Positions 1 to 64,000 of a stretch of 64,000 nt of DNA are shown in pieces. The notes under the pieces were generated by a model. It saw nothing but the letters and a program-made list of their open reading frames with translations. It was not told the origin of the DNA and did not search any database. Location: contig JALGYY010000009.1 in NCBI GenBank assembly GCA_025782575.1, positions 35,512-99,511 on the forward strand. Direction: 5' to 3'. Source of the stretch: a bacterium. GTDB taxonomy: Bacteria; Orphanbacterota; Orphanbacteria; Orphanbacterales; Orphanbacteraceae. Both the position numbers and the translations under genes were made by a program. The number at the start of each line of letters is the position of its first letter. Position 1 is the stretch's first letter.

Positions 1-1224
1 TTTCGGGAGACGTCGCCGTTTCTTGATGCTTTCGCGGAAGAGTGCGTCTGGTTCCAGAATTGTTTTGCGCCGATGGCGACGACTCTCCCCTCCCATCTTT
101 CATTGCTGACAGGAGTTTATCCTCTCGAGCATGGCGTCATGGGAAACGTCCAGGATGGTGGTCGTCCCTACATCCCCTCGCCGCTGCTCCGGTCCCTTCC
201 GGAGGCGGCGCAACTCTCCGGGTTCGAGACAGCTGCATTCATAAGCGCCGTCCCGCTCAAGAGCCATTCCGGAATCCAGTCCGGATTCGACCTGTTCGAC
301 GAGCCGGACGGAGCTGAGCGGCGTGCCGGTATGACCAATCTTGCCGTGTTCCAGTGGCTTGAAGCCCGGGGCGCGGGCCCATACCTGTTATGGGTTCACT
401 ATTTTGACCCCCATTCCCCCTATGATGCACCTCCTGCCTATCGAAGCCTTTTCCCGAGCGATGACCGGAGCAGCGAGTATATGGATGAGCGGAGGTTTAC
501 CGAAAAAGCAGTTACGGGAAACGGACGCGTATCATCTGCAGTTGAAACCATGAACGACTACGACAGGGAAGTTCGCTATGTTGACGATTCCTTCGGCGCG
601 CTGATGGAGCGGCTTCGGGCGGAGCCGGATTGGGGATCGACTATCGTGATCGTGGCAGGTGATCATGGCGAAGGGTTGGGACAACATCGCGAGTGGCATC
701 ATGGCCTCTGCTGGGAAGAGCATCTCCGCGTGCCCCTCCTTATCAGAATCCCGGGCCGGCCGGCCGGCCGATCGAAGAAGCTGGTGTCGCTCGTCGATGT
801 CCTTCCGACGGTACTCGGGAGTACGGTCGGCATCCAGTCCGGGCGGCTCATGGAGCAGGCGAGCGGCTTCGACATGTTTGCTGAACCGATCGATCGATTC
901 ATCGTAGGGCAATCCAGCAAGCGGCGGGTATCAGGAGAGAATCCATACGGCGTTCTCTCGATCCGGACGGAGGACTGGAAGCTGATCTACAGGTCCTCGG
1001 GAAAGAACGGACTCTTCCATATTCCGAGCGATCCGTACGAACTCCGCAATGTGGTTTTTGATCGACCGGAGGTGGTGAAGCGACTCTCTTCCATGCTGCT
1101 CGGGCACATCGAGAATCAGACCCGAAAGGCGGGGGAGTTCCGAGTGGGGGGCGATGTTACAGAACCGGACACGCTTGATGCCGATGCACGCCGGGATCTG
1201 CGAGGGCTGGGCTATGCGAACTGA
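1..1224 (+). CDS. Sulfatase-fold hydrolase/transferase, 5' end missing
   Basis: The frame is open from the first base of the window, so the gene starts upstream. The visible 407 codons cover most of an alkaline-phosphatase-superfamily (sulfatase-like) domain: the nucleophile segment TLPSHLSLLTG early on, WVHYFDPHSPY in the middle, and the late metal motif GDHGEGLGQH. In true sulfatases the nucleophile segment starts with Cys or Ser (CxPSR); here that position is Thr and the Arg is His. This resembles the Thr nucleophile of phosphoethanolamine or phosphoglycerol transferases more than a formylglycine sulfatase. The protein is a close paralog of the one at 60484-61848. The substrate is unknown. 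It converges on the next gene with only 66 bases between them. Confidence 0.85.
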   Translation, partial: FRETSPFLDAFAEECVWFQNCFAPMATTLPSHLSLLTGVYPLEHGVMGNVQDGGRPYIPSPLLRSLPEAAQLSGFETAAFISAVPLKSHSGIQSGFDLFDEPDGAERRAGMTNLAVFQWLEARGAGPYLLWVHYFDPHSPYDAPPAYRSLFPSDDRSSEYMDERRFTEKAVTGNGRVSSAVETMNDYDREVRYVDDSFGALMERLRAEPDWGSTIVIVAGDHGEGLGQHREWHHGLCWEEHLRVPLLIRIPGRPAGRSKKLVSLVDVLPTVLGSTVGIQSGRLMEQASGFDMFAEPIDRFIVGQSSKRRVSGENPYGVLSIRTEDWKLIYRSSGKNGLFHIPSDPYELRNVVFDRPEVVKRLSSMLLGHIENQTRKAGEFRVGGDVTEPDTLDADARRDLRGLGYAN

Positions 1225-1290
1225 CGGGACAGAGAACACGGTAGGCTGGCGTCATGAATGGTCGCTGCAGGTCATGAACGGTGTGGCGAA

Positions 1291-4200
1291 TCAGTCAGCT
1301 CGGGCCAGGGCCGTGGTTGCCGTGGTGCCCCCCCTTGCAATCAGATAGCGCCCACCCGCCGGAAACGGGCCTTCGATCAGACTCTTCTCGCCGGTCGACC
1401 AGGTGACTTCCAGCCGGTCGATCTCTTCAAACTGACCCAGACCGAAATAGGCGATCGGCGCATCATAAGAAATGAATCCGCCGCTCGCCTGCAGTTCTCG
1501 AAGCTGAGCTTTTTCGCCCCCCGGTCCGTAATGAATCGTGATTTTACTCCCGATGCCGAAGAAATTGCCTTTCCGGTCGGCCAGTTGAAATGCGATCGAG
1601 TTCCCTCTGGTCGCCCGATTCTCATAGACCATCACAGGCCCGACCGACGGCATGGCGATAATATCGAGGTCGCCGTCGTTGTCGTAATCGATATAGGAAT
1701 AGGAACTGGTCGCAAAATAGGAAGCGAGTCCGACTTCATCGCCCATCTCCGTGAACCCCTGACCGTCTTCGTTCCGGAAGAAGAAGTTGGCTCCCCGCTT
1801 ATCATTCATGAACTGGCCGTTCACGATGAAGAGATCCTGGAATTCGTCGTTGTTCACATCGGCGAATTTAGCGTTCCATGTCCATCCGCTCGATTCCACC
1901 CCCATCTCCTTCGCCTTGTCGACGAACGGACCCCCATCTCCTGATTGCACGAGCAGCACATTGTTGTTCGGATCCTGGGGGATCGTCCGTCTCATTTCCT
2001 CTTCCGAAGCACGGTCTTGAACGACATTGACGTTTCGACAGACTTCCTGAAAAAGATCCCAGCTCTCGGGATAGAGATCGCACAGATCCTTTCTCAGTTC
2101 CGCCGACATGAGGAGCCGGAGGGCGACGCAATCACGGCGGAACTCCTCCGCTTCCATGGAGAGACATTCCGCAGGGTCGATTCGCGATTTCTGAACCTGT
2201 TTGTGTACGGTCATGATTTCGCGGCAGATGCGCCTGTCTTCCGGATCGTTCAGCTCTTCACAGAGATCGGTCCCGACGCGGCTGACCGGCACGTCGAGAC
2301 TGCCCGACAAACCGCTGATCTGTGCGATATAGATCTCCGGCACCAGATCGTTATCGATGTCAGCCGTGGTGGCGCTCATGGTGGTTCTGGTGGTGTGTGG
2401 GATAAGCCCGTCTCCTCGAACTACCGTTTCAAACTTCCCCTCTCCGTCACCGAGATAAAACAGATCGGGCGGATCGAAGTCGTTTCCGACGATGAGATCG
2501 AGATCACCGTCATTATCGAAATCCGAAAAGAGCGTGGTCAACGTTTCGCCGTCTATCCCGTCGAGCGGGAGGGATGCGTAGATGCCGTCGTCATTTCGTA
2601 AATAGACGTTCCGTGAAGAGAGCGGCGCGGACTTCGCTCCCGTAAGCGGGCCGAGCGACCAGTTTCCGAAAACAATATCGAGATCGCCGTCTCTATCCGG
2701 ATCGCCGAAGGCGGCCGCCCCCGTCATGACGGTCTTCTCCCCGTTCGGCAACTCATGCATCGCCTCGGAGGAGAACCGGCCATGGTCATTGAAGATCGTG
2801 TAGTTCTCCTCCCGATAACAGGAGCAGTAGATATCGAGCCATCCGTCGTCGTTCAGATCGACGAGGGCGGCATTCGCGACGTATTGATCATTCAGACCGA
2901 GAAGGTCCATTTTCTGCCGGATGAATCCCTTTCCCCCGTCATTCGCGTAGAGGGAGACACCATGGTCCGAGGTAACGAGTATGTCCACCCATCCGTCGTT
3001 ATGAACGTCACCGGTCGCGATTCCACGAAACTGATTGAACGGTTCGATGAACTTCAGGATCGAGAAGAAGTAGGGCTCATCGATGCCGATTTCACTTCCT
3101 GTCATCCGATGAAAGAGGGGACCTTCTTCGATATTACGATCGCCGAACGGAATGCGGGAAATCGACAGTTCATCGGGTAGATCGATGGCGAGAGGGGCGG
3201 GCTTAAGGGCGCTCTCTTCGAGGCGCGCGAGCAGTGTCTCACTCGGCATCGCTTCGCTCACCCAGTCAGTTCGCACTTCGGTCGGCCCCTCTGCCCAGAG
3301 ATCCTGGTTTCGCCCGAAGCTCTCGAAAAAAATATTCTTCCGGCGTTCGAGATCCCACTGCCCGAGCCGGTTCCCGATGATTCCCGCCCCGATGCCGAGA
3401 AAGACGAGAGCAACCGGTATGGCGATGGCGATCTTCTTCCCGATGGAACCCCAGACGATGCTGAACGAGTAGACGCTGAAGATGCCGAGCGTAAACAGCA
3501 GAATTACGACGTACTTAACGGGCATGCCGGCGGCGAGAAGAATCGCTGAAACGAGAACATCGAACGCGATCGGCACGGGCAGAAAGATTCCTATTATGGC
3601 GACGACTCCCATGCTCCCGAGCCGCATGATCCGATTCCCTTCGGGAATGATCTCCGCCAGTGAGTCCCAGGGTAGAATCGTAATGAGAAGGGAGCCTAAG
3701 AAACCGGCCAGAATCATGAGCGGCACTGTGGTCCGAACGATGAACCAGAGGTTCTTGAAGCAGGCGCGTATCAACCAGAGGAGTGCCGGTCCCCATCGCA
3801 CTCCCGATTGGTCATCAACATCGCCGATCTCGGGAAGGGCACATGCCTCGCCGTCTTGCGTCACTTCTGTGTTTCGCGCAAACAGGTGGGACAGGACAGG
3901 GATCGCGATCAGAATGAAGGCGAGCGTGAGGCCGATCTTGATCGCCACGATGTAGAGGGGGAAGAGAGCGAAGAGCATTGTGAGAACGATAAAGTTCAGC
4001 GTGGGTGAGCTGATCATGGCGGCAAGCGTGGTTTCCACACGGGCGCCCCCCTTGTAGAGGCCTTGTGCAATCGGTGCGGCGCAGTTCACGCATACACCTA
4101 ATGGCGCGCCGATCGTGACGCCGAGAATCGTGTTCATGAATCGATTATTGAAGCTCCGCTTCTTAAGCAGGGAAAAGAGGGACATCAATACGGCGGCGAA

Positions 4201-4449
4201 AAGAATGCCGAATGTCATTCCCTTTTTGTTCGTCGAGATCCAGTTGATGGTGGTGAAGATCGTCCTCTTGAACCAGGGATCATCCGGTTGAACAGAAATA
4301 ACGGTTTCGAAGCCGAGAGAGTTCAGCTGGGAATCGCCTCCCATGAGCGCCTTTTCGTTCAGCGCCGGGACGCGTGACCCCATCCAGAAACTCCCTGCCA
4401 GCCAGGCAATAAGTATCCCTACCAGTATGACGCGCTTGTCCTTAAAGAT
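1291..4449 (-). CDS. Permease fused to FG-GAP/ASPIC-UnbV (CRTAC1-like) propeller
   Basis: The first ~340 residues form about eight membrane helices of the DUF318/ArsP-type permease family, including the Cys motif LGVCVNCAAPI. The rest is an extracytoplasmic domain with at least seven FG-GAP/VCBS repeats bearing Ca-binding loops such as DLNDDGWLDI, DFDNDGDLDL and DYDNDGDLDI. It ends in an ASPIC/UnbV domain (RGNSIAFQL, GSKITIHYG, LEVTWSTGE). The first ATG is at 4383 (1030 aa), but the frame is open back to a TGA at 4468 and encodes a clear helix, RVILVGILIAWLAGSFW. An AGGAG (4457-4461) sits 7 nt before an in-frame ATC at 4449, so I extend to that rare start; 4383 is the conservative choice. Possible -10 TAAAAT at 4502-4507. 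The transported substrate is unknown. Confidence 0.85.
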   Translation of the reverse strand: MFKDKRVILVGILIAWLAGSFWMGSRVPALNEKALMGGDSQLNSLGFETVISVQPDDPWFKRTIFTTINWISTNKKGMTFGILFAAVLMSLFSLLKKRSFNNRFMNTILGVTIGAPLGVCVNCAAPIAQGLYKGGARVETTLAAMISSPTLNFIVLTMLFALFPLYIVAIKIGLTLAFILIAIPVLSHLFARNTEVTQDGEACALPEIGDVDDQSGVRWGPALLWLIRACFKNLWFIVRTTVPLMILAGFLGSLLITILPWDSLAEIIPEGNRIMRLGSMGVVAIIGIFLPVPIAFDVLVSAILLAAGMPVKYVVILLFTLGIFSVYSFSIVWGSIGKKIAIAIPVALVFLGIGAGIIGNRLGQWDLERRKNIFFESFGRNQDLWAEGPTEVRTDWVSEAMPSETLLARLEESALKPAPLAIDLPDELSISRIPFGDRNIEEGPLFHRMTGSEIGIDEPYFFSILKFIEPFNQFRGIATGDVHNDGWVDILVTSDHGVSLYANDGGKGFIRQKMDLLGLNDQYVANAALVDLNDDGWLDIYCSCYREENYTIFNDHGRFSSEAMHELPNGEKTVMTGAAAFGDPDRDGDLDIVFGNWSLGPLTGAKSAPLSSRNVYLRNDDGIYASLPLDGIDGETLTTLFSDFDNDGDLDLIVGNDFDPPDLFYLGDGEGKFETVVRGDGLIPHTTRTTMSATTADIDNDLVPEIYIAQISGLSGSLDVPVSRVGTDLCEELNDPEDRRICREIMTVHKQVQKSRIDPAECLSMEAEEFRRDCVALRLLMSAELRKDLCDLYPESWDLFQEVCRNVNVVQDRASEEEMRRTIPQDPNNNVLLVQSGDGGPFVDKAKEMGVESSGWTWNAKFADVNNDEFQDLFIVNGQFMNDKRGANFFFRNEDGQGFTEMGDEVGLASYFATSSYSYIDYDNDGDLDIIAMPSVGPVMVYENRATRGNSIAFQLADRKGNFFGIGSKITIHYGPGGEKAQLRELQASGGFISYDAPIAYFGLGQFEEIDRLEVTWSTGEKSLIEGPFPAGGRYLIARGGTTATTALARAD

Positions 4450-4585
4450 TTCCGGGCTCCTGTGGAATCAGGGTTCTGTTGAAGTGTGGCTCAGACCCTT
4501 TATTTTAGCACGCCTCGGGATATTTTGGGGAAGCTCCCGACCGGCCAGGGACATTCTCGCCGAATGGAGAGGATTGTTGTTTATC

Positions 4586-5812
4586 CTAAAAGAATCGAGC
4601 CAGTTCCAGCTGAAGATAGTCATCGGAGTCGAGTGAGGCGAGAGGATCGCCGTTATCGGAAGACTGAAATCCACGGTACTCCAGATAGAGCCTCCACCGT
4701 TCGCCGAATCGCCGGCTCGCTTCGATATTGACGAGGGCTGATGATGTGTCGAGATCCTGGATCACGCCGGCGAGAATCTCGGTCCCCTGGACATCGTTCA
4801 GGACGAACCGAAGACCGGCGAACAAGTCATTCTGTAGCAGGGAGGGAGACGCATCCCGTTCATCACGCAAGTATTCAACAAGCACGCCGAGGTCGGTGTC
4901 GGCGTCGAAGAGACCGACTATCGTGTACTCGAATCCGCTGACAAGGGCCCCATAAGGACTCCCGTAACCGGCATGCCGGATCGCTTCGAACTTCCAGAGC
5001 CATCCCCCTACAGTCGCCTGCACGTCGATTCCGGTTTGCTCGACAAGATCGTAGTGGGGATTGAGTCGGCGGGGAGGAGGTCCGCCGCTGACATCGGGGA
5101 GGAGCCGTGGTTCTCGCCCAGTCCCGGAAAAGTGGGAAAGGCCGACATCCCAGACTCCGAAAGTCCGGGCCCAGCGGACGGCCCATTCGAACCGCCACTC
5201 TTCCGCTTCCGATTCATACACCGGATCACCGACCCCGATCGGCAAACGGAGCCGCCCTTCGAGTCCGGGGTATGTCCGTTCGCGGAAACCGGACATCAGA
5301 TAGAGATCAACCACTCCCCAATCCTGGAATGTGCTGATCGTGATCATCGGCTGGCCCAGTTTGTCCTCGCCGTCCGGGTTTTCGATGAGATCGGTCTGGT
5401 TGATGATGTCCACAAGATGGCGCGATTCGGCGACTCCCCAGAAGACTCGCCGCATGCCGATGCTCGCTTCCCAGTTCCCCCTCGCTTCGAGCAGGTAGGC
5501 TTCCCGAAGATCCCAGTGGGTGCGGTCTTCGTCCCCCCAATCGAATCGGGCGAACGGTGATATGGTAATGATCCGGGATCCTCTGTTCCAATCCTGATAG
5601 ATTTCGGGAGATGCGGCAATGGAGATGTTCTGTTCGTGCTGCCCGGGAAAAGCGGCGTCATGCGGGAACGCCCGCACCTCGACCGACACATTACCGATCA
5701 TTCCGGCGGCGGCTCCGACCCCGGGCACGAGGAGGAGAAGCATGGCGCCGAACCGGGCAGGTGGCACCACCGAATTCGCGCGTATTCTCCATTCATGTAT
5801 CCTGCTGAACAT
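4586..5812 (-). CDS. Putative outer-membrane beta-barrel protein
   Basis: 408 residues with an N-terminal signal-like stretch (Arg-rich start, then FGAMLLLLVPGVGAAAG). The body is rich in alternating polar/hydrophobic strands with many Trp, Tyr and Phe (ITISPFARFDWGDEDRTHWD, WRLYLEYRGF). The protein ends in LARFF, the terminal aromatic typical of proteins inserted by the Bam machinery. It belongs to no family I can name; it reads like a 12-18-strand porin or DUF1302-type barrel. It lies upstream of and co-directional with the permease-propeller gene (137 nt gap), so the two may share a transcript and an envelope role. ATG start chosen; GGTGAGAG lies immediately upstream. Confidence 0.7.
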   Translation of the reverse strand: MFSRIHEWRIRANSVVPPARFGAMLLLLVPGVGAAAGMIGNVSVEVRAFPHDAAFPGQHEQNISIAASPEIYQDWNRGSRIITISPFARFDWGDEDRTHWDLREAYLLEARGNWEASIGMRRVFWGVAESRHLVDIINQTDLIENPDGEDKLGQPMITISTFQDWGVVDLYLMSGFRERTYPGLEGRLRLPIGVGDPVYESEAEEWRFEWAVRWARTFGVWDVGLSHFSGTGREPRLLPDVSGGPPPRRLNPHYDLVEQTGIDVQATVGGWLWKFEAIRHAGYGSPYGALVSGFEYTIVGLFDADTDLGVLVEYLRDERDASPSLLQNDLFAGLRFVLNDVQGTEILAGVIQDLDTSSALVNIEASRRFGERWRLYLEYRGFQSSDNGDPLASLDSDDYLQLELARFF

Positions 5813-5945
5813 CTCTCACCATTATCAAATTCATCAGACGAGAAGAGGGAAAAGTTGAGTTCCGACCTCATGTCAGCCAAGATGATGCCTGACTTCTCGC
5901 CATCATGTGGCTGCGAATTCGAATACCGTGCCGGGAGCATTCTGA

Positions 5946-7490
5946 ATGACCGAATCGAGGCCCGAGCGAACGACCACCCAGAAGGTCGGCCTCATTCTGG
6001 GACCGGTGGTCTTCATCCTGATGTTACGGGCGGAACTCGATCCGGGTGATCCGGTGGTTACCAGGATGGCGGGTGTGGCGGCGCTCATGGCGATCTGGTG
6101 GATCACCGAAGCGATCCCCCTTTTTGCTACCGCACTCCTACCGCTCGTTCTTTACCCCCTGCTCGGCATTCTCTCCGGCAAAGCGACCGCACCGATCTAT
6201 GTGAACAGCACGATCTTTCTCTTTCTCGGTGGCTTCCTGATCGCCCTCACCATGGAAAAGTGGAACCTGCACAAGCGAATCGCCCTGCGTATTATCCGGA
6301 CAATCGGAGGGGGACCGTCCCGCATCATTCTAGGATTCATGGCGGCGGCGGCGTTTCTCTCCATGTGGATCTCCAACACCGCAACCGCCGTCATGATGAT
6401 TCCGATCGGCCTCGCGATTATCCATCAGATGGAAGATGACTTCGGCAAAAAGAAGACCCACAGTTTCTCGGTGGCGTTGATGCTCTCTCTGGCGTACGCC
6501 TGCTCCGTCGGGGGGATCGCCACGCTCGTCGGCACGCCACCCAATCTCTCCCTGGTACGTATATTCGAGATCACTTTTCCGGACGCGCCGCCGATCGAAT
6601 TCGGCCAGTGGATTCTGATGGGAATCCCCGTCTCGATCACCATGCTGGTAGTTATCTGGCTTCTACTCACCCGTGTTTTCTACTGTGTATCCGCCGATAT
6701 CCGGGTGGACCGTTCGATTGTGGAGCGGGAACACAGTCGTCTGGGGCGTATGGCATTCGAAGAGCGGGTGATCCTGATCGTCTTTTTTACAACGGCGCTC
6801 CTCTGGGTATTCCGGACCGATCTCGATCTGGGACTTTTCCGTGTCCCCGGCTGGTCCCGGCTTCTTCCCTATCCCGGGCTGATCGACGATGGAACTGTCG
6901 CGCTCTTCATGGCGATGACCCTCTTTTTCGTTCCTACCAGAAGCGCTCATGCCCGGACGGCGACGATCATGGGGCCTCGCGTAGCGATGCGGCTCCCCTG
7001 GAATATCGTGCTGCTGTTCGGCGGCGGTTTTGCGCTCGCTCAAGGGTTCCAGGTGACAGGACTCTCGACGCTGATCGGAAACCAGTTCGCCGGCCTTGCG
7101 AGCGTGCCGCCCCTTCTCATGGTGATTTTGATCTGTCTTATTCTCACATTCCTGACTGAACTCACATCGAACACGGCGACTACGGAGATGATTCTCCCCA
7201 TTCTTGCATCGGTTGCAGTCGCCATGGAGACGAACCCGCTGTTTCTCATGATTCCCGCCACGCTTTCAGCATCGTGTGCCTTCATGATGCCGGTGGCGAC
7301 GCCCCCGAACGCGATTATCTTCGGGAGCGGGAAGGTTCGCGTGGCGGAGATGGCGCGAGTGGGCATCCTACTGAATCTGATTGGTGTATTAGTGATCGCA
7401 GTGGTCTTCTACTTCATAGGAACGGCCGTATTCGATGTGGATCCGGGAACTCTCCCCGACTGGGCGGTCGTTCAACCGAAGAACAGATAG
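5946..7490 (+). CDS. DASS (SLC13) family sodium:anion symporter
   Basis: 514 residues, about 11-12 membrane helices, the usual family length. Both hallmark SNT motifs are visible: WISNTATAVMMIP in the first half and ELTSNTATTEMILP in the second, which in VcINDY-type carriers form the tips of the substrate and sodium sites. IWWITEAIPLFATALLP near the N-terminus is also typical. The likely role is inner-membrane uptake of C4-dicarboxylates, citrate or sulfate with Na+; sequence alone does not decide the substrate. GGGAG lies 8 nt before the ATG. The 3' end overlaps the convergent SpmAB gene by 19 bases. A dicarboxylate substrate would fit the Rnf/Kor/malate dehydrogenase metabolism elsewhere in the window. 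Confidence 0.9.
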   Translation: MTESRPERTTTQKVGLILGPVVFILMLRAELDPGDPVVTRMAGVAALMAIWWITEAIPLFATALLPLVLYPLLGILSGKATAPIYVNSTIFLFLGGFLIALTMEKWNLHKRIALRIIRTIGGGPSRIILGFMAAAAFLSMWISNTATAVMMIPIGLAIIHQMEDDFGKKKTHSFSVALMLSLAYACSVGGIATLVGTPPNLSLVRIFEITFPDAPPIEFGQWILMGIPVSITMLVVIWLLLTRVFYCVSADIRVDRSIVEREHSRLGRMAFEERVILIVFFTTALLWVFRTDLDLGLFRVPGWSRLLPYPGLIDDGTVALFMAMTLFFVPTRSAHARTATIMGPRVAMRLPWNIVLLFGGGFALAQGFQVTGLSTLIGNQFAGLASVPPLLMVILICLILTFLTELTSNTATTEMILPILASVAVAMETNPLFLMIPATLSASCAFMMPVATPPNAIIFGSGKVRVAEMARVGILLNLIGVLVIAVVFYFIGTAVFDVDPGTLPDWAVVQPKNR

Positions 7491-8701
7491 CTTAGGAGAA
7501 TGGCGGCGACAATACCGGCGAGATCGGCGGTCAGTCCGCACGCGACGGCATGGCGTGTGCGGCGAATACCGACGGAACCGAAGTAGACCGCCAGAACATA
7601 AAACGTCGTCTCCGTGCTCCCCTGCACGACACTTGCAAGCCGGCCAGCAAAAGAATCAGCTCCTTCCGCTCTCATGGTTTCGATCAGCATCCCCCTGGCG
7701 CCGCTTCCGGAGAGCGGTTTCATGAGCGCTGTCGGGAGTCCTTCCACCCATCGGGAATCGAAGCCGAGAAGGTCGACTACCGATCGAACGCCGCCGAGCG
7801 CCAGGTCGAGCGCCCCGCTCGCCCGAAAGACGCCGATCGCGACGAGCATGGCCACCAGATAGGGTATGATACTCACCGCTACCCGGAAGCCGTCCTTCGC
7901 TCCTTCCACGAATACTTCGTAGACAGCCACTCGGCGCATGAGCGCCGCTACCAGAAACCCCACGATAACGGAGAAGATGAGTATGTTGGCAAAGAGGGCG
8001 GACTGCGTTTCCATTGCCTGCTGTTCCAATCGGCCGAAATAGATCACAAGGCCGGCGATCACCAATGTCATCCCTCCCAGATAACCGAGGATCACGCGAT
8101 CGAGCAGGTTCCGCCCCTGCACCAGCGCTGTCACCAGAAGTCCGGCGAGAGTGCTGCAGAAAGTAGCGATCAGAATGGGCAGAAATACGTCAGTCGGATC
8201 GGCCGCGCCCATCTGCGCTCTGTAAGTGAATATCGTTACGGGGAGCAGCGTGACAGACGAGGTGTTGATCACCAGAAAGAGGATCTGATCGTCGCTTGCC
8301 CGGTCTTTGTCCGGGTTCAGCTCCTGCATCTCGCTCATCGCCTTAAGACCGATCGGCGTTGCGGAGTTATCGAGCCCGAGAACATTGGCCGCCATGTTCA
8401 TGACGATCGAGCCTTCGGCCGGATGGCCGGGCGGGATACTCGGGAAGAGTTTACGAAAGAGCGGGCGAAAGAGCCGGGTGATTACTTCGACGGCGCCGCC
8501 GGCTTCGCCCAGGCGGAGAATGCCGAGCCAGAAACACATGATTCCGGTCAGGCCGAGGGCGATCTCGAATCCGGTCTTCGACATGTCGAAAGTGGAAGCG
8601 ACGATCTTCTGGAAGACATCTGTCTGCCCGAAAAAGATCGCTTGAACGCAGGCCGCCAGAAAGCCGATCAGAAAGAACCCCGCCCAGATCTTATTAAGCA
8701 T
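7472..8701 (-). CDS. SpmA-SpmB fusion, nucleoside-recognition (Gate) membrane protein
   Basis: 409 residues from the chosen ATG at 8701, which follows GGAGGT after 3 nt; an upstream ATG at 8731 would add ten residues without a good ribosome site. The N-terminal half matches spore maturation protein A (GIMCFWLGILRLGEAGGAV, MNMAANVLGLDNSATPIGLK, VINTSSVTLLPVT). The C-terminal half matches SpmB (EGAKDGFRVAVSIIPYLVAM, SGARGMLIETM, VQGSTETTFYVLAVYFGSVG). Both halves are Gate domains with several helices each. The proteins occur widely in non-sporulating bacteria and the transported molecule is unknown. The fusion order A-B mirrors the usual adjacent genes. The gene converges on and overlaps the DASS gene. 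Confidence 0.9.
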   Translation of the reverse strand: MLNKIWAGFFLIGFLAACVQAIFFGQTDVFQKIVASTFDMSKTGFEIALGLTGIMCFWLGILRLGEAGGAVEVITRLFRPLFRKLFPSIPPGHPAEGSIVMNMAANVLGLDNSATPIGLKAMSEMQELNPDKDRASDDQILFLVINTSSVTLLPVTIFTYRAQMGAADPTDVFLPILIATFCSTLAGLLVTALVQGRNLLDRVILGYLGGMTLVIAGLVIYFGRLEQQAMETQSALFANILIFSVIVGFLVAALMRRVAVYEVFVEGAKDGFRVAVSIIPYLVAMLVAIGVFRASGALDLALGGVRSVVDLLGFDSRWVEGLPTALMKPLSGSGARGMLIETMRAEGADSFAGRLASVVQGSTETTFYVLAVYFGSVGIRRTRHAVACGLTADLAGIVAAILLSYLFFG

Positions 8702-8838
8702 TTTACCTCCAGCCGGAGCATAGTCGATCACGAGGCACGAAGCAAAGACTGGGTAGCCGAGGGCCGTTCGTTTGTTTTATTGTCTACGGGACAAATCGAG
8801 ATTGGATGAGAGATCAAGATTGAGAAAGGGATTTCGCG

Positions 8839-9249
8839 ATGAGTGAAGAAGAGAGACAGGATCAGGAGTCGGAGAAACTACCGAAGAGTCCGCCGGAGAA
8901 ACCAAAGGAACAGCCGGAAGGTGTCACGCGTATCAAGTACGATCACTTCGCAAAAATGGAATTGCGGACCGCCGAGATTCTCGAGGCCGAACGGGTAGAG
9001 GGGACGGATAAGTTGCTCCGGATTCAGCTGGCGGTGGGCGAAGAGAAGCGCCAGATCGTGGCAGGAATTGCCGAGCACTACGAGGCGAACGCTCTAGTAG
9101 GAAAGATGATCGTCATTGTGGCGAATCTGAAGCCGGCCAAGATACGGGGTGTCAAATCGAACGGGATGCTGCTCGCGGCGTCCGCCGGGGAGACTCTTCG
9201 CCTCGTGACTGTGGACGGGGGGATCCCGAGCGGAGCGAAAATCAGCTAG
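8839..9249 (+). CDS. tRNA-binding protein (MetRS beta/CsaA-like OB fold)
   Basis: 136 residues. After a ~30-residue charged, Pro/Glu/Lys-rich lead comes the OB-fold tRNA-binding domain seen at the C-terminus of methionyl-tRNA synthetase and in free-standing CsaA: IKYDHFAKMELRTAEILEAE, VEGTDKLLRIQL, IVAGIAEHYE, MIVIVANLKPAKIRGVKSNGMLLAA. It most likely binds tRNA, either in trans with MetG or as a CsaA-like chaperone; no metG is nearby to decide. The ATG is 9 nt after GAAAGGG. It is followed co-directionally by the FKBP lipoprotein gene after about 100 bases. Confidence 0.88.
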   Translation: MSEEERQDQESEKLPKSPPEKPKEQPEGVTRIKYDHFAKMELRTAEILEAERVEGTDKLLRIQLAVGEEKRQIVAGIAEHYEANALVGKMIVIVANLKPAKIRGVKSNGMLLAASAGETLRLVTVDGGIPSGAKIS

Positions 9250-9348
9250 CCCGCCGGCATGGCCGGTTCTCCGTGGCGGAATCGATCGCCAGGCGATAGA
9301 ATGGGTGCTTGCAATCGGATCATTCGACTGAAAAGGAGTCAGGACAAT

Positions 9349-9921
9349 ATGCTACGACAGTCAATCCTCATCGTTGCCGTCATCGCCCTTATGGGTCTCG
9401 TGCTCTACGGATGTGGCGGCGAGAAGGCGGATGATTCCGCCACTGAAAAGGCGGAAACGCCCGCTACCAATGCGCCGCCGCCTGCTACCGGCGGGGATGA
9501 AGCAGCCGACCTCGATCCGGCCGCGCAGCTGAAGGCGATGGCGGAACGCCTGAAGGTGGATCTCGCCGATGTGGTCAAGCACGAGAGCGGCCTCGAGTAC
9601 ATCGTTCGTGAGGAAGGGACAGGGCCGGTGCCGACAGAGGGCCAGGTCATCAAGGCTCACTACACGGGCTATCTGCTGGATGGCCAGAAGTTCGACTCCA
9701 GCGTGGATCGGGGTAAGCCGTTCCAGACGCCGGTCGGTGTCGGCCGCGTGATCAAGGGGTGGGATATCGCCTTTACCGATATGAAAGTCGGGGAGAAGCG
9801 GCTCCTGATCATTCCGTCTGAACTCGGCTATGGCACCCGCGGCGCTGCCGGCGGACGCATTCCCCCGAACGCGACGCTGCTGTTCGATGTGGAACTGCTC
9901 GAAATCGTCGAACTCGACTAG
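9349..9921 (+). CDS. FKBP-type peptidyl-prolyl isomerase, lipoprotein
   Basis: 191 residues from the ATG at 9349, preceded by AAAAGGAG. The longer reading from 9259 adds 30 residues without a signal and is less likely. The N-terminus is a lipoprotein signal, MLRQSILIVAVIALMGLVLYGC, with lipobox LYGC. A ~50-residue Ala/Pro/Glu linker follows, then a complete FKBP domain: AHYTGYLLDGQKFDSS, GVGRVIKGWDIAFTDM, GEKRLLIIPSELGYG, IPPNATLLFDVELLEI. It catalyses prolyl cis-trans isomerisation during folding of envelope proteins, anchored to the outer face of the inner membrane or the inner face of the outer membrane. A GC-rich hairpin follows at 9954-9987. Confidence 0.93.
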   Translation: MLRQSILIVAVIALMGLVLYGCGGEKADDSATEKAETPATNAPPPATGGDEAADLDPAAQLKAMAERLKVDLADVVKHESGLEYIVREEGTGPVPTEGQVIKAHYTGYLLDGQKFDSSVDRGKPFQTPVGVGRVIKGWDIAFTDMKVGEKRLLIIPSELGYGTRGAAGGRIPPNATLLFDVELLEIVELD

Positions 9922-9953
9922 CCGGCCAATTCGGCTGACATGCCTGCTTTACA

Positions 9954-9987
9954 GACCGGCCGGCGCGCTCCACTCGGCCGGCCGGTC
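9954..9987 (+). terminator. GC-rich hairpin downstream of the FKBP gene
   Basis: A perfect 11-bp inverted repeat, GACCGGCCGGC and GCCGGCCGGTC, with a 12-nt loop, 33 nt after the FKBP stop and just before a promoter-like sequence. There is no clear T-tract, so it may stabilise the 3' end or be a weak terminator rather than a classical intrinsic one. Confidence 0.45.
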
Positions 9988-10002
9988 ACTCTCCCGATTA
10001 AC

Positions 10003-10033
10003 TTGACAGGGGTACATATGTTTAGTGTATGAT
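10003..10033 (+). promoter_or_regulatory. Sigma70-like promoter for the nuclease operon
   Basis: A perfect -35 TTGACA at 10003-10008 and a near-consensus -10 TATGAT at 10028-10033 are separated by 19 nt, slightly long. They sit 33 nt upstream of the TTG start at 10066 in the gap after the FKBP hairpin, so the position fits a promoter for the two nuclease genes. Confidence 0.5.
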
Positions 10034-10065
10034 CGGCCTGTTCGATTCATCAGGAGAGTCTGCAT

Positions 10066-11802
10066 TTGGGCCGATCGCTACAGAATCTGGAAATCCTCGC
10101 TGTCGATTGTCAGACCACGGGCGCCAATCCGGACAAAGGACATCTCCTCGAGGTCGGCTGGGGGGTGGGGTGCTCGTACGGCCCTTCTGGGAGAGTGGAG
10201 AGTCATCTCGTCCGATTACCGGAGGGGGGAGAACTCCCCCGAGCGATTTCGCGGCTCACCGGGATTGAGCGGGCCGATCTCAAGCAGGCGATTCCCCGCT
10301 TGGAAGTATGGGGACGCCTGCTGGAAGCGGGCAGGCAGGTCGAACTGATCAATGGGCGCATTCCCCTTGTCGCCCATTTCGCCCGGTTCGAGAAGAGTTT
10401 TCTCGATCATCTCCGCCTGGAATGTGAACCCGATCTTGCTCCCCCGTTTCGATTCATCTGTACCCACGAAATTGCACGAAGGCTCCTGCCAGATATTCCC
10501 CGTCGAGGCATTCGACCACTCTCGGGCTATTTCGGCCACTCTCTTCCGGAGTGCAAGAGGGCGCGGTCTCATGTGAACGCGACTGTTCTCGTCTGGCGAT
10601 TTTTAGTCGACCTTCTCGCCCGTAACAGAGGAATCGAGACCGTCGACGATCTTCTCGGGTTTCTGAGGGAACGCCCACCCGCCAGGGGAAGCCGATGGGA
10701 CTACCCTCTTTCCCGCGAAAAGAGGCTCGCCATTTCCGAGAAGCCGGGAGTCTATCGATTCAAAGGTGGGGACGGCCGCGTTCTCTATGTGGGGAAAGCT
10801 TCCTGTCTGAACAAACGGGTGAACAGTTACTATCGTAAGAGGCGCGCGGCTGACAAGATTCTCGAACTGGTATCCCAGGTTCGAGATGTGGAGGTGACTC
10901 CAACGCCGACAGCGCTCGAAGCGGCGGTCATGGAAGCGGAAGAGATTCGCTTGCTCGATCCCCCCTACAATCACGCCCTCCGCGATCGAGGTCAGAGTGT
11001 CTGGTTTTTCTCGACTGATCTCTCTCGCTCGGGGGGAGAAGCCGATCGGGGCCATTCGATCGGTCCCGTGCTTCACCGCGAGGGGCTCGCCGGAGTGCGA
11101 CTGCTTCACACCCTTCTCTCTTTCCCTTTACGTCCCATTGCAGATGAATCAGTGCTCGCGCGGGATCTGGGACTTGATCGAGATCGTCTGGAGCCGGGCA
11201 AGATCGCCGAGGGGCTGGCTGTGCTGGCGGAGGGGCATCAGGAAGCGAGGCCGCCTGCGATGCCGGCGTCACTCCTCGCCCTCGGGAGTCGGATCCGGCG
11301 GGAGCGACTCGCCGAAGAACAGGTGTCGCCGAAAGAGCCGACTGAACCGACCGAGCCGGATGAACCGGACCAGTCACTTCAGCCGCTCGAGGCTGAAGAT
11401 GTGGCTCGATCTCTTGAAAGTTTTCTCTCCGGTGCTGCTCGATCCAGCCGGCTCGCACGGTGGCTCATTCTGTTGTCTGATGCTGTGCTCGTCTGGGAGG
11501 TGAATGGAAACGGGGGGGCGACAGGCAGAAGATACCTTACAATCGAACAGGGGGTTACGGTCGGCTCAGGTGACGCGGGCATAAGAGGGGAGAGAGATGC
11601 CGCCCCCGGCCCCCGTTCTTCTGACGCCACGTCTCTGACTCGCCGCCGCCGTCTCGACAGGCCCGCCTACGATCGCCTGCGAGTTCTTAATACGGAGATT
11701 CGCCGGCTTGTCACGAATGGCCGCTCCGTTTCGATCACACTCGGGCTCTCCGGCCGCCGTCTCGAGAAGGGCGATCTCGCCGCCCTCATGCGCATGGTCT
11801 GA
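10066..11802 (+). CDS. DEDDh exonuclease-like domain (degenerate) plus GIY-YIG nuclease
   Basis: 578 residues from a TTG start 9 nt after AGGAG. Residues ~8-185 follow the DnaQ/PolC epsilon fold, but the catalytic set is damaged: motif I reads VDCQTTG (D14 kept, Gln16 for Glu), motif II AHFARFE (Glu109 for Asp), and motif III keeps H169 but has Val at 174 where Asp is expected. Residues ~225-310 are an intact UvrC/Cho-type GIY-YIG domain: PGVYRF, LYVGKA, the Arg in NKR, and a Glu in AAVMEAEEIRLLDPPYN. The remainder is low in recognised domains and has a TEPTEPDEPD repeat. The layout resembles DnaQ-Cho fusions used in nucleotide-excision-type repair. Four nt separate it from the SbcD-like gene, so they probably work together on DNA. 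Confidence 0.85.
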   Translation: MGRSLQNLEILAVDCQTTGANPDKGHLLEVGWGVGCSYGPSGRVESHLVRLPEGGELPRAISRLTGIERADLKQAIPRLEVWGRLLEAGRQVELINGRIPLVAHFARFEKSFLDHLRLECEPDLAPPFRFICTHEIARRLLPDIPRRGIRPLSGYFGHSLPECKRARSHVNATVLVWRFLVDLLARNRGIETVDDLLGFLRERPPARGSRWDYPLSREKRLAISEKPGVYRFKGGDGRVLYVGKASCLNKRVNSYYRKRRAADKILELVSQVRDVEVTPTPTALEAAVMEAEEIRLLDPPYNHALRDRGQSVWFFSTDLSRSGGEADRGHSIGPVLHREGLAGVRLLHTLLSFPLRPIADESVLARDLGLDRDRLEPGKIAEGLAVLAEGHQEARPPAMPASLLALGSRIRRERLAEEQVSPKEPTEPTEPDEPDQSLQPLEAEDVARSLESFLSGAARSSRLARWLILLSDAVLVWEVNGNGGATGRRYLTIEQGVTVGSGDAGIRGERDAAPGPRSSDATSLTRRRRLDRPAYDRLRVLNTEIRRLVTNGRSVSITLGLSGRRLEKGDLAALMRMV

Positions 11803-11805
11803 CTG

Positions 11806-12867
11806 ATGGCAATTGAAGGAGCCGACCGAACCGTGCGGATTCTGTTTCTGGCCGACACCCATCTCGGCCTCGATATGCCGGAACGTCCTCGCGTTCGAAA
11901 GCGGCGAAGGGGGCCCGATTTCTTCAGCAATTTCGATCGAGCGCTCATTCCCGCTCTTCGGGGTGAGGTCGATCTGGTCGTGCATGGTGGTGATGTTTTC
12001 TATCGATCGAGAGTGCGTCAGGAGATTGTGCTCGCCGCCCTCGCGCGATTGCGGGCGGTCACCGATGCCGGCGTTCCCGTCGTCGTAGTTCCAGGCAATC
12101 ATGAGCGATCCCAGATTCCCTGCCCGCTCCTCTGGGACAATCCCATGGTTCATGTTTTTGATACCGCCCGCTCCTATCGTTTTCGATTCGATGGCGGAAC
12201 GATTTGCATGTCAGGTTTTCCCTATGTCAGGCGGGGACTCCGTTCCGATTTCAGACGGATAGTAGAGAAGACGGGATGGCGGGATGAACCGGCAGACATG
12301 CGGATCCTCTGCATCCACCATATCGTCGAGGGAGCGCGGGTCGGGCCGGCGGATTACCAGTTCCTCGGCGGGAAGGATGTGATTGCAGCCAGAGATCTGC
12401 CTGCCGATTTCGCCGGTATCTTTTCGGGCCATATTCATCGCTATCAGATCCTGTCGACCGACCGAACCGGGAGACGGCTGAACGCTCCGGTCTTCTACCC
12501 GGGATCGACGGAGCGAACATCATTTGCCGAAGAGCAGGAGACCAAAGGGTATCTGCTGTTGTCGATCCGGCCTACTGCGGACGGTGTCGGTACGATCGAG
12601 AATTGTGAGTTCGCCGAGCTGCCCGCGCGGCCGATGGTCACGATCCGTCTGGAGAATGGGAATCCCGGAAGGGGCGCGTTGCTCGAGTCGCTCCGCCGTA
12701 GAATCGCGGAGATCCCGGCCGATAGTGTGGTGCGGGTCTGTTCCGATCTTGACGACACACGTTTCGCGAGGCAGCCTCTTACTACAGGCCTGATCCGATC
12801 GATCGCGCCCGACACGATGACAGTGGAGTATCGCCCCGCAGAAGTCGAACCTACTTCTGTCGGTTAG
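11806..12867 (+). CDS. SbcD/Mre11-like DNA repair metallophosphoesterase
   Basis: 353 residues with the calcineurin-like phosphoesterase motifs in order: LADTHLG (D-x-H), VVHGGDVFYRS, VVVPGNHERS, CIHHIVEG and FSGHIHRYQ. These residues bind the two Mn/Fe ions in SbcD and Mre11. The C-terminal ~100 residues correspond to the capping domain but are short. No SbcC/Rad50 ATPase is visible nearby; the partner in this operon is the degenerate-exonuclease/GIY-YIG protein, with start and stop only 3 nt apart. The likely role is DNA end or flap processing. The SbcD assignment is to subfamily; a YfcE-like or DR1281-like activity is less likely given the arginine-rich N-terminal region. Confidence 0.85.
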   Translation: MAIEGADRTVRILFLADTHLGLDMPERPRVRKRRRGPDFFSNFDRALIPALRGEVDLVVHGGDVFYRSRVRQEIVLAALARLRAVTDAGVPVVVVPGNHERSQIPCPLLWDNPMVHVFDTARSYRFRFDGGTICMSGFPYVRRGLRSDFRRIVEKTGWRDEPADMRILCIHHIVEGARVGPADYQFLGGKDVIAARDLPADFAGIFSGHIHRYQILSTDRTGRRLNAPVFYPGSTERTSFAEEQETKGYLLLSIRPTADGVGTIENCEFAELPARPMVTIRLENGNPGRGALLESLRRRIAEIPADSVVRVCSDLDDTRFARQPLTTGLIRSIAPDTMTVEYRPAEVEPTSVG

Positions 12868-12903
12868 GTCGAAGAAGCGAGTGGCGGCCGGTCCGTTGCA
12901 GCG

Positions 12904-13078
12904 CCACGGGGAGTTTATCCCAATCCCGCCAAGGGAACTACGGAGATCCGCTATGATCTACCAATTGGCATGGGATGGTCGCGACAACAGGGGAAAGCGG
13001 GTCTCGTCCGGTATCTACTTCGTTCGACTGGAGCACTCCCATGGAACGGATACCGAGCGCATGGTTCTTTTGCGATAG
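12904..13078 (+). pseudogene. Decayed C-terminal sorting domain (YPNP/FlgD-Ig type)
   Basis: Two pieces of one domain lie in different frames. GVYPNPAKGTTEIRYDLPIG reads in frame 1 (12910-12969), and WDGRDNRGKRVSSGIYFVRL, continuing to ERMVLLR and a stop, reads in frame 2 (12974-13078). In intact type IX-style sorting domains these are the first strand and the last two strands of one ~85-residue unit; the complete version at the end of the gene at 13925-15016 shows the missing middle (RVVVFDAAGRRVAVLLDE and so on). About 30 codons have been lost with a frame change. No body of the secreted protein survives upstream, because the SbcD-like gene ends at 12867. A 65-codon ORF from 12881 covers only the second piece and should not be called a gene. 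Confidence 0.6.
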
Positions 13079-13087
13079 GAGATTACA

Positions 13088-13630
13088 GTGGCACGCTGCT
13101 ATGTGATCCTGATAATGATGCTCCTGATCTCGCCGGCGGTCTCCCACGGCGTCAATCTGATAGAGGTCGACCTGGACGGATCGTTTGGAAATGGGGCAGA
13201 CACACTGGCAGTCCCCGAAGGTACACCGGTGACAATTACTATCTGGTTCGATGGGGAGGTAACGATCACTGCTTTCATCCTAGAAACGTGCGGCCTGGAC
13301 AGCATGAACATCACCCAGATCAATTATCTTGTTCCGGGTAACTGGTCCACCTCACCCCCGATCATCCAGGGAGACTGTGTCAAATTCGAGGCCGTCACGT
13401 TCAATTTGTTCACTCTCTTTTTGCCCTCGGCCGTTGCAGAGATTAAGTATACGGCGAACCTCGCCCCCGGTCTCTATCCGATCGTCGTGGATCCGAATCA
13501 ATCTCCCTGGTTTGACATCTCCGGAAGCGAGGTCATCGTCGACACTACGATCACAGGTTACCTTCTTGTAACCGAACCGACGAGCGTCTCCGAGGGTAAC
13601 TGGGGCGATCTAAAGCGCCTGTTCCGCTAA
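13088..13630 (+). CDS. Small secreted protein of unknown function
   Basis: 180 residues from a GTG start with AGGAG 6 nt upstream. MARCYVILIMMLLISPAVSHG is a signal peptide. The mature part is acidic and strand-rich with two Cys (ETCGLD, QGDCVKF) that could form a disulfide. NLAPGLYPIVVD and the general strand pattern recall cohesin/immunoglobulin-like domains of secreted FCB-group proteins. The C-terminus, TSVSEGNWGDLKRLFR, has a Trp-Gly and a basic tail and may be an anchoring or sorting tag; that is a guess. The body shows no recognised enzyme motif. It sits between a broken sorting domain and the candidate selenoprotein, in a small cluster of exported proteins. Confidence 0.7.
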   Translation: MARCYVILIMMLLISPAVSHGVNLIEVDLDGSFGNGADTLAVPEGTPVTITIWFDGEVTITAFILETCGLDSMNITQINYLVPGNWSTSPPIIQGDCVKFEAVTFNLFTLFLPSAVAEIKYTANLAPGLYPIVVDPNQSPWFDISGSEVIVDTTITGYLLVTEPTSVSEGNWGDLKRLFR

Positions 13631-13809
13631 GCGCGCGCGCCTCAGTCGCCGAGCTCGTTCCTGTTGCTGAACAATCTGGCGCGTTAACAGCGCGTTCTGA
13701 TCCAGACCCAGTATGTTTTCCACGTGATTCGCTTCGCAACAGCTCATCGGGGACTCTCGGGCAAAGCCCGAGTCACCGCGGATCACGATTGATGGCGGCC
13801 CACTTAACG
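13631..13809. other. Intergenic stretch with an imperfect hairpin
   Basis: This is the first part of the gap between the small secreted protein and the candidate selenoprotein. It holds an inverted repeat at 13752-13774 (GACTCTCGGGC and GCCCGAGTC with an AAA loop and a 2-nt bulge) and an alternating GCGCGCGC run at 13631-13638. No coding frame is convincing. The hairpin has no T-tract, so calling it a terminator is weak. Confidence 0.4.
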
Positions 13810-13838
13810 TTGCATATCAGGCCTGCGGGTATTATTAT
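13810..13838 (+). promoter_or_regulatory. Possible promoter of the candidate selenoprotein gene
   Basis: TTGCAT (13810-13815) and TATTAT (13833-13838) are separated by exactly 17 nt. The -10 box differs from consensus at one base; the -35 matches only in TTG. The ATG lies 86 nt downstream, leaving a moderately long leader that also contains the strong GGAGGG ribosome site. Confidence 0.35.
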
Positions 13839-13924
13839 TGAGTTTGTGCACCATTAGCCTTCCGGGTCTCCGTGCGGCATAGTGTCGCGCCTTCCCCCCG
13901 GCCCAGGAGCAACGGAGGGATGTC

Positions 13925-15016
13925 ATGACACACCTGCGCCGCCGTCCGTGGCAGATTACCGCTTTTTTTCTACTCTTTCTCGGTGCTCCGGGGATGTTCA
14001 ATCCGGCCCATGGTGCGGATCGCATTGTGGTCGTCGAGCATTGGAGCAACGTACTCTGAAGCGTCTGCGGCTCGGTGGATCCGAGCCTCAAGAATTGGGT
14101 CTTCTCCAAGACTGATGTTGTCTGCGTGGAATACCATATTCCGGCGCCCTACCCTGCGGACCTGTTTTATATCCTGAATGCACCGGCCCAAGACTATCGT
14201 GCCGACTACTATAATGTCCTGTCCGCTCCCAAGATAAAGTTTGACGGGCCCGGAAATCCCGGATTCGATTCCATCGCATGGGAAGCCAGGTACGCGGCCC
14301 ATAAGGCGGAAGGGTCGGACGCACAGATCGAGATCGAAGCGGACTATGTCCCGTCGAAAACGGGAGCGGGGTCCGGCGTTGTGAGCACGATGATCATTGC
14401 CGAAGCCTCGATTCCGGGCGACTGGCGCTTTCGACTCGTAGTAACAGAGAGTGATGTGGACACGCTCATTCCGGGTGGAAATGGGATCAATCCCCATCAT
14501 CACATCTTTCGCGAGTTTCTACCCGATACGCTGGGAACCGTGGTCAGTTTTCCCGGGCCCTACCCCGACACGGTAATCGTCAATCTCCCCTTCACGGTCG
14601 AGCCGGACTGGGTTGATTCCAACGTGGCGTTCGTCGGGTTTCTTCAGAATGAAACGACGAAAGTGATCGAGCAAGGTGGGGAGAGAAGGCTGAGAGATGT
14701 CTTCGTCGGGATCGAGGAAGGGGTGCCGTCGCTACAGACCGATCGCCTCGATCCGGTCCGTCCCAACCCGTTCAATCCGGTGGCGGCGATTTCGTTCAAT
14801 CTCGCGAAAGTAAGAAACGCCCGCGTAGTCGTCTTTGATGCGGCGGGGAGACGTGTGGCTGTTCTGCTCGACGAGCGTCTCCCGGCAGGAAACCACGAAG
14901 TCATATGGTTCGGCGAGACTTCCGGCGGCAACCAGGCACCTTCAGGAACCTATTTCGTGAGGCTGGAGAACCGGGAAGGTCCACCACTTGTCCGAAAAGC
15001 CGTTCTGATTCGATAG
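13925..15016 (+). CDS. Secreted thioredoxin-like protein, candidate selenoprotein (UGA = Sec)
   Basis: Reading from the ATG at 13925 (GGAGGG six nt upstream), a signal peptide ending AHG-AD is followed by RIVVVEHWSNVL, a TGA (14057-14059), then SVCGSVDPSLKNWV and an open frame to 15016: 363 codons with one internal TGA. The context matches thioredoxin/Omp28-like domains in which the TGA position is the first Cys of CxxC, giving U-S-V-C. SAPKIKFDG later supplies the cis-Pro loop. The last ~90 residues are a sorting domain (VRPNPFNPVAAISFN, GTYFVRLENRE, KAVLIR). A hairpin starts 9 nt after the TGA. Without recoding, only 44 residues or a signal-less 313-residue ORF (first ATG at 14075) would be made. 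TGA is a normal stop in neighbouring genes. A pseudogene or sequencing error is the alternative. Confidence 0.72.
14057..14088 (+). promoter_or_regulatory. SECIS-like stem-loop following the in-frame TGA
   Basis: TGA at 14057-14059, then GGCTCGG (14069-14075), loop TGGAT (14076-14080) and CCGAGCC (14081-14087): a perfect 7-bp stem with a 5-nt loop. UG/CA can extend it across one C-U mismatch. The loop starts 16 nt after the TGA and has G at its second and third positions. The E. coli fdhF SECIS has a loop containing GGU 17 nt after its UGA, so geometry and loop both fit recognition by SelB. Confidence 0.65.
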
Positions 15017-15057
15017 GCGTTCGGGAGTTTCGGGGACACAATACGGAATTCAAAGTC

Positions 15058-15095
15058 AGCCCTGGCGGGACCGCTTACCGCCGGGGCTTCTTCTT
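15058..15095 (+). terminator. Intrinsic terminator, probably bidirectional
   Basis: AGCCCTGGCGG (15058-15068) pairs with CCGCCGGGGCT (15078-15088) over 11 bp with one G-U pair and a 9-nt loop, followed by TCTTCTT. It lies 41 nt after the candidate selenoprotein stop. It also overlaps the stop of the convergent last gene of the Rnf operon, so it can end both transcripts. Confidence 0.75.
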
Positions 15096-15284
15096 GCAGG
15101 ATGCGGACGTGCTCAGTCGATCTTTCAAGAATGCGTCATCAGATGCGAGAGGGTTTCCGCCGCAACCACAATGACCTTCCACGCCCGGCGGCCCGGGATC
15201 CTTGCCGGCGATCCACTTCTGGAAGAGCACCCAGGCGCCGCAGAGAAACGCCACGCCGCCCACCGCGATCAGATGCCTGATCAT
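15075..15284 (-). CDS. Small Cys-rich single-helix membrane protein of the Rnf operon
   Basis: 69 residues: one N-terminal membrane helix (LIAVGGVAFLCGAWVLF), then a short soluble tail with HCGCGG and a later Cys in ASCKKK. The ATG overlaps the rnfA stop by 4 nt, so it is translationally coupled and belongs to the Rnf operon. I do not recognise the family. By size, topology and cysteines it recalls NqrM, the small protein needed to mature the iron site between NqrD and NqrE; RnfA and RnfE share such a site. A similar metal-delivery role here is inference. Confidence 0.65.
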   Translation of the reverse strand: MIRHLIAVGGVAFLCGAWVLFQKWIAGKDPGPPGVEGHCGCGGNPLASDDAFLKDRLSTSASCKKKPRR

Positions 15285-15859
15285 GTGCTGCTGAACAGGC
15301 CGGCAAAACCCATGAAGGCCATGGAGAGTATGCCGGCGATTATGAGGTTCATGGCCGTCCCTTTTACGGCGGCGGGGATGTCGGAGAGCTCAGCTTCTAC
15401 TCTTAGTCCCGCCATCAGGACGAGTGCGAGAGTGAGTCCTGCACCGGCGCCGACCGCGAAAAAAATCCCCTCGACGAATGAGTAGGCCCGGTTGGTCTGG
15501 AAAAGGGCGAGGCCTAGAATGGCGCAGTTCGTCGTAATCAGAGGCAGGAAAATGCCGAGTGCCCTGAAGAGCGCCGGACTCAGTTTTTTGATTACCATCT
15601 CGACAAACTGCACCGTGCTCGCAATCACGACGATAAAGCTGATGAGCTGCAGATAAGGTGCATGGGGCAACACGAATGTGTTCAGTACCCAGGCGCATGT
15701 CGATGTGATGAGAAGCACGAACAGATTAGCGAGGCCAAGCCGAAATGCCGTATCAATCCGGCCCGAAACACCGAAGAAAGGACAGAGTCCCAGAAAATAG
15801 TAAAGGGTGAAATTGTTGATCACCATGGCGCTGATAAAAATCCAGACGAGTTGATTCAT
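15281..15859 (-). CDS. rnfA: Rnf complex subunit RnfA
   Basis: 192 residues, six membrane helices, normal length. FTLYYFLGLCPFFGVSGRID near the N-terminus and PLITTNCAILGLALF in the middle each hold one of the conserved Cys that, with the pair in RnfE, hold an iron centre across the membrane. It passes electrons through the inner membrane in the ferredoxin:NAD+ oxidoreductase. It overlaps rnfE at its start and the small Cys-rich gene at its stop by a few nt. Confidence 0.95.
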   Translation of the reverse strand: MNQLVWIFISAMVINNFTLYYFLGLCPFFGVSGRIDTAFRLGLANLFVLLITSTCAWVLNTFVLPHAPYLQLISFIVVIASTVQFVEMVIKKLSPALFRALGIFLPLITTNCAILGLALFQTNRAYSFVEGIFFAVGAGAGLTLALVLMAGLRVEAELSDIPAAVKGTAMNLIIAGILSMAFMGFAGLFSST

Positions 15860-16500
15860 CAGGCGGCCTTTCTGGCAGTCTCACTCGGGCGTTTGGCCCG
15901 GGCCTGTTTGATGGCGCCGAAGAGGAGCAGGATGAGACCGAGCATGATGAAGCCGCCGGGGGGAAGTACCATGATCACCCACGGTTCATAGTTCGGGCCG
16001 AAGAGCGGGAAGCCGAAGAACGATCCATTGCCGACGATCTCCCTGGCGCTCCCAAGGCAGAATAGTGCGAACAAGAATCCGGCAGACATTCCCATTGCAT
16101 CTGCCAGCGCCATTCCGACCGTGTTTCTGGATGCAAAAGCTTCCTGGCGGCCGAGGATCAGGCAGTTGACGACGATCAGAGAAATAAACGCGCCGAGTTC
16201 TTTGTGGAGCGCCGGCGCGAACGCTTTCAGTGTGAAGTCCGCCAGCGTTACGAACGTGGCGATCACGATAATATAAGTGGAAATCCGGACCTGTTTGGGG
16301 ATCACGTTCCGGAGGAGGGAGATCAGCAGACTGGAGCCGAGCAGGACGAACATCGTCGCCCCACCCATGGCGAGGGCGTTGATGGCGCTGTTCGTGACCG
16401 CCAGCATGGGGCACATTCCGAGCACCTGGACAAAAACAGGATTCTCTTTCCAGAGGCCCTTGGCAAATTCGGCGTAGGCTTGTGAACTATCCTTCGCCAA
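15859..16500 (-). CDS. rnfE: Rnf complex subunit RnfE
   Basis: 213 residues with six helices. GLWKENPVFVQVLGMCPMLAVTNS is the RnfE/NqrD signature, and SLIVVNCLILGRQEAFAS carries the second conserved Cys. RnfE is the pseudo-symmetric partner of RnfA, and the two form the membrane electron path. The start is TTG with GGAGG 5 nt upstream; it begins 1 nt after the rnfG stop. All Rnf genes from C to A are spaced for translational coupling. Confidence 0.95.
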   Translation of the reverse strand: MAKDSSQAYAEFAKGLWKENPVFVQVLGMCPMLAVTNSAINALAMGGATMFVLLGSSLLISLLRNVIPKQVRISTYIIVIATFVTLADFTLKAFAPALHKELGAFISLIVVNCLILGRQEAFASRNTVGMALADAMGMSAGFLFALFCLGSAREIVGNGSFFGFPLFGPNYEPWVIMVLPPGGFIMLGLILLLFGAIKQARAKRPSETARKAA

Positions 16501-16501
16501 C

Positions 16502-17125
16502 TCAACCTCCCTCGATCAGCGGGAGCCATTCCCGGCTCGCTTCATTGATGATCTTGACTACGGCGCGGGATGAAATCGTCGCTCCCGTGATGGCGTCTAC
16601 TTCGTTCGGCGCGGCACCGGTTCCATTCGGTACGAGCACGACCTCCGGTTTCGCGGCGAGTTCACGAAATTCGGCTACGAAATCGGCGTCTTTGAAAATC
16701 TTGTCACCCAGTCCCGGCGTCTCCCGGCTCTCCAGAATCTGCATGCCCGTCAGATTGCCTGACTTGGGATCGTAGCCGAACAGCAGATCGATGAAATCCT
16801 GAAACCCGATCCCTCTTCCCGGAATCGCATAGCCGATAATCTCACCCGACTCGTTTGTTGCGGCATAGATGCCCGCTTCTTCGCTCTCTTCGGGCGCTTC
16901 GGTAAGCCGGTCGTTTGAAACGACCATTCTTTTCATGTCCGCCGCCCCTGGAACGACTTCGAAGACCGCCCGGCGAAGTGCCCGGCGCTGATTCTCTTTG
17001 ATTCGGGGGAGGGTCGCTTCATAGACGGCTGCCAATGCGAGCCCGGAAAGCAGGCCGGCGAGCGTGAGGGTAAGCACCATCTTAACGAGGCTCACATCCG
17101 CCTGCTTCGGAACCGGCCGGCTCAT
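16502..17125 (-). CDS. rnfG: Rnf complex subunit RnfG
   Basis: 207 residues: one N-terminal membrane helix (VLTLTLAGLLSGLALAAVYEA), then the periplasmic FMN-binding domain. The flavinylation motif is DAITGATISS near residue 180, where the second Thr is the expected covalent FMN acceptor. GRGIGFQDFIDLLFGYD, where RnfG proteins usually read GYGG, and ESRETPGLGDKI are typical of RnfG/NqrC. It takes electrons from RnfD and the membrane iron site on the outer face. It overlaps rnfD by 4 nt. Confidence 0.95.
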   Translation of the reverse strand: MSRPVPKQADVSLVKMVLTLTLAGLLSGLALAAVYEATLPRIKENQRRALRRAVFEVVPGAADMKRMVVSNDRLTEAPEESEEAGIYAATNESGEIIGYAIPGRGIGFQDFIDLLFGYDPKSGNLTGMQILESRETPGLGDKIFKDADFVAEFRELAAKPEVVLVPNGTGAAPNEVDAITGATISSRAVVKIINEASREWLPLIEGG

Positions 17126-18144
17126 GATTTCTCCCTGCGTGGTCTGCCGAAGACGCGGGGTTGCACCGCTTTATCAATGAGAGGCGTGGCGGCATTCATG
17201 AGAAGAATCGAATACATCACCCCTTCCGGGAAGCCGCCGAAAACGCGGATCAGTACGACCAGAAAACCGATACCGGCACCGAAGATCCACGCTCCCCGCG
17301 GACTTAGTGGAGAGGTGACCGGATCGGTCGCCATGAAGACCGCCCCGAGCAGGAGGCCGCCCGACAGAATCATGAAGTGGGGCGGGGGGTAGGCGCTCGG
17401 GCTGACGAGATAAAGAATTCCGGCGAAAGCGGCTGTCGAAGCGAGGATCGCTACGGGAATTCTCCAGTCATATGTTCGCCTGAGGCCGAGCCAGAGACCG
17501 GCGAAGATCAGAATCAGTGCACTCGTTTCGCCGAGAGACCCGCCTGTGCTCCCGAACAGCAGATTCTGGAACGGCGTCGATTCTCCTGAGAATTTCATGA
17601 GCGCCAGCGGCGTTGCCGATGAGACGGCGTCCACGTCCATGTGCATGAACGGGGCGGCGAGAGTAGCCCCCCGTACCTGAAAGAACTGGCCGATTCCACC
17701 ATAGGGAGCCCAGGTGGTGAGAGCGGTCGGGAAAGCCGCCTGAAGAAACGCCCGTCCGACGAGCGCGGGATTAAACAGGTTGTGGCCGAGTCCGCCCCAG
17801 ACGAGTTTCCCGAGGCCCATTCCGACCAGACCGCCGACGACCGCCATCCAGAGAGGGAGACCGGGCGGGAGTGTGAGGCCGAGAAGCACACCCGTGAGCG
17901 CGGCGCTGCCATCCTTCAGTGAATGGCCCCGCTTGCCGTAGGGGGGAAAGAGCCACTCGGTACCCATGGCACCCGCCGTAGCCGCGGCGATCACCAGAAT
18001 GGCGCTCACGCCGAAGTACCAGACTGCTGCGAGTACGACGGGCGCCAGACCGAGAAGCACATCCCGCATCAATTTAGATGTAGTCAGTTCCCGGCGCAGA
18101 AAAGGCGCCGCCTCGAGAATAAGACCCGGTTCCCGTCCGATCAT
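17122..18144 (-). CDS. rnfD: Rnf complex subunit RnfD
   Basis: 340 residues, about nine or ten helices. The covalent FMN motif is visible as VDAVSSATPLALMK near residue 170 (Thr in SSAT). MGTEWLFPPYGKRGHSLKDGSAALTG and NPALVGRAFLQAAFP are conserved RnfD/NqrB segments. As the NqrB homolog it is thought to couple electron flow to Na+ or H+ movement. The ATG overlaps the rnfC stop by 4 nt. The order C-D-G-E-A is standard; only rnfB is displaced, to a site upstream of the large PFOR-like gene. Confidence 0.95.
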   Translation of the reverse strand: MIGREPGLILEAAPFLRRELTTSKLMRDVLLGLAPVVLAAVWYFGVSAILVIAAATAGAMGTEWLFPPYGKRGHSLKDGSAALTGVLLGLTLPPGLPLWMAVVGGLVGMGLGKLVWGGLGHNLFNPALVGRAFLQAAFPTALTTWAPYGGIGQFFQVRGATLAAPFMHMDVDAVSSATPLALMKFSGESTPFQNLLFGSTGGSLGETSALILIFAGLWLGLRRTYDWRIPVAILASTAAFAGILYLVSPSAYPPPHFMILSGGLLLGAVFMATDPVTSPLSPRGAWIFGAGIGFLVVLIRVFGGFPEGVMYSILLMNAATPLIDKAVQPRVFGRPRREKS

Positions 18145-19475
18145 TTCTTTCTGTTCTTCTTTCTAATAGCGGATTTGGCTACGCGGATGAGCTGCACGAT
18201 CGGGATGTTTGACGGGCATGTGTACGTGCAGGATCCGCATTCAATACAATCCATTACAAAGTACTCTTCGATTTCGTCCCATCGCTCGGCGTGCGCCAGT
18301 CTTCCGAAACGGGACGGATTCAAGAACGCCGGGCACGCCTCGAGGCACCGGCTGCATTTCACGCATGTGAATTCGGGGAGCCTGGATTGCTCCGCTTTCG
18401 TGAATACCAGAAGGCCGCTCGTCCCTTTAAGAACCGGTACGTCGATACTCATGAGGGGGAGGCCCATCATCGGGCCGCCGGCGATCACTTCACGCATGTG
18501 TTCCGTTATTGCTTCGCAGTGACTGAGCAAGGCCCGGATCGGCGTACCGATCGGGACGAGCAGATTGGCCGGCTGGCCGGTACCGGGGCCCGAGACCGTA
18601 ACGATCCGCTCGATAAGCGGAATGCCGTGATCGAAGTAGTCGGCGATCGCCGCCATCGTCGCGACGTTGTTTACGATTACCCCGACATCGAGGGGGAGTT
18701 TGCCAGAGGGGACTTCGAGATCGAAGAGCGCCTTGATGAGCATTTTTTCAGCACCTTGCGGATACTTGACGCGAAGAGGGGCGACCTCGATGTCTGTCCG
18801 GTCGCCGATCACTTTCTGGAGCGCCTTCACACCATCGGGCTTGTTCTTCTCCACCCCGATCACGGTCTTCGTCGCCCCGATCTTGGCTGCGAGAATTTCG
18901 GAGCCTCTCACAACACGCGCCGCCTCTTCGACCATCAGGCGGTGATCGGCTGTCAGGAAGGGTTCACACTCACATCCGTTAACGACGAGAGTCTCGATCT
19001 TCTTTCCGTCCGGCAATTTATATTTGACATGTGATGGGAAAGCCGCACCGCCCATCCCGACGAGCCCCGCCTCCTGCACGTGGGTGACGAACTCATCGAT
19101 CGTGAGCGATTCCCAGTCGATCGGTGGCTGGTCGGGGAGGAGCTGGGGATCGTACGGATCGGCATCGATCACGATCGACTCGAGCATCCTGCCGTCCGGA
19201 TGACGGCGTGGTTCGATCGCACGTACTGTTCCCGTCACCGGACTGTGAAGCGCGGTCGAAACATATCCTCCCGGCCGGGCGATCTTCTGACCCCGGCGGA
19301 CCGCCTCTCCCTTTCGCACGATCGATTGGGAAGGCGCCCCCAGATTCTGGCTGAGCGGGAGTACATAAGTCGCCACGAACGGTACGCGCTCGATTCGGAG
19401 CTCCGCAGTCTGTTCTTTATGATCGTCGGGATGGATCCCGTGTCGAAAACTGTTCGATCGAATCGTCAGACTCAA
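18141..19475 (-). CDS. rnfC: Rnf complex subunit RnfC (NADH/FMN side)
   Basis: 444 residues, typical length. The N-terminal barrel starts SFRHGIHPDDHKE. The NuoF-like nucleotide/FMN region shows GLVGMGGAAFPSHVKY and VNGCECEPFLTADHRLM. Two 4Fe-4S sites follow near the C-terminus: CVKCSRCLEACP and CIECGSCTYTCP. It is the peripheral subunit that exchanges electrons with NAD(H). The TTG start with GGAG 7 nt upstream overlaps the stop of the 1483-residue PFOR-like gene by 4 nt, tying that protein to the Rnf complex at the level of translation. Confidence 0.95.
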   Translation of the reverse strand: MSLTIRSNSFRHGIHPDDHKEQTAELRIERVPFVATYVLPLSQNLGAPSQSIVRKGEAVRRGQKIARPGGYVSTALHSPVTGTVRAIEPRRHPDGRMLESIVIDADPYDPQLLPDQPPIDWESLTIDEFVTHVQEAGLVGMGGAAFPSHVKYKLPDGKKIETLVVNGCECEPFLTADHRLMVEEAARVVRGSEILAAKIGATKTVIGVEKNKPDGVKALQKVIGDRTDIEVAPLRVKYPQGAEKMLIKALFDLEVPSGKLPLDVGVIVNNVATMAAIADYFDHGIPLIERIVTVSGPGTGQPANLLVPIGTPIRALLSHCEAITEHMREVIAGGPMMGLPLMSIDVPVLKGTSGLLVFTKAEQSRLPEFTCVKCSRCLEACPAFLNPSRFGRLAHAERWDEIEEYFVMDCIECGSCTYTCPSNIPIVQLIRVAKSAIRKKNRKK

Positions 19476-22400
19476 CTGGTTGCTCCGTTGTCGTTTGCGG
19501 CCGGTGTTTGACCGGCCAGCTGGACCAGCCTGTTCCGCAGCCTGTCAAGCATTTCGGACCGGGCCTTCTCATCGGCGGCTTGAATCTTCGCTTCGTATTC
19601 CCGTTTGAGCGAGGCGATTTCTCCCTTGTGCCTCGCGGCGATATCGCTCTCCGCTTCTTCGCGAACCCTCTCGGTGAACGGTGTCACCACGCCCGCGATC
19701 TCCTGGAGAGTGCGCCAGATCTGGAGACGGTTATCGGCAAGATCGACCACCGTGGCCGGAACATGCCATGTGTCCGTCGGAAGATCAGATCGATCATGCA
19801 GACGGAGCACAGGTACTTTTCCGGCGCGGTCACTATTGGATAGCATGATGAACTCACCGAGATCGATCGCTTCCCCGTCAGACTGTTCGAATGGCCTGAA
19901 GCCTCCGGCGAAACGGGCTTCGGTAAAGGCCCAGTGCGCCGGCGTCATGAGATCACCCGATTCTTCGCGAACCCAGCTCTCCTGCTCTGCCGGATTTCCG
20001 GTTAGATCGACCCGCACGCCGAACACGCCGCCGTCCGATGGATCGTAGCGGAAAAGAGGGAACGACCGTGTGCGAACGGCGATTTCCGCCTGCTTGACGG
20101 CGCCGTCGGTTGCGAAGCCGTGGCGCTCGGGATCAGGCGCGTGCACATGAATGAGCGCCGGGCCGTCGAACTGGACGGCGTCGGCCATGCCGGTCGCGAA
20201 GTGATCCCGATGGGCGATCGAAGTCTTCAGTACGAACGCCCTCCGCGCGGCAAGCGCGAGAAGTGCGAGATCCGATGCAGCCGGAATCGCCCGATCCACA
20301 TCGATCGCCGGCGCGCCGAGCACGACGACTTTGACCGGGAGATCGGTTCCGAGGAGAGCGAGCAGAGAATCGAATCCGTCGTTCCGCAGGTCCTCTTCAT
20401 CCAGCAGTACGAGAAGCGGCGCTACTTCGGGAAGGGGGGGGGGCTTGGGCGCTGCTGGTCTTATGCCGCGCGATCGTCCTCGCCTGGCCGCCCTCACCGG
20501 GTCTTTCACAATCTCCGCCGCTTCATCTACAAAGCGCCACTCTTCCGCGGCAATTCGCCTGTTGCTTTCGGCAAGCCCGCGCGCGACACTCCCCGCTCGT
20601 TCAGCGCTTACTACCGACACGGGGATTGAGAACGGATTGTCCGGGAATCTTCCTGCCCAGGCGGCCACACGATGGCCGGCGAGGAGAAGTCCGAACGGCG
20701 CTCTCGGAATCCCTTCGATTCCCTTCTCCAGTCGCCAGCGTGTCTCGGCAAGTCCCCGCGCCGTATCGACGAGCTTCTGCAGTGCCAGACCGTCCACGGT
20801 GCCGGCATCCGACGCACTCTCGATCCGGGCAGCCAGACTGGACAGATCGAAGTTGCTCTGGCCGATCGCTTCGATCCCTTCGGCCATCACATCGAGCTGA
20901 TCTGTCGGGAGGGCTTTGTACAGTGTCTCTCTGATTTTTTCGGAAAATCGGGCCTGCAGATCGGCGATCCGATCGATCTTCTCGGTGCGGGCGGCCCCCA
21001 GAACGGCAGCCGCCGATGCGAGGGCATGTCGAAGCGCGATCGCGCCGCCGCTTCCGGGCGTCGAGTGATCGCCGCTGATCATCGTATGACGATATCGCCT
21101 GGAAAGCATGGTCGCCGCTACAAATCCCGGTTCATCCGCTTTACGAATCTCTGCAATCACGGCAGTCGGAGTTTCGGGAACGCGCGCCACCTGGTCATGT
21201 TTCCGGCGTGCCTCGATTATCCGTTCGGCTGAGTCAGGTTGCAGCCGAAGTGCTCCCGGATCACAGACGGATGTGCAAACTCCGCAGCCCTTGCAGGCGG
21301 AGGGATCGATTCCGAGGAACAGCAGGTTGCCGGTCCCTTTGGAAGAGGCTTCAGGTGCAGTCCAGAGATGCTCGGTAACCGCCGCCGGAAGAATGTTCAC
21401 GGTTTCGGCTACAGCCGAGGCTGCCTCCTCGAGAGATTGCCGGCGATCTTCCTGAAACTTCGTTTTTGCAATGATCTTATTGAACGCTTCCTGAATCGCC
21501 GCCCCCACCGTGGGCGCGGCCTCCTCGCCTGCGAGCTCCTTCATCATGCCGGGAGCGAGTTTGGCGGCGATCATGCGGAGCGAGTCAACAGCGCGGCCCG
21601 CGGCTTTCGCTTCGCTCATCGCATGGTCCAGCACGGCGGACGGTTTCTGTGCGGCCACCGTGATCGCGCCATGGGGGCAGAAGGTCCAGCAGTTTCCGCA
21701 GCCCGTGCAGAGCGCGGTGTCGAAAGCCGGCATCGTCTCACGGGATGCCGACGTGTCATGAAATACAGCTGACATGGATGGAACGACGCCGAGCGTATGG
21801 GCCGGGTCGGGCGAAATCTCGTCTTCACCGGCATACGACGGACGGAACATGGTTTCATCGATGAACCGTGGAAGGCTCCGGAATGAATTGTCTTCACGCC
21901 CGAGTCCCCGAACCCATGGTGGGGCCGGAGCCGGCCCGGGAGCAGGCGACCGTTCCACTACGATCTTCTCGACCGTTTGTGCCGAGCCGAGGCCTCGGGT
22001 AAACGCCTCTGCCATCTCCGTCTGAAGCGAGTCTCCGAGCCCGCGGTTCAGATCCGCCAGTGCTCCGGTCAGTCGATTCGTATCGATACTTCGGGAAATC
22101 ATTTGAAGAGTGCTGAAGAGGGCACCGAGTAGGAACGGTTCGCGACTCTCTCTGGATTCGCCGGACGTGTCGGCCCGAAAAAATCGCACTTCTCTGTCCA
22201 GGCTGATTTTGGCGGTGATGCGATCGAGTGGGAGGATGTCGTCAACGAGCGCGCCGCCGATGGGGAGAAGAACCGCCCCTCCCCGGATGACGTTGCCGAC
22301 CGCCCCCGCAGCCGCCCCTTTCGGACTCGCGACAAGCAGGAGGTCGGCGGCTCTGTCGTCACCGGGATCGCGAAGCGTTTCATCACCGAAAGCGATCGTG

Positions 22401-23923
22401 TGCAGACTGTAGGGCGCCCACTCATATCGGCCTGACCCCGCGCGGTATCGAACGCTGCCGCCCCGGGCACGATGGATGAGCTCGGCCGCGCGGGTGGCGA
22501 GCCTGTCTCCACTCCCGTCCAGAGATAGAATCGAGATGACCGTCGATCCATCGGGTCGGGACGTTACGCTCTTGTCTAACGCGGTGATTCCCGTTTTCTC
22601 CACGCCGGGAAACGCCTTCCTGACCTGGTCGACTCTCCCCTGTCGTTTGGGGTACTTCCCTGTATCGGCGGCGAAATCAATGCCCAGATAGAACGGGCCG
22701 GAGCCACGCTTTTCAATCGACCGTATCAACTCGATCAGATCGGCCTGGCGTAGCGGCAGGCCACCGAGGCCGTAGATAGCGGAGTGAATCCGCGGCATAT
22801 CCCTGGCGCGCCAGCCGCGACGGTCACCCTTCGAGCCGTCGCCATGACGCTCGAGTTCAAGCGCTCGCTGTGCTGCTCCTCGAATCGCCTGCGTCAGGGA
22901 GGGTTCCTGCGACAGCGGTGAATCCGAAGGTTCGAGCACGACCACATGCTGCTTTCCTCGAAGGAGATCAGCAAGCTGAGCACCTGGGAACGGCCGGACC
23001 GCATGAATGCCGGCGACTCCTGTTTTCTGTTTGATGGAACGAAGATGGGTAGCGGCGGCTTCCGCCACTTCCAGAGCGGCACCCCGGGCTACGATCACGA
23101 GCTGCGCATCTTTCAACTTTTCGATGGAGATCGCCTGAACGGGACGATCGAAAAACCGGCTCACTTCCTCGAAGGCGCCGGCAAGAACGGACTCGAATGG
23201 ATCGAAAACGAAAGGACGTCTGCCGGATTCCCCATGACCGCCGAGGTCCGTCGCCTGGGAAGCGGCGATCAGCACGGGCACATCGGGGTCGAACCACCGG
23301 GGGACGCGGCGCCGGTTCGGGCCGAAGAGGAGTTTCTGCTCCGCAGTTGGTGATACGATCTTGTCTTCTGCGGTGCCGAGCAGTGTATCCACTTCAGCCG
23401 CCGCCGGAAGCTTCACATCCTGGAGAGCCGTTCCGGTGGCGTCTCCATCGATCAGAACGACGACGGGGAGGAGAGCATTCTCGGCTGCCAATCGGGCGAC
23501 GAGATTCAAGTCGAACACATCCTGCACATTTCCCGCATGCAGCACGACGGCACCGGCATCGGCTGAGAGCGCACTGTCGAAACGGTCGCCCGATGGAGCG
23601 TTTCCACGGGTGGAAGTGATCGCATTGATGACGATCGGGAGCCGGCGATGAGCAGCCTGGCGCCACACATGAAGGACCTCGGCCGATCGGGCGTTCTCCA
23701 GCAGGACCGTTACACGCGTACCACCGAGTGCGGCTCCGATCGCACGGTCGCCGTCGATGTACAGCCCCTGATCGGTATCGGGGCCGTTGTTCCCTGCCGC
23801 GAGAGCGTGAGCCAATCGGAGCGCTTCCTGACCGCTCGACAGAACGGCATGGCTCGAAGCCCCCCCGCCGGGACGTCTTCTCATTTCATGGAGCTCTGCA
23901 AGTAACTCATTGACCGTGTGCAT
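19472..23923 (-). CDS. Giant PFOR-like protein with 2x[4Fe-4S], lacking catalytic motifs
   Basis: 1483 residues from the ATG at 23923 (AAAGGA upstream, 7 nt after the rnfB stop); a longer frame to 24034 would overlap rnfB. The order resembles pyruvate:ferredoxin oxidoreductase. Residues 1-200 are a domain-I-like fold without the YPITPSS site, and ~260-350 a transketolase-C-like domain (HAVRPFPGAQLADLL). About 450-600 is gamma-like. A dicluster ferredoxin domain has C739, C742, C745, C749 and C877, C880, C883, C887. A domain-VI-like region runs to ~1320 (SFPLFRYDPSD), followed by a coiled-coil tail. The proximal-cluster CAGC segment reads SGDHSTPGSGG and the TPP motif GDGWAYDIG reads LLDEEDLRNDGF. 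Thiamine chemistry is therefore unlikely; an electron-transfer or docking subunit between Kor and Rnf is my inference. Confidence 0.85.
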   Translation of the reverse strand: MHTVNELLAELHEMRRRPGGGASSHAVLSSGQEALRLAHALAAGNNGPDTDQGLYIDGDRAIGAALGGTRVTVLLENARSAEVLHVWRQAAHRRLPIVINAITSTRGNAPSGDRFDSALSADAGAVVLHAGNVQDVFDLNLVARLAAENALLPVVVLIDGDATGTALQDVKLPAAAEVDTLLGTAEDKIVSPTAEQKLLFGPNRRRVPRWFDPDVPVLIAASQATDLGGHGESGRRPFVFDPFESVLAGAFEEVSRFFDRPVQAISIEKLKDAQLVIVARGAALEVAEAAATHLRSIKQKTGVAGIHAVRPFPGAQLADLLRGKQHVVVLEPSDSPLSQEPSLTQAIRGAAQRALELERHGDGSKGDRRGWRARDMPRIHSAIYGLGGLPLRQADLIELIRSIEKRGSGPFYLGIDFAADTGKYPKRQGRVDQVRKAFPGVEKTGITALDKSVTSRPDGSTVISILSLDGSGDRLATRAAELIHRARGGSVRYRAGSGRYEWAPYSLHTIAFGDETLRDPGDDRAADLLLVASPKGAAAGAVGNVIRGGAVLLPIGGALVDDILPLDRITAKISLDREVRFFRADTSGESRESREPFLLGALFSTLQMISRSIDTNRLTGALADLNRGLGDSLQTEMAEAFTRGLGSAQTVEKIVVERSPAPGPAPAPPWVRGLGREDNSFRSLPRFIDETMFRPSYAGEDEISPDPAHTLGVVPSMSAVFHDTSASRETMPAFDTALCTGCGNCWTFCPHGAITVAAQKPSAVLDHAMSEAKAAGRAVDSLRMIAAKLAPGMMKELAGEEAAPTVGAAIQEAFNKIIAKTKFQEDRRQSLEEAASAVAETVNILPAAVTEHLWTAPEASSKGTGNLLFLGIDPSACKGCGVCTSVCDPGALRLQPDSAERIIEARRKHDQVARVPETPTAVIAEIRKADEPGFVAATMLSRRYRHTMISGDHSTPGSGGAIALRHALASAAAVLGAARTEKIDRIADLQARFSEKIRETLYKALPTDQLDVMAEGIEAIGQSNFDLSSLAARIESASDAGTVDGLALQKLVDTARGLAETRWRLEKGIEGIPRAPFGLLLAGHRVAAWAGRFPDNPFSIPVSVVSAERAGSVARGLAESNRRIAAEEWRFVDEAAEIVKDPVRAARRGRSRGIRPAAPKPPPLPEVAPLLVLLDEEDLRNDGFDSLLALLGTDLPVKVVVLGAPAIDVDRAIPAASDLALLALAARRAFVLKTSIAHRDHFATGMADAVQFDGPALIHVHAPDPERHGFATDGAVKQAEIAVRTRSFPLFRYDPSDGGVFGVRVDLTGNPAEQESWVREESGDLMTPAHWAFTEARFAGGFRPFEQSDGEAIDLGEFIMLSNSDRAGKVPVLRLHDRSDLPTDTWHVPATVVDLADNRLQIWRTLQEIAGVVTPFTERVREEAESDIAARHKGEIASLKREYEAKIQAADEKARSEMLDRLRNRLVQLAGQTPAANDNGATS

Positions 23924-23930
23924 CGATCCT

Positions 23931-24758
23931 TTACCCTTCGACGGTCCCTTCGAACTGTCCGTCAGGTACCCATTGGATGGCTCCCGTGGGACAGCGGAAC
24001 GTGGCATTCGGCGCCGCGAGATCGGTCCGGGCATACTCGATCACCGGCAGGTTATTGTCCATAACGATCAGCCCGTCATCCGCGTCCATGGCGCAACGCC
24101 CGCAGGCATCGCAAGCTACCGTGCAGAGGTTTGTGGCGTCCTCGCCTGCCAGGGGGGAGGCGCACTGAACGAGCAGCGGCATGGTCATCGGGACAAGCTC
24201 GAAAATATCCCTCGGGCATGCTTCCACGCAGTCGCCGCAGGCCGTACAAAGATCGGGGTCCACCACCGGGAGCCCGTTGCTGTTCATTCGAATCGCGTCG
24301 AAATCGCAGGCCACATCACAGTCGGCGAGGCCGAGGCAGCCCCAGGGACATCCTTTGCCTCCGCTCCCGACAACTGCAGCGGCGCGGCAGCTCGTAAATC
24401 CTTCGTATTCGGCGATCTGCTTCGCCTGGGCGCGACCGCCGGCGCAGTGAAGCCGGGCGACGATCTTGACTCTGGCTCCGGCTTCGACGCCGAGAAACCC
24501 GGCCACTCGATCTACATTCTCGGGACTCGAGACGGTGCAGCCGCTTGGCGCCGATTCTCCGCCGATCAATGATTCGGCAAAGGCGCGGCATCCTGGCGAT
24601 CCGCACGCGCCGCAGTTCGTCCCCGGCAACATATCGACAAGGGGCTCGAGCCGTGGATCTTCGTAGACACGGAGAAACTTGTATGCCACTGCCAGAATTA
24701 CGCCGAAAAGAGTGGCCAACCCTCCCATGATTGCGGCGGAGAGAAGCACGTCGTTCAC
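23931..24758 (-). CDS. rnfB: Rnf complex subunit RnfB (ferredoxin entry)
   Basis: 275 residues from a GTG at 24758 with AGGAG 9 nt upstream; an ATG at 24803 would overlap the previous gene. One N-terminal helix (AAIMGGLATLFGVILAVAY) is followed by the Fe-S domain with GTNCGACGSPGCRAFAESL and SGC. Then come several ferredoxin-like clusters: CRAAAVVGSGGKGCPWGCLGLADC, CTACGDCVEACP, and a third set CTVACDACGRCAMDADD. RnfB accepts electrons from reduced ferredoxin at the cytoplasmic face. It lies between two PFOR-like genes instead of next to rnfC, which suggests these neighbours deliver its electrons. Confidence 0.94.
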   Translation of the reverse strand: MNDVLLSAAIMGGLATLFGVILAVAYKFLRVYEDPRLEPLVDMLPGTNCGACGSPGCRAFAESLIGGESAPSGCTVSSPENVDRVAGFLGVEAGARVKIVARLHCAGGRAQAKQIAEYEGFTSCRAAAVVGSGGKGCPWGCLGLADCDVACDFDAIRMNSNGLPVVDPDLCTACGDCVEACPRDIFELVPMTMPLLVQCASPLAGEDATNLCTVACDACGRCAMDADDGLIVMDNNLPVIEYARTDLAAPNATFRCPTGAIQWVPDGQFEGTVEG

Positions 24759-24772
24759 CGGGATCGACTCCT

Positions 24773-27010
24773 CTACTGGTACCGCTCGGCGCGCGTGACC
24801 CACTCATCCAGATTCGGTTCCTTCGGGTCGAATGGTTGACCCGGATGGATGCAGTCGGCCGGACAGCCTTCGGCGGCCAGCACGATCTCGCGGTAGAGGC
24901 CACCACGGGGGTCGCCGATGATGACCTGGTTGTTGTCGTCGTAAACGAAGATCTTCGCGTTAATATTGACGCAGTCGTTGCAGCTCGTACAGAGGGCCGT
25001 TTCCACCCAGGGCTCCTCGGAGAATTCTTCGTCCTCTTCCTCGGCGGCAGCTGGGGCGGGGGCGGCTGCTTCGGCCGTTGCTTCGGCTGCCGGGGGAGGA
25101 ACTGCTGCCGGTGAGGGAGCGGCTGGGGCGGGAGCAGTGGACGTCGCGGCTCCTCCGGCCAATTCTGTCGCCAGATCAAGACCGAGCAGTGACTGCGCCA
25201 GTCCTGCCATCGCCTTTTCCGTCGTCTCTTCCCTTACTTTTGTGATCTCGTCTTCGTGGCGGAGCTGAGTACGATCCCTTTCTGCGGCCGCTTCATTGTG
25301 CGCTTCCTGAACTGCTTTTTCGACCGCTTCCCGTACATACTCGCTCTTGATTCCGGCGAGCTCCTGAAGTGTTCGCCAGTAATCGAGCCGATCCCGGCAG
25401 GCCATCGCCAATGTGCGGGTCACTGCGAGAAGGACCGGACCGTTCTCCCCTACAGCCCGAATGTAAGGAATCTTGTGGATCGAAGATTCTTTATCGAGGT
25501 CCAGATATTCGGCGAGTGGGGCGAGGTACTTCTTCGATACGCCATCCTGAAGAGGGAGAAAATCGGCCTTTCGAATCTTCCGGAGAAGGGCGAAGTCGGC
25601 CAGTGTGAAGACTTCTTTCTCTCCGGTCTTCTGATCTCCGTCATCCGGATCGGCCAGGTCGAAAAGCGGCCAGTCCTGTTCCGGCTGAGGATTATCAGTG
25701 AAGTCCATCCGCCTTGCCCATGACGTACCGGCTGCCGGATCGTACCGGAAGAAAGGATGGGACCGTGAAGCGAGTCCGCCGTCGGCGTAGAGCACCAGGT
25801 CGTTCTCTGCATCGCCGACCATTCGTTCGGTCATGTGCAGAGCGGGGAGAATCCCGTCCAGCGCCTGCAGAAAACCTTTCAGCAAGTGCTTGGGATAGGT
25901 AGGTGAGGACTGCTGCACGAATGCGTTCCGGTGAGAAAGACCGAAATAGCCGAGCTCGATTGAACTCTTGCCCGGATCACGCTCCGAAAGATAGCCTGCC
26001 GGGTCGACCGAAGCGATCACATGAATCGGTTTGGATGACGCAAGGAGACAGGAGAGTGTGTGGATTCCGTCCCCCTGAAGACGGTCCGCGTTTTCTATGG
26101 CTACCACTACCGGCAGAAGGGCGAGTTCCCCGGCCGTAAAGACCGAAGGGCCGAACTGCCGAAACCAGATCTCATGACGATCCGCTCGATAGCGCCCTTC
26201 CGCTTCGAGCCGTGCCATACGAACAGCCAGGAAGAGGGGAGTATGATCGTTCGCCATCCGGTCGAACTCGGCGACTGCCTGTGTGCAGGGATCGTCGTTC
26301 TGTACGAATCGGCTCCCCGGATCATTCTCCCCCTTGGCAGGAGAGAACGAATGATCATGCACGACGACCAGCTCAGATTGCGTGTCGAGGGCGAGATGAG
26401 CTTCCATGGTGGCCAGCGCCGATTCAAGCCGCTCCCGACGTTCGGTCGCCATCGCAACGGAGCCCCGCCGCTCGCCGAAAAGCTCGGAGAGTGCGGTCGG
26501 GTCCATGAACTGCGATCCTGTGGCGCCTACCGTCTGGCTGAGGTGCTCCGGTGCACGAGCTTCCGGCCTTTTCAGACGATCCACCTCGAGCATGCCCCGA
26601 AGGGCGGTGCAGAGCTCTCCCAGTTCCACGCGGAACGGGGTGCGCCTCGCCGCGAGCCGGCTCTTGACCGCCGCACGAAAAATATGAAGAGCGCTCTGAT
26701 CGTTCAGATCGATTACAAAAGCATGATCCGATGCCGCGAGACCCTTGTCCGGATCGACGCTCTGGATGATGGAATCGCTCTCCCCGGGAACAAGTAGCAG
26801 CGGATAGGGGCTGCGCTTTTCCTGGCCAGACAGGCCGGGAAGTGCGGCGGGCAGATACGCGCCCCCGTCACCGCTATTCAGAGCGGCGTCGGATGAGCCT
26901 TCGAAGTGGAAACGTCGCAGGAGATGAATGTACTCCCGCTGATCGACTTTCGGTGCGGGTTCAGGGTTCGGTCCGGGCGCTTCGCCTTTGGTCATCGTTC
27001 CGTTCTCCAT
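24773..27010 (-). CDS. PFOR-like protein with tethered C-terminal ferredoxin
   Basis: 745 residues; an ATG at 26995 with GGAG upstream is an equally good start. Residues ~290-430 correspond to a degenerate thiamine domain of PFOR (LLPVVVAIENADRLQGDGIH, then SHPFFRYDPAAG). Residues ~465-600 (YWRTLQELAGIKSEYVREAV) match the C-terminal module of the giant neighbour (IWRTLQEIAGVVTPF), so the two are paralogs there. A ~45-residue Ala/Pro/Glu linker (~618-662) resembles swinging-arm linkers. It leads to a single [4Fe-4S] ferredoxin with C674, C677, C680 and C716 (CTSCNDC, EGCPADC). The likely job is to take electrons from KorAB and carry them to RnfB. It lies 4 nt after korB and 14 nt before rnfB. 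Confidence 0.85.
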   Translation of the reverse strand: MENGTMTKGEAPGPNPEPAPKVDQREYIHLLRRFHFEGSSDAALNSGDGGAYLPAALPGLSGQEKRSPYPLLLVPGESDSIIQSVDPDKGLAASDHAFVIDLNDQSALHIFRAAVKSRLAARRTPFRVELGELCTALRGMLEVDRLKRPEARAPEHLSQTVGATGSQFMDPTALSELFGERRGSVAMATERRERLESALATMEAHLALDTQSELVVVHDHSFSPAKGENDPGSRFVQNDDPCTQAVAEFDRMANDHTPLFLAVRMARLEAEGRYRADRHEIWFRQFGPSVFTAGELALLPVVVAIENADRLQGDGIHTLSCLLASSKPIHVIASVDPAGYLSERDPGKSSIELGYFGLSHRNAFVQQSSPTYPKHLLKGFLQALDGILPALHMTERMVGDAENDLVLYADGGLASRSHPFFRYDPAAGTSWARRMDFTDNPQPEQDWPLFDLADPDDGDQKTGEKEVFTLADFALLRKIRKADFLPLQDGVSKKYLAPLAEYLDLDKESSIHKIPYIRAVGENGPVLLAVTRTLAMACRDRLDYWRTLQELAGIKSEYVREAVEKAVQEAHNEAAAERDRTQLRHEDEITKVREETTEKAMAGLAQSLLGLDLATELAGGAATSTAPAPAAPSPAAVPPPAAEATAEAAAPAPAAAEEEDEEFSEEPWVETALCTSCNDCVNINAKIFVYDDNNQVIIGDPRGGLYREIVLAAEGCPADCIHPGQPFDPKEPNLDEWVTRAERYQ

Positions 27011-27014
27011 CCGA

Positions 27015-27968
27015 TCAGATCGCGAATCGGGCGATCTCTTCGCGGACCGCCTTCAGTTTGTCACCGGCATCCATGTCGAGACCATGGTTCGTGAATTCAT
27101 CGTATATAACCGTATTCGGATCATGGAACAGGAGGCCGATCGCCAGCTTCCCTTCGAGGGTCGAAAGATCACGAGCTCCGGTCATATCCGAGGGATCGTG
27201 CACTACTTTGTTCTTGAACTTCTTCTCTACTGCCGGCTCCACCTCGATCCCGTTCTCGTGGGTAAGCAGGATGAGCCTGGTCGGATCGTTAATAATAGGG
27301 TCAAAAAGATTCGGCGTAAATGTGGGGCATCGCTGCATGATTCGCACGAAGCTGAGCCCTTTGTGTTGGTAGGCCGCGTTCAACGTGGCGTAGAGATGGG
27401 GCGGGTTCCAGTCAACCGTCTGAGCTACGAACGATACATTTGTGAACCCGAGCGTCGCCAGTGTCGGGTTCAAAGGGGGTAACCATGTTCCGGATGGGTG
27501 CGTACTCGTTACCAATCCCTGGGGGCTCGTAGGTGAGGACTGATTCTTGGTAAGGCCGTAGACGTTATTGTCGAAGAGCATGACCGTGATGTTCATGTTA
27601 TATCGAATCGCGTGAATCCAGTGGCCGGCGCCGATCGAACAGCAATCGCCGTCACCGGTGGCGACCCAGATGTCCAGGTCAGGTCTTCGGGCCTTGATGC
27701 CGCATGCCACGGGAAGAGCTCTCCCATGGAGCCCGTGGAATCCATATGTGTTCATATAATGAGGGAAACGACTCGAACAGCCGATTCCAGAGACGGCGAC
27801 CATCTTCTCCGGCGGAATCTGATTGTCCCGGCAGATTCGCTTCACAGCGGATAGAACAGCGAAGTCACCACATCCGGGGCACCATCGCGCTTCGCCGCCG
27901 TCATAATCCTCGATCGTGTACTGATTGGGAGGAAGCTCCTGAATCCAATCGGCTTCTTTCTTGATCAT
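27015..27968 (-). CDS. korB: 2-oxoacid:ferredoxin oxidoreductase, beta subunit
   Basis: 317 residues. ARWCPGCGDFAVLSAVKR and VSGIGCSSRFPHYMNTYGFHG hold cluster- and substrate-site residues. The thiamine motif is intact: VATGDGDCCSIGAGHWIHA, then FDNNVYGLTKNQSSPTS. This is the normal catalytic beta chain of the KorAB type, which decarboxylates 2-oxoglutarate (or another 2-oxoacid) to acyl-CoA with ferredoxin as acceptor. Its start overlaps the korA stop by 4 nt. It is the only intact thiamine subunit of this kind in the operon, which is why the two PFOR-like proteins need not be catalytic. Confidence 0.93.
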   Translation of the reverse strand: MIKKEADWIQELPPNQYTIEDYDGGEARWCPGCGDFAVLSAVKRICRDNQIPPEKMVAVSGIGCSSRFPHYMNTYGFHGLHGRALPVACGIKARRPDLDIWVATGDGDCCSIGAGHWIHAIRYNMNITVMLFDNNVYGLTKNQSSPTSPQGLVTSTHPSGTWLPPLNPTLATLGFTNVSFVAQTVDWNPPHLYATLNAAYQHKGLSFVRIMQRCPTFTPNLFDPIINDPTRLILLTHENGIEVEPAVEKKFKNKVVHDPSDMTGARDLSTLEGKLAIGLLFHDPNTVIYDEFTNHGLDMDAGDKLKAVREEIARFAI

Positions 27969-29890
27969 TTTACTTCCCCTCCGTTGGTACTATCGAGCCT
28001 GCCGATGATCTCGTCGTAGATATCTCTCGGATGGAGTGGTTGTCCGTGCACGTTCGACCAGCAGTCCACATCGCAAAGGGTTCGAGATCGAATTAAACGG
28101 GCGAGCTGGGCTCGTCTGCGATTCTCGACCGTTACAAGGGGATCATCCGCCGGATCGCTGTAGTTGATCTCGACTGTCATGACATGGTTGAAGCGGGCGA
28201 ATATCTCGCTGAGCCCCGGCTCGAGAGGGGACAGGAATCGAAGGTGAAGGGAAGAAACTTTGCGGCCGTCCGCCTGCAGATTCGCCACAGCCTCATCAAT
28301 GGCGCCGAGAGTTGATCCCCAACCGATGACCAGAAGATCCCCTTCGGGCTCCCCGTTTATTACAGGGGTTCGAAGGGTCGACTGGAACGACGCGAGCTTC
28401 CGGCTTCTCATCGTGCAGCCGAACTGATTCGCCTCGGGTTCATAGGCGACCTTGCTCTCTTCGGTATGTGCGAGGCCGGTAAGTACGTACTCACCACCTA
28501 CCTGTCCCGGAATCGGTCTGGTTGACATGCCGGTCTTATGATCCCAATCATACGCTCGTACGCCCTCTTGCCAGGGGGACTGGTCGAACGGCGACGCAAG
28601 CCACTCGGCCTGCGGCTCGGGCCGCGGGAAAGGCTGCACGCCGGTTGCGAGATTGGCATCGGAAAGGAGAAGCACCGGCATGCGGAACTCCTCGGCCAGT
28701 TTCCTCGCGACAATCACGAAGTGGAAGCACTCCTCGATCGTGGCGGCGGCCATCACTATTTTGGGGTTGTCGCCGGTAGCCCCGAACACGGCCGTAAGAA
28801 GTTCACCCTGCTCCACTTTCGTCGGAAGACCGGTACTCGGCCCCCCACGCTGCACGATAATCGTGACAAGCGGAATCTCCGCCATGACGGCCAGGCTCAG
28901 GAACTCGGTCTTCAGCGCGAGTCCCGGTCCCGAAGTGATCGTGCATGCCGTTTTGCCTGCGTAGGAAGCGCCGACCGCGAAACCGATCGCGGCGATCTCG
29001 TCTTCCGCCTGATGTAGAATACCGCCCGCCCGATGAAATGTGCCTGCCAGGTGATGAGATACGGACGTTGCCGGCGTGATCGGATACATGGCGACCACAT
29101 CCATGCCTGACGCCATGATCCCGAGTGCCAGCGCCTGGTTTCCGTTCATCACGACCTGGGGCGGGATTTCTTTCCTCGGGGGAATCTCGACGGAAAGGTC
29201 ACTGAGCTGGGTGCGGCCATAATCGAAGCCGGCCTGAAGCAGGCTCCGGTTCAGCTCAATGACCTTTTCTCCCTTCTTCTTGAAGACGACCGCGATCTCG
29301 TCGGCCGCTTTCTGGAGATCCCGACCGTAAATACTGCACAGCATGCCCAGAACAAACATGTTCTTGCCTAATCTGGGATCGGGCATGAACTCGAGGCATT
29401 TCTCCTCGAGAGGCATTTCGCGAACATCGAGGCCGAGTCGCTTGAACTCCTTGACCGCCTCTGTGTACTGCTTCTGCACTTCAGCCATCGGGCTTGCGGC
29501 CCACTTGTTCTCCAGGAGAACAACGGTCCCTTTCTTGTACGCATGCTGCTCAATACGTCCGTAAAGGACCTGTTCATTAAACGCGACAACGAGGTCGGCT
29601 TCATCCCCCATATTGGTGACATTGTCGGAGGCGATCCGGACACGAATACCGCTCGCACCCGCCTTGGAACGGGCAGGCGGCTTGATCTCCGCCGGAATGA
29701 TCTCAACTGTCCAGACGCCATTTCCCATTTTGGCGCTGATGGTGCCGAAGGTCTGCCCGGCTTTCTGAGCACCTTCGCCTGAGTCGCTTACGATTTCGAC
29801 GATCTGCTCGCTCTTGACTACGGCTCCGTTCGCTCCACCGGATGACTTTCCTGCCGGCGTCGCAACCGATGATCCGTCTGTTCCGCTCAT
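27965..29890 (-). CDS. korA: 2-oxoacid:ferredoxin oxidoreductase, fused gamma-alpha subunit
   Basis: 641 residues from the ATG at 29890 with GGGGAG ten nt upstream; a TTG at 29899 is in frame but too close to that site. The N-terminal ~200 residues are the gamma domain (ADLVVAFNEQVLYGRI, GKNMFVLGMLCSIYG). The alpha domain follows with GNQALALGIMASGMDVVAMYPITPATSVSH, EDEIAAIGFAVGASYAGK and TSGPGLALKTE, and ends in a transketolase-C-like part. YPITPATS is typical of KorA-type enzymes rather than pyruvate enzymes (YPITPSS), so 2-oxoglutarate is the favoured substrate. First gene of the ten-gene operon. Confidence 0.93.
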   Translation of the reverse strand: MSGTDGSSVATPAGKSSGGANGAVVKSEQIVEIVSDSGEGAQKAGQTFGTISAKMGNGVWTVEIIPAEIKPPARSKAGASGIRVRIASDNVTNMGDEADLVVAFNEQVLYGRIEQHAYKKGTVVLLENKWAASPMAEVQKQYTEAVKEFKRLGLDVREMPLEEKCLEFMPDPRLGKNMFVLGMLCSIYGRDLQKAADEIAVVFKKKGEKVIELNRSLLQAGFDYGRTQLSDLSVEIPPRKEIPPQVVMNGNQALALGIMASGMDVVAMYPITPATSVSHHLAGTFHRAGGILHQAEDEIAAIGFAVGASYAGKTACTITSGPGLALKTEFLSLAVMAEIPLVTIIVQRGGPSTGLPTKVEQGELLTAVFGATGDNPKIVMAAATIEECFHFVIVARKLAEEFRMPVLLLSDANLATGVQPFPRPEPQAEWLASPFDQSPWQEGVRAYDWDHKTGMSTRPIPGQVGGEYVLTGLAHTEESKVAYEPEANQFGCTMRSRKLASFQSTLRTPVINGEPEGDLLVIGWGSTLGAIDEAVANLQADGRKVSSLHLRFLSPLEPGLSEIFARFNHVMTVEINYSDPADDPLVTVENRRRAQLARLIRSRTLCDVDCWSNVHGQPLHPRDIYDEIIGRLDSTNGGEVK

Positions 29891-29959
29891 CTGACTCAAT
29901 CTCCCCAGTTACGGATATTCGTTCCCGCGAATCCCAATCACATGGATCAAGTAATCGGC

Positions 29960-29965
29960 ATTATA
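29960..29965 (-). promoter_or_regulatory. Possible -10 box of the kor-rnf operon
   Basis: On the minus strand this reads TATAAT, a perfect -10, about 70 nt upstream of the korA start. No good -35 is seen 16-18 nt further upstream, so an activator or another sigma factor may be involved. An inverted repeat (GGCAGTAATTGCC, 29972-29984) overlaps the -35 region and could bind a regulator. Confidence 0.35.
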
Positions 29966-29984
29966 TCGGCCTGGCAGTAATTGC

Positions 29985-30400
29985 CGGGGGCCGGTAGGAA
30001 TCGGGCCATCATACGAATACCATAGTGGAAGAACACGCTGGTACTCCGCGTGCCTTCATGATCCCCCTCAGCGGAGCCCGAGCCTCCTCTTGAGACCGGG
30101 GCCGCCATCCAGAACACTACAAAATGTACGGATTTCGTTCTTTCAGGCAAGGACGAAGAGTATGGCAAAATCTCCTTCTCACTCCGGGAGAATGCCCTGG
30201 CCCGGAGACGCCGCTGATAGGTTCATGAGGCCGATCTTACCACCGGCAGCGCCTCCTGTCCGTCTCCGGAATGAGACTTGCCGCCTCGAGCCGGGGAGCT
30301 TACCTTGTGAAAAGTACGGCCAACCCCGGGAGCCTTCAGGGCCGGCGAAAAGCGGTTCACCTCCTGGGCAATGCAGTCACCTGAACCAGATAGGTATGAA
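29985..30400. other. Intergenic region between divergent operons
   Basis: About 415 nt between the kor-rnf operon and resB. The several ORFs that cross it have no ribosome site and no recognisable domain. I see no tRNA, riboswitch core or repeat. It probably carries the promoters and leaders of both operons; a structured leader or small RNA cannot be excluded by eye. Confidence 0.5.
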
Positions 30401-32113
30401 ATGACCCGGTCTCCACGATCGAACGGACTAATCCCTTTTCTTGGATCGGTGAAGCTGACTATCGCCCTCCTGGCGATCTTCGGCGTCGCGGTTGCTGTGG
30501 CGACCTTCATCGAAACCGCCTATTCCACAGCAGGCGCCCGAGCCCTCGTTTACAACGCCCTGTGGTTCGAACTCATTCTGGCGCTTCTGGTGGTCAACCT
30601 GCTCATCTCTCTCATAACCGGTTTTCCCTATCGAGCCGCCAAAATCGGTTTTGTCATTACCCACATCTCATTCATTGTGGTTCTGCTCGGCGCCGGCGTC
30701 ACCCGCTGGTTCGGCTTCGAGGGAGTGATGTCAATCCGCGAGGGGGAACGATCAAGCACGATGCTCTCTGATCGGGACCACATCCATCTTGTTACGGGGG
30801 AGGGGAACGCCTCGTTTCCCGTAAGACTCTGGAAACCGGGGGTCAACTCCCTCAGTCGGAAAGTCGAGGTGGCGGGGGAAAAATTCCGGGTTTCGGTGAA
30901 GGAATACTGGCCTCACTATGCTGAGGAGCTCCGGAAAGTCCCGGGGGGAAGCCCTATTCTCCACTACGACCTGGCCGAGGGTAAGAGCCGCCACGGCCGG
31001 ATGGAGCCGGGTGAACAGATCGCGACCGGGGGTTTTACCGTCCGGTTTGACGACACCGCTCCCGCTGACGAATTGGTCATCTCGTCCGCCGGATCGCAGT
31101 TCGGTGAGATCGTAGTTCGCCTGGATGGTGAAGAGGCGGGGACTGCCGTTCGCCCGGGCGAGGAGTCGTCTGTCAGACTCGGGGATCTGGAGGTTCGGAT
31201 CCTGGAGTTCTATCCTGATTTCCGTGTGGGGAGTGAACCGGATTATTCAGCGCCCATGTCCAATCCGGCTATCCAGGTCGGAATCAAGGGGCCGAACGGA
31301 GCTTCTGAGGAACGATACCTGTTCGCGCTCCATCCTGAATTCAATATGGGGCATACCGGTGAGCCGACTTTCGCTGACCTGGACATTCGCTATGCCTATG
31401 GCCGTACGCTCTACCTGTCAATGAACGCAGAGGGTCAACTGACCGGGGTGGCTGATTTCCAGGTGACGCTCTCGAGCGGGGCGGAAGGGGATGGCGAACG
31501 GGATCAGCCGAGCGGCGAGTCATTCCTCGTTCCAGACGGGACGATGCTCCAGGGTGCGGGCGGAGCCTTCACGGTGAGCGCGTTCTGGCAATCGGCAAAG
31601 CTGGTGCCGTCTCAAGGGACCGAAGACCACATGCCGTCCGCCGTCCGTATCGAAGTGCAGGATGGAAATGGGAACAAGGGTGAGGCAATCGTCAAGCGGT
31701 GGACGGGAACCACGCCGGTCCGGCTGGGAGATCGGGAAGTCTCCGTCGCCTACCAGCCCGTTCAGATCCGGCTCCCCTATGAGATCTATTTGGATGACTT
31801 CAAGCTGGTAACGTATCCGGGGAGTCAGAATCCCGCGAGTTTCGAGAGCCACGTGCGGGTCTATGATCCCGAGCGAGGTGTGGACGGCAAGCCGTCACGA
31901 ATTTATATGAACCATCCGCTTACCTATCGAGGCTACAAACACTTCCAGTCTTCATACGATCAGGACAGAAGGGGGACGGTCCTCTCAGTCAATCATGATC
32001 CGGGCAAATGGCCGACGTATGCGGGCTATACATTGATGACGATCGGGTTTCTTGTGACCCTCACCAGAGGCCTGGTCTGGAACAGGGCTCCGAAAGTGAG
32101 CAAAGGACGATGA
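30401..32113 (+). CDS. resB: Cytochrome c biogenesis protein ResB (Ccs1)
   Basis: 570 residues from the ATG at 30401; an ATG at 30371 adds ten residues without a ribosome site. LGSVKLTIALLAIFGVAVAVATFIE is the first ResB helix. Two more follow (LVVNLLISLITGF, VITHISFIVVLLGAGVTRWFG), then a ~400-residue periplasmic domain, and a last helix near the C-terminus (AGYTLMTIGFLVTLTRGLVW) preceded by NHDPGKWPTYAGY. With CcsA it delivers and attaches haem to apocytochrome c in system II. The stop overlaps the ccsA start (ATGA). It implies that the organism makes c-type cytochromes. Confidence 0.9.
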   Translation: MTRSPRSNGLIPFLGSVKLTIALLAIFGVAVAVATFIETAYSTAGARALVYNALWFELILALLVVNLLISLITGFPYRAAKIGFVITHISFIVVLLGAGVTRWFGFEGVMSIREGERSSTMLSDRDHIHLVTGEGNASFPVRLWKPGVNSLSRKVEVAGEKFRVSVKEYWPHYAEELRKVPGGSPILHYDLAEGKSRHGRMEPGEQIATGGFTVRFDDTAPADELVISSAGSQFGEIVVRLDGEEAGTAVRPGEESSVRLGDLEVRILEFYPDFRVGSEPDYSAPMSNPAIQVGIKGPNGASEERYLFALHPEFNMGHTGEPTFADLDIRYAYGRTLYLSMNAEGQLTGVADFQVTLSSGAEGDGERDQPSGESFLVPDGTMLQGAGGAFTVSAFWQSAKLVPSQGTEDHMPSAVRIEVQDGNGNKGEAIVKRWTGTTPVRLGDREVSVAYQPVQIRLPYEIYLDDFKLVTYPGSQNPASFESHVRVYDPERGVDGKPSRIYMNHPLTYRGYKHFQSSYDQDRRGTVLSVNHDPGKWPTYAGYTLMTIGFLVTLTRGLVWNRAPKVSKGR

Positions 32114-33864
32114 GAATGCGACTGCAGATAAGGGATGGATGGTTACTCATGGCCGCGCTTGCCGCCTGCCTGACCACACTGCCCGGCATCGCTCCCGCTC
32201 AGGATGTGGTGGCCGGGGAGCCCCACCGGCACACAGGGCCGGTCAAGAACTTCCTGTCCGAAGAATCGCGGGACATGATCGGCCGGTTGATGGTCCAGGA
32301 CTATCAAGGTCGGATGAAGCCACTCGATACCCTCGCCCGCGAATCGATCATGAAGATATCCAAGAAGAGTCATTTCGATGGATGGGAACCGATCGACATG
32401 TTCTTCAGCATGATGATCCATCACGATTACTGGAACGATCAGGCGTTGCTCGCAGTCCGCTATCCGGGACTGAAAGACTTTCTGGGTGTGTCGGAAGCGA
32501 CGAAGCACGTAACGCCGGCGTCCCTGTATGACGGAGTGGGGAACTATCGGCTCTCCCGCGATATCGATGTCGCCCACCGAACGCCGGACAAAGAGAAATC
32601 GAAGACGCAGAAAAAGCTCCTCTCTTTCGATGAGCGTTTCAATCTTTTCATGATGACCGGCTACGGCCTTACACTGCGGATCTTTCCCGTGCCCGGTCAC
32701 GAGAACAACACCTGGCTCTCAGCGGAAGACATCGTCAAAGAGGCACCGGCAGCCGGACGTGAATACCAGGAGGTTCTGGGTACTTTCCTTCATGCCCTCC
32801 AGGATCGTTCGGAACCGGCGATTCACGAGAGTGTGGGAAAGATTGCCGCGATCCAGAAGGAGCTGGGACAGGATGTGCTCCCTTCGGGGGCGGCTCTCTG
32901 GGCGGAACTTCAGTTGAACAAGCTGAAGCCCTTCACCTGGGCGAGCCTGCCCTATCTGGCAGCATTTCCCCTCCTGATCGCTGCCTACGCCTGGTCGCTG
33001 ATCCGGCATCGCGGCGGCCCGCTCAGCCTCAAGAACCCGCTCTATGCTCTCGGCCTCCTCGTTTTTCTGTCCGGGATGATTCTTCACCTCTATGGTTACG
33101 TGCTCCGGTGGATCTCGTCCGGCCGGGCGCCGCTCAGCAACGGATACGAATCACTCGTCTTTATTGCGCTCATGATCGCGGTGGCGGGACTCCTGTTCGA
33201 GATGGGAGGGAAGCGCGGGTCGATCGCGGGCCTCTCCAGCCTACTCGCTTCGGTCATTCTGGGCGTCTCCATGCTCCCGACGTTTGATCCGGCGATCACC
33301 CCCCTCGTGCCGGTGCTCGCTTCGTTCTGGCTCATCGTGCATGTCACGATCATCACGGCGAGTTACGGATTTCTGGGGCTCGCCGCGGTGATGGCGATGA
33401 CCATTCTGTTTCTCCACTTCTTCAAAGGCCGGAAGCGCCGCACTTTACAGTTGGCGATCTACGAACTCGACCGGCTTCACTGGCACGTCCTGGTTACCGG
33501 TCTCGCGTTCTTAAGCATCGGTACGTTTCTAGGCGGTGTCTGGGCGAACGAATCGTGGGGACGTTACTGGGGTTGGGATCCGAAAGAGTCCTGGTCTCTC
33601 GTTACGATCCTGATCTATGCGGTGGTCGCCCACTTCCGGTGGATCGAGAAGCTCCGCGACCCGATTCATATGGCGGCGGGCAGTTTCCTGGCCATCTGGA
33701 CCGTGGGCATGACCTATTTCGGTGTGAACTACTTCCTGTCGGGGCTTCATTCCTACGCGCAGGGAGATTCGCCCGGCGTACCGACATGGGTATTCGTCAT
33801 GGCGATCAGCATGGTACTGATCACGTTCGGAAGCTACCAGGTCAATCGGGCGAAACGCTGGTAA
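32110..33864 (+). CDS. ccsA: Cytochrome c haem-handling protein CcsA (ResC) with N-terminal extension
   Basis: 584 residues from the ATG that overlaps the resB stop, with AAAGGA upstream. A cleavable signal (LLMAALAACLTTLPGIAPAQ) and a ~230-residue periplasmic extension (QDYQGRMKPLDTLARESIMK) precede the membrane domain. The haem-binding WWD motif is present as NESWGRYWGWDPKESWSL. His residues for haem are visible at ILHLYGYV, WLIVHVTI and VVAHFRW. The extension is like that of Bacteroidetes-type CcsA proteins. A strong hairpin follows at 33883-33914. Confidence 0.9.
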   Translation: MRMRLQIRDGWLLMAALAACLTTLPGIAPAQDVVAGEPHRHTGPVKNFLSEESRDMIGRLMVQDYQGRMKPLDTLARESIMKISKKSHFDGWEPIDMFFSMMIHHDYWNDQALLAVRYPGLKDFLGVSEATKHVTPASLYDGVGNYRLSRDIDVAHRTPDKEKSKTQKKLLSFDERFNLFMMTGYGLTLRIFPVPGHENNTWLSAEDIVKEAPAAGREYQEVLGTFLHALQDRSEPAIHESVGKIAAIQKELGQDVLPSGAALWAELQLNKLKPFTWASLPYLAAFPLLIAAYAWSLIRHRGGPLSLKNPLYALGLLVFLSGMILHLYGYVLRWISSGRAPLSNGYESLVFIALMIAVAGLLFEMGGKRGSIAGLSSLLASVILGVSMLPTFDPAITPLVPVLASFWLIVHVTIITASYGFLGLAAVMAMTILFLHFFKGRKRRTLQLAIYELDRLHWHVLVTGLAFLSIGTFLGGVWANESWGRYWGWDPKESWSLVTILIYAVVAHFRWIEKLRDPIHMAAGSFLAIWTVGMTYFGVNYFLSGLHSYAQGDSPGVPTWVFVMAISMVLITFGSYQVNRAKRW

Positions 33865-33882
33865 GCGGGTCGGGAAGCTATG

Positions 33883-33914
33883 AGAACGGCCCGCTCCCCG
33901 GAGCGGGCCGTTCT
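33883..33914. terminator. Perfect 14-bp hairpin between convergent ccsA and mdh
   Basis: AGAACGGCCCGCTC (33883-33896), loop CCCG, and GAGCGGGCCGTTCT (33901-33914) form a perfect stem. It lies 18 nt after the ccsA stop and 31 nt beyond the mdh stop on the other strand, so it probably ends both transcripts. T-tracts are short on both sides. Confidence 0.75.
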
Positions 33915-33945
33915 GTATCAAACAACGACCTGCAGGTCTGCCGAT

Positions 33946-34953
33946 CTACTGGCTGAGCATCTTGTCCACCATGCCGCAGGTCTCTTTCACGGCATCGACC
34001 GATTTCATGAGAAGGGACTTCTCGTTGTCGGTCAGGTTGACCTCGATGATCTTCTCGATGCCGCCGGCGCCGAGGACGAGCGGGACGCCTACGAAGAGCC
34101 CGTCCACGCCGTATTCCCCTTCGAGCAGGGCACACGCCGCAACGATTTTCTTCTTGTCGTAGATGATAGCTTCGGCCATCTCCAGCGCGCTTAGGGCCGG
34201 CGATACGAAAGCCGATCCGAATCCGAGCAGTCCGACGACCTCGCCCCCCGCTTTCCGGGTGCGACTCTCAATCGCTTCAAGCTTGTCCTCTGCGATGAAA
34301 TCGGTGACCGGCATGCCGGCGATCCTGCAACAGCTGCGGACAGGCACCATCGTATCGCCGTGCCCGCCAAGTACGAGCGCTTCTACGTTCTCGACGCTCA
34401 CACCCGCTTCTTTCGCTACGAAGTAACGGTAACGAGCCGAATCGAGTACACCCGCCATTCCTATAAGACGGTTCTTCTTGGGCTTCAGTTTCTCGAAGAG
34501 CGTGTAGACAATCGCGTCGAGCGGGTTGGCGATCGAAATGATCGTCGCCTCGGGGCAGTACTTGCCGATCGCATCCGCCACCTGGCTCGTCACTTTAAGG
34601 TTGATCGAGAGCAGCTCCTCCCGTGACGGGAAGGTACCGTCAGGCCTGGCTTTTCTAGGAACACCGGCGGTGTTGATGACGATCTCACAACCGTCGAGGA
34701 CGTCATAGTCTCTGCTCGGCATGAGGATCGAATCGCCGTTGATGAGCGGTGTCCCCTCGGCGATATCGAGCGCCTTTCCTTTCGCGACTGACTGCTTCTT
34801 CGTCGCTTCCTGCTTCTCCGGCGGGTCGTCCGGATTGACGAACGGCGCGGGGTCGGTGAGCGCCACAACTTTCGCCAGATTTCGACGAACGATTTCCTGG
34901 ACGAGAACGCCGCCGATCATCCCACCGCCAATAACTCCGATCTTGCTGAGCAC
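33946..34953 (-). CDS. mdh: Malate dehydrogenase (lactate/malate dehydrogenase family)
   Basis: 335 residues. The Rossmann motif is GVIGGGMIGG and D34 (ALTDPAP) marks NAD specificity. Catalytic residues: R100 (GVPRKA), D171/R174 (VLDSARY) and H198 (GGHGDTMVP). INLKVTSQVADAI and IANPLDAIVYTL are typical of the bacterial LDH-like malate dehydrogenases, which convert malate to oxaloacetate. Two insertions are unusual: ~20 residues after D34 (FVNPDDPPEKQEATKKQSV) and ~5 residues in the active-site loop (KARPDGTFPSREEL), which usually reads RKPGMSR. Substrate is most likely malate; lactate cannot be excluded because of the altered loop. Confidence 0.88.
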   Translation of the reverse strand: MLSKIGVIGGGMIGGVLVQEIVRRNLAKVVALTDPAPFVNPDDPPEKQEATKKQSVAKGKALDIAEGTPLINGDSILMPSRDYDVLDGCEIVINTAGVPRKARPDGTFPSREELLSINLKVTSQVADAIGKYCPEATIISIANPLDAIVYTLFEKLKPKKNRLIGMAGVLDSARYRYFVAKEAGVSVENVEALVLGGHGDTMVPVRSCCRIAGMPVTDFIAEDKLEAIESRTRKAGGEVVGLLGFGSAFVSPALSALEMAEAIIYDKKKIVAACALLEGEYGVDGLFVGVPLVLGAGGIEKIIEVNLTDNEKSLLMKSVDAVKETCGMVDKMLSQ

Positions 34954-35045
34954 GAGACTCTCCTTTCATCTGGAAATGGGCCAGGTCCGGCCCCCCTTTT
35001 TCGAAAACTTTGAACCACACTAAATTTCGGTCTCCGGGGGTTTGC

Positions 35046-35051
35046 TGTCAA
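35046..35051 (-). promoter_or_regulatory. Possible -35 box upstream of mdh
   Basis: On the minus strand this reads TTGACA, about 95 nt before the mdh start. Seventeen nt on it reads GAAATTTAGT, a poor -10. The gap (34954-35182) separates two divergent genes; on the plus strand TTGAGG and TAGAAT near 35065-35097 may serve the ABC operon with a long spacer. Confidence 0.25.
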
Positions 35052-35182
35052 GCCGGGATCGCAAGGATTGAGGGAATGAGCTCACTTTATGTAGTAGAAT
35101 GTGGCGGGAGCCCGGATTTTTGGGTGCTTTCGGGCGTAGATCCGTCTCATGAGTGCGATCTGGACCGTACGGGGAGGCTTTA

Positions 35183-36112
35183 TTGATCGAAGTCGAGGGA
35201 TTTCAGAAGAGATACGGCGATCTCGTCGCTGTCGATGATGTGAGCTTTACCGCGGCGCCCGGCGAGATTTTTGGTCTGCTCGGTCCGAACGGCGCCGGAA
35301 AGTCGACCACCATCAGCTGCATTGCCGGCCTGCTGACGCCGAGCGCGGGACGGATTCGCCTCATGGGGCACGACGTCACGACAGAAGGACCTCGCTCTAG
35401 GGAAAGTCTCGGCGTTGTTCCTCAGGATCTCGCCCTCTACGAGGATCTCTCGGCATGGGAAAACCTCGACTATTGGGGCTCGGCTTACGGACTCCGGGGC
35501 GCCCATCTCAGAAACCGGGTCGCCGAAGTGCTTGATCGGATCGGGCTCGCCGACCGCGCAAAAGAGGCAGTAAAAAAGTTCAGCGGTGGCATGAAACGAC
35601 GGCTGAATTTCGGATGCGCCCTTGTTCATGAACCGAAGACATTGCTGCTCGATGAGCCGACTGTCGGCGTGGATCCTCAGTCCCGTGTCCGGTTGCTCGA
35701 CCTCGTGCGGGCCGAGACGGAGAAGGGAACGTGCGTCCTTTACACCACGCACTATATGGAAGAGGCGGAAAACCTGTGTGATCGCCTCGCGATCATCGAC
35801 CACGGGAAGATCATCGCATCAGGCACGCTCGAAGAACTCCGGGCGATTCTGGGTGAGCGGGATCTTGTTCGACTGAGCGGAAAGTTCGATACCGGCCGGA
35901 TCGGTGAAGCGCTCGCCCCGCTCGATGGGGTCGAACTGGTACAGGCTGATGAGCTCACGCTGACAATCGCATCCCGCCAGGCCTCAACCAAGCTATCAGC
36001 TCTGTTCGAAGCACTCTCTTCCATTGGCTCCGAGATCAACGAAACCACTCTCACACGGCCGAACCTCGAAACCTTGTTCATCAAACTGACGGGCAAGGAG
36101 CTTCGCGAATAG
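35183..36112 (+). CDS. ABC-2 type exporter, ATP-binding subunit
   Basis: 309 residues from a TTG with GGAGG 5 nt upstream; an ATG-like reading from 35153 has no ribosome site. All ABC motifs are present: Walker A LLGPNGAGKSTT, Q-loop VVPQDLALYE, signature FSGGMKRRL, Walker B TLLLDEPTVGVDPQ and the switch His in YTTHYMEEAE. It is of the DrrA/CcmA-like class that pairs with ABC-2 permeases. The C-terminal ~90 residues are the usual regulatory extension. First of a coupled three-gene exporter unit. The substrate is unknown. Confidence 0.93.
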   Translation: MIEVEGFQKRYGDLVAVDDVSFTAAPGEIFGLLGPNGAGKSTTISCIAGLLTPSAGRIRLMGHDVTTEGPRSRESLGVVPQDLALYEDLSAWENLDYWGSAYGLRGAHLRNRVAEVLDRIGLADRAKEAVKKFSGGMKRRLNFGCALVHEPKTLLLDEPTVGVDPQSRVRLLDLVRAETEKGTCVLYTTHYMEEAENLCDRLAIIDHGKIIASGTLEELRAILGERDLVRLSGKFDTGRIGEALAPLDGVELVQADELTLTIASRQASTKLSALFEALSSIGSEINETTLTRPNLETLFIKLTGKELRE

Positions 36113-37381
36113 ATGAGGTTCATATGGCAGACAGCTCTCAAGGATCTCCGCCGCCACCGGAGTGAGCCGTTCGGATTCATCATCTGGCTCGGAATTCCCC
36201 TGGTGATCGGGACGCTCATGGTGCTTGCCAGCGGCGGTCGGGGGGGCGTTCGGCCTCATGCCGAGCTTCTTGTGGTCGACGGGGACAACACACTCTTGAG
36301 CGGGGCACTCGTCAGCGCGCTCAGCCAGGATAACTTCGGCGGAGGAATAATTCAGGCCGAGGAAGTTTCGATCGAGGAGGGGCTGGACCGGATCAACGAC
36401 GGCGATGGTTCCGCTTTGCTTATCATCCCGCCCGGTTTCACCAGTGCGATTCTGCAGGAAGAGCCGACCACTCTCAATCTCATCAAGAATCCGGCACAAA
36501 GAATACTGCCCGGGATCATCGAGGAGTCAGTTTCCATTTTCGTCGACCTGACATGGTATGTGCAGCGCCTCTTCGGGGACGAGCTCAGGGATATCGCCGA
36601 GGGACCATCCGAGGGGGGGGGGACGTTCGAAGATCTTTTTGTTGCGGATCTGAGCGTGCGCATCAACCGGATGATGTCTCGAGTAGGGGACTATCTCTTT
36701 CCCCCGATCATCAAGCTGGATGCCGGTCCGGCGCCGGACGAATCAACTCTGGATGTCGAGGCCGATTCAGAAGATAAGGTTTCCGTGAATTTCGGGACAC
36801 TCTTCGTGCCCGGTCTCCTGATCATGTCGATTCTATTCATGTGTCAGTCAATGAGTGAAGATCTCTGGAAGGAGCGGGACGGCCAGACGCTCCGACGGGT
36901 TACAGCTACTCCCCGCTGGGCCGGATCTTTCCTGCTCGGGAAGATTCTGGCAGCGGCGATCCTGATGTTCATGGTCACTCTTGTTGCGCTTACGCTCGGC
37001 TTCGTCTACTTCCGGTTTCACATCGAGACATTTCCGCTCGCCATCATATGGACCACTTTTTCAGGCGCCGTATTCGTTAGCGGTCTCATGGTGATTCAAC
37101 TCTTCGTGAGTAGTGCACGGGCGGGGAACATCGTCACGATGATCATCATCTTTCCGCTCATGATGGTCGGCGGGAGCTTCTTTCCGTTCGAGGCGATGCC
37201 GGAGGGAATGGCGGCGATCGGCCGCCTCACTCCCAATGGTTGGGCGCTCGAGCAGATGAAAGCGATTCTGTTCGATCGAGTCGAACCGGCCTCGCTCGCC
37301 CGATCGTTCGGGGCACTCCTCATCGTCGGGACCGGCCTCTTCTTTCTGGCCACATCACGGCTTCGCAGAGCGGCATCATGA
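36113..37381 (+). CDS. ABC-2 type exporter, permease subunit 1
   Basis: 422 residues, starting directly after the ATPase stop. One N-terminal helix (FGFIIWLGIPLVIGTLMVLA) is followed by a ~200-residue extracytoplasmic domain and five C-terminal helices in the ABC-2/YhaP-like arrangement (LIMSILFMCQSMSEDLWKER, LLGKILAAAILMFMVTLVAL, MMVGGSFFPFEAMP). The large outer domain is typical of YhfI/NatB-like or LinearmycinR-like exporters. A pair of such permeases forms the channel with subunit 2, whose start overlaps this stop. Confidence 0.88.
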   Translation: MRFIWQTALKDLRRHRSEPFGFIIWLGIPLVIGTLMVLASGGRGGVRPHAELLVVDGDNTLLSGALVSALSQDNFGGGIIQAEEVSIEEGLDRINDGDGSALLIIPPGFTSAILQEEPTTLNLIKNPAQRILPGIIEESVSIFVDLTWYVQRLFGDELRDIAEGPSEGGGTFEDLFVADLSVRINRMMSRVGDYLFPPIIKLDAGPAPDESTLDVEADSEDKVSVNFGTLFVPGLLIMSILFMCQSMSEDLWKERDGQTLRRVTATPRWAGSFLLGKILAAAILMFMVTLVALTLGFVYFRFHIETFPLAIIWTTFSGAVFVSGLMVIQLFVSSARAGNIVTMIIIFPLMMVGGSFFPFEAMPEGMAAIGRLTPNGWALEQMKAILFDRVEPASLARSFGALLIVGTGLFFLATSRLRRAAS

Positions 37382-38514
37382 AGGACATTCTTTTCATCGC
37401 GAAACGGGATCTCTTCTACATGCTCCGGCAGAGGGAGACTCTGCTGTGGATGTTTGTCATGCCGATCGGATTCTTCTACTTCATCGGAAATGTGACGGGC
37501 AACTTTTCATCAACCGGGTCGGGAGAGGATCCTATCGCCGTTCGAAGCGGGGAGAACGCCGGATTTCTGTTCGGCGAGCTGATATCTCGGCTGGAAGAGC
37601 GGGACTATGTGGTTGTGCAGCCCGAAACGGAGGAAGGCTTCCAGACCTGGAAACGGCGGCTGACCGTTCCCACCGGTTTTACGGATTCCGTTCTTGCGGG
37701 ATCGGAATTGAGTGTGGAGTTCCGGTACGACGAAGAAGACATGACGAACGACTACCATAAGCTCCGCGTGGGACAGGCGGTTTATTCGCTGCTAGCCGAT
37801 ATTGTGGTGAGTGATCAATCGGGTGCCGGTTCATCGCCGGAGTCATTTGCGGAGCTGAACTCTCAGACTCCGACACTCACGATGAACGTGATCTCCGCGG
37901 GCGAGCGAAAGAAGATTCCGAGTGGATTCGAGCAGGCTATTCCGGGCATCATGGTGATGTTCATCGTGATCGTAATGGGAACGAGCGGCGCGATTCTGCT
38001 TGTGATCGAAAGAAATCAGGGCTTGCTTCGCCGCCTTGCCTACTCGCCGATCAGTCGCGGATCGATCATCACCGGAAAGTGGGGAGCTCGACTGGCGATC
38101 GGAATCGTTCAGATCGTCTTCGCCATGCTGGCCGGAACGGTTCTATTCGGCATGGAGTGGGGTCCCAACCTGCCGATGGTGCTGGTCATCATGATCGCAT
38201 ACGGTGCCCTATTCGGCGCGCTCGGACTCCTTCTCGGCAGCATTGCCCGAAATGAAAAGCAGGCGGCAGGCATCGGTGTCCTGTCAGCCAATGTGCTCGC
38301 GGCACTCGGTGGTTGCTGGTGGCCCATCGAAATCGCCCCATCCTGGATGCAGAAGCTGCAGCTCTTTCTCCCCACAGGGTGGGCGATGGACGCCATGCAC
38401 AAACTGGTGAATTTCGGTGCTCCACCAAGCTCCGTGCTCCCCCATCTTGCCGCGATGATCGTCACGTCCCTCATATTGGGATGGCTCGCTTCGCGTCTGT
38501 TTCGCTTTTCCTAG
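37378..38514 (+). CDS. ABC-2 type exporter, permease subunit 2
   Basis: 378 residues from the ATG overlapping the previous stop (ATGA); the frame is open further upstream but only inside subunit 1. The topology is the same as subunit 1: one N-terminal helix (LLWMFVMPIGFFYFIGNVTG), an outer domain, then five helices with IMVMFIVIVMGTSGAILLVIERNQGLLRRL and NVLAALGGCWWPIEIAPSWM. It forms the second half of the export channel. The TPR-CHAT gene begins 28 nt downstream in the same direction and may belong to the unit. Confidence 0.88.
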   Translation: MKDILFIAKRDLFYMLRQRETLLWMFVMPIGFFYFIGNVTGNFSSTGSGEDPIAVRSGENAGFLFGELISRLEERDYVVVQPETEEGFQTWKRRLTVPTGFTDSVLAGSELSVEFRYDEEDMTNDYHKLRVGQAVYSLLADIVVSDQSGAGSSPESFAELNSQTPTLTMNVISAGERKKIPSGFEQAIPGIMVMFIVIVMGTSGAILLVIERNQGLLRRLAYSPISRGSIITGKWGARLAIGIVQIVFAMLAGTVLFGMEWGPNLPMVLVIMIAYGALFGALGLLLGSIARNEKQAAGIGVLSANVLAALGGCWWPIEIAPSWMQKLQLFLPTGWAMDAMHKLVNFGAPPSSVLPHLAAMIVTSLILGWLASRLFRFS

Positions 38515-38542
38515 CGGACACAGCCGACATAGGGGGTTGCTT

Positions 38543-41500
38543 TTGCGCGCGTCATGCCGTGACTTGGCCTCACTCCTTTTCTCTGTCCTCATTCTATCGG
38601 GGTTCTCCGGCGCGGATGAGCTTCTCCCTCTCTCCCCGGTTCTCTCGCTTCCTGATTCCCTTCAGGCTGAACTGATTCGTAGCCTGATCGATGAGGGGAG
38701 CCACGAACGTGCCCACGCTCTCGCCGAGCTTCGATTGGCGGCCGTGGAGGAGGAGACCGGTCCTGCTTCTGTGGAGACCGCCCATGCCCTCGACCTGTTC
38801 GTTTCGGCGAAGCAAGGCCGGGGGGACAAGGCGAGTGACGAAACGATCGACCTCGCCAGGCGATCGCTACGAATCCTGAAAGATCGATTGGGTAGTCAGA
38901 ACAGCGATGTGGCGGATGCCCTCCGTTCTCTTGCGGCCATCCACCGGGCCCGGGATGAATACCCGGAAGCGCGGTCACTCCTCGAAGAATCGCTCGCAAT
39001 CATGGAGGAGGCGACCGATTCGGATGATCCTCGCGTAGCGAGCATTCTCTACAGCCTCGGATCTCTCCTCAAGAGATTGAACGATTATGACGGGGCGATA
39101 GGACCGATAAAACGGGCACTCGCCATTCGGGAAAAGGCGTATGGGCCTGATCATCCCGAGGTCGGCCTCAGCCTGAACCAGCTGGCCAACTTCGAAAGCG
39201 AAACCGGAGAGTATCAGCATGCTCGCCTGCTTTATGAAAGGGTAGTGGCCATTTTCGAAAAGGAGAAGGGCCCGGACCATCCTCACGTAGCAGGCATGAA
39301 TTATAATCTGGCCAATCAGCTCTATCTGCTCGGCGAGTATAGCGAAGCGGAGCCACGGTTCGATCGCGCCCTCGCGATTTTCGAAAAGCGACTCGGTGCC
39401 GATCACCCGAACGTGGCGCTCGTTCTGAACGGCTCGGCCGGGCTGCTTCGAGCTCGCGGGGATTATGTCGGTGCCCGGGGGCGCTATGAAAGAGCGGTCG
39501 GCATATATGAGAAGAGCTATGGCTCGGAGAGTGCGCGCGTAGCCACTTCGCTGGACAATCTCGGCCTCATGGCGGCGGACATGGGGGATCAGGAAAGGGC
39601 GAAGGAGTATTTCGAACGTTCCCTCGGAATCAAGACCGAGGTTTTCGGACTGCGGCACGAGGAGATCGCGATTACTCTGAATGGTCTCGCCAGAGTTCAT
39701 CAGGAATCGGGTGATCTTGAAGGGGCTGTTGAGATCTTTCAGCAGGCGAGGGGGATCAGAGAAGAGATTTTCGGGGATAGCCATCCCCTGCTGGGCAGCA
39801 CGCTCATCAATCTCGCCATACTGGCTGAGCTGAAAGGGGATAGGGCGCTCTCGGGTGACTATTATCGTCACGCTCTTCGAATATTCGAAATCCTTGGCGA
39901 GAATCACCCGAAAGTCCCAGCCTGCCTCGAGGGGCTCGCCCGCTGGGAGAGGGGAGAGCGAGATTTAGATCGAGCGATCGATCTCTATCGTCGATCACTC
40001 CGGATCTGCGAAACCGCCTTCGGGCCGGGGCATCCCCGCGTCGCTATCGTACACGAGGGCCTGGCACAGTGCTATTGGTCTAAAGGGAATCGTCGGGCCG
40101 CTATCAGTGAGGCTCTACGGGAAGAAGAGATCAGCAGGGAACACCTCCGTCTGACCGCCCGGTTTCTGCCGGAGAGTCAGGCTCTCTCCTACGCCTCCCA
40201 TCTTTCGCGCGGGCTTCCCTACTTGTTGACATTCCTGGAAGAGGAACGAACTTCCGAAGAGGCGGGAGTCGTCTGGGATGCGGTCATTCGGTCACGTGCG
40301 CTGGTGTTCGATGAAATGGCGGAACGGCGGCGAACAGTAACGGCCAGCGGTATTCCGGAAGTCAGAAGGCAATCCGCGTCGCTAATGCGCGCCAGTACAC
40401 GCCTCGCAAATCTCGTCGTTCGGGGGCCGGGGGGTGAAGGCGTGGATGCCTACCGGGGTCTGCTGGCCGGAGCGCGGGAAGAGAGAGACCGGGCCGAGCG
40501 GCGACTTGCTGAAACGAGCGAGCCGTTCCGAGATGCCCTCACGATCAACAATGTCGGTTACGATGACGTGCGAAAAGCGCTCCGGCGGAATGAAGTGCTC
40601 ATTTCCTTCGTTCGCGGCGAAGGAGCCGGGACCGGGCGGGACATTCCGGAGGCAAGCTACTTTGCTTTCATTCAGAAGGGCGATCAAACGGAGCCGGTCG
40701 CATACCGCCTGGGTCCGGTTTCCCTCATTGAATTCGAGACCTCTCTCTGGAGAACGGAAGTGGGGCGGGGAGTGGAAGTTTCGGGATCGGACGCGTCGGA
40801 GCGGGAGCGAGCCTGCCGGATCGCGGGAGAAGAACTTCGCCGGATGGTATGGGATCCCTTCGCCGCCGATCTGGGAGACGCCGATAGAATCTACATCGTT
40901 CCCGATGGAGCGCTCCTCCGAATCAACTTCGGAGCTCTTCCCACGCCCGAAGGCTATCTGATCGAAGAGACGCCCGTCCTTCATACACTGTCAAGCGAGC
41001 GAGATCTTGTAGGGATCTCGCGATCAGAAAGCAACTCGTCCGGCATGCTCGTTTTCGGCGATCCGGATTATGACGTGCGAATCAAAGAAGGGTCGGACAG
41101 CGATCTCGACAATTCCGGCACCGACGGCATCGAGAATAGTGTCGCTCTGCTTTCGATTCGGAGTGCCCGGACGAAGGGATGTTCTGAATATCGGGAGCTC
41201 CGGTTTCCCCCTCTTCCCTCTTCCCGGATTGAAGCGGAGAAGATCGCTTCGCTCTGGAAAGATCGAAGGGATTCCGATGGGGAGAATGCGCAGATCCAGA
41301 TGGGCAGGGCCGCCACGGAAGCCCTCTTCAAACAGGAAGCTCCGGGACGGCGGTATCTCCATCTGGCTACGCACGCTTTTTTTCTTGGTGATGAGTGCGC
41401 GGGGAGCGCCATTTCCCCGCTTCTTCTTTCGGGCCTCGTATTTGCCGGTGCGAATGATCGGGAGGACCTTACCCTTGACGCCGAGGACGGGCTTCTTACG

Positions 41501-41845
41501 GCCGAAGAGATCGTGCGGCTCAATCTCGAAGGGGTGGAATGGGCGGTTCTCTCCGGGTGCGAAACAGGTGATGGGGTCGTGCGTGCGGGAGAGGGTGTTT
41601 TCGGTCTTCGGCGCGCGTTTGAGATCGCCGGCGCACAGTCCCTCATCATGAGCCTCTGGCGTGTCGAAGACGAGTGGTGCAACCGCTGGATGGACAGGCT
41701 CTACACGTTACATCGAAAGGACGGACTGGAATCGGCGGCGGCTGTTCGCAGTGCCGGCCTAGCCATTCTCAATGAGCGGCGTTCACAAGGCTTGAGCACC
41801 CATCCTTTCTATTGGGGGAGCTTTATTTCAGTCGGCCGGAACTGA
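38543..41845 (+). CDS. Exported TPR-CHAT caspase-like protein
   Basis: 1100 residues from a TTG at 38543 with AGGGGG six nt upstream. RASCRDLASLLFSVLILSGFSGADE is a signal peptide, so the protein is probably exported. Residues ~60-560 hold about eleven TPR units of the Kinesin-light-chain/NB-ARC-associated type (ALAIMEEATDSDDPRVAS, LAIREKAYGPDHPEVG and so on). The C-terminal CHAT peptidase domain has the His in LHLATHAFF (~944) and the Cys in AVLSGCETG (~1006), plus GVFGLRRAF and SLWRVED, so the catalytic dyad is intact. CHAT proteases act in regulated cell-death or defence systems and in other roles; an exported version next to an ABC exporter does not fit the cytoplasmic defence types. Confidence 0.9.
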   Translation: MRASCRDLASLLFSVLILSGFSGADELLPLSPVLSLPDSLQAELIRSLIDEGSHERAHALAELRLAAVEEETGPASVETAHALDLFVSAKQGRGDKASDETIDLARRSLRILKDRLGSQNSDVADALRSLAAIHRARDEYPEARSLLEESLAIMEEATDSDDPRVASILYSLGSLLKRLNDYDGAIGPIKRALAIREKAYGPDHPEVGLSLNQLANFESETGEYQHARLLYERVVAIFEKEKGPDHPHVAGMNYNLANQLYLLGEYSEAEPRFDRALAIFEKRLGADHPNVALVLNGSAGLLRARGDYVGARGRYERAVGIYEKSYGSESARVATSLDNLGLMAADMGDQERAKEYFERSLGIKTEVFGLRHEEIAITLNGLARVHQESGDLEGAVEIFQQARGIREEIFGDSHPLLGSTLINLAILAELKGDRALSGDYYRHALRIFEILGENHPKVPACLEGLARWERGERDLDRAIDLYRRSLRICETAFGPGHPRVAIVHEGLAQCYWSKGNRRAAISEALREEEISREHLRLTARFLPESQALSYASHLSRGLPYLLTFLEEERTSEEAGVVWDAVIRSRALVFDEMAERRRTVTASGIPEVRRQSASLMRASTRLANLVVRGPGGEGVDAYRGLLAGAREERDRAERRLAETSEPFRDALTINNVGYDDVRKALRRNEVLISFVRGEGAGTGRDIPEASYFAFIQKGDQTEPVAYRLGPVSLIEFETSLWRTEVGRGVEVSGSDASERERACRIAGEELRRMVWDPFAADLGDADRIYIVPDGALLRINFGALPTPEGYLIEETPVLHTLSSERDLVGISRSESNSSGMLVFGDPDYDVRIKEGSDSDLDNSGTDGIENSVALLSIRSARTKGCSEYRELRFPPLPSSRIEAEKIASLWKDRRDSDGENAQIQMGRAATEALFKQEAPGRRYLHLATHAFFLGDECAGSAISPLLLSGLVFAGANDREDLTLDAEDGLLTAEEIVRLNLEGVEWAVLSGCETGDGVVRAGEGVFGLRRAFEIAGAQSLIMSLWRVEDEWCNRWMDRLYTLHRKDGLESAAAVRSAGLAILNERRSQGLSTHPFYWGSFISVGRN

Positions 41846-41865
41846 TTCGCCGATCACCGGGCGAT

Positions 41866-44364
41866 TCAGCCGCCGATTCTGGTGAAGGCCAGGCTGATGA
41901 GCATCTTCTGTTCGAGTCCATGGGCTTTCGACGAGCCGGTCGCCGGGCTCGCACTTTCAGTACGCTTGACCGCGCTCACACGGAGACCGCGGGAAATCTG
42001 CTCGAGAAGGGGCCGCACAAAAAAGAGACCACCCATGTTGGCCGGCTCTTCCTGCACCCAGACAACCTCTTTAATCGCCTGGTGACCCCGGATCGCCTCC
42101 CGAAGCGCCTGCTTGGGAAACGGGACGAATTGTTCGATCGTTACGATCGCCGTGTCAAAAGCCTTCCGCTTCTTTCGCTCGGCCCGGAGTTCATGAGCGA
42201 TCTTGCCTGAGCAGACCAGAACCCTTTCAGCATTCGTGATCTCCCTGTCCGGAATGACCGTCTGGAATTTTCCGTCCCTTAAGACCTCAAATGAAGAGCA
42301 GGCGGGATCGGCCCGGAGCAGGCTTTTGGGAGTCATCACGACGAGCGGTTTTCGCCACTTCCGGAGGACCTGCCGGCGAAGCAGATGAAAGTATTGCCCG
42401 GCGGTGGAAGGCTGGCAGACCTGTATGTTATCTTCACCCGCCAGCTGCAGAAAACGTTCGTAGCGGGCGCTCGAGTGCTCCGGCCCCTGCCCTTCATAGC
42501 CATGAGGGAGGAGCATGACGAGGCCGGATAGTAGATCCCACTTGTCTTCGCCCGCCGTCACGAATTGATCGATGATGATCTGCGCCCCGTTGGCGAAGTC
42601 ACCGAACTGCGCCTCCCAGATGACGAGAGCATCGGGGAAGTCGCGGCTGAAACCATATTCGAATCCGAGCACCGCCGCTTCAGACAGTACACTGTTGAAG
42701 ATATCGAACCGCCCTTGCGTGGAGTGGAGATTGCGGAGCGGCGTGTAGGCATCGCCTGACCGCGTACTGTAGATCGAGGCGTGCCTCTGATTGAATGTCC
42801 CCCGGACGCTGTCCTGCCCGGTGATCCGCACCGGCACCCCGTCCCAGAGAAGCGTTCCGAACGCGAGCGCTTCCGCCATTCCCCAGTCAACCTTGCGCTT
42901 CCCCTCTACCATGTCGCTCCGTTGTCCGAGCAGTTTGGCGACTTTGGGGTGGCAACTGAATCCGCGCGGCAGATGGGTGAGCCTGGTGGCCACTTCCCGG
43001 AGTCGCTTATCGGAAACGGCGGTTTCGACGTCCATCGACGGATCGTAATGTCCGCCGTGATAGTGATCCCACCAGGGGGGGAGCGTGCGGATGACCGGCC
43101 GCTTTTCCATCCCCCGCCCTTCGTCGAGTTCTCTCGAATACCGGGCGATGTTCTTCTTGCGAATCATCTCGACCCGCTTTTCCGATGCGCCGATCTTTCT
43201 GGCGTAGCTCTCCCAGAGATTGGGGTGGCTTTTGATTTTCTTGTAGAGCAGGGGCTGTGTGGTTGTCGGGTCATCCAGTTCGCTATGACCGAACCGGCGA
43301 AATCCGATGATGTCGATCACCACATCGCTTTCGAACGCGTCTCGGAATTCGAGGGCGATCCGGCCGGCTCGAACGACGGATTCCGGATCCTCACCATTCA
43401 CATGGATGATGGGAATCGGGAGACGCTTGGCGACGTCGGTGGAAAATCGAGAGGAATGAAGTTCGTGGGGTTCCGCTGTAAAGCCGATCAGATTATTCAC
43501 GACTATGTGGATCACACCTCCCACGCGATAGCCCGGGAGTGTGGCCAGGTTGAGAGTCTCCGCCGTAATACCCTGGCCGGCGAAAGCGGCGTCGCCATGA
43601 ATATTGATGGCGAAAATCTTATGGCGCCCACCGTCACCCATTCTCTCCTGGCGTGCCCGCACTCGGCCCATGACCACCGGATTGACCGCCTCGAGATGAC
43701 TGGGATTAGAGACGAGGTGGACCCGCACCTCTTTGCCGTAACTCGTATGGTGAACGCCGGTGGCGCCCAGATGGTGTTTGACGTCGCCGCTCCCGAATAC
43801 GCTGGTGGGATCGACATCCTCGAAACCGGCGATGAGAGAAGCGGTCGGTGTTCCCACGTTGTGGACCATCACGTTCAACCTGCCACGATGGCTCATGCCG
43901 ATGAGCGCCGTCTCGACACCGAGTTCCGCTGCTTCATCGAGAAGAGAATCGATCAGGGGAATCAGGGCGGCCGAGCCGTCCAGCGCGAAGCGCTTCGTCC
44001 CTATGTAGCGAGCGTGGAGAAATTCCTCCAGAAGCTCGACGGATGCCAGTCTTTCGAGCATCTTGTCCTGATCGAGCGCCTGTGGCTTTCGCTCCATTCT
44101 CTCTGCGAGCCAGTTCGACCGATCCGCGAAGGGCGTGTGCATGAACTCGATCCCGATCGTTCCGCAGTATAGGGCGCGGTAGTGCTCCGCCTCCTCCCCC
44201 GAGTGGCAGTCGATCTCGGGATGAGGGGACGCCGGTATCCGTCCCAATGCATCGAGATCCGCCTGCAGATACCCCCACCGGCGGAAAGCGTCGGCGACCG
44301 GCGACTCACCGATTTTCTTCATCTTCACCTGGTTCGTTTTGGATGCCATGGGCGATCGCCCCAT
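41866..44364 (-). CDS. sucA: 2-oxoglutarate dehydrogenase E1 component
   Basis: About 832 residues; ATGs at 44364 and 44349 are both possible and neither has a strong ribosome site. The frame stays open to 45918 only because it runs antisense to the phosphofructokinase gene. E1 landmarks: GIEFMHTPFADRSNW, IGMSHRGRLNVM, GDVKHHLGA, HLVSNPSHLEAVNPVV, thiamine motif GDAAFAGQGI, IGFRRFGHSELDDP, GQDSVRGTFNQRH. It is shorter than the ~930-residue E. coli enzyme and lacks most of the N-terminal E2-binding extension. No sucB or lpd is adjacent. The organism therefore has both NAD-linked (SucA) and ferredoxin-linked (KorAB) routes from 2-oxoglutarate. Confidence 0.93.
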   Translation of the reverse strand: MGRSPMASKTNQVKMKKIGESPVADAFRRWGYLQADLDALGRIPASPHPEIDCHSGEEAEHYRALYCGTIGIEFMHTPFADRSNWLAERMERKPQALDQDKMLERLASVELLEEFLHARYIGTKRFALDGSAALIPLIDSLLDEAAELGVETALIGMSHRGRLNVMVHNVGTPTASLIAGFEDVDPTSVFGSGDVKHHLGATGVHHTSYGKEVRVHLVSNPSHLEAVNPVVMGRVRARQERMGDGGRHKIFAINIHGDAAFAGQGITAETLNLATLPGYRVGGVIHIVVNNLIGFTAEPHELHSSRFSTDVAKRLPIPIIHVNGEDPESVVRAGRIALEFRDAFESDVVIDIIGFRRFGHSELDDPTTTQPLLYKKIKSHPNLWESYARKIGASEKRVEMIRKKNIARYSRELDEGRGMEKRPVIRTLPPWWDHYHGGHYDPSMDVETAVSDKRLREVATRLTHLPRGFSCHPKVAKLLGQRSDMVEGKRKVDWGMAEALAFGTLLWDGVPVRITGQDSVRGTFNQRHASIYSTRSGDAYTPLRNLHSTQGRFDIFNSVLSEAAVLGFEYGFSRDFPDALVIWEAQFGDFANGAQIIIDQFVTAGEDKWDLLSGLVMLLPHGYEGQGPEHSSARYERFLQLAGEDNIQVCQPSTAGQYFHLLRRQVLRKWRKPLVVMTPKSLLRADPACSSFEVLRDGKFQTVIPDREITNAERVLVCSGKIAHELRAERKKRKAFDTAIVTIEQFVPFPKQALREAIRGHQAIKEVVWVQEEPANMGGLFFVRPLLEQISRGLRVSAVKRTESASPATGSSKAHGLEQKMLISLAFTRIGG

Positions 44365-44468
44365 CGTACCCGCTAGTCCGGCATCCCACAAGGAGCGCGG
44401 GGTGAGGCGATCGATCGTTCGATCCCGGGGCCAGGACGAATGCAGGTGTGAAATAGGGGCCAAACGCT

Positions 44469-44474
44469 TACAAT
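44469..44474 (+). promoter_or_regulatory. Possible -10 box of the phosphofructokinase gene
   Basis: TACAAT, one mismatch from consensus, lies 31 nt before the start codon, with a good AGGAG site between. No convincing -35 is present. The sequence lies in the 141-nt gap shared with the divergent sucA gene. Confidence 0.3.
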
Positions 44475-44505
44475 ACGGGCAACTTAACCGTCTCGAGGAG
44501 TAAAG

Positions 44506-45789
44506 ATGACCCAACCGAAAAAACTCGCCATCCTGGTCGGAGGCGGGCCTGCCCCCGGCATCAACAGCGTGATCGGTGCAGCCACGATCCGCGCCGCTCT
44601 CGAAGGCATCGAAGTCCTCGGCATCCGCGATGGCTTCAGCTGGATCATGCAGGGGGACATCGACCACGTCATTCCCCTGACGATCGAGGGCGTAAGCAGG
44701 ATCCATTTTCGCGGAGGATCCTACATCGGTATTGCCCGGGCCAATCCGACGCTCGATCCTGAACATCTGGAAAATACGATCATCTCGCTCCTCCGGCTCG
44801 ACGTGTCCCGGCTGATCACGATCGGTGGTGATGACACCGCTTTTTCGGCGATGAAACTGGAGGAGAAAGCAGCGGGGCGGATCCAGGTGGTTCACGTCCC
44901 GAAGACGATCGACAATGATCTCGACCTTCCTCCCGAAGTCGATACCTTTGGCTATCAGACCGCCCGGCATCTGGGTGTAGAAATCGTCAAGAACCTGATG
45001 GTGGATGCACAGACGACTTCCCGCTGGTACTTCATCATTTCCATGGGGCGGAAAGTGGGCCACCTCGCTCTCGGAATCGGAAAAGCGGCGGGAGCGACTC
45101 TTTCGCTCATCCCGGAAGAGTTCGGAGACCAGCCCGGCCGGCTTCGATATGTCGTCGATACGCTTGTCGGCGCCATTGCGAAGCGCCTCAGCGGCGGCAG
45201 GAAGGATGGCGTTGCTGTGATTGCCGAGGGGGTGGTGCTCGGAATCGAACCGAAGGATTTCGAGAAACTGGAAGACGTCGAACGGGACGCCCATGGCCAT
45301 GTCAGGATCGCCGAGGTCAACCTGGGGGAGATCCTGAAGATGGCGGTTCAGGAACGGCTCAGGGAGATGGGGATCAAGATCACCATAGTGGCGAAAAACG
45401 TGGGGTACGAACTTCGCTGCGCCGATCCGGTCCCGTTCGATATGGAGTACACGCGCGATCTGGGATATTGCGCGGCCAAGTACCTGCTGGACGGCGGGAA
45501 TGGCGCTCTCATCTCCATCCAGGGCGGTCATTTCGTACCGATATCTTTCGCTGATCTTCTGGACCGTAAGACCGGAAGGGCGAAGACTCGAAAGGTTAAT
45601 ATCAACTCGACACGCTATGCGATTGCCAGGCGTTATATGTTGCGCCTTCGGAGGGATGATTTTGAGGACCCTCACGGACTCGCCAAGATCGCATCGTCTA
45701 CAGGTATGAGCCCGTCTGAGTTTCGGAAGGAATTCGAGTATCTGATCGAGAGTGAACCACCGGCACTCGAGTTGCTGAACGGAGGGTAG
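44506..45789 (+). CDS. pfp: 6-phosphofructokinase, pyrophosphate-type
   Basis: 427 residues, ATG with GAGGAG upstream. LVGGGPAPGINSVIGAA is the phosphate-binding start. LITIGGDDTAFSA has the Asp (GGDD) and VPKTIDNDL the Lys (PKTIDND) that distinguish pyrophosphate-dependent enzymes from ATP-dependent ones (GGDGS, PGTIDND). MGRKVGHLALGIGKAAGA and PEEF supply sugar-phosphate contacts. It phosphorylates fructose 6-phosphate reversibly, so it can serve glycolysis or gluconeogenesis and save ATP, in keeping with the Rnf/Kor low-energy metabolism. Divergent from sucA. The donor is inferred from motifs only. Confidence 0.9.
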   Translation: MTQPKKLAILVGGGPAPGINSVIGAATIRAALEGIEVLGIRDGFSWIMQGDIDHVIPLTIEGVSRIHFRGGSYIGIARANPTLDPEHLENTIISLLRLDVSRLITIGGDDTAFSAMKLEEKAAGRIQVVHVPKTIDNDLDLPPEVDTFGYQTARHLGVEIVKNLMVDAQTTSRWYFIISMGRKVGHLALGIGKAAGATLSLIPEEFGDQPGRLRYVVDTLVGAIAKRLSGGRKDGVAVIAEGVVLGIEPKDFEKLEDVERDAHGHVRIAEVNLGEILKMAVQERLREMGIKITIVAKNVGYELRCADPVPFDMEYTRDLGYCAAKYLLDGGNGALISIQGGHFVPISFADLLDRKTGRAKTRKVNINSTRYAIARRYMLRLRRDDFEDPHGLAKIASSTGMSPSEFRKEFEYLIESEPPALELLNGG

Positions 45790-45930
45790 ATCGCCATGGG
45801 ACACATCGATCGACTGCTCTACTTCTGTGAAACAAAATGAATGTGGTTCACGTAGTTTATATATAGAGTAAATGGATTGGCAAGGTAACGGCCCGCTTTG
45901 AACCCCGGGGCCTTTCAAGAGAGGTGAAAC

Positions 45931-46362
45931 ATGACCTGGTGGATGTGGATCGCTCTTGGTGCGGTCTTTTTTATCGCAGAAATGGTGCTCTCCACGGATT
46001 TCTACCTCGTATTCTTCGGAGCCTCCGCGCTTGTTGTCGGCTTCCTTGCGCTTCTGGGGATCGTACTTCCGGAGTGGATGGCGTGGCTCCTGTTTGCAGG
46101 ACTCGCCATTTTGTCTCTCGTTTTCTATCGAAAGAAATTACGTGAAATCCTCTTCAATCCTGATGCTCAAGTGGATGAGGAGATCGTTGGTAAGCCCGTG
46201 TCGGCGATCAGGGCCGTTCCGGTGGGTGGGGCCGGCCAGGTGGAGTTTCGTGGCACGGTCTGGAAGGCACGGAATATCGGTGAGGAGAGTATTGACGCAG
46301 GTGACCGGTGCCGTGTGGACCGGGTCGAAGGCGTTACACTCCTCGTTCGCAAGATCAGTTGA
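45931..46362 (+). CDS. NfeD-like membrane protein
   Basis: 143 residues: ATG with AGAGGTG upstream, two or three helices (WMWIALGAVFFIAEMVL, YLVFFGASALVVGFLALLGI, WLLFAGLAILSLVFY). A C-terminal OB-fold domain follows (GKPVSAIRAVPVGGAGQVEFRGTVWKARN, GDRCRVDRVEGVTLLVRK), the short NfeD1b form. NfeD proteins pair with slipins/SPFH proteins in membrane microdomains, and the slipin gene follows after 15 nt. The 140-nt upstream gap holds an AT-rich TTTATATATAGAG (45856-45868) and a GTGAA/TTCAC inverted repeat (45829-45854) that may be promoter and operator. Confidence 0.9.
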   Translation: MTWWMWIALGAVFFIAEMVLSTDFYLVFFGASALVVGFLALLGIVLPEWMAWLLFAGLAILSLVFYRKKLREILFNPDAQVDEEIVGKPVSAIRAVPVGGAGQVEFRGTVWKARNIGEESIDAGDRCRVDRVEGVTLLVRKIS

Positions 46363-46377
46363 AGGGAGGTAATACTA

Positions 46378-47316
46378 ATGGGAACGGAAACTCTGTTCGC
46401 AGTCGGTTTCGTAGTGCTCCTGGTGATCATCGTGATCGCAAAGACCGCGATCGTGGTCCCCCAGCAGAGTGCATTCATCGTTGAGTATCTGGGAAAGTAC
46501 AGCAAGAATCTGCAGGCGGGATTTCATCTTCTCATTCCATTCGTCGAAAAGGTCGCCTACAAACACAGCCTGAAAGAGAGGGCTATCGACGTTGCGGAAC
46601 AGGTCTGTATCACGCGCGACAACGTACAGGTCGGCGTGGACGGTGTTCTCTATCTGAAGATCCTGGACGCGCGGAAGGCTTCTTACGGGATCGGCGACTA
46701 TCTGTTCGGAATCGCCCAGCTTGCTCAGACCACGCTTCGTAGCGAAATCGGTAAGATCGATCTCGATCGCACGTTCGAAGAGCGGTCCCACATTAACTCT
46801 CTTGTGGTAGAGGAGCTCGACAAGGCATCGGATCCATGGGGAGTGAAAGTACTCCGCTATGAGATCAAGAATATCAATCCGCCCCATGATGTTCTGAGTG
46901 CCATGGAAAAACAGATGCGAGCGGAACGGGAAAAACGGGCTGTGATCCTTACTTCGGAAGGGGAGAGGGATGCCAAGATCAACAAGGCGGAGGGGGAAAA
47001 GCAGAGCATGATTCGGGTCGCGGAGGGAAATGCTGCGGCGATTCTGCTGAGGGCGACCGCGACGGCTGAAGGACTGAGGAAGGTCGGCGAATCGCTCACG
47101 ACCGAAGGAGGTGGTCGGGCGATGGAGCTCCGAATTGCGGAACAGTATCTGGGCGAGTTCGGTAAGCTGGCACATGAGAGCAATACGATCGTGCTCCCGG
47201 CTACGCTCACGGACGTCGGTTCTATGATTACGCTCGCTACCGGGCTTCTGAAGAAAAAGGACTCAGGTGGAAACGGTGGTCGGGGAAGTGAGGCTCGCGA
47301 GTCACTTCGAGTCTGA
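46378..47316 (+). CDS. Slipin/stomatin-like SPFH protein
   Basis: 312 residues, ATG with GGGAGGT upstream. An N-terminal helix (LFAVGFVVLLVIIVIAKTAIVV) precedes the SPFH domain (VPQQSAFIVEYLGKYSKNLQAGFHLLIPFVEKVAY, LAQTTLRSEIGKIDLDRTFEER). A long charged coiled coil follows (MRAEREKRAVILTSEGERDAKINKAEGEKQ) with a C-terminal oligomerisation part. It forms ring-like membrane scaffolds with NfeD. The pair is an operon and ends at a terminator at 47345-47367. Confidence 0.93.
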   Translation: MGTETLFAVGFVVLLVIIVIAKTAIVVPQQSAFIVEYLGKYSKNLQAGFHLLIPFVEKVAYKHSLKERAIDVAEQVCITRDNVQVGVDGVLYLKILDARKASYGIGDYLFGIAQLAQTTLRSEIGKIDLDRTFEERSHINSLVVEELDKASDPWGVKVLRYEIKNINPPHDVLSAMEKQMRAEREKRAVILTSEGERDAKINKAEGEKQSMIRVAEGNAAAILLRATATAEGLRKVGESLTTEGGGRAMELRIAEQYLGEFGKLAHESNTIVLPATLTDVGSMITLATGLLKKKDSGGNGGRGSEARESLRV

Positions 47317-47344
47317 TCGCCGGGACAAACAAAAAATCGGGGGA

Positions 47345-47367
47345 GGGCGCCGCTCAGTGTGGCGCCC
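47345..47367. terminator. Hairpin between convergent slipin and Gly-rich genes
   Basis: GGGCGCC (47345-47351) and GGCGCCC (47361-47367) with a 9-nt loop, 28 nt past the slipin stop and 17 nt past the stop of the opposing gene. In the minus direction it is followed by a run with several T residues (CCCGATTTTTTGTTTG), so it fits best as terminator of the Gly-rich gene and may serve both. Confidence 0.6.
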
Positions 47368-47384
47368 ATTCTCGTATCGGATAG

Positions 47385-49469
47385 CTACTCTTTCGTGTCG
47401 ATAGTATAGGAGACGATCCCGGTGGGAAGTGTGCCGTTCAGTCCAAAGGTATAGGTCCCGGAGAGTGCCAGGCGGACGGGATCGTAGCTCCCCTCGAAGA
47501 GAACCTGCACATTCTGGTGTCCTGCCACATCTCCGACGCCTCGTAGGCTGAAACCGTAGGCGTCGTGGCTTGCTGTCAGTTCCCCTTCCACTCTGATGAA
47601 ATTCCCACTCGACTCGATCGAGATCTCGGTTGTCGTTTCTTCTCCCGTCTCGGGGAATGCATCGCAGGTAAACCGGACCTGGAGTCGGATCGGCCGTTCA
47701 AAGCCACCGCTTCCGAGTAGATCTCGATCGAGAGGGGGTGACGAGTCGTGACTTAACAGGAAGTCCCCCGAAAAAGCTCGCGCCCGCTCGCCGCAAAGGA
47801 CACCGACGAGCCCGTCCTCGAAGCTGGGAGCGAGCGTTTCGACGCCCCCTTCCTCGCTGCCGAGCCACTCGCCGGATGAGCCCTTCCAGCCGGGGAACGC
47901 CCCCTGGCCTCCCCAGCCACCGTTTCCGGCACTGTCGAGGATCGCGGCGCCTGCGTTTCCCGGCTGCGCACCCGATCCTCCCGAGCCGCCGCCCGCGTCC
48001 TCTACCGTGGAGCCTCCTTCTCCGCCGATTCCCCCTTCGGTAGCAGGGCAGATACAGGCATGCCTGCCTGGTCCCCCGTTGCCCCCCCGAAAGACGCCGG
48101 GCCCACCGTCACCGCCGGTTCCATACGGCTCGTCGTTGAAGGGGCTCACTAGCGTTGCATCACCTCCGTCACCGCCGAATGCGCCGAGAACTCCTCCCCG
48201 GCCTCCTCCGCTGCACTCTTCGTTGCCGCGGCCACCTCTTCCCCCAAGAGCGATCGCTTCGCCACCCGCGCCGCCGTTTCCGCCGTCCACAAGAGGAGTC
48301 TCGGCAGGTTCGTTCCAGCCGAATAGAGTGATCCGATTCCCTGTGGCATCGCCGCCGTCTCCTCCCGTAGCAAACGCGTTTCCCCCCGATTGCGCGACCC
48401 GGCCGTTACAGTCCTGGCGTCCGTCTCCTCCCTGTGCGAAAGCATTCCCCCCTACTCCCCCGTCGCCGATCGTGATCCGGAGATTCTGTAGGCCGGCAGG
48501 AACACTGCCGGAGGAGAGGCGCAGCCGGCCCGGCCCGCCACCGTCGCCACCATCCGCACGTGCCGCCCACCCTACCGGAGCTTCGATACGATCGTTCGTG
48601 ACCGCTGTCGCTTCCCCTCCCGGACCGCCCGATCCGGTCACCAGGCGGGCGGAACCGGACAGTTGAATCGAGTCTCTCGCGCTCAACTCGATCGGACCAC
48701 CCCGCCCACCTTCACCAGCTTCGATGTCGATGTCGTCATGGGCGGTACTCGAGGCGGCTCCACCAGGTCCGCCGCTTTGCGAGCGGATCGTCGCACCTTC
48801 ACCGAGAATGATGCTGGGAGCGGTCAGTCGGACCCCGGCACCTGCGTACCCCGGTCCGCCGTCGATCCCGTGGATCCCGGTCGGCGCGGACTCTTCAACC
48901 GGTTGGATTGTCCCCCCCGAAACGACGATGCAGCGCAAGGGAGCGGCCGTCGCTTTCGGCTCATGCCCGATACCCAGGCGAGTTTCGGGGAGCGAATTCC
49001 ACCAGTCAAATGGGGGGGGCTCGACATTCAGAGAGTCAGGATCGCCGATCCGGAGCTCGATCTCCCCTCCCCCGTCGAGCAGTCCGTCGTCAATCGTGAT
49101 TTCCTCGGCAGAAATGATTCGGATCCCTTCCGGGAAGTCGGGATCTTCAGGCTCGAGAGGCATGCTTCGAACCACACCTGTAATGGAAATGGACTCTTCA
49201 GAACCCAGGCGGAGATAACCTCCGGCGTGAAGCTCTCCCTCGATCAGGACCTCGCCTTCCACATGAACTATAAGATTGCCGTCTGAAGTAACCGTGACTC
49301 CGCGGGGAATGAACATGCTTGTGAAAGTTCGCCCACTCTGAATAATGGCATCTTCCACTGGGGCGAACCGAATAGGGTCAGAAGTGAAATCCGGCGAGCC
49401 GGCGTCGGGTGTACAGCCGGCCAGCAAAGCAAAGTAGACAACAAACGCAATTGGAAACAATCGGCGCAC
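47385..49469 (-). CDS. Glycine-rich surface lipoprotein
   Basis: 694 residues. MRRLFPIAFVVYFALLAGC is a lipoprotein signal with Cys19. Residues ~20-190 are strand-rich with polymer-like repeats (VTVTSDGNLIVHVEGEVLIEGELHAGG). About 200-560 is dominated by Gly-Gly-x runs (GGDGGDAT, GGNGGAGGEAIALGGRGGRG, GGPGVFRGGNGGPGR) with six Cys, resembling polyglycine-II bundles or PE_PGRS proteins by composition. A ~120-residue domain with strands and one Cys ends the protein (VRFTCDAFPETGEE). No enzyme motif is seen; a structural or adhesive surface role is a guess. It stands alone between the slipin and the RND operon. Confidence 0.8.
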   Translation of the reverse strand: MRRLFPIAFVVYFALLAGCTPDAGSPDFTSDPIRFAPVEDAIIQSGRTFTSMFIPRGVTVTSDGNLIVHVEGEVLIEGELHAGGYLRLGSEESISITGVVRSMPLEPEDPDFPEGIRIISAEEITIDDGLLDGGGEIELRIGDPDSLNVEPPPFDWWNSLPETRLGIGHEPKATAAPLRCIVVSGGTIQPVEESAPTGIHGIDGGPGYAGAGVRLTAPSIILGEGATIRSQSGGPGGAASSTAHDDIDIEAGEGGRGGPIELSARDSIQLSGSARLVTGSGGPGGEATAVTNDRIEAPVGWAARADGGDGGGPGRLRLSSGSVPAGLQNLRITIGDGGVGGNAFAQGGDGRQDCNGRVAQSGGNAFATGGDGGDATGNRITLFGWNEPAETPLVDGGNGGAGGEAIALGGRGGRGNEECSGGGRGGVLGAFGGDGGDATLVSPFNDEPYGTGGDGGPGVFRGGNGGPGRHACICPATEGGIGGEGGSTVEDAGGGSGGSGAQPGNAGAAILDSAGNGGWGGQGAFPGWKGSSGEWLGSEEGGVETLAPSFEDGLVGVLCGERARAFSGDFLLSHDSSPPLDRDLLGSGGFERPIRLQVRFTCDAFPETGEETTTEISIESSGNFIRVEGELTASHDAYGFSLRGVGDVAGHQNVQVLFEGSYDPVRLALSGTYTFGLNGTLPTGIVSYTIDTKE

Positions 49470-49553
49470 GGGCTATCCCCCTGATATAGGAAACCACCCC
49501 ATTATGACTTCGGTCATGAAGATTGACAAGTTATCAGGAGACGACCCGGTTTC

Positions 49554-52500
49554 CTAGCGCGCGGTTTTCTTCTCTCTCCACGGGAGAGGGGACCGGCCGA
49601 GGCCCCAGTTGATTGTCATACGAAAGCGGGCGACCGCTCGCTCGGCGAGAACATAAAATGTAGGTAGAATAACGAGAGTGAGAATGGTACTCGTGGCGAG
49701 TCCGCCCATTACCGCACGTGCGAGCGGGTAATAGTAACCGTCACCTACCGTCGCTTTTCCAAGGGCGAGAGGAATCAACCCGAGAATGGTGGTCAATGCG
49801 GTCATCAGAATAGGCCGGAAACGATCCCGGCAACCGTCAAGAATCGCCTTCTCTCTCTCATATCCCTTTTTCCGCAGGCTATTCACATGGTCGAGCAGTA
49901 CAATCCCGTTATTAACCACAATGCCGATCAGAATGACGATTCCGATCATGGCCATAATATTGAAAGGAGTATGGGAGATCATCAGGGTCCAGATGACGCC
50001 GAGCGCGGCGAAAGGAATACAGAGCATGATGACAAGGGGATGGAGAAAGGACTCGAACAGGGCGGCCATTACGAAGTAGACGCAACAGATTGCAATGAGA
50101 ATGTTGATCAGCATGTCGTTCTGCTGTTGCTGCTGTTCGACGAGTTCCCGCCCGAAGGACCAGCTGTATCCTGTGGGAAGTTCCATCGAGTCCATGATCC
50201 GGGTAATGCGATCGTTCAGCTCTCTGCTCTCTTCCCCTTCATAGCTTCCCCGGATCGTAATAGCCGTTTTCTGAGACTCCCTGCGGATTTGGTTCGGCCC
50301 TTTTCCCAGTTCGAACCGGGCGACCTGGCCGAGAAGAATCGGCCGGCCATCACGATAGGTGAGAGGAATCTGTTTGAGATTATCGATATTGCGGCGGTCA
50401 GACTGTTCGAGCACGATCCCCAACTCGATCTCCCGATCCTCCCCCTGGAAGTCACCAAGCGGTACCCCCCGGAAAGTAAGCCCCAGTATCTGAGAAACCG
50501 TGCGTGCGCTGACCGCGTAACTCGATGCAAGCGTTTTGTCCAGCCGGACCTGGATTTCGTCGGCGCCTTCACTCGCATCGCTACGGACGTCTTCCAGCTC
50601 ATCGATCAGCGAGAGCCGGCGGACGACTTCGTCGCCGTATTCCCGGAGGAAGTCGCTGTCTTCCCCGAACAGTGTTACCGCGATCCCTTTCGCCCCCCGG
50701 CCGGCATCTTCGTCGTTACCGAACCGGTATTCGATTCCCGCAAGTACGGGGAGCTCTTCTCGGAGAGTCTTTCGGAGAGCGTTGATCTCCTTCTCCCCGA
50801 AGGGAATGTCCTCTTTGAAAAACAGGCCGAAAGCAGCATAGTTATCTGTGTAAAATGTATAGAGCGATCCGATCCCGAGTCCATCAATCCGTGGAAGGAG
50901 AAACTGTTCGATTTCGTCGACGTACTCCAGAACGCCGTAAACATTCGTGTTGTCGGTGAAATCGAGGCGGATATAGAGATTCTCCTGCTTTATCCCTCTG
51001 TCACCGTCATCTTCCGGTCCGAAATTGGTGATCTTGATGGCCAGGACCGTGAGAAGCAACGTGGCAGGTACTATGACAAGACCGGTCATCACGGGATGGC
51101 GAATCGCTGTCCACCGGAGAACCTGCAGATAACCGGAACGCGCTGTCGCAAGGATCCTGAACTCTCCCCGGCCGCCGGCGACGCGGGTGCGGGCGGCAAG
51201 AAGCGGTACCAATGTCAGACAGACGACGAGCGACAGAACGAGCGTCGTCGAAATCGTCACACCCACCTCGGAAAGAAAGACGGTAAGTTGGTTTCCTTTG
51301 GTGAGAACGATGGGGGCGAAAACGATAACCGATGTGAGTGTCGAGGCGATCACCGCCATGCTGACCTCACTCGTTCCCTTTCGCGCGGCGTCCCTGGCTG
51401 AATCGCCTCGCTCCCTTCGTTTGAATATCGACTCGAGCACGACAATCGCGTTGTCTACGAGCATGCCCACTGCCAGCATAAGCCCCATCATGGTGAGCAT
51501 ATTCAATGTGCGTTCGGTCAGATAAAGAAAGATGAGCGTGGAAATCACGGAAAACGGAATGGCGATCGCCACGATCAGGGTCGGCTGTATGCGCCTCAGA
51601 AAAAAGAGGAGGATCGCCACGGCGAAAAAGGCACCGATCAACCCCGACTGCAAGAGCCCGGTCAGTGAGTTCTTGATCTGTCTCGCCTGGTCGAAAAAGA
51701 GAATGACCTCGATTCCTTCCAGTGACGGGTCTGCTTGGATCTGTTCAAGAACCTCGTGGACCCGTTCGGAAACTTCGACGATATTCCCCCCCGACGCCTT
51801 TTGAATGTCGAATGCGATGGCCGGCTCGCCGTTCAGTCTTCTGTAGTACGAAGGGGCAGGTTCGCTGAATACCACGTCCGCCACATCCTGCAATCGAAGC
51901 CCGGTGCTGTTGACTTCCAGATTCTTAACGTCATCGATCGATCGAAACTGGCCGAGGGAGCGGACACTGATCCTCTGGCCCCCGTCATACACACGGCCGA
52001 GGGAGAGATCGATATTATTGGTAAGCAGTTTCTGGAAGAGGTGATCGCCGTCAAGCGAGTGTTCGAGCAACTTTTCGAGATGAAGATAGATGGTGATGCT
52101 CTTGGGGGCGACGCCGTCGACATTGACGCGCCCCACGCCGTCGATCCGGCGGAGGGGGTTCAGTATCCGCCGTTCGAGAAGATCGTACTCACCGGCCAGA
52201 TCGCGTCCCTCTGCGCTGATCCGCCCCACGATGATCGGAATGTCGTTGGAGTTGAAAGTGAAGATGAAGTAATCCCGCACATCAGTCGGGAGAAGAGCCC
52301 GCACCTGCTCCATTTTTTCCTGCACGTCCATCCGGAGGACATCGATGCTCCGCTCGAAATCGAATTGCATGGCGATGAACGCGCCGTCACGATCGGAATA
52401 GGAGTCGAGTTCCCGAATGCCGCCGAGTGTGGCCATGACTTCCTCTATAGGACGGGAGATCTCTTTCTCCACCTGGCTCGGAATGGCGTTCGGATAAGGA

Positions 52501-52646
52501 ATCTGAACGCCAACGAAGGGGAAATCAATCTTGGGAAGGAAATCGAGCTTGAGACGGGGAAGGCAGACACCTCCGAGAACGACGATCGCCAGCGTCGTTA
52601 CCAGAATGGTAACAGGCCGGCGAAGGGCGAAATCGGAGACCCGCAT
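49554..52646 (-). CDS. RND efflux transporter, second permease of the operon
   Basis: 1030 residues, normal HAE/AcrB length. Twelve helices and two large periplasmic loops; helix 4 carries MLAVGMLVDNAIVVLESIFKRRERG, and after helix 10 GIVILIGIVVNNGIVLLDHVN. Helix 4 has VDN where AcrB has two Asp, so only one proton-relay Asp is kept there, as in many RND homologs. It exports hydrophobic compounds or lipids with proton influx. It starts 3 nt after the stop of the first RND gene, and the two may form a mixed trimer as MdtB/MdtC do. No outer-membrane channel gene is present. Confidence 0.93.
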   Translation of the reverse strand: MRVSDFALRRPVTILVTTLAIVVLGGVCLPRLKLDFLPKIDFPFVGVQIPYPNAIPSQVEKEISRPIEEVMATLGGIRELDSYSDRDGAFIAMQFDFERSIDVLRMDVQEKMEQVRALLPTDVRDYFIFTFNSNDIPIIVGRISAEGRDLAGEYDLLERRILNPLRRIDGVGRVNVDGVAPKSITIYLHLEKLLEHSLDGDHLFQKLLTNNIDLSLGRVYDGGQRISVRSLGQFRSIDDVKNLEVNSTGLRLQDVADVVFSEPAPSYYRRLNGEPAIAFDIQKASGGNIVEVSERVHEVLEQIQADPSLEGIEVILFFDQARQIKNSLTGLLQSGLIGAFFAVAILLFFLRRIQPTLIVAIAIPFSVISTLIFLYLTERTLNMLTMMGLMLAVGMLVDNAIVVLESIFKRRERGDSARDAARKGTSEVSMAVIASTLTSVIVFAPIVLTKGNQLTVFLSEVGVTISTTLVLSLVVCLTLVPLLAARTRVAGGRGEFRILATARSGYLQVLRWTAIRHPVMTGLVIVPATLLLTVLAIKITNFGPEDDGDRGIKQENLYIRLDFTDNTNVYGVLEYVDEIEQFLLPRIDGLGIGSLYTFYTDNYAAFGLFFKEDIPFGEKEINALRKTLREELPVLAGIEYRFGNDEDAGRGAKGIAVTLFGEDSDFLREYGDEVVRRLSLIDELEDVRSDASEGADEIQVRLDKTLASSYAVSARTVSQILGLTFRGVPLGDFQGEDREIELGIVLEQSDRRNIDNLKQIPLTYRDGRPILLGQVARFELGKGPNQIRRESQKTAITIRGSYEGEESRELNDRITRIMDSMELPTGYSWSFGRELVEQQQQQNDMLINILIAICCVYFVMAALFESFLHPLVIMLCIPFAALGVIWTLMISHTPFNIMAMIGIVILIGIVVNNGIVLLDHVNSLRKKGYEREKAILDGCRDRFRPILMTALTTILGLIPLALGKATVGDGYYYPLARAVMGGLATSTILTLVILPTFYVLAERAVARFRMTINWGLGRSPLPWREKKTAR

Positions 52647-52649
52647 GGT

Positions 52650-55600
52650 TTACGGTCTCCTGTCGAGCGTCGCATAAGTGACGGGGATGACTATCAGCGT
52701 CAGAAGCGTGGAGAGGGTAAGTCCGCCGATCACCGCGATAGCCATGGGTGCGCGAATCTCAGCACCCTCGCCGAGGCCGAGCGCCATGGGGAGGAGGGCG
52801 AGTACGGTAGTCAACGTGGTCATCAAGATCGGGCGAAGCCGTGCCGAAGCTCCCTCTACGATCGCCTCGAATTTTTCGAGCCCTTCACGGCGCCTCTGAT
52901 TGATGAAGTCGATCATGATGATGGCGTTGTTTACGACGATCCCGGTCAGCATGACAGCCCCGATCAGGACGACGATACTGATTGCCGTACCCGTCACCGC
53001 CAGGGCGATAACAACTCCTACCATGCCGAGTGGGACGGAGAGCAGAATGACGAACGGGTGCAGAAAAGACTCGAACTGGCTCGCCATTACCATATAGACC
53101 ATGAAAATCGCCAGCGACACCGCAAGCATGAGGCTCCTGAATGACGTGGCGATCTCCCGGTTCTGCCCGCCCATGGAAGCGGAGAGTGTGGCCGGGGGGG
53201 GAGAATCGGCGATCAGTCTTTCGATATCCCGTGTCGCTCCGCCGAGATCACGGCCCGATAGATTCGCACGGATTACGGCGGCTCGCTGCTGGCCGATATG
53301 AGTGATCTGCGACGGACCGCGGCCGAGTGTGATATCAGCAACCGATGAGAGCGGAATGGAAATACCGTCTACCTGGCTCACGACGAGATCATGGACTTCG
53401 TCTACAGTGAGTTCGGTGGCGTGGGCCGTCCGAACAAGGATGTCGATCTGGCGATCCCGCTCTTTGAGCCGAGTCGCCACCTGGCCGCGGATCTTGTTTC
53501 GAAGGAGCCGCGAAACCGTTTCAAGATTAAGGTCGAGCGAAGCCATCCGGTCCCTGCGAAAAGCGATCTGCACCTCCGGGCTGCCGTCTTCCAGGTCGCT
53601 CCGTACGTCGCGAAGCCCCTCGAGACGGCTCATCGCGTAGGCGAGATCATCTGAATAGCGTTTGAGTTCGGCCAGGTCATAGCCGTAGATATGAACCTCG
53701 ATCGGTGTTTGAAAGCTGAAATAGCTTGGCCGGCGAAAAGTAGACTTGATTGCCGGGAGCTCGGCAAGAGCTTTTCGCATACGCGCGATTACCGCTTCTT
53801 CCTGCGCACGGTCTCCCCGGTCTTCGATCACCAGGTTGATGCGGGCGATATTTTCCCGCCGCTGGGTTCCGGATCCGCCGAACTCGGGGCTCTCGCCGAT
53901 GCTGGAAAAGAAGAGACTGACGTCATCGTCCTTTTCGGCGGATCGTTCCACCCTCCGAACCATTTGTTCGCAGGCGTTCAGGGGTGTACCGGGAGGGAGC
54001 TCGAGATCGAATCCGAATTCCCCTTGTGAGAAGGGGGGGACGAGCTCGATACCGAGGCGGGGAACGAGAGCGGCACCTACAGCTCCGAGCAGAAGTGCGA
54101 CAAAGAGCGATCGGCCCGGATGGTTAAGGGCGCTCCGGAGAATCCCCGGATAGGCAGAGGCAAGACGGTCCCAGTTTCGATCGAACAGTGTGTGGACCGG
54201 CCGAAGCAGAATGTCGATCAGTTTCGCGAGGCCAATGAGAATCAGCTTGACCAGCCTGATGAGAAGACCCGGAATCAGCACGACGATCGTGCGCCCGAGC
54301 CAGCGGAGCAGGAAGAGCACGAACCGAACCGGCTTCCCGAGCCACCGGAACAGGGTCCTCAGTCTTCCTGTTCTTTTTTCGCCGCCCGGCGCCGTCACCG
54401 ATATTCCGGTTCGGTCCGACGGGCGCGCCCCGGATACAGGTTCAACCGTTTCAGGGACTCTTGCTTTTCGGCCGACGCCCACTGTGGCCATCACGGGAAT
54501 CAGCGTGAGCGCGGCAATCAGAGAGACCACGAGGGAAGCTGTCACTGTGAGTGCCTGGTCGCGAAAGATCTGACCGGCCACACCTTCTACGAAAATAATC
54601 GGAAGAAAGACGGCCACTGTGGTGAGCGTCGATGCGACCACGGCCCGGGAGACTTCGGTCGCCCCGACCAGGGTCGCTTCCCAGGGACCCTTGCCGAGGG
54701 CGCGGTGCCTGCCGATCGCTTCGAGCACCACGATCGCGTTGTCGACGAGCATGCCGACGCCGAGAGCGAGGCCGCCGAGGGACATGATGTTCAAGGAGAC
54801 GGAGAATTGCTGCATGACGAAGAAAGTAGCGAGAATGGAGATCGGGATAACCAGTGAAATGATTCCGGTACTCCGCCTGTCCCGCAGAAACATGTAGAGA
54901 ACGAAAACGGCAAGCAACCCGCCGATAATGGCGTTGGAGCGAACCTCATTGATCGAATTCTCGATGAAGGTCGATTGGTCGGAAAGAATCTCGATCTGGA
55001 CTCCGTCGACAAGTTCCTCGTTCAAGAGTCGAAGACGATTCTTGACAGCGCGCGCCACATGAACCGTGTTGGCGCTTCCCTCTTTGTAAAGCGCCAGTTC
55101 GACTGCGTCTTTTCCCTGAACCCGAGAGATGATCTCCTGTTCCTTGTATCCGCGGCTCACCGTGGCCACGTCCTCGATCAGCACACGTCGGCCGGCATCC
55201 TCGAAAAGGACAGTTTTTGCAATATCATCCATTGACTGGAATTCGTTGGTCGTCCGAACGAGGAATTCAGCTTCGCGGTCTCGAAGGCGTCCGCCCGCGG
55301 CGTTCAGGTTTTGATCGTCGAGAAACTGGGATACTGTCGTAATCGGAATGCCGAGCGTGGCAAGACGTCGATCATCCACTTCCACGTGAATCTCTTCTTC
55401 CAGTCCGCCCCGCACGCGAACCGAAGCGACACCTTCCAGAGACTCCAGTTCCTTCTTGATCAGACGGTCGGCGAGGTACCGAAGAGTAACCAGATCCTTT
55501 TCACCGTAGAGTCCGATTCGGAGGATCGGATCGAGTGAAGGGTCGAACCGTAGAAGAACCGGCTTGCCGGCATCATCGGGTAGACGGATGAGATCGGTCT

Positions 55601-55931
55601 TTTCCCGGACGTCGAGTGCCGCAAAATCCATGTCCACTTTCCAGGCGAATTCCAGCGCGATTTCGGAAACACCGGGGCGGGAGGTGGAACGGAGAAGTCG
55701 AAGGCCCTGAACGACCGAAACAGCCTCTTCGAGCGGTTCGGTTACCAGTTTTTCCACTTCTGCGGGAGCGGCGTCCGGGTAGGCGGTCTGGATGGTTAGT
55801 GTGGGATAGGTGATCTCAGGTAGAAGATTGAGAGGCAGCCGGGAGAGGGAGACAAACCCGAAGAGGAGAGCCGCGACCGTGATCATCGCGACGGTGACCG
55901 GTCGCTTCATCGACCTCTCGACGATCTTCAT
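52650..55931 (-). CDS. RND efflux transporter, first permease, with enlarged central loop
   Basis: 1093 residues. The RND landmarks are present (GGLALGVGMLVDNAIVVLEAI; VMLTGIVVNNAIIMIDFIN). Between helices 6 and 7 it carries a ~120-residue cytoplasmic insert with a charged lead and several amphipathic or hydrophobic helices (TLFRWLGKPVRFVLFLLRWLG, IVVLIPGLLIRLVKLILIGLAK), longer than in AcrB or in its neighbour. The start overlaps the adaptor stop (ATGA). Like the neighbour it has VDN in helix 4. The pair differs clearly in sequence, so it is not a recent duplication; a heteromeric pump is the favoured reading. Confidence 0.93.
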   Translation of the reverse strand: MKIVERSMKRPVTVAMITVAALLFGFVSLSRLPLNLLPEITYPTLTIQTAYPDAAPAEVEKLVTEPLEEAVSVVQGLRLLRSTSRPGVSEIALEFAWKVDMDFAALDVREKTDLIRLPDDAGKPVLLRFDPSLDPILRIGLYGEKDLVTLRYLADRLIKKELESLEGVASVRVRGGLEEEIHVEVDDRRLATLGIPITTVSQFLDDQNLNAAGGRLRDREAEFLVRTTNEFQSMDDIAKTVLFEDAGRRVLIEDVATVSRGYKEQEIISRVQGKDAVELALYKEGSANTVHVARAVKNRLRLLNEELVDGVQIEILSDQSTFIENSINEVRSNAIIGGLLAVFVLYMFLRDRRSTGIISLVIPISILATFFVMQQFSVSLNIMSLGGLALGVGMLVDNAIVVLEAIGRHRALGKGPWEATLVGATEVSRAVVASTLTTVAVFLPIIFVEGVAGQIFRDQALTVTASLVVSLIAALTLIPVMATVGVGRKARVPETVEPVSGARPSDRTGISVTAPGGEKRTGRLRTLFRWLGKPVRFVLFLLRWLGRTIVVLIPGLLIRLVKLILIGLAKLIDILLRPVHTLFDRNWDRLASAYPGILRSALNHPGRSLFVALLLGAVGAALVPRLGIELVPPFSQGEFGFDLELPPGTPLNACEQMVRRVERSAEKDDDVSLFFSSIGESPEFGGSGTQRRENIARINLVIEDRGDRAQEEAVIARMRKALAELPAIKSTFRRPSYFSFQTPIEVHIYGYDLAELKRYSDDLAYAMSRLEGLRDVRSDLEDGSPEVQIAFRRDRMASLDLNLETVSRLLRNKIRGQVATRLKERDRQIDILVRTAHATELTVDEVHDLVVSQVDGISIPLSSVADITLGRGPSQITHIGQQRAAVIRANLSGRDLGGATRDIERLIADSPPPATLSASMGGQNREIATSFRSLMLAVSLAIFMVYMVMASQFESFLHPFVILLSVPLGMVGVVIALAVTGTAISIVVLIGAVMLTGIVVNNAIIMIDFINQRRREGLEKFEAIVEGASARLRPILMTTLTTVLALLPMALGLGEGAEIRAPMAIAVIGGLTLSTLLTLIVIPVTYATLDRRP

Positions 55932-57157
55932 TTTCCGTCGCCGTTTTCCGCATCGAGGTCACGTACTTTGGTGCCGGTCCTGAGCGCTCCCTGGCCGACG
56001 GTGATGACGCGATCCCCTTCGACGATACCATCGATTACCTCCACGAATTCATCATCGGCGAAACCGGTTTTGATCGCGACCTTGACGACGGTGTCTCCTT
56101 CGGCCATGAAGACATACGTCTCGCCCCCTTCCGGAATAAGTGCGCGTTTGGGTACCACGAGTACGTCGGTGTGCCGGTCCGTTTCCAGTTTGACCCTGAC
56201 GAACGACCCGGGACGGAAAGCGGTCTTCGAGCCGCTTACTTCGCACGTCACCTTGATCGTGCCGGTCCGCCTGTCCACGATGGGGGAAATTAATGTGACT
56301 GATCCCATAAGGGATTCATCACCTTCGTCACCCGGGTTAATAATTACAGGCTGGCCTATGGCGATTCTCGCTGCGTTCTTTTCCGGGAGATGCACCCGGG
56401 CGACGAGCGGGTCGGCGTCGACGATCGTGAAGAGCTGAGTGCCGAGAGATACATTCTGTCCGAGGTCGACCAGCCGATTCGATACCTGGCCTGAGAACGG
56501 GGCGACCACTCGCGTGTATGAAACGCTCAGCTCGGCTGCTTTCCGCTGCGCTTCCGCCTCTTCATGGCGGGAGCGACTGTCGTTCATGGCTTTGGTGCTG
56601 ACGAGGTCCTGATCGAACAGGCGTTCGACCCGCTCGAGATCGAGCGCGAATCCCCGCGCCCTGGCGGCCGCCTCCTCGAGCCTGACTCTTTCCACAGCGC
56701 CGTCCAGGAGAGCGAGCACCTGCCCCTGCTTGACGAAATCCCCTTCTTCGACGTGGATCCGCCTGATCTCGCCCGCGATCTTAGCAAGTACGGTCGCCTG
56801 CTTATCGGGTTCGAGAGTCGCCGTCGCCCTCAGAAACGCCGGCACGTCCTGAACGACAACGTCCGCCATTTCGACCGGGACTATCTCCTCTTCCTCGTCA
56901 TCCTTGTCCTTGTTGCGATTGAATATGCGTGTCAGGAAATTGCCTTTGGAACCACCCGATGACTTTTCATCCGTGCTGTCCGCCGCTACAGCAAGGGAAT
57001 CGGATCCGTTCGTCTCGGAATCGGTGCCCGCTCCCCCGCTTCTGTCTTCCGCCTCCCCCTGTCCGCAGCCCGCGAGCATGATCATGAGCAGTATGATGTC
57101 GGCAATGAGAGAAGGTCGGCCGGGCCGGGTGGTGGGGGGATGATCGCCTGCTGACAT
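55928..57157 (-). CDS. RND periplasmic adaptor (membrane fusion) lipoprotein
   Basis: 409 residues. The lipobox is IMLAGC near residue 31. A Ser/Asp/Glu-rich tether (including NRNKDKDDEEEE) is followed by the barrel-sandwich domain (ATLEPDKQATVLAKIAGEIRRIHVEEGDFVKQGQVLALLDG), a short alpha hairpin, the second lipoyl half (SYTRVVAPFSGQVSNRLVDLGQNVS) and beta-barrel and proximal domains (FRPGSFVRVKLETDRHTDVLVVPKRAL). It links the inner-membrane pump to an outer channel. First gene of the adaptor-RND-RND operon, with AAGGAG before the ATG. A CGAACC/GGTTCG repeat at 57275-57294 and TAGAAT (minus strand, about 57262) lie upstream. Confidence 0.93.
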   Translation of the reverse strand: MSAGDHPPTTRPGRPSLIADIILLMIMLAGCGQGEAEDRSGGAGTDSETNGSDSLAVAADSTDEKSSGGSKGNFLTRIFNRNKDKDDEEEEIVPVEMADVVVQDVPAFLRATATLEPDKQATVLAKIAGEIRRIHVEEGDFVKQGQVLALLDGAVERVRLEEAAARARGFALDLERVERLFDQDLVSTKAMNDSRSRHEEAEAQRKAAELSVSYTRVVAPFSGQVSNRLVDLGQNVSLGTQLFTIVDADPLVARVHLPEKNAARIAIGQPVIINPGDEGDESLMGSVTLISPIVDRRTGTIKVTCEVSGSKTAFRPGSFVRVKLETDRHTDVLVVPKRALIPEGGETYVFMAEGDTVVKVAIKTGFADDEFVEVIDGIVEGDRVITVGQGALRTGTKVRDLDAENGDGK

Positions 57158-57309
57158 TCTGGTGCTCCTTGTCGATCGCTCGATCGGCGGATCAGGAAGA
57201 GAGAGCCGGGTATCGATTCTGATCGGAAATACGCCCGGGAAGACCCATTTGTTTCATTCTACTACTAAGACGGCCGAACCACTCGTCCGGTTCGATATTT
57301 GTAGCGTTT

Positions 57310-58947
57310 TCAGAAGGAAGTGCGGATGTGCTCCGGCGGGTTGATCCCCAGCTCCCTGGCTCGGGCGCTGTGGTCCCGGCGGAGCCAGAAATAGAGCCAG
57401 AGATCCTCTCCTTTTTCATCCTGGAGTCCCGATATGGGAATGGTCCGAAGCAGATAACCGGGCCAGGGAGAATCGGTTCGATGGATCGACTCCTGGGTCC
57501 AGATTTTGGGATGGGCGATAATGACATCGGGCCGGCGGCCCAGAATGTAGCTCTTCTTGGCTGTTTTCGCATGGCCCGGCTTTCCGGGGATCCAGGGGTC
57601 CCACTCGACTTTCGCTGTATGCCGGTCATTCAGTCCCGATTGGTCGATCGTCGGCAGACCACTATAATACGGGATCGCTCCTGCCGCGGATGTGGCGAGG
57701 ACGGCATCCGGCCAGAGGCGCTCGCCCAGTACTTTCCCTGCGGCCGCCCAGCGGATTCCGTTGATCTTCATCCCCTTCAGCGGGACAACGACGTTCGAAC
57801 GGACCTCACCGGCTGCGCTTGCAACGGATACTTCCATGAACCAGGCACCAAGACCGCATGCCATTACGATTGCGGCGACAACGGGTACGATTCGGTTTCC
57901 ACGGAGCAAACCTGACAGCATCGAAGTCACCCCATGAAGACCGACAGCCATCAGTAGGGCAAGAAAGGGAAGAAGAGGGGCATGGAAGCGGAAGAGCGCC
58001 ATGTAGTCTCCCCCGACCGATCCTGTATAGGCGAACATGACAGCGAGCAGGAGCCCGCTGTGAGCGATGATCGATCGCCCATCCCGGTAAGCCGGCCGGG
58101 AGATGCCGAGCAGAAGTCCGAGAAGTGCCAGCGGGGAGACCGCCGGGTACGCCTCCAGAAACGACCGAAGATATCGCAGTCCGAGCAGCGCTCTTTCTTC
58201 GCTCCCTGTCTTGACATAGAACGTGTTCGGCAGCCAATCCCCGTAGTAAGAGATGCGCCAGAGAAGATGAGGAGCGAAGACGATGAAGAAGCCGGCGGCC
58301 AGAGCCAGACCGCGTCTTAAGAGTCTACCGAGAGGCTCTTTCCGGACCAGAGACGAGAGTATGAGGTGGATACCGGCTACGGCGCCGAAAATCGCCCCCT
58401 CCGGGCGGGAAAGATAGGCCACGCCATATAGAGTACCTGCGAGAAACAGCCCTCGCGTCGTTCCCCCGGAGCGATGGTATGTGAGAAACGCGGCTACACC
58501 GGCGGCGGTAAATAGAATCGTTTCGAGCCCGCAGACCGACCAGAGTACGACAGGCCCCAGAGTAGCGAGGAAAAAGAGGGGCAGACAGGACCAGGCGGGA
58601 TCGCCGTTCAGGCTTCTTCTGGCGGTATGCCATGTGAGAATCATGGTAATGGCGAGCAGAACGATCCCGAGTACGAGCGAAGCGGCCTCCGCGGAAGCCC
58701 CGGCCCGGAGGCCGGCAGAGAGGAGTACGACCCAGAGAAAGTTGGTGTACCCCTCCACTCGCTCACCCGGGTTGTAGACGGGGCCATTTCCTTCAGCAAG
58801 GTTCTGAGCATACCGAAAGGATATGTAGGCGTCGTCGCAGAAGAATTGCACGAGCCGGACATGGTAGATCGATAGGACCACAATGATCAGGGCGAATAAG
58901 ACCATGATCGCCCTGCCGGTCGTCCTCTGGGATCGGGTTCCTGACAT
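57310..58947 (-). CDS. Polytopic GT-C-type glycosyltransferase
   Basis: 545 residues from the ATG at 58947; the frame is open to 59040, but that would overlap the divergent lipoprotein gene. About eleven helices. After helix 1 the loop FFCDDAYISFRYAQNLAEGNGPVYNPGERVEGYTNFLW has the paired acidic residues (DD) and the GNGxVYNPGERVEGYTNFLW pattern of GT-C enzymes of the ArnT/PMT type that use polyprenyl-phosphate sugars. A ~130-residue soluble domain ends the protein. It should transfer a sugar on the outer face of the inner membrane. The acceptor is unknown; three sulfatase-fold proteins nearby suggest surface-glycan or lipid modification. Confidence 0.8.
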   Translation of the reverse strand: MSGTRSQRTTGRAIMVLFALIIVVLSIYHVRLVQFFCDDAYISFRYAQNLAEGNGPVYNPGERVEGYTNFLWVVLLSAGLRAGASAEAASLVLGIVLLAITMILTWHTARRSLNGDPAWSCLPLFFLATLGPVVLWSVCGLETILFTAAGVAAFLTYHRSGGTTRGLFLAGTLYGVAYLSRPEGAIFGAVAGIHLILSSLVRKEPLGRLLRRGLALAAGFFIVFAPHLLWRISYYGDWLPNTFYVKTGSEERALLGLRYLRSFLEAYPAVSPLALLGLLLGISRPAYRDGRSIIAHSGLLLAVMFAYTGSVGGDYMALFRFHAPLLPFLALLMAVGLHGVTSMLSGLLRGNRIVPVVAAIVMACGLGAWFMEVSVASAAGEVRSNVVVPLKGMKINGIRWAAAGKVLGERLWPDAVLATSAAGAIPYYSGLPTIDQSGLNDRHTAKVEWDPWIPGKPGHAKTAKKSYILGRRPDVIIAHPKIWTQESIHRTDSPWPGYLLRTIPISGLQDEKGEDLWLYFWLRRDHSARARELGINPPEHIRTSF

Positions 58948-59044
58948 GGGGGCGATTATAGAAGAAATCGACGAGGGGTACCATGCCATGGTGCGATTTG
59001 CAGGAGGGGGGCTTTCGTCGTCCAATTGGGCTACAATCAACCGT

Positions 59045-60463
59045 ATGAAATCCAGAGCGCCAATCGAAACGAATCTGAGGCGTAGAAGTCGGGCCCTCCG
59101 GTTCGTGCTCCCCCTCCTTGCCGGAATTCTAGCCGCATGCGGTGTCGGAAACGGGGGAAAGCCGGATCACCAGTTCAATGTCCTCTTGGTCACACTCGAC
59201 ACGATTCGGGCGGACCGGCTCGGAAGCTATGGGGAGGAGGGGGGCACGCCCAATCGGACGCCCCGTTTCGATGCCCTCGCAGCAGATGGTGTCCGCTTCG
59301 AACTGGCGATCTCATCGGCGGCCGTTACTCCGGTTTCCCACGCCTCCATCCTTACAGGGCTCTACCCGTATCAGCACGGTCTTCGAGTTCTCCATGCGGC
59401 GAGCGGGTTTCGGTTGGACGGAGCGATCCCGACATTGACTTCGACTCTCAGCGAACAGGGATGGACAACCGGCGCATTCTTGAGCGCCTTTCCCGTATCC
59501 GAGCATTTCGGGTTCGATAACGGCTTCCAGTATTTTGATAACGGCATCAGGAATGAAGCGGATAATGTACTCGAGGCAGGGACGGATGGGCGGGTTCGGT
59601 GGAATGTCGCAAAGAACCAGCGACGGTCGGATGTGACCACCGATCAGGCGCTCGAGTGGCTCCAGAAAACGGAAGGTCCGTTCTTTGCATGGGTCCATTA
59701 CTGGGATCCTCACGATTCGATGCTCCGCCCCCCCGCCGATCTCGTGGAGCGGGAGATCGGCAGCGGTACCGACCAGGACGATTGGCGGCGAGCCCTTTAT
59801 GATCTGGAAGTTCGATTCGTAGATGAACAGTTCGGAAGGCTGGTCGATGGACTCAAGAATTCGGGCGCATACGACAACACGATCATCATAGTCGTCTCGG
59901 ATCACGGAGAGGGACTGGGCGATCATGACTGGTGGACTCACCGGGTCCTCTACCAGGAGCAGATCCGCGTGCCCCTTCTCATTCGCGCGCCGAACGGTGC
60001 ACGAAACAGGGTGGTCCCTTCGCTTGTTCGGACGATCGATATCTATCCGACGGTTCTTGACTGGCTCGGCATCGAGCCGAGAGGCCATGTGGAGGGAAGG
60101 AGTCTTCGCCCGCTGATGGACGGATTACCGGATGAGCCGAGAACGGCGTATGCCGATCAGCTCAATCTCTTCGACAGCAACGCTTCCATGCTGAAGCGCC
60201 GCCCGAACGATGACCTTGTTTACTGCGCGATGGATGATCGATGGAAGCTGATCTATCGTCCTCGGAATCCCGGGCTGTCCGAGTTGTATCATCTCGCCGA
60301 TGACCCTGGCGAATTGATCAATGAATATGAAAACGAACCGGAAGAGGTGGCGAGGTTGCTCCAGATACTCGAGGAGTCGGGTGGGTTCGTCGACGAGCCT
60401 TTCGGCGAGAGTGTGGATGAAGAGGCTCGGGAAAGGCTGAAGGCGCTCGGCTATCTCAATTGA
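59045..60463 (+). CDS. Sulfatase-fold lipoprotein with Thr at the nucleophile position
   Basis: 472 residues from the ATG at 59045. TACAAT ends 7 nt before that ATG, so the mRNA may be leaderless. The signal ends LLAGILAACG (lipobox). The fold motifs run LLVTLDTIRADRLGSYG, then TPVSHASILTGLYPYQHG with Thr at the Cys/Ser position, WVHYWDPHDSM, and VVSDHGEGLGDHDWWTH. It ends ARERLKALGYLN, a tail shared in pattern with the other family members here. The first metal site is a single Asp (LDT) instead of the DD of sulfatases. It is a hydrolase or transferase of the alkaline phosphatase superfamily acting on the cell surface or in the periplasm. It converges on its paralog with 20 nt between stops. 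Confidence 0.87.
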   Translation: MKSRAPIETNLRRRSRALRFVLPLLAGILAACGVGNGGKPDHQFNVLLVTLDTIRADRLGSYGEEGGTPNRTPRFDALAADGVRFELAISSAAVTPVSHASILTGLYPYQHGLRVLHAASGFRLDGAIPTLTSTLSEQGWTTGAFLSAFPVSEHFGFDNGFQYFDNGIRNEADNVLEAGTDGRVRWNVAKNQRRSDVTTDQALEWLQKTEGPFFAWVHYWDPHDSMLRPPADLVEREIGSGTDQDDWRRALYDLEVRFVDEQFGRLVDGLKNSGAYDNTIIIVVSDHGEGLGDHDWWTHRVLYQEQIRVPLLIRAPNGARNRVVPSLVRTIDIYPTVLDWLGIEPRGHVEGRSLRPLMDGLPDEPRTAYADQLNLFDSNASMLKRRPNDDLVYCAMDDRWKLIYRPRNPGLSELYHLADDPGELINEYENEPEEVARLLQILEESGGFVDEPFGESVDEEARERLKALGYLN

Positions 60464-60483
60464 CGAAGTATGCCGCCGCCTGA

Positions 60484-61848
60484 TCAGTTCGTGTAACCGA
60501 GGGCCTCCAGTTCTTTTCTGAGTTCCGGATCAAATTGATAGGTGGAATCCCCCTTTCCCGCCGCCAGTTTCGCCCCCGTCACCTGCTGAGTTGCGAGCAT
60601 TTCGAAGAGCTGATCACTGTAGTACGCCGTAGTGTCGGGATGGTCCGCGCTCACGTCGTTCAATTCGTGTGGATCATCATGCAGATCGTAGAGCCGGTCG
60701 CCCCCCTCCGGCTCATGAACGAATTTCCATCGGGCGGTAGTGAGAACGTAGTTACTGAGCTCCGGGTCGTGGCGCTGAATCTCGCAGTCCTGCCCGAGTA
60801 CGGGCGTCGCCAGAAAATCGTCATGTAAAACGAATCGTCCCGTAGCCTGCTTGAAGAAACCGTCTGTGGGCAAGAGGTCCCGCGCCAGCTGCAGAAAGGT
60901 AGGCAAGAGATCGACCTGGGAAATCACCTGGGGCACTCGCCGTGGGGGGACGCCCGGGATACGGATGATAGCCGGTACATGGAGCTGCTCTTCCCAGGTA
61001 AAGCTGTGCCCGGTGCGGCCATGCTGGCCGAGTCCTTCTCCGTGGTCGGATGTCAGCACCAATAGCGTGTTTTCCCACTCCCCACGAGATTTCAGCTTCT
61101 TGATCAGTTCCGCAATCCGGTCATCCACGGCCCGGATCTCGCCGTCGTAGTTGTTGACCATTTCCTGAATGGGCAGGAATCCTCCGTTCGGGAGCTGGAT
61201 CTTCTTCGCAAATCGGCGCTCTGTCATGTACTCGTCTATCCCGTCGCTGTCGGAGAAGAGCGAGCTGTACGGGTATTCAGGTTGATAGGGAAAGTGAGGG
61301 TCATAGTAGTGTACCCAGAGAAACCAGGGGCCATCCTCCTGCAAGTCGAGCCAGGAAAAAAGAGCCTCGTTGGTCTTTGTGGCGCGCCGCTCTTCGTTTT
61401 CCGGTTGATCAAAGTAGTCGAAACCGGCGTCAATACCGGTCGCCTTTTTGAGGGGCGTGGCGCTCACAAATGCGGCGGTCGTATAGCCGGCCGCCTGGGC
61501 GATTTCGGCATAAGATCGGAGCTCCGGGGAGGGCTCGAACCGAAAACCACCCCTGCGGACATTGGCGAGCACACCATGTTCGATCGGATAGGTCCCTGTG
61601 AGAAGCGATGTGTGGGACGGCAGCGTGGTTGCCATCGGAACATAACATCGCTCGAAGAATATCGATTCCGCCGCCAGCTTGTCGATTGTCGGTGCCGTCT
61701 CTCTGAAGTAGCCGTAACAGGCGAGGTGGCCGGCGCGGAGAGTATCGATCGTAATCAGCAGGAAGTTGGGCCGATCGAGCTTCTGTCCGCACCCGGGCGA
61801 AAAAAGGAGCGCGGCGCAGAGCGCGGCACGAGTCAAGCGGGCGATCAT
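60484..61848 (-). CDS. Sulfatase-fold lipoprotein, paralog of the first gene in the window
   Basis: 454 residues from the ATG at 61848, which gives a lipoprotein signal (ALCAALLFSPGC); an upstream ATG at 61944 adds 32 polar residues and destroys the signal. Motifs: LLITIDTLRAGHLACYGY, TLPSHTSLLTGTYPIEHG (Thr at the nucleophile position), WVHYYDPHFPYQ and LTSDHGEGLGQHGRTGH. Long blocks match the protein at 1-1224 (MATTLPSH, YPIEHGV, TTAAFVSATPLK, YMTERRFAKK). The tail is LRKELEALGYTN. The substrate is unknown. The ThiD gene lies just upstream in the same direction but is functionally unrelated. Confidence 0.87.
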   Translation of the reverse strand: MIARLTRAALCAALLFSPGCGQKLDRPNFLLITIDTLRAGHLACYGYFRETAPTIDKLAAESIFFERCYVPMATTLPSHTSLLTGTYPIEHGVLANVRRGGFRFEPSPELRSYAEIAQAAGYTTAAFVSATPLKKATGIDAGFDYFDQPENEERRATKTNEALFSWLDLQEDGPWFLWVHYYDPHFPYQPEYPYSSLFSDSDGIDEYMTERRFAKKIQLPNGGFLPIQEMVNNYDGEIRAVDDRIAELIKKLKSRGEWENTLLVLTSDHGEGLGQHGRTGHSFTWEEQLHVPAIIRIPGVPPRRVPQVISQVDLLPTFLQLARDLLPTDGFFKQATGRFVLHDDFLATPVLGQDCEIQRHDPELSNYVLTTARWKFVHEPEGGDRLYDLHDDPHELNDVSADHPDTTAYYSDQLFEMLATQQVTGAKLAAGKGDSTYQFDPELRKELEALGYTN

Positions 61849-61931
61849 CCGGCCCGGTTGAATGGTGCCGGCCTCATCGGTCGATTGTCGTTTCAAATCG
61901 ATCTCCCTGATTGTTGCATATCCTCCGCCGG

Positions 61932-62741
61932 TCACGGTTTCCACCCGGGAGAAAACCAGAACGGGTCGGTCGGGCCATGGCCGGCGCCGATCGGCAGGCC
62001 ATGCCGAATCGCCTCTGTAATGAACCGCTTGGCGTTCCGCGCCGCTTCCGGCACGTTATCGCCTAGGGCGATTCGTGCCGCGATTGCCGATGCGAATGTG
62101 CAGCCCGTGCCGTGCGTACTTGTAGTATCGACCCTCTCCGATCGAAGCTCGATCCGTTCGCCCGGCCCGGCGAGGAGATCCACCGCTTCTTTGCCGGTCA
62201 AGTCGCCCCCTTTGATAAGAACCCATTTCGCACCGAGATCGAGCAAGGGGGCGGCCACGTCTTGCATGTCGGCGAGGTTCCTGATCGGCCGGCCTGCAAG
62301 AACCGATGCTTCGTATACGTTCGGCGTCATCAAAGTGGCCCGCGGAATGAGCTCACGAATGATCACCTCGATCGCCTCGGTCCGGACGAGGGAGGCTTTC
62401 GAAGTGGCCACCATGACCGGATCGACTACAACAGGAATTTCGGGCCTGTCATTCAGTTCCCTGGCAACGGTGCTCACGATCTCCGGAGTCGACAGCATAC
62501 CCGTTTTCACTGCGGCAATCTCGAAGTCGTCAAAAACCGCTCGCATCTGGCTCCGGACGATCGAGGCGGGCACATCATGGATATCGATGACGCCCTGCGT
62601 ATTCTGGGCCGTAATCGAGGTCACCACGGTCGTGCCGAACAGGCCGAGAGCGGCAAACGTCTTCAGGTCCGCCTGGATGCCCGCTCCCCCGCCGGAATCC
62701 GACCCGGCAATCGTCATGACTGGTATGACAGTGTTCTTCAT
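61932..62741 (-). CDS. thiD: Hydroxymethylpyrimidine/phosphomethylpyrimidine kinase ThiD
   Basis: 269 residues, normal length. VMTIAGSDSGGGAGIQADLKTFAALG is the substrate-binding start. ITAQNTQGV, VVVDPVMVATS, TPNVYEASVLAG, VLIKGGDL and the anion-hole/catalytic segment STHGTGCTFASAIAA are all present. It makes HMP-pyrophosphate for thiamine synthesis. No other thi genes are adjacent and no thiamine riboswitch was seen upstream. The window holds several thiamine-dependent enzymes (KorB, SucA), which need its product. Confidence 0.95.
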   Translation of the reverse strand: MKNTVIPVMTIAGSDSGGGAGIQADLKTFAALGLFGTTVVTSITAQNTQGVIDIHDVPASIVRSQMRAVFDDFEIAAVKTGMLSTPEIVSTVARELNDRPEIPVVVDPVMVATSKASLVRTEAIEVIIRELIPRATLMTPNVYEASVLAGRPIRNLADMQDVAAPLLDLGAKWVLIKGGDLTGKEAVDLLAGPGERIELRSERVDTTSTHGTGCTFASAIAARIALGDNVPEAARNAKRFITEAIRHGLPIGAGHGPTDPFWFSPGWKP

Positions 62742-62905
62742 CTATTGCCGATGATATCGGAAGGGAAGGGCGGAGCCAAGGGGGAGTCTGAATGTGAGCC
62801 TGGACGCTGGCAATCGCTTTCTGTTTCTGGAATAGTCTCTTTGACCAGAGGGCCATCATTTCAGAGGATCAGTCATTGGCTGAAACAAAAGCGGATCAGG
62901 CGATC

Positions 62906-64000
62906 ATGAAAGGGTTCGTTGAGACTCTCTCTCTCGGGCTTCTGTTCGGCTGGGTCGCGACATGTGGATTTGGTCTCTATCGTAGCTGGATTTACATGGA
63001 GAACGGGCTTGCGATTCCGGCGATTGATATGTTCCGAGAGGCTGCGGTACTGGCATTTCCCGCCGGTCTGTATGCAGCCTTCGTCTTCGTCGCCGGCTAT
63101 CTACTTCTCCTCCGTCTTTTTTCGAAGAGTGCCGTGGCGGCGTTTCTTGCGACGGGCGTCGCTCTCGGCCCGTTTGCTCTCTACGCCCTTTATTATATTA
63201 ACAAGTGGTATCTGCCCGGTTTCTTCGAGTCGAAAAGCCTGCTCGCGAACTCCGGGATGACAGCCGCGAGCGTCCTGGTCTGGGTCGGGCTGGGAGCGTG
63301 GCTTTCCCGTTGGAGCGAGAAGCGGTTCCGGGGGAATCGGCGGGCTCGATTCGTTCAACCGGCGGCGCTAGCCCTGCTGGCATTCGCGCTCTATATCGGA
63401 GGGGGGGCGCTCATGGAGTCGCAGCACCCGACCCGAATCGTCTTTATCCTGGTCGACGCACTTCGTCCGGATCGTCTCGGTTGCTACGGCAATAGCAACG
63501 CCCCCTCACCGAATATCGACCGCCTGGCCGGCGAGTCAGTTCTGTTCACGAACGCTATCTCCCAGGGGACATTTACCAAAACAAGCGTGGCCTCCCTCTT
63601 TTCGTCACTGAATCCCTATCGGCACGGTGTGTATATCGGGAATGAGAAAAGAGACGGGGGGGTGGTCGCCATGGATGTGCTGGGTGATCAGAATGTAACG
63701 CTCGCCGAGGCTCTCCTGAATGAAAAGCTGATCACCAAAGGCATCGTACACAATATTCACTTGACCCGTTCGGCCGGCTTCGGACAGGGTTTTGTCGAGT
63801 ATCATGAGCAGCAGGGAAGTATCCAACTGATTAACACCCGCATGACCGAGTGGCTCAATCGAATCGGGAAGAAGCACAGCTTCTTTGCCTATCTCCACTA
63901 CATCGACGTGCATGATCCTTATCTCCCGCGAAAGCCGTTCGATGTGATGTACGGCACTGAAAGCCCCGATTTTTATGCCCGGTTCGACCTCGACAACTGG
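62906..64000 (+). CDS. Membrane-anchored sulfatase-fold transferase, 3' end missing
   Basis: Open to the window end (365 codons visible). I start at the ATG at 62906; an in-frame TTG at 62876 behind AGAGGA is possible. The N-terminal ~170 residues hold about five helices (SLGLLFGWVATCGFGLYRSW, AVLAFPAGLYAAFVFVAGYL, LALLAFALYIGGG). The catalytic domain follows: IVFILVDALRPDRLGCYGNS, and GTFTKTSVASLFSSLNPYRHG with Thr at the nucleophile position. YLHYIDVHDPYLP matches the third motif; the late DHG motif lies beyond the window. Membrane helices plus an outer catalytic domain with Thr is the plan of EptA and LtaS, so a phosphoglycerol- or phosphoethanolamine-type transferase is the best guess. 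Confidence 0.85.
   Translation, partial: MKGFVETLSLGLLFGWVATCGFGLYRSWIYMENGLAIPAIDMFREAAVLAFPAGLYAAFVFVAGYLLLLRLFSKSAVAAFLATGVALGPFALYALYYINKWYLPGFFESKSLLANSGMTAASVLVWVGLGAWLSRWSEKRFRGNRRARFVQPAALALLAFALYIGGGALMESQHPTRIVFILVDALRPDRLGCYGNSNAPSPNIDRLAGESVLFTNAISQGTFTKTSVASLFSSLNPYRHGVYIGNEKRDGGVVAMDVLGDQNVTLAEALLNEKLITKGIVHNIHLTRSAGFGQGFVEYHEQQGSIQLINTRMTEWLNRIGKKHSFFAYLHYIDVHDPYLPRKPFDVMYGTESPDFYARFDLDNW

What the first reader, a model, noticed from the sequence alone, without database searches (positions are those of the whole stretch)
13925..15016. Candidate new selenoprotein: secreted thioredoxin-like protein with UxxC and a sorting domain
One TGA interrupts an otherwise intact gene with strong ribosome site, signal peptide, cis-Pro loop and sorting domain. 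The TGA falls exactly where a thioredoxin-like protein would have the first Cys of CxxC (U-S-V-C). TGA ends many neighbouring genes, so general recoding is excluded. A hairpin with the spacing and G-containing loop of a bacterial SECIS follows at once. I know of no described selenoprotein exported with a YPNP/FlgD-Ig sorting domain.
Basis: partly seen in the sequence, partly recalled or inferred. Interest (0 to 1): 0.93.

Follow-up and report, generated by a model that had tools for sequence, protein, structure and literature searches.

The report
Surface-sorted thioredoxin with predicted selenocysteine
This bacterial gene, interrupted by one TGA codon, is predicted to encode an exported thioredoxin-like protein carrying selenocysteine (the 21st amino acid) in its active site; the same TGA recurs at the same place in related genes from many other bacteria, which standard annotation would cut short.

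Summary
In detail: the frame 13925-15016 is open except for one TGA (14057-14059), at the first position of a UxxC motif. The genome holds tRNA-Sec, selA, selB and selD. Relatives have Cys or TGA at exactly that position: of the 150 rows listed by a 386-genome profile search, 47 (31 genomes) carry one inner TGA, none an inner TAA or TAG, and in 47 of 47 the TGA opens UxxC. A hairpin fitting the published bacterial SECIS model follows. The protein is an Omp28-like thioredoxin fold plus a FlgD-Ig/T9SS-type tail; its closest solved fold is HBP35, a thioredoxin-active surface protein of Porphyromonas exported by the Por/T9SS system. I read it as a selenoprotein. It has precedent: NCBIfam NF045500, 'Omp28-related selenoprotein' (GOS_C, 2008), is a distant relative; the window protein scores 32 bits against its cut-off of 200 and has another tail. 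New are this FlgD-Ig-tailed branch and the sign that exported Omp28-like selenoproteins reach far beyond that model. Export and catalysis are inferred; nothing was tested at the bench.

The parts
13914..13919 (+). Shine-Dalgarno-like GGAGGG, 5 nt before the ATG
   Evidence: read directly
13925..15016 (+). whole coding frame with one inner TGA; 363 residues, predicted Sec at 45
   Evidence: aligned with relatives on both sides of the TGA
13925..14014 (+). signal-peptide-like start (RRR, hydrophobic stretch; residues 1-30)
   Evidence: by eye; low model confidence there; no signal-peptide program was available
14057..14059 (+). TGA codon, predicted selenocysteine 45, first position of UxxC
14066..14068 (+). 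Cys 48, second active-site residue of UxxC
   Evidence: invariant in 18 of 18 rows
14069..14087 (+). predicted bacterial SECIS hairpin: GGCUCGG / UGGAU / CCGAGCC
14021..14314 (+). thioredoxin-like subdomain (about residues 33-130): U45 at the start of a helix, P102 before a strand
   Evidence: AlphaFold2 model; fold match to HBP35 5y1a
14228..14230 (+). Pro 102, cis-Pro position of the thioredoxin fold
   Evidence: listed as invariant
14315..14710 (+). Omp28-like beta-sandwich (about residues 131-262)
14750..15013 (+). C-terminal FlgD-Ig / T9SS-type tail (PNPFNP ... KAVLIR)
   Evidence: Pfam FlgD_ig over cut-off; TIGR04183 21.3 against 23, just under; profile matches to solved T9SS tail structures

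Best explanation
The gene likely encodes an exported, Omp28/HBP35-like thioredoxin whose catalytic residue is predicted to be selenocysteine, which would be inserted at the in-frame TGA by the selenocysteine machinery that this genome encodes. Shown: the frame, the TGA at the Cys column of its family, the sel genes, and the recurrence of that TGA in relatives. Predicted: the hairpin at 14069-14087 recruits SelB with Sec-tRNA so that the ribosome reads UGA as Sec; the N-terminal signal sends the protein through the inner membrane; the C-terminal FlgD-Ig/T9SS-type tail leads it through a SprA-type translocon to the cell surface. Inferred: the U45/C48 pair reduces or exchanges disulfides of envelope or surface proteins, as the Cys pair of HBP35 is needed for insulin reduction in vitro; from general knowledge, selenium would make the attacking residue more nucleophilic and easier to recover from oxidation. 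The confidence given is for Sec insertion into a thioredoxin-like protein; for surface export by a type IX route I give about 0.65, for a disulfide redox role about 0.7.
Against: No proteomics or labelling. The SECIS evidence alone is modest: for the 54-nt stretch z = -1.4 and 12 of 200 shuffles fold as well; 73 of 500 column shuffles reach the covariation score with only three sequences. The five more distant Sec genes of the phylum and the own selD do not fit the ungapped SECIS model; of distant Sec genes 3 of 6 and 13 of 33 pass it at -7.5 kcal/mol. tRNA-Sec is not over cut-off in G001, a fragmented genome that has the TGA. 2 of 25 TGA-bearing genomes lack selA over cut-off, and one that passes (G109) has stops inside the match. 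Half of the Cys-only genomes also have selA. The tail scores under the cut-offs of TIGR04183 and PF18962; PorU and PorV were not sought. The DNA upstream of the truncated database relatives was not seen.
Confidence: 0.93

Rival explanations
1. The TGA is a true stop in a decaying gene (pseudogene) or a sequencing error.
For: A single stop in an otherwise open frame is what one base change would give.
Against: 47 of 47 TGA rows listed have the TGA at the same column, and none of the 150 listed rows has an inner TAA or TAG. Both sides look selected as protein (L024 against L025: dN 0.026, dS 0.26 over 16 codons before the TGA; 0.037 and 0.38 over 60 codons after it).
Confidence: 0.02
2. The real gene starts at the GTG at 14075 (313 aa), and the upstream part is untranslated or only a leader.
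For: Public predictions start there: P0002 (the window's own) and 10 relatives. HBP35 itself also makes N-terminally truncated cytoplasmic forms without the thioredoxin domain (PMC2907840, passage).
Against: Such a protein would lack the signal peptide, the first strand and the active-site motif of its own fold, while the upstream part is conserved with relatives that have Cys.
Confidence: 0.03
3. UGA is read through as another residue (Trp or Cys, by a suppressor or near-cognate tRNA) rather than as Sec.
For: Cys is the alternative residue in relatives.
Against: UGA ends 18 of 31 long ORFs in the window; the genome has a full Sec pathway; the TGA form goes with selA across genomes.
Confidence: 0.02

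Closest known systems
NCBIfam NF045500 'Omp28-related selenoprotein' = hypothetical protein GOS_C (PMC2398784; PMC13188914 Table 1, passages)
   Same: Omp28-like thioredoxin fold, UxxC with Sec first; matched over profile positions 34-274 of 377
   Different: 32.3 bits against a cut-off of 200. Positions 266-376 of that model match stretches that Pfam calls dockerin and TSP3 repeats (L055, L066), from which I infer another tail; the window protein has FlgD-Ig. No over-cut-off match in 193 and 9 genomes searched
HBP35 of Porphyromonas gingivalis (PDB 5y1a)
   Different: Cys, not Sec; 12% identity; hemin binding not examined here
Omp28 (Pfam PF11551; PDB 2r2c)
   Different: Pfam score 25.4, below the cut-off of 34.9
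Agrobacterium protein AGR_C_4864 (PDB 2axo)
   Different: 17% identity; matches only the two N-terminal domains; function not known to me
Cys homologs of Candidatus Fermentibacteria / Sabulitectum, some named 'T9SS type A sorting domain-containing protein' (P0124, P0132, P0141)
   Same: two-domain layout with CxxC where the window has UxxC
   Different: Cys in place of Sec; 24-28% identity

Membership tests
bacterial selenoprotein | in-frame TGA where homologs have Cys | tested here: met
bacterial selenoprotein | genome encodes SelA, SelB, SelD and tRNA-Sec | tested here: met
bacterial selenoprotein | SECIS hairpin: loop 16-37 nt after UGA, 3-9 nt loop, G in the first two loop positions, <= -7.5 kcal/mol (PMC13188914, section 5) | tested here: met
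   16 nt, UGGAU, -12.8 kcal/mol; 4.8% of window positions pass by chance
bacterial selenoprotein | Sec present in the protein (75Se or mass spectrometry) | not testable with these tools
   bench experiment
NF045500 Omp28-related selenoprotein (GOS_C) | score over the curated cut-off of 200 bits | tested here: not met
   32.3 bits
NF045500 Omp28-related selenoprotein (GOS_C) | Trx-like fold with UxxC | tested here: met
Omp28 (PF11551) | Pfam gathering score | tested here: not met
   25.4 against 34.9; 2 of 10 Sec relatives scanned pass it, L042 and L047
Omp28/HBP35 fold | shared two-domain fold | tested here: met
   rows 1 and 4
T9SS cargo | C-terminal sorting domain over the TIGR04183 or PF18962 cut-off | tested here: not met
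   21.3 against 23; 18.1 against 27; FlgD_ig is over its cut-off
T9SS cargo | genome encodes the translocon SprA | tested here: met
   525.4 bits with neighbours in G000
T9SS cargo | sortase PorU and PorV present in the genome | not tested
thioredoxin / disulfide reductase | insulin-reduction activity dependent on UxxC | not testable with these tools
   reported for HBP35 only (PMC2907840, passages)

The most novel reading that the evidence does not exclude
A large, mostly unannotated class of cell-surface selenoenzymes exists: Omp28/HBP35-type thioredoxins with selenocysteine, many displayed by T9SS-type sorting tails, spread over at least 19 bacterial families here and hidden because gene callers restart them after the UxxC and drop their signal peptide and active site.
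Probability: 0.55. Interest if true: 0.66.

Novelty: new variant of a known kind. Interest (0 to 1): 0.52.

Why it matters
A thioredoxin-type selenoprotein sorted to the cell surface would place a strongly reducing, recoverable redox residue outside the cell, and raises the question of which donor keeps it reduced there. It also shows an annotation loss: the ten public relatives that look most like it lack exactly the N-terminal part with the signal peptide and the active site, and the one curated model for the known branch does not reach this one.

Tried and rejected
Rfam over the window at gathering threshold: 0 matches. PADLOC: none. Promoter scan: none; two terminator-like sites on the minus strand, within chance. 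PDB by sequence with one protein: three FlgD rows and one disulfide isomerase at E 0.61. That NF045500 members occur in these genomes was rejected: 0 of 193 and 0 of 9 over its cut-off. The ungapped SECIS model does not explain L034-L038 or selD; bulged models were not tried. Foldseek rows below HBP35 (proteases, transglutaminases) have TM-scores of about 0.15-0.25 and were discounted; absence of a family excludes nothing. Literature, listings only unless said: 'Omp28'+'selenoprotein' 0 papers; a five-term selenoproteome search 33 papers, of which PMC13188914 and PMC2398784 were opened; 'GOS_C'+'selenoprotein' 48 papers, most by a chance prefix; 'selenocysteine'+'T9SS' 2 papers, one mention each, not opened; 'selenoprotein'+'type IX secretion' 1 paper, unrelated by title; 'selenoprotein'+'FlgD' 3 papers, unrelated by title; a six-term search 1 paper, archaeal by title. 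These cover only the open-access library, so absence from print is not shown.

Full report
What is there. The frame 13925-15016 (+) starts with ATG behind GGAGGG, is interrupted once by TGA at 14057-14059, and ends with TAG. TGA is an ordinary stop here: 18 of 31 mechanically picked long ORFs in the window end with it. Translated with TGA as U the product has 363 residues: a signal-peptide-like start (by eye)...EHWSNVLUSVCGSVDP..., an Omp28-like region, and a PNPFNP...KAVLIR tail that Pfam calls FlgD_ig (31.7 bits, cut-off 27).

The machinery is in the genome. The assembly (4.88 Mb, 49 contigs, 95% complete) has a tRNA-Sec over Rfam's cut-off, anticodon tca, and selB, selA and selD over their NCBIfam cut-offs. 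selD has an in-frame TGA of its own. tRNA-Sec is over cut-off in 6 of 7 genomes of the phylum; the seventh, G001, is 82% complete in 830 contigs.

The TGA column is a Cys/Sec column. A profile of the Omp28-like part found 19 places in the 7 genomes held for the phylum. Eight have one TGA, in 8 of 8 as the first residue of (U/C)xxC; the other 11 have Cys there. The own genome has one Sec gene and two Cys paralogs (L032, L040). Of 119 database relatives, 100 have CxxC at the column; 10 begin at DP or one or two residues before it, directly behind UxxC, like the public prediction for the window gene itself (P0002, 313 aa); 9 begin elsewhere. In a 386-genome search (117 with a match), 47 of the 150 listed rows have one inner TGA, in 31 genomes of 19 family codes; none of the 150 has an inner TAA or TAG. 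I checked the place of all 47: 8, 6, 33. All open UxxC. Outside the phylum selA is over cut-off in 23 of 25 TGA-bearing genomes (one, G109, with stops inside the match) and in 14 of 28 genomes where only Cys rows were listed (Fisher p = 0.001). This makes a chance stop or an assembly error very unlikely, and argues for Sec rather than general UGA suppression.

The hairpin. 14069-14087 forms GGCUCGG-UGGAU-CCGAGCC, 16 nt after the UGA, -12.8 kcal/mol, G at loop position 2. It meets each limit of the bSECIS model given in PMC13188914 (section 5 read). By the same criteria 4.8% of 18266 window positions pass at -7.5 kcal/mol and 0.44% reach -12.8; behind 69 long frames ending in TGA, 2 pass and 1 reaches -12.8. 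The two closest genes (L024, L025) keep the hairpin. The third base of Gly49 and the second base of codon 54 change together, C-G, U-A and A-U, while residue 54 is Ser, Asn or Val. This is suggestive, not decisive: 73 of 500 column shuffles reach the score with three sequences, and the 54-nt fold has z = -1.4. The five more distant Sec genes of the phylum and selD do not fit the ungapped model; 3 of 6 and 13 of 33 distant Sec genes do.

What is known. NCBIfam NF045500 is named 'Omp28-related selenoprotein'. A 2026 review lists it as 'Hypothetical protein GOS_C' with UxxC (PMC13188914, table passage); GOS_C was reported in 2008 with 74 selenoprotein sequences from ocean samples and a Trx-like fold (PMC2398784, passages). 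The window protein scores 32.3 bits against 200, so it is not a member by that model. Positions 266-376 of the model match stretches that Pfam calls dockerin and TSP3 repeats, so its tail is inferred to differ from FlgD-Ig. None of the 193 genomes or the 9 has an over-cut-off match; together, by their handles, these hold the 7 phylum genomes and the 25 other TGA-bearing ones. Outside the phylum 4 of 6 Sec relatives scanned carry FlgD_ig or Por_Secre_tail over a cut-off, and 14 of 33 further ones show a YPNP/NxPNPF-like tail by pattern (some frames run off the DNA fetched). The sorted layout is therefore wider than this phylum, but not universal.

Evolution. On a 65-row quick tree the window gene, L024, L025 and nine truncated relatives form one set (support 100). 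Among rows of known state at least 5 changes between Sec and Cys are needed; starred branches alone force at least 2. Several rows are long-branched, and gain cannot be told from loss.

Verdict. Novelty is that of a new variant: a divergent FlgD-Ig-tailed branch of Omp28-like selenoproteins, below the cut-off of the existing model. Surface export and redox function are inferred from fold and tail.

Noticed in passing
G000:C46:271946-272869 (L018, TGA near 1531): The genome's own SelD carries an in-frame TGA (...KAGUAAKHP...), so it is itself a predicted selenoprotein; its downstream sequence does not fit the simple ungapped SECIS model.
   Followed up: partly
window 13088-13630 and the C-terminus of L054: The upstream secreted-looking ORF ends ...GNWGDLKRLFR and an Omp28-like Sec protein of a distant genome ends ...ATWGGIKRLYK: a similar short C-terminal pattern on different proteins.
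   Followed up: no
window 15281-24034, minus strand: By eye, an RNF-type electron-transport cluster next to a 1520-aa pyruvate:ferredoxin-oxidoreductase-like fusion; not tested with profiles.
   Followed up: no
G110:C186:34477-44392; G064:C1:4777708-4780392; G107:C19:60381-63238: Some genomes carry several Omp28-like genes close together; in G110 and G107 Sec and Cys-type (no TGA) genes are mixed, which suggests a multigene redox set.
   Followed up: no
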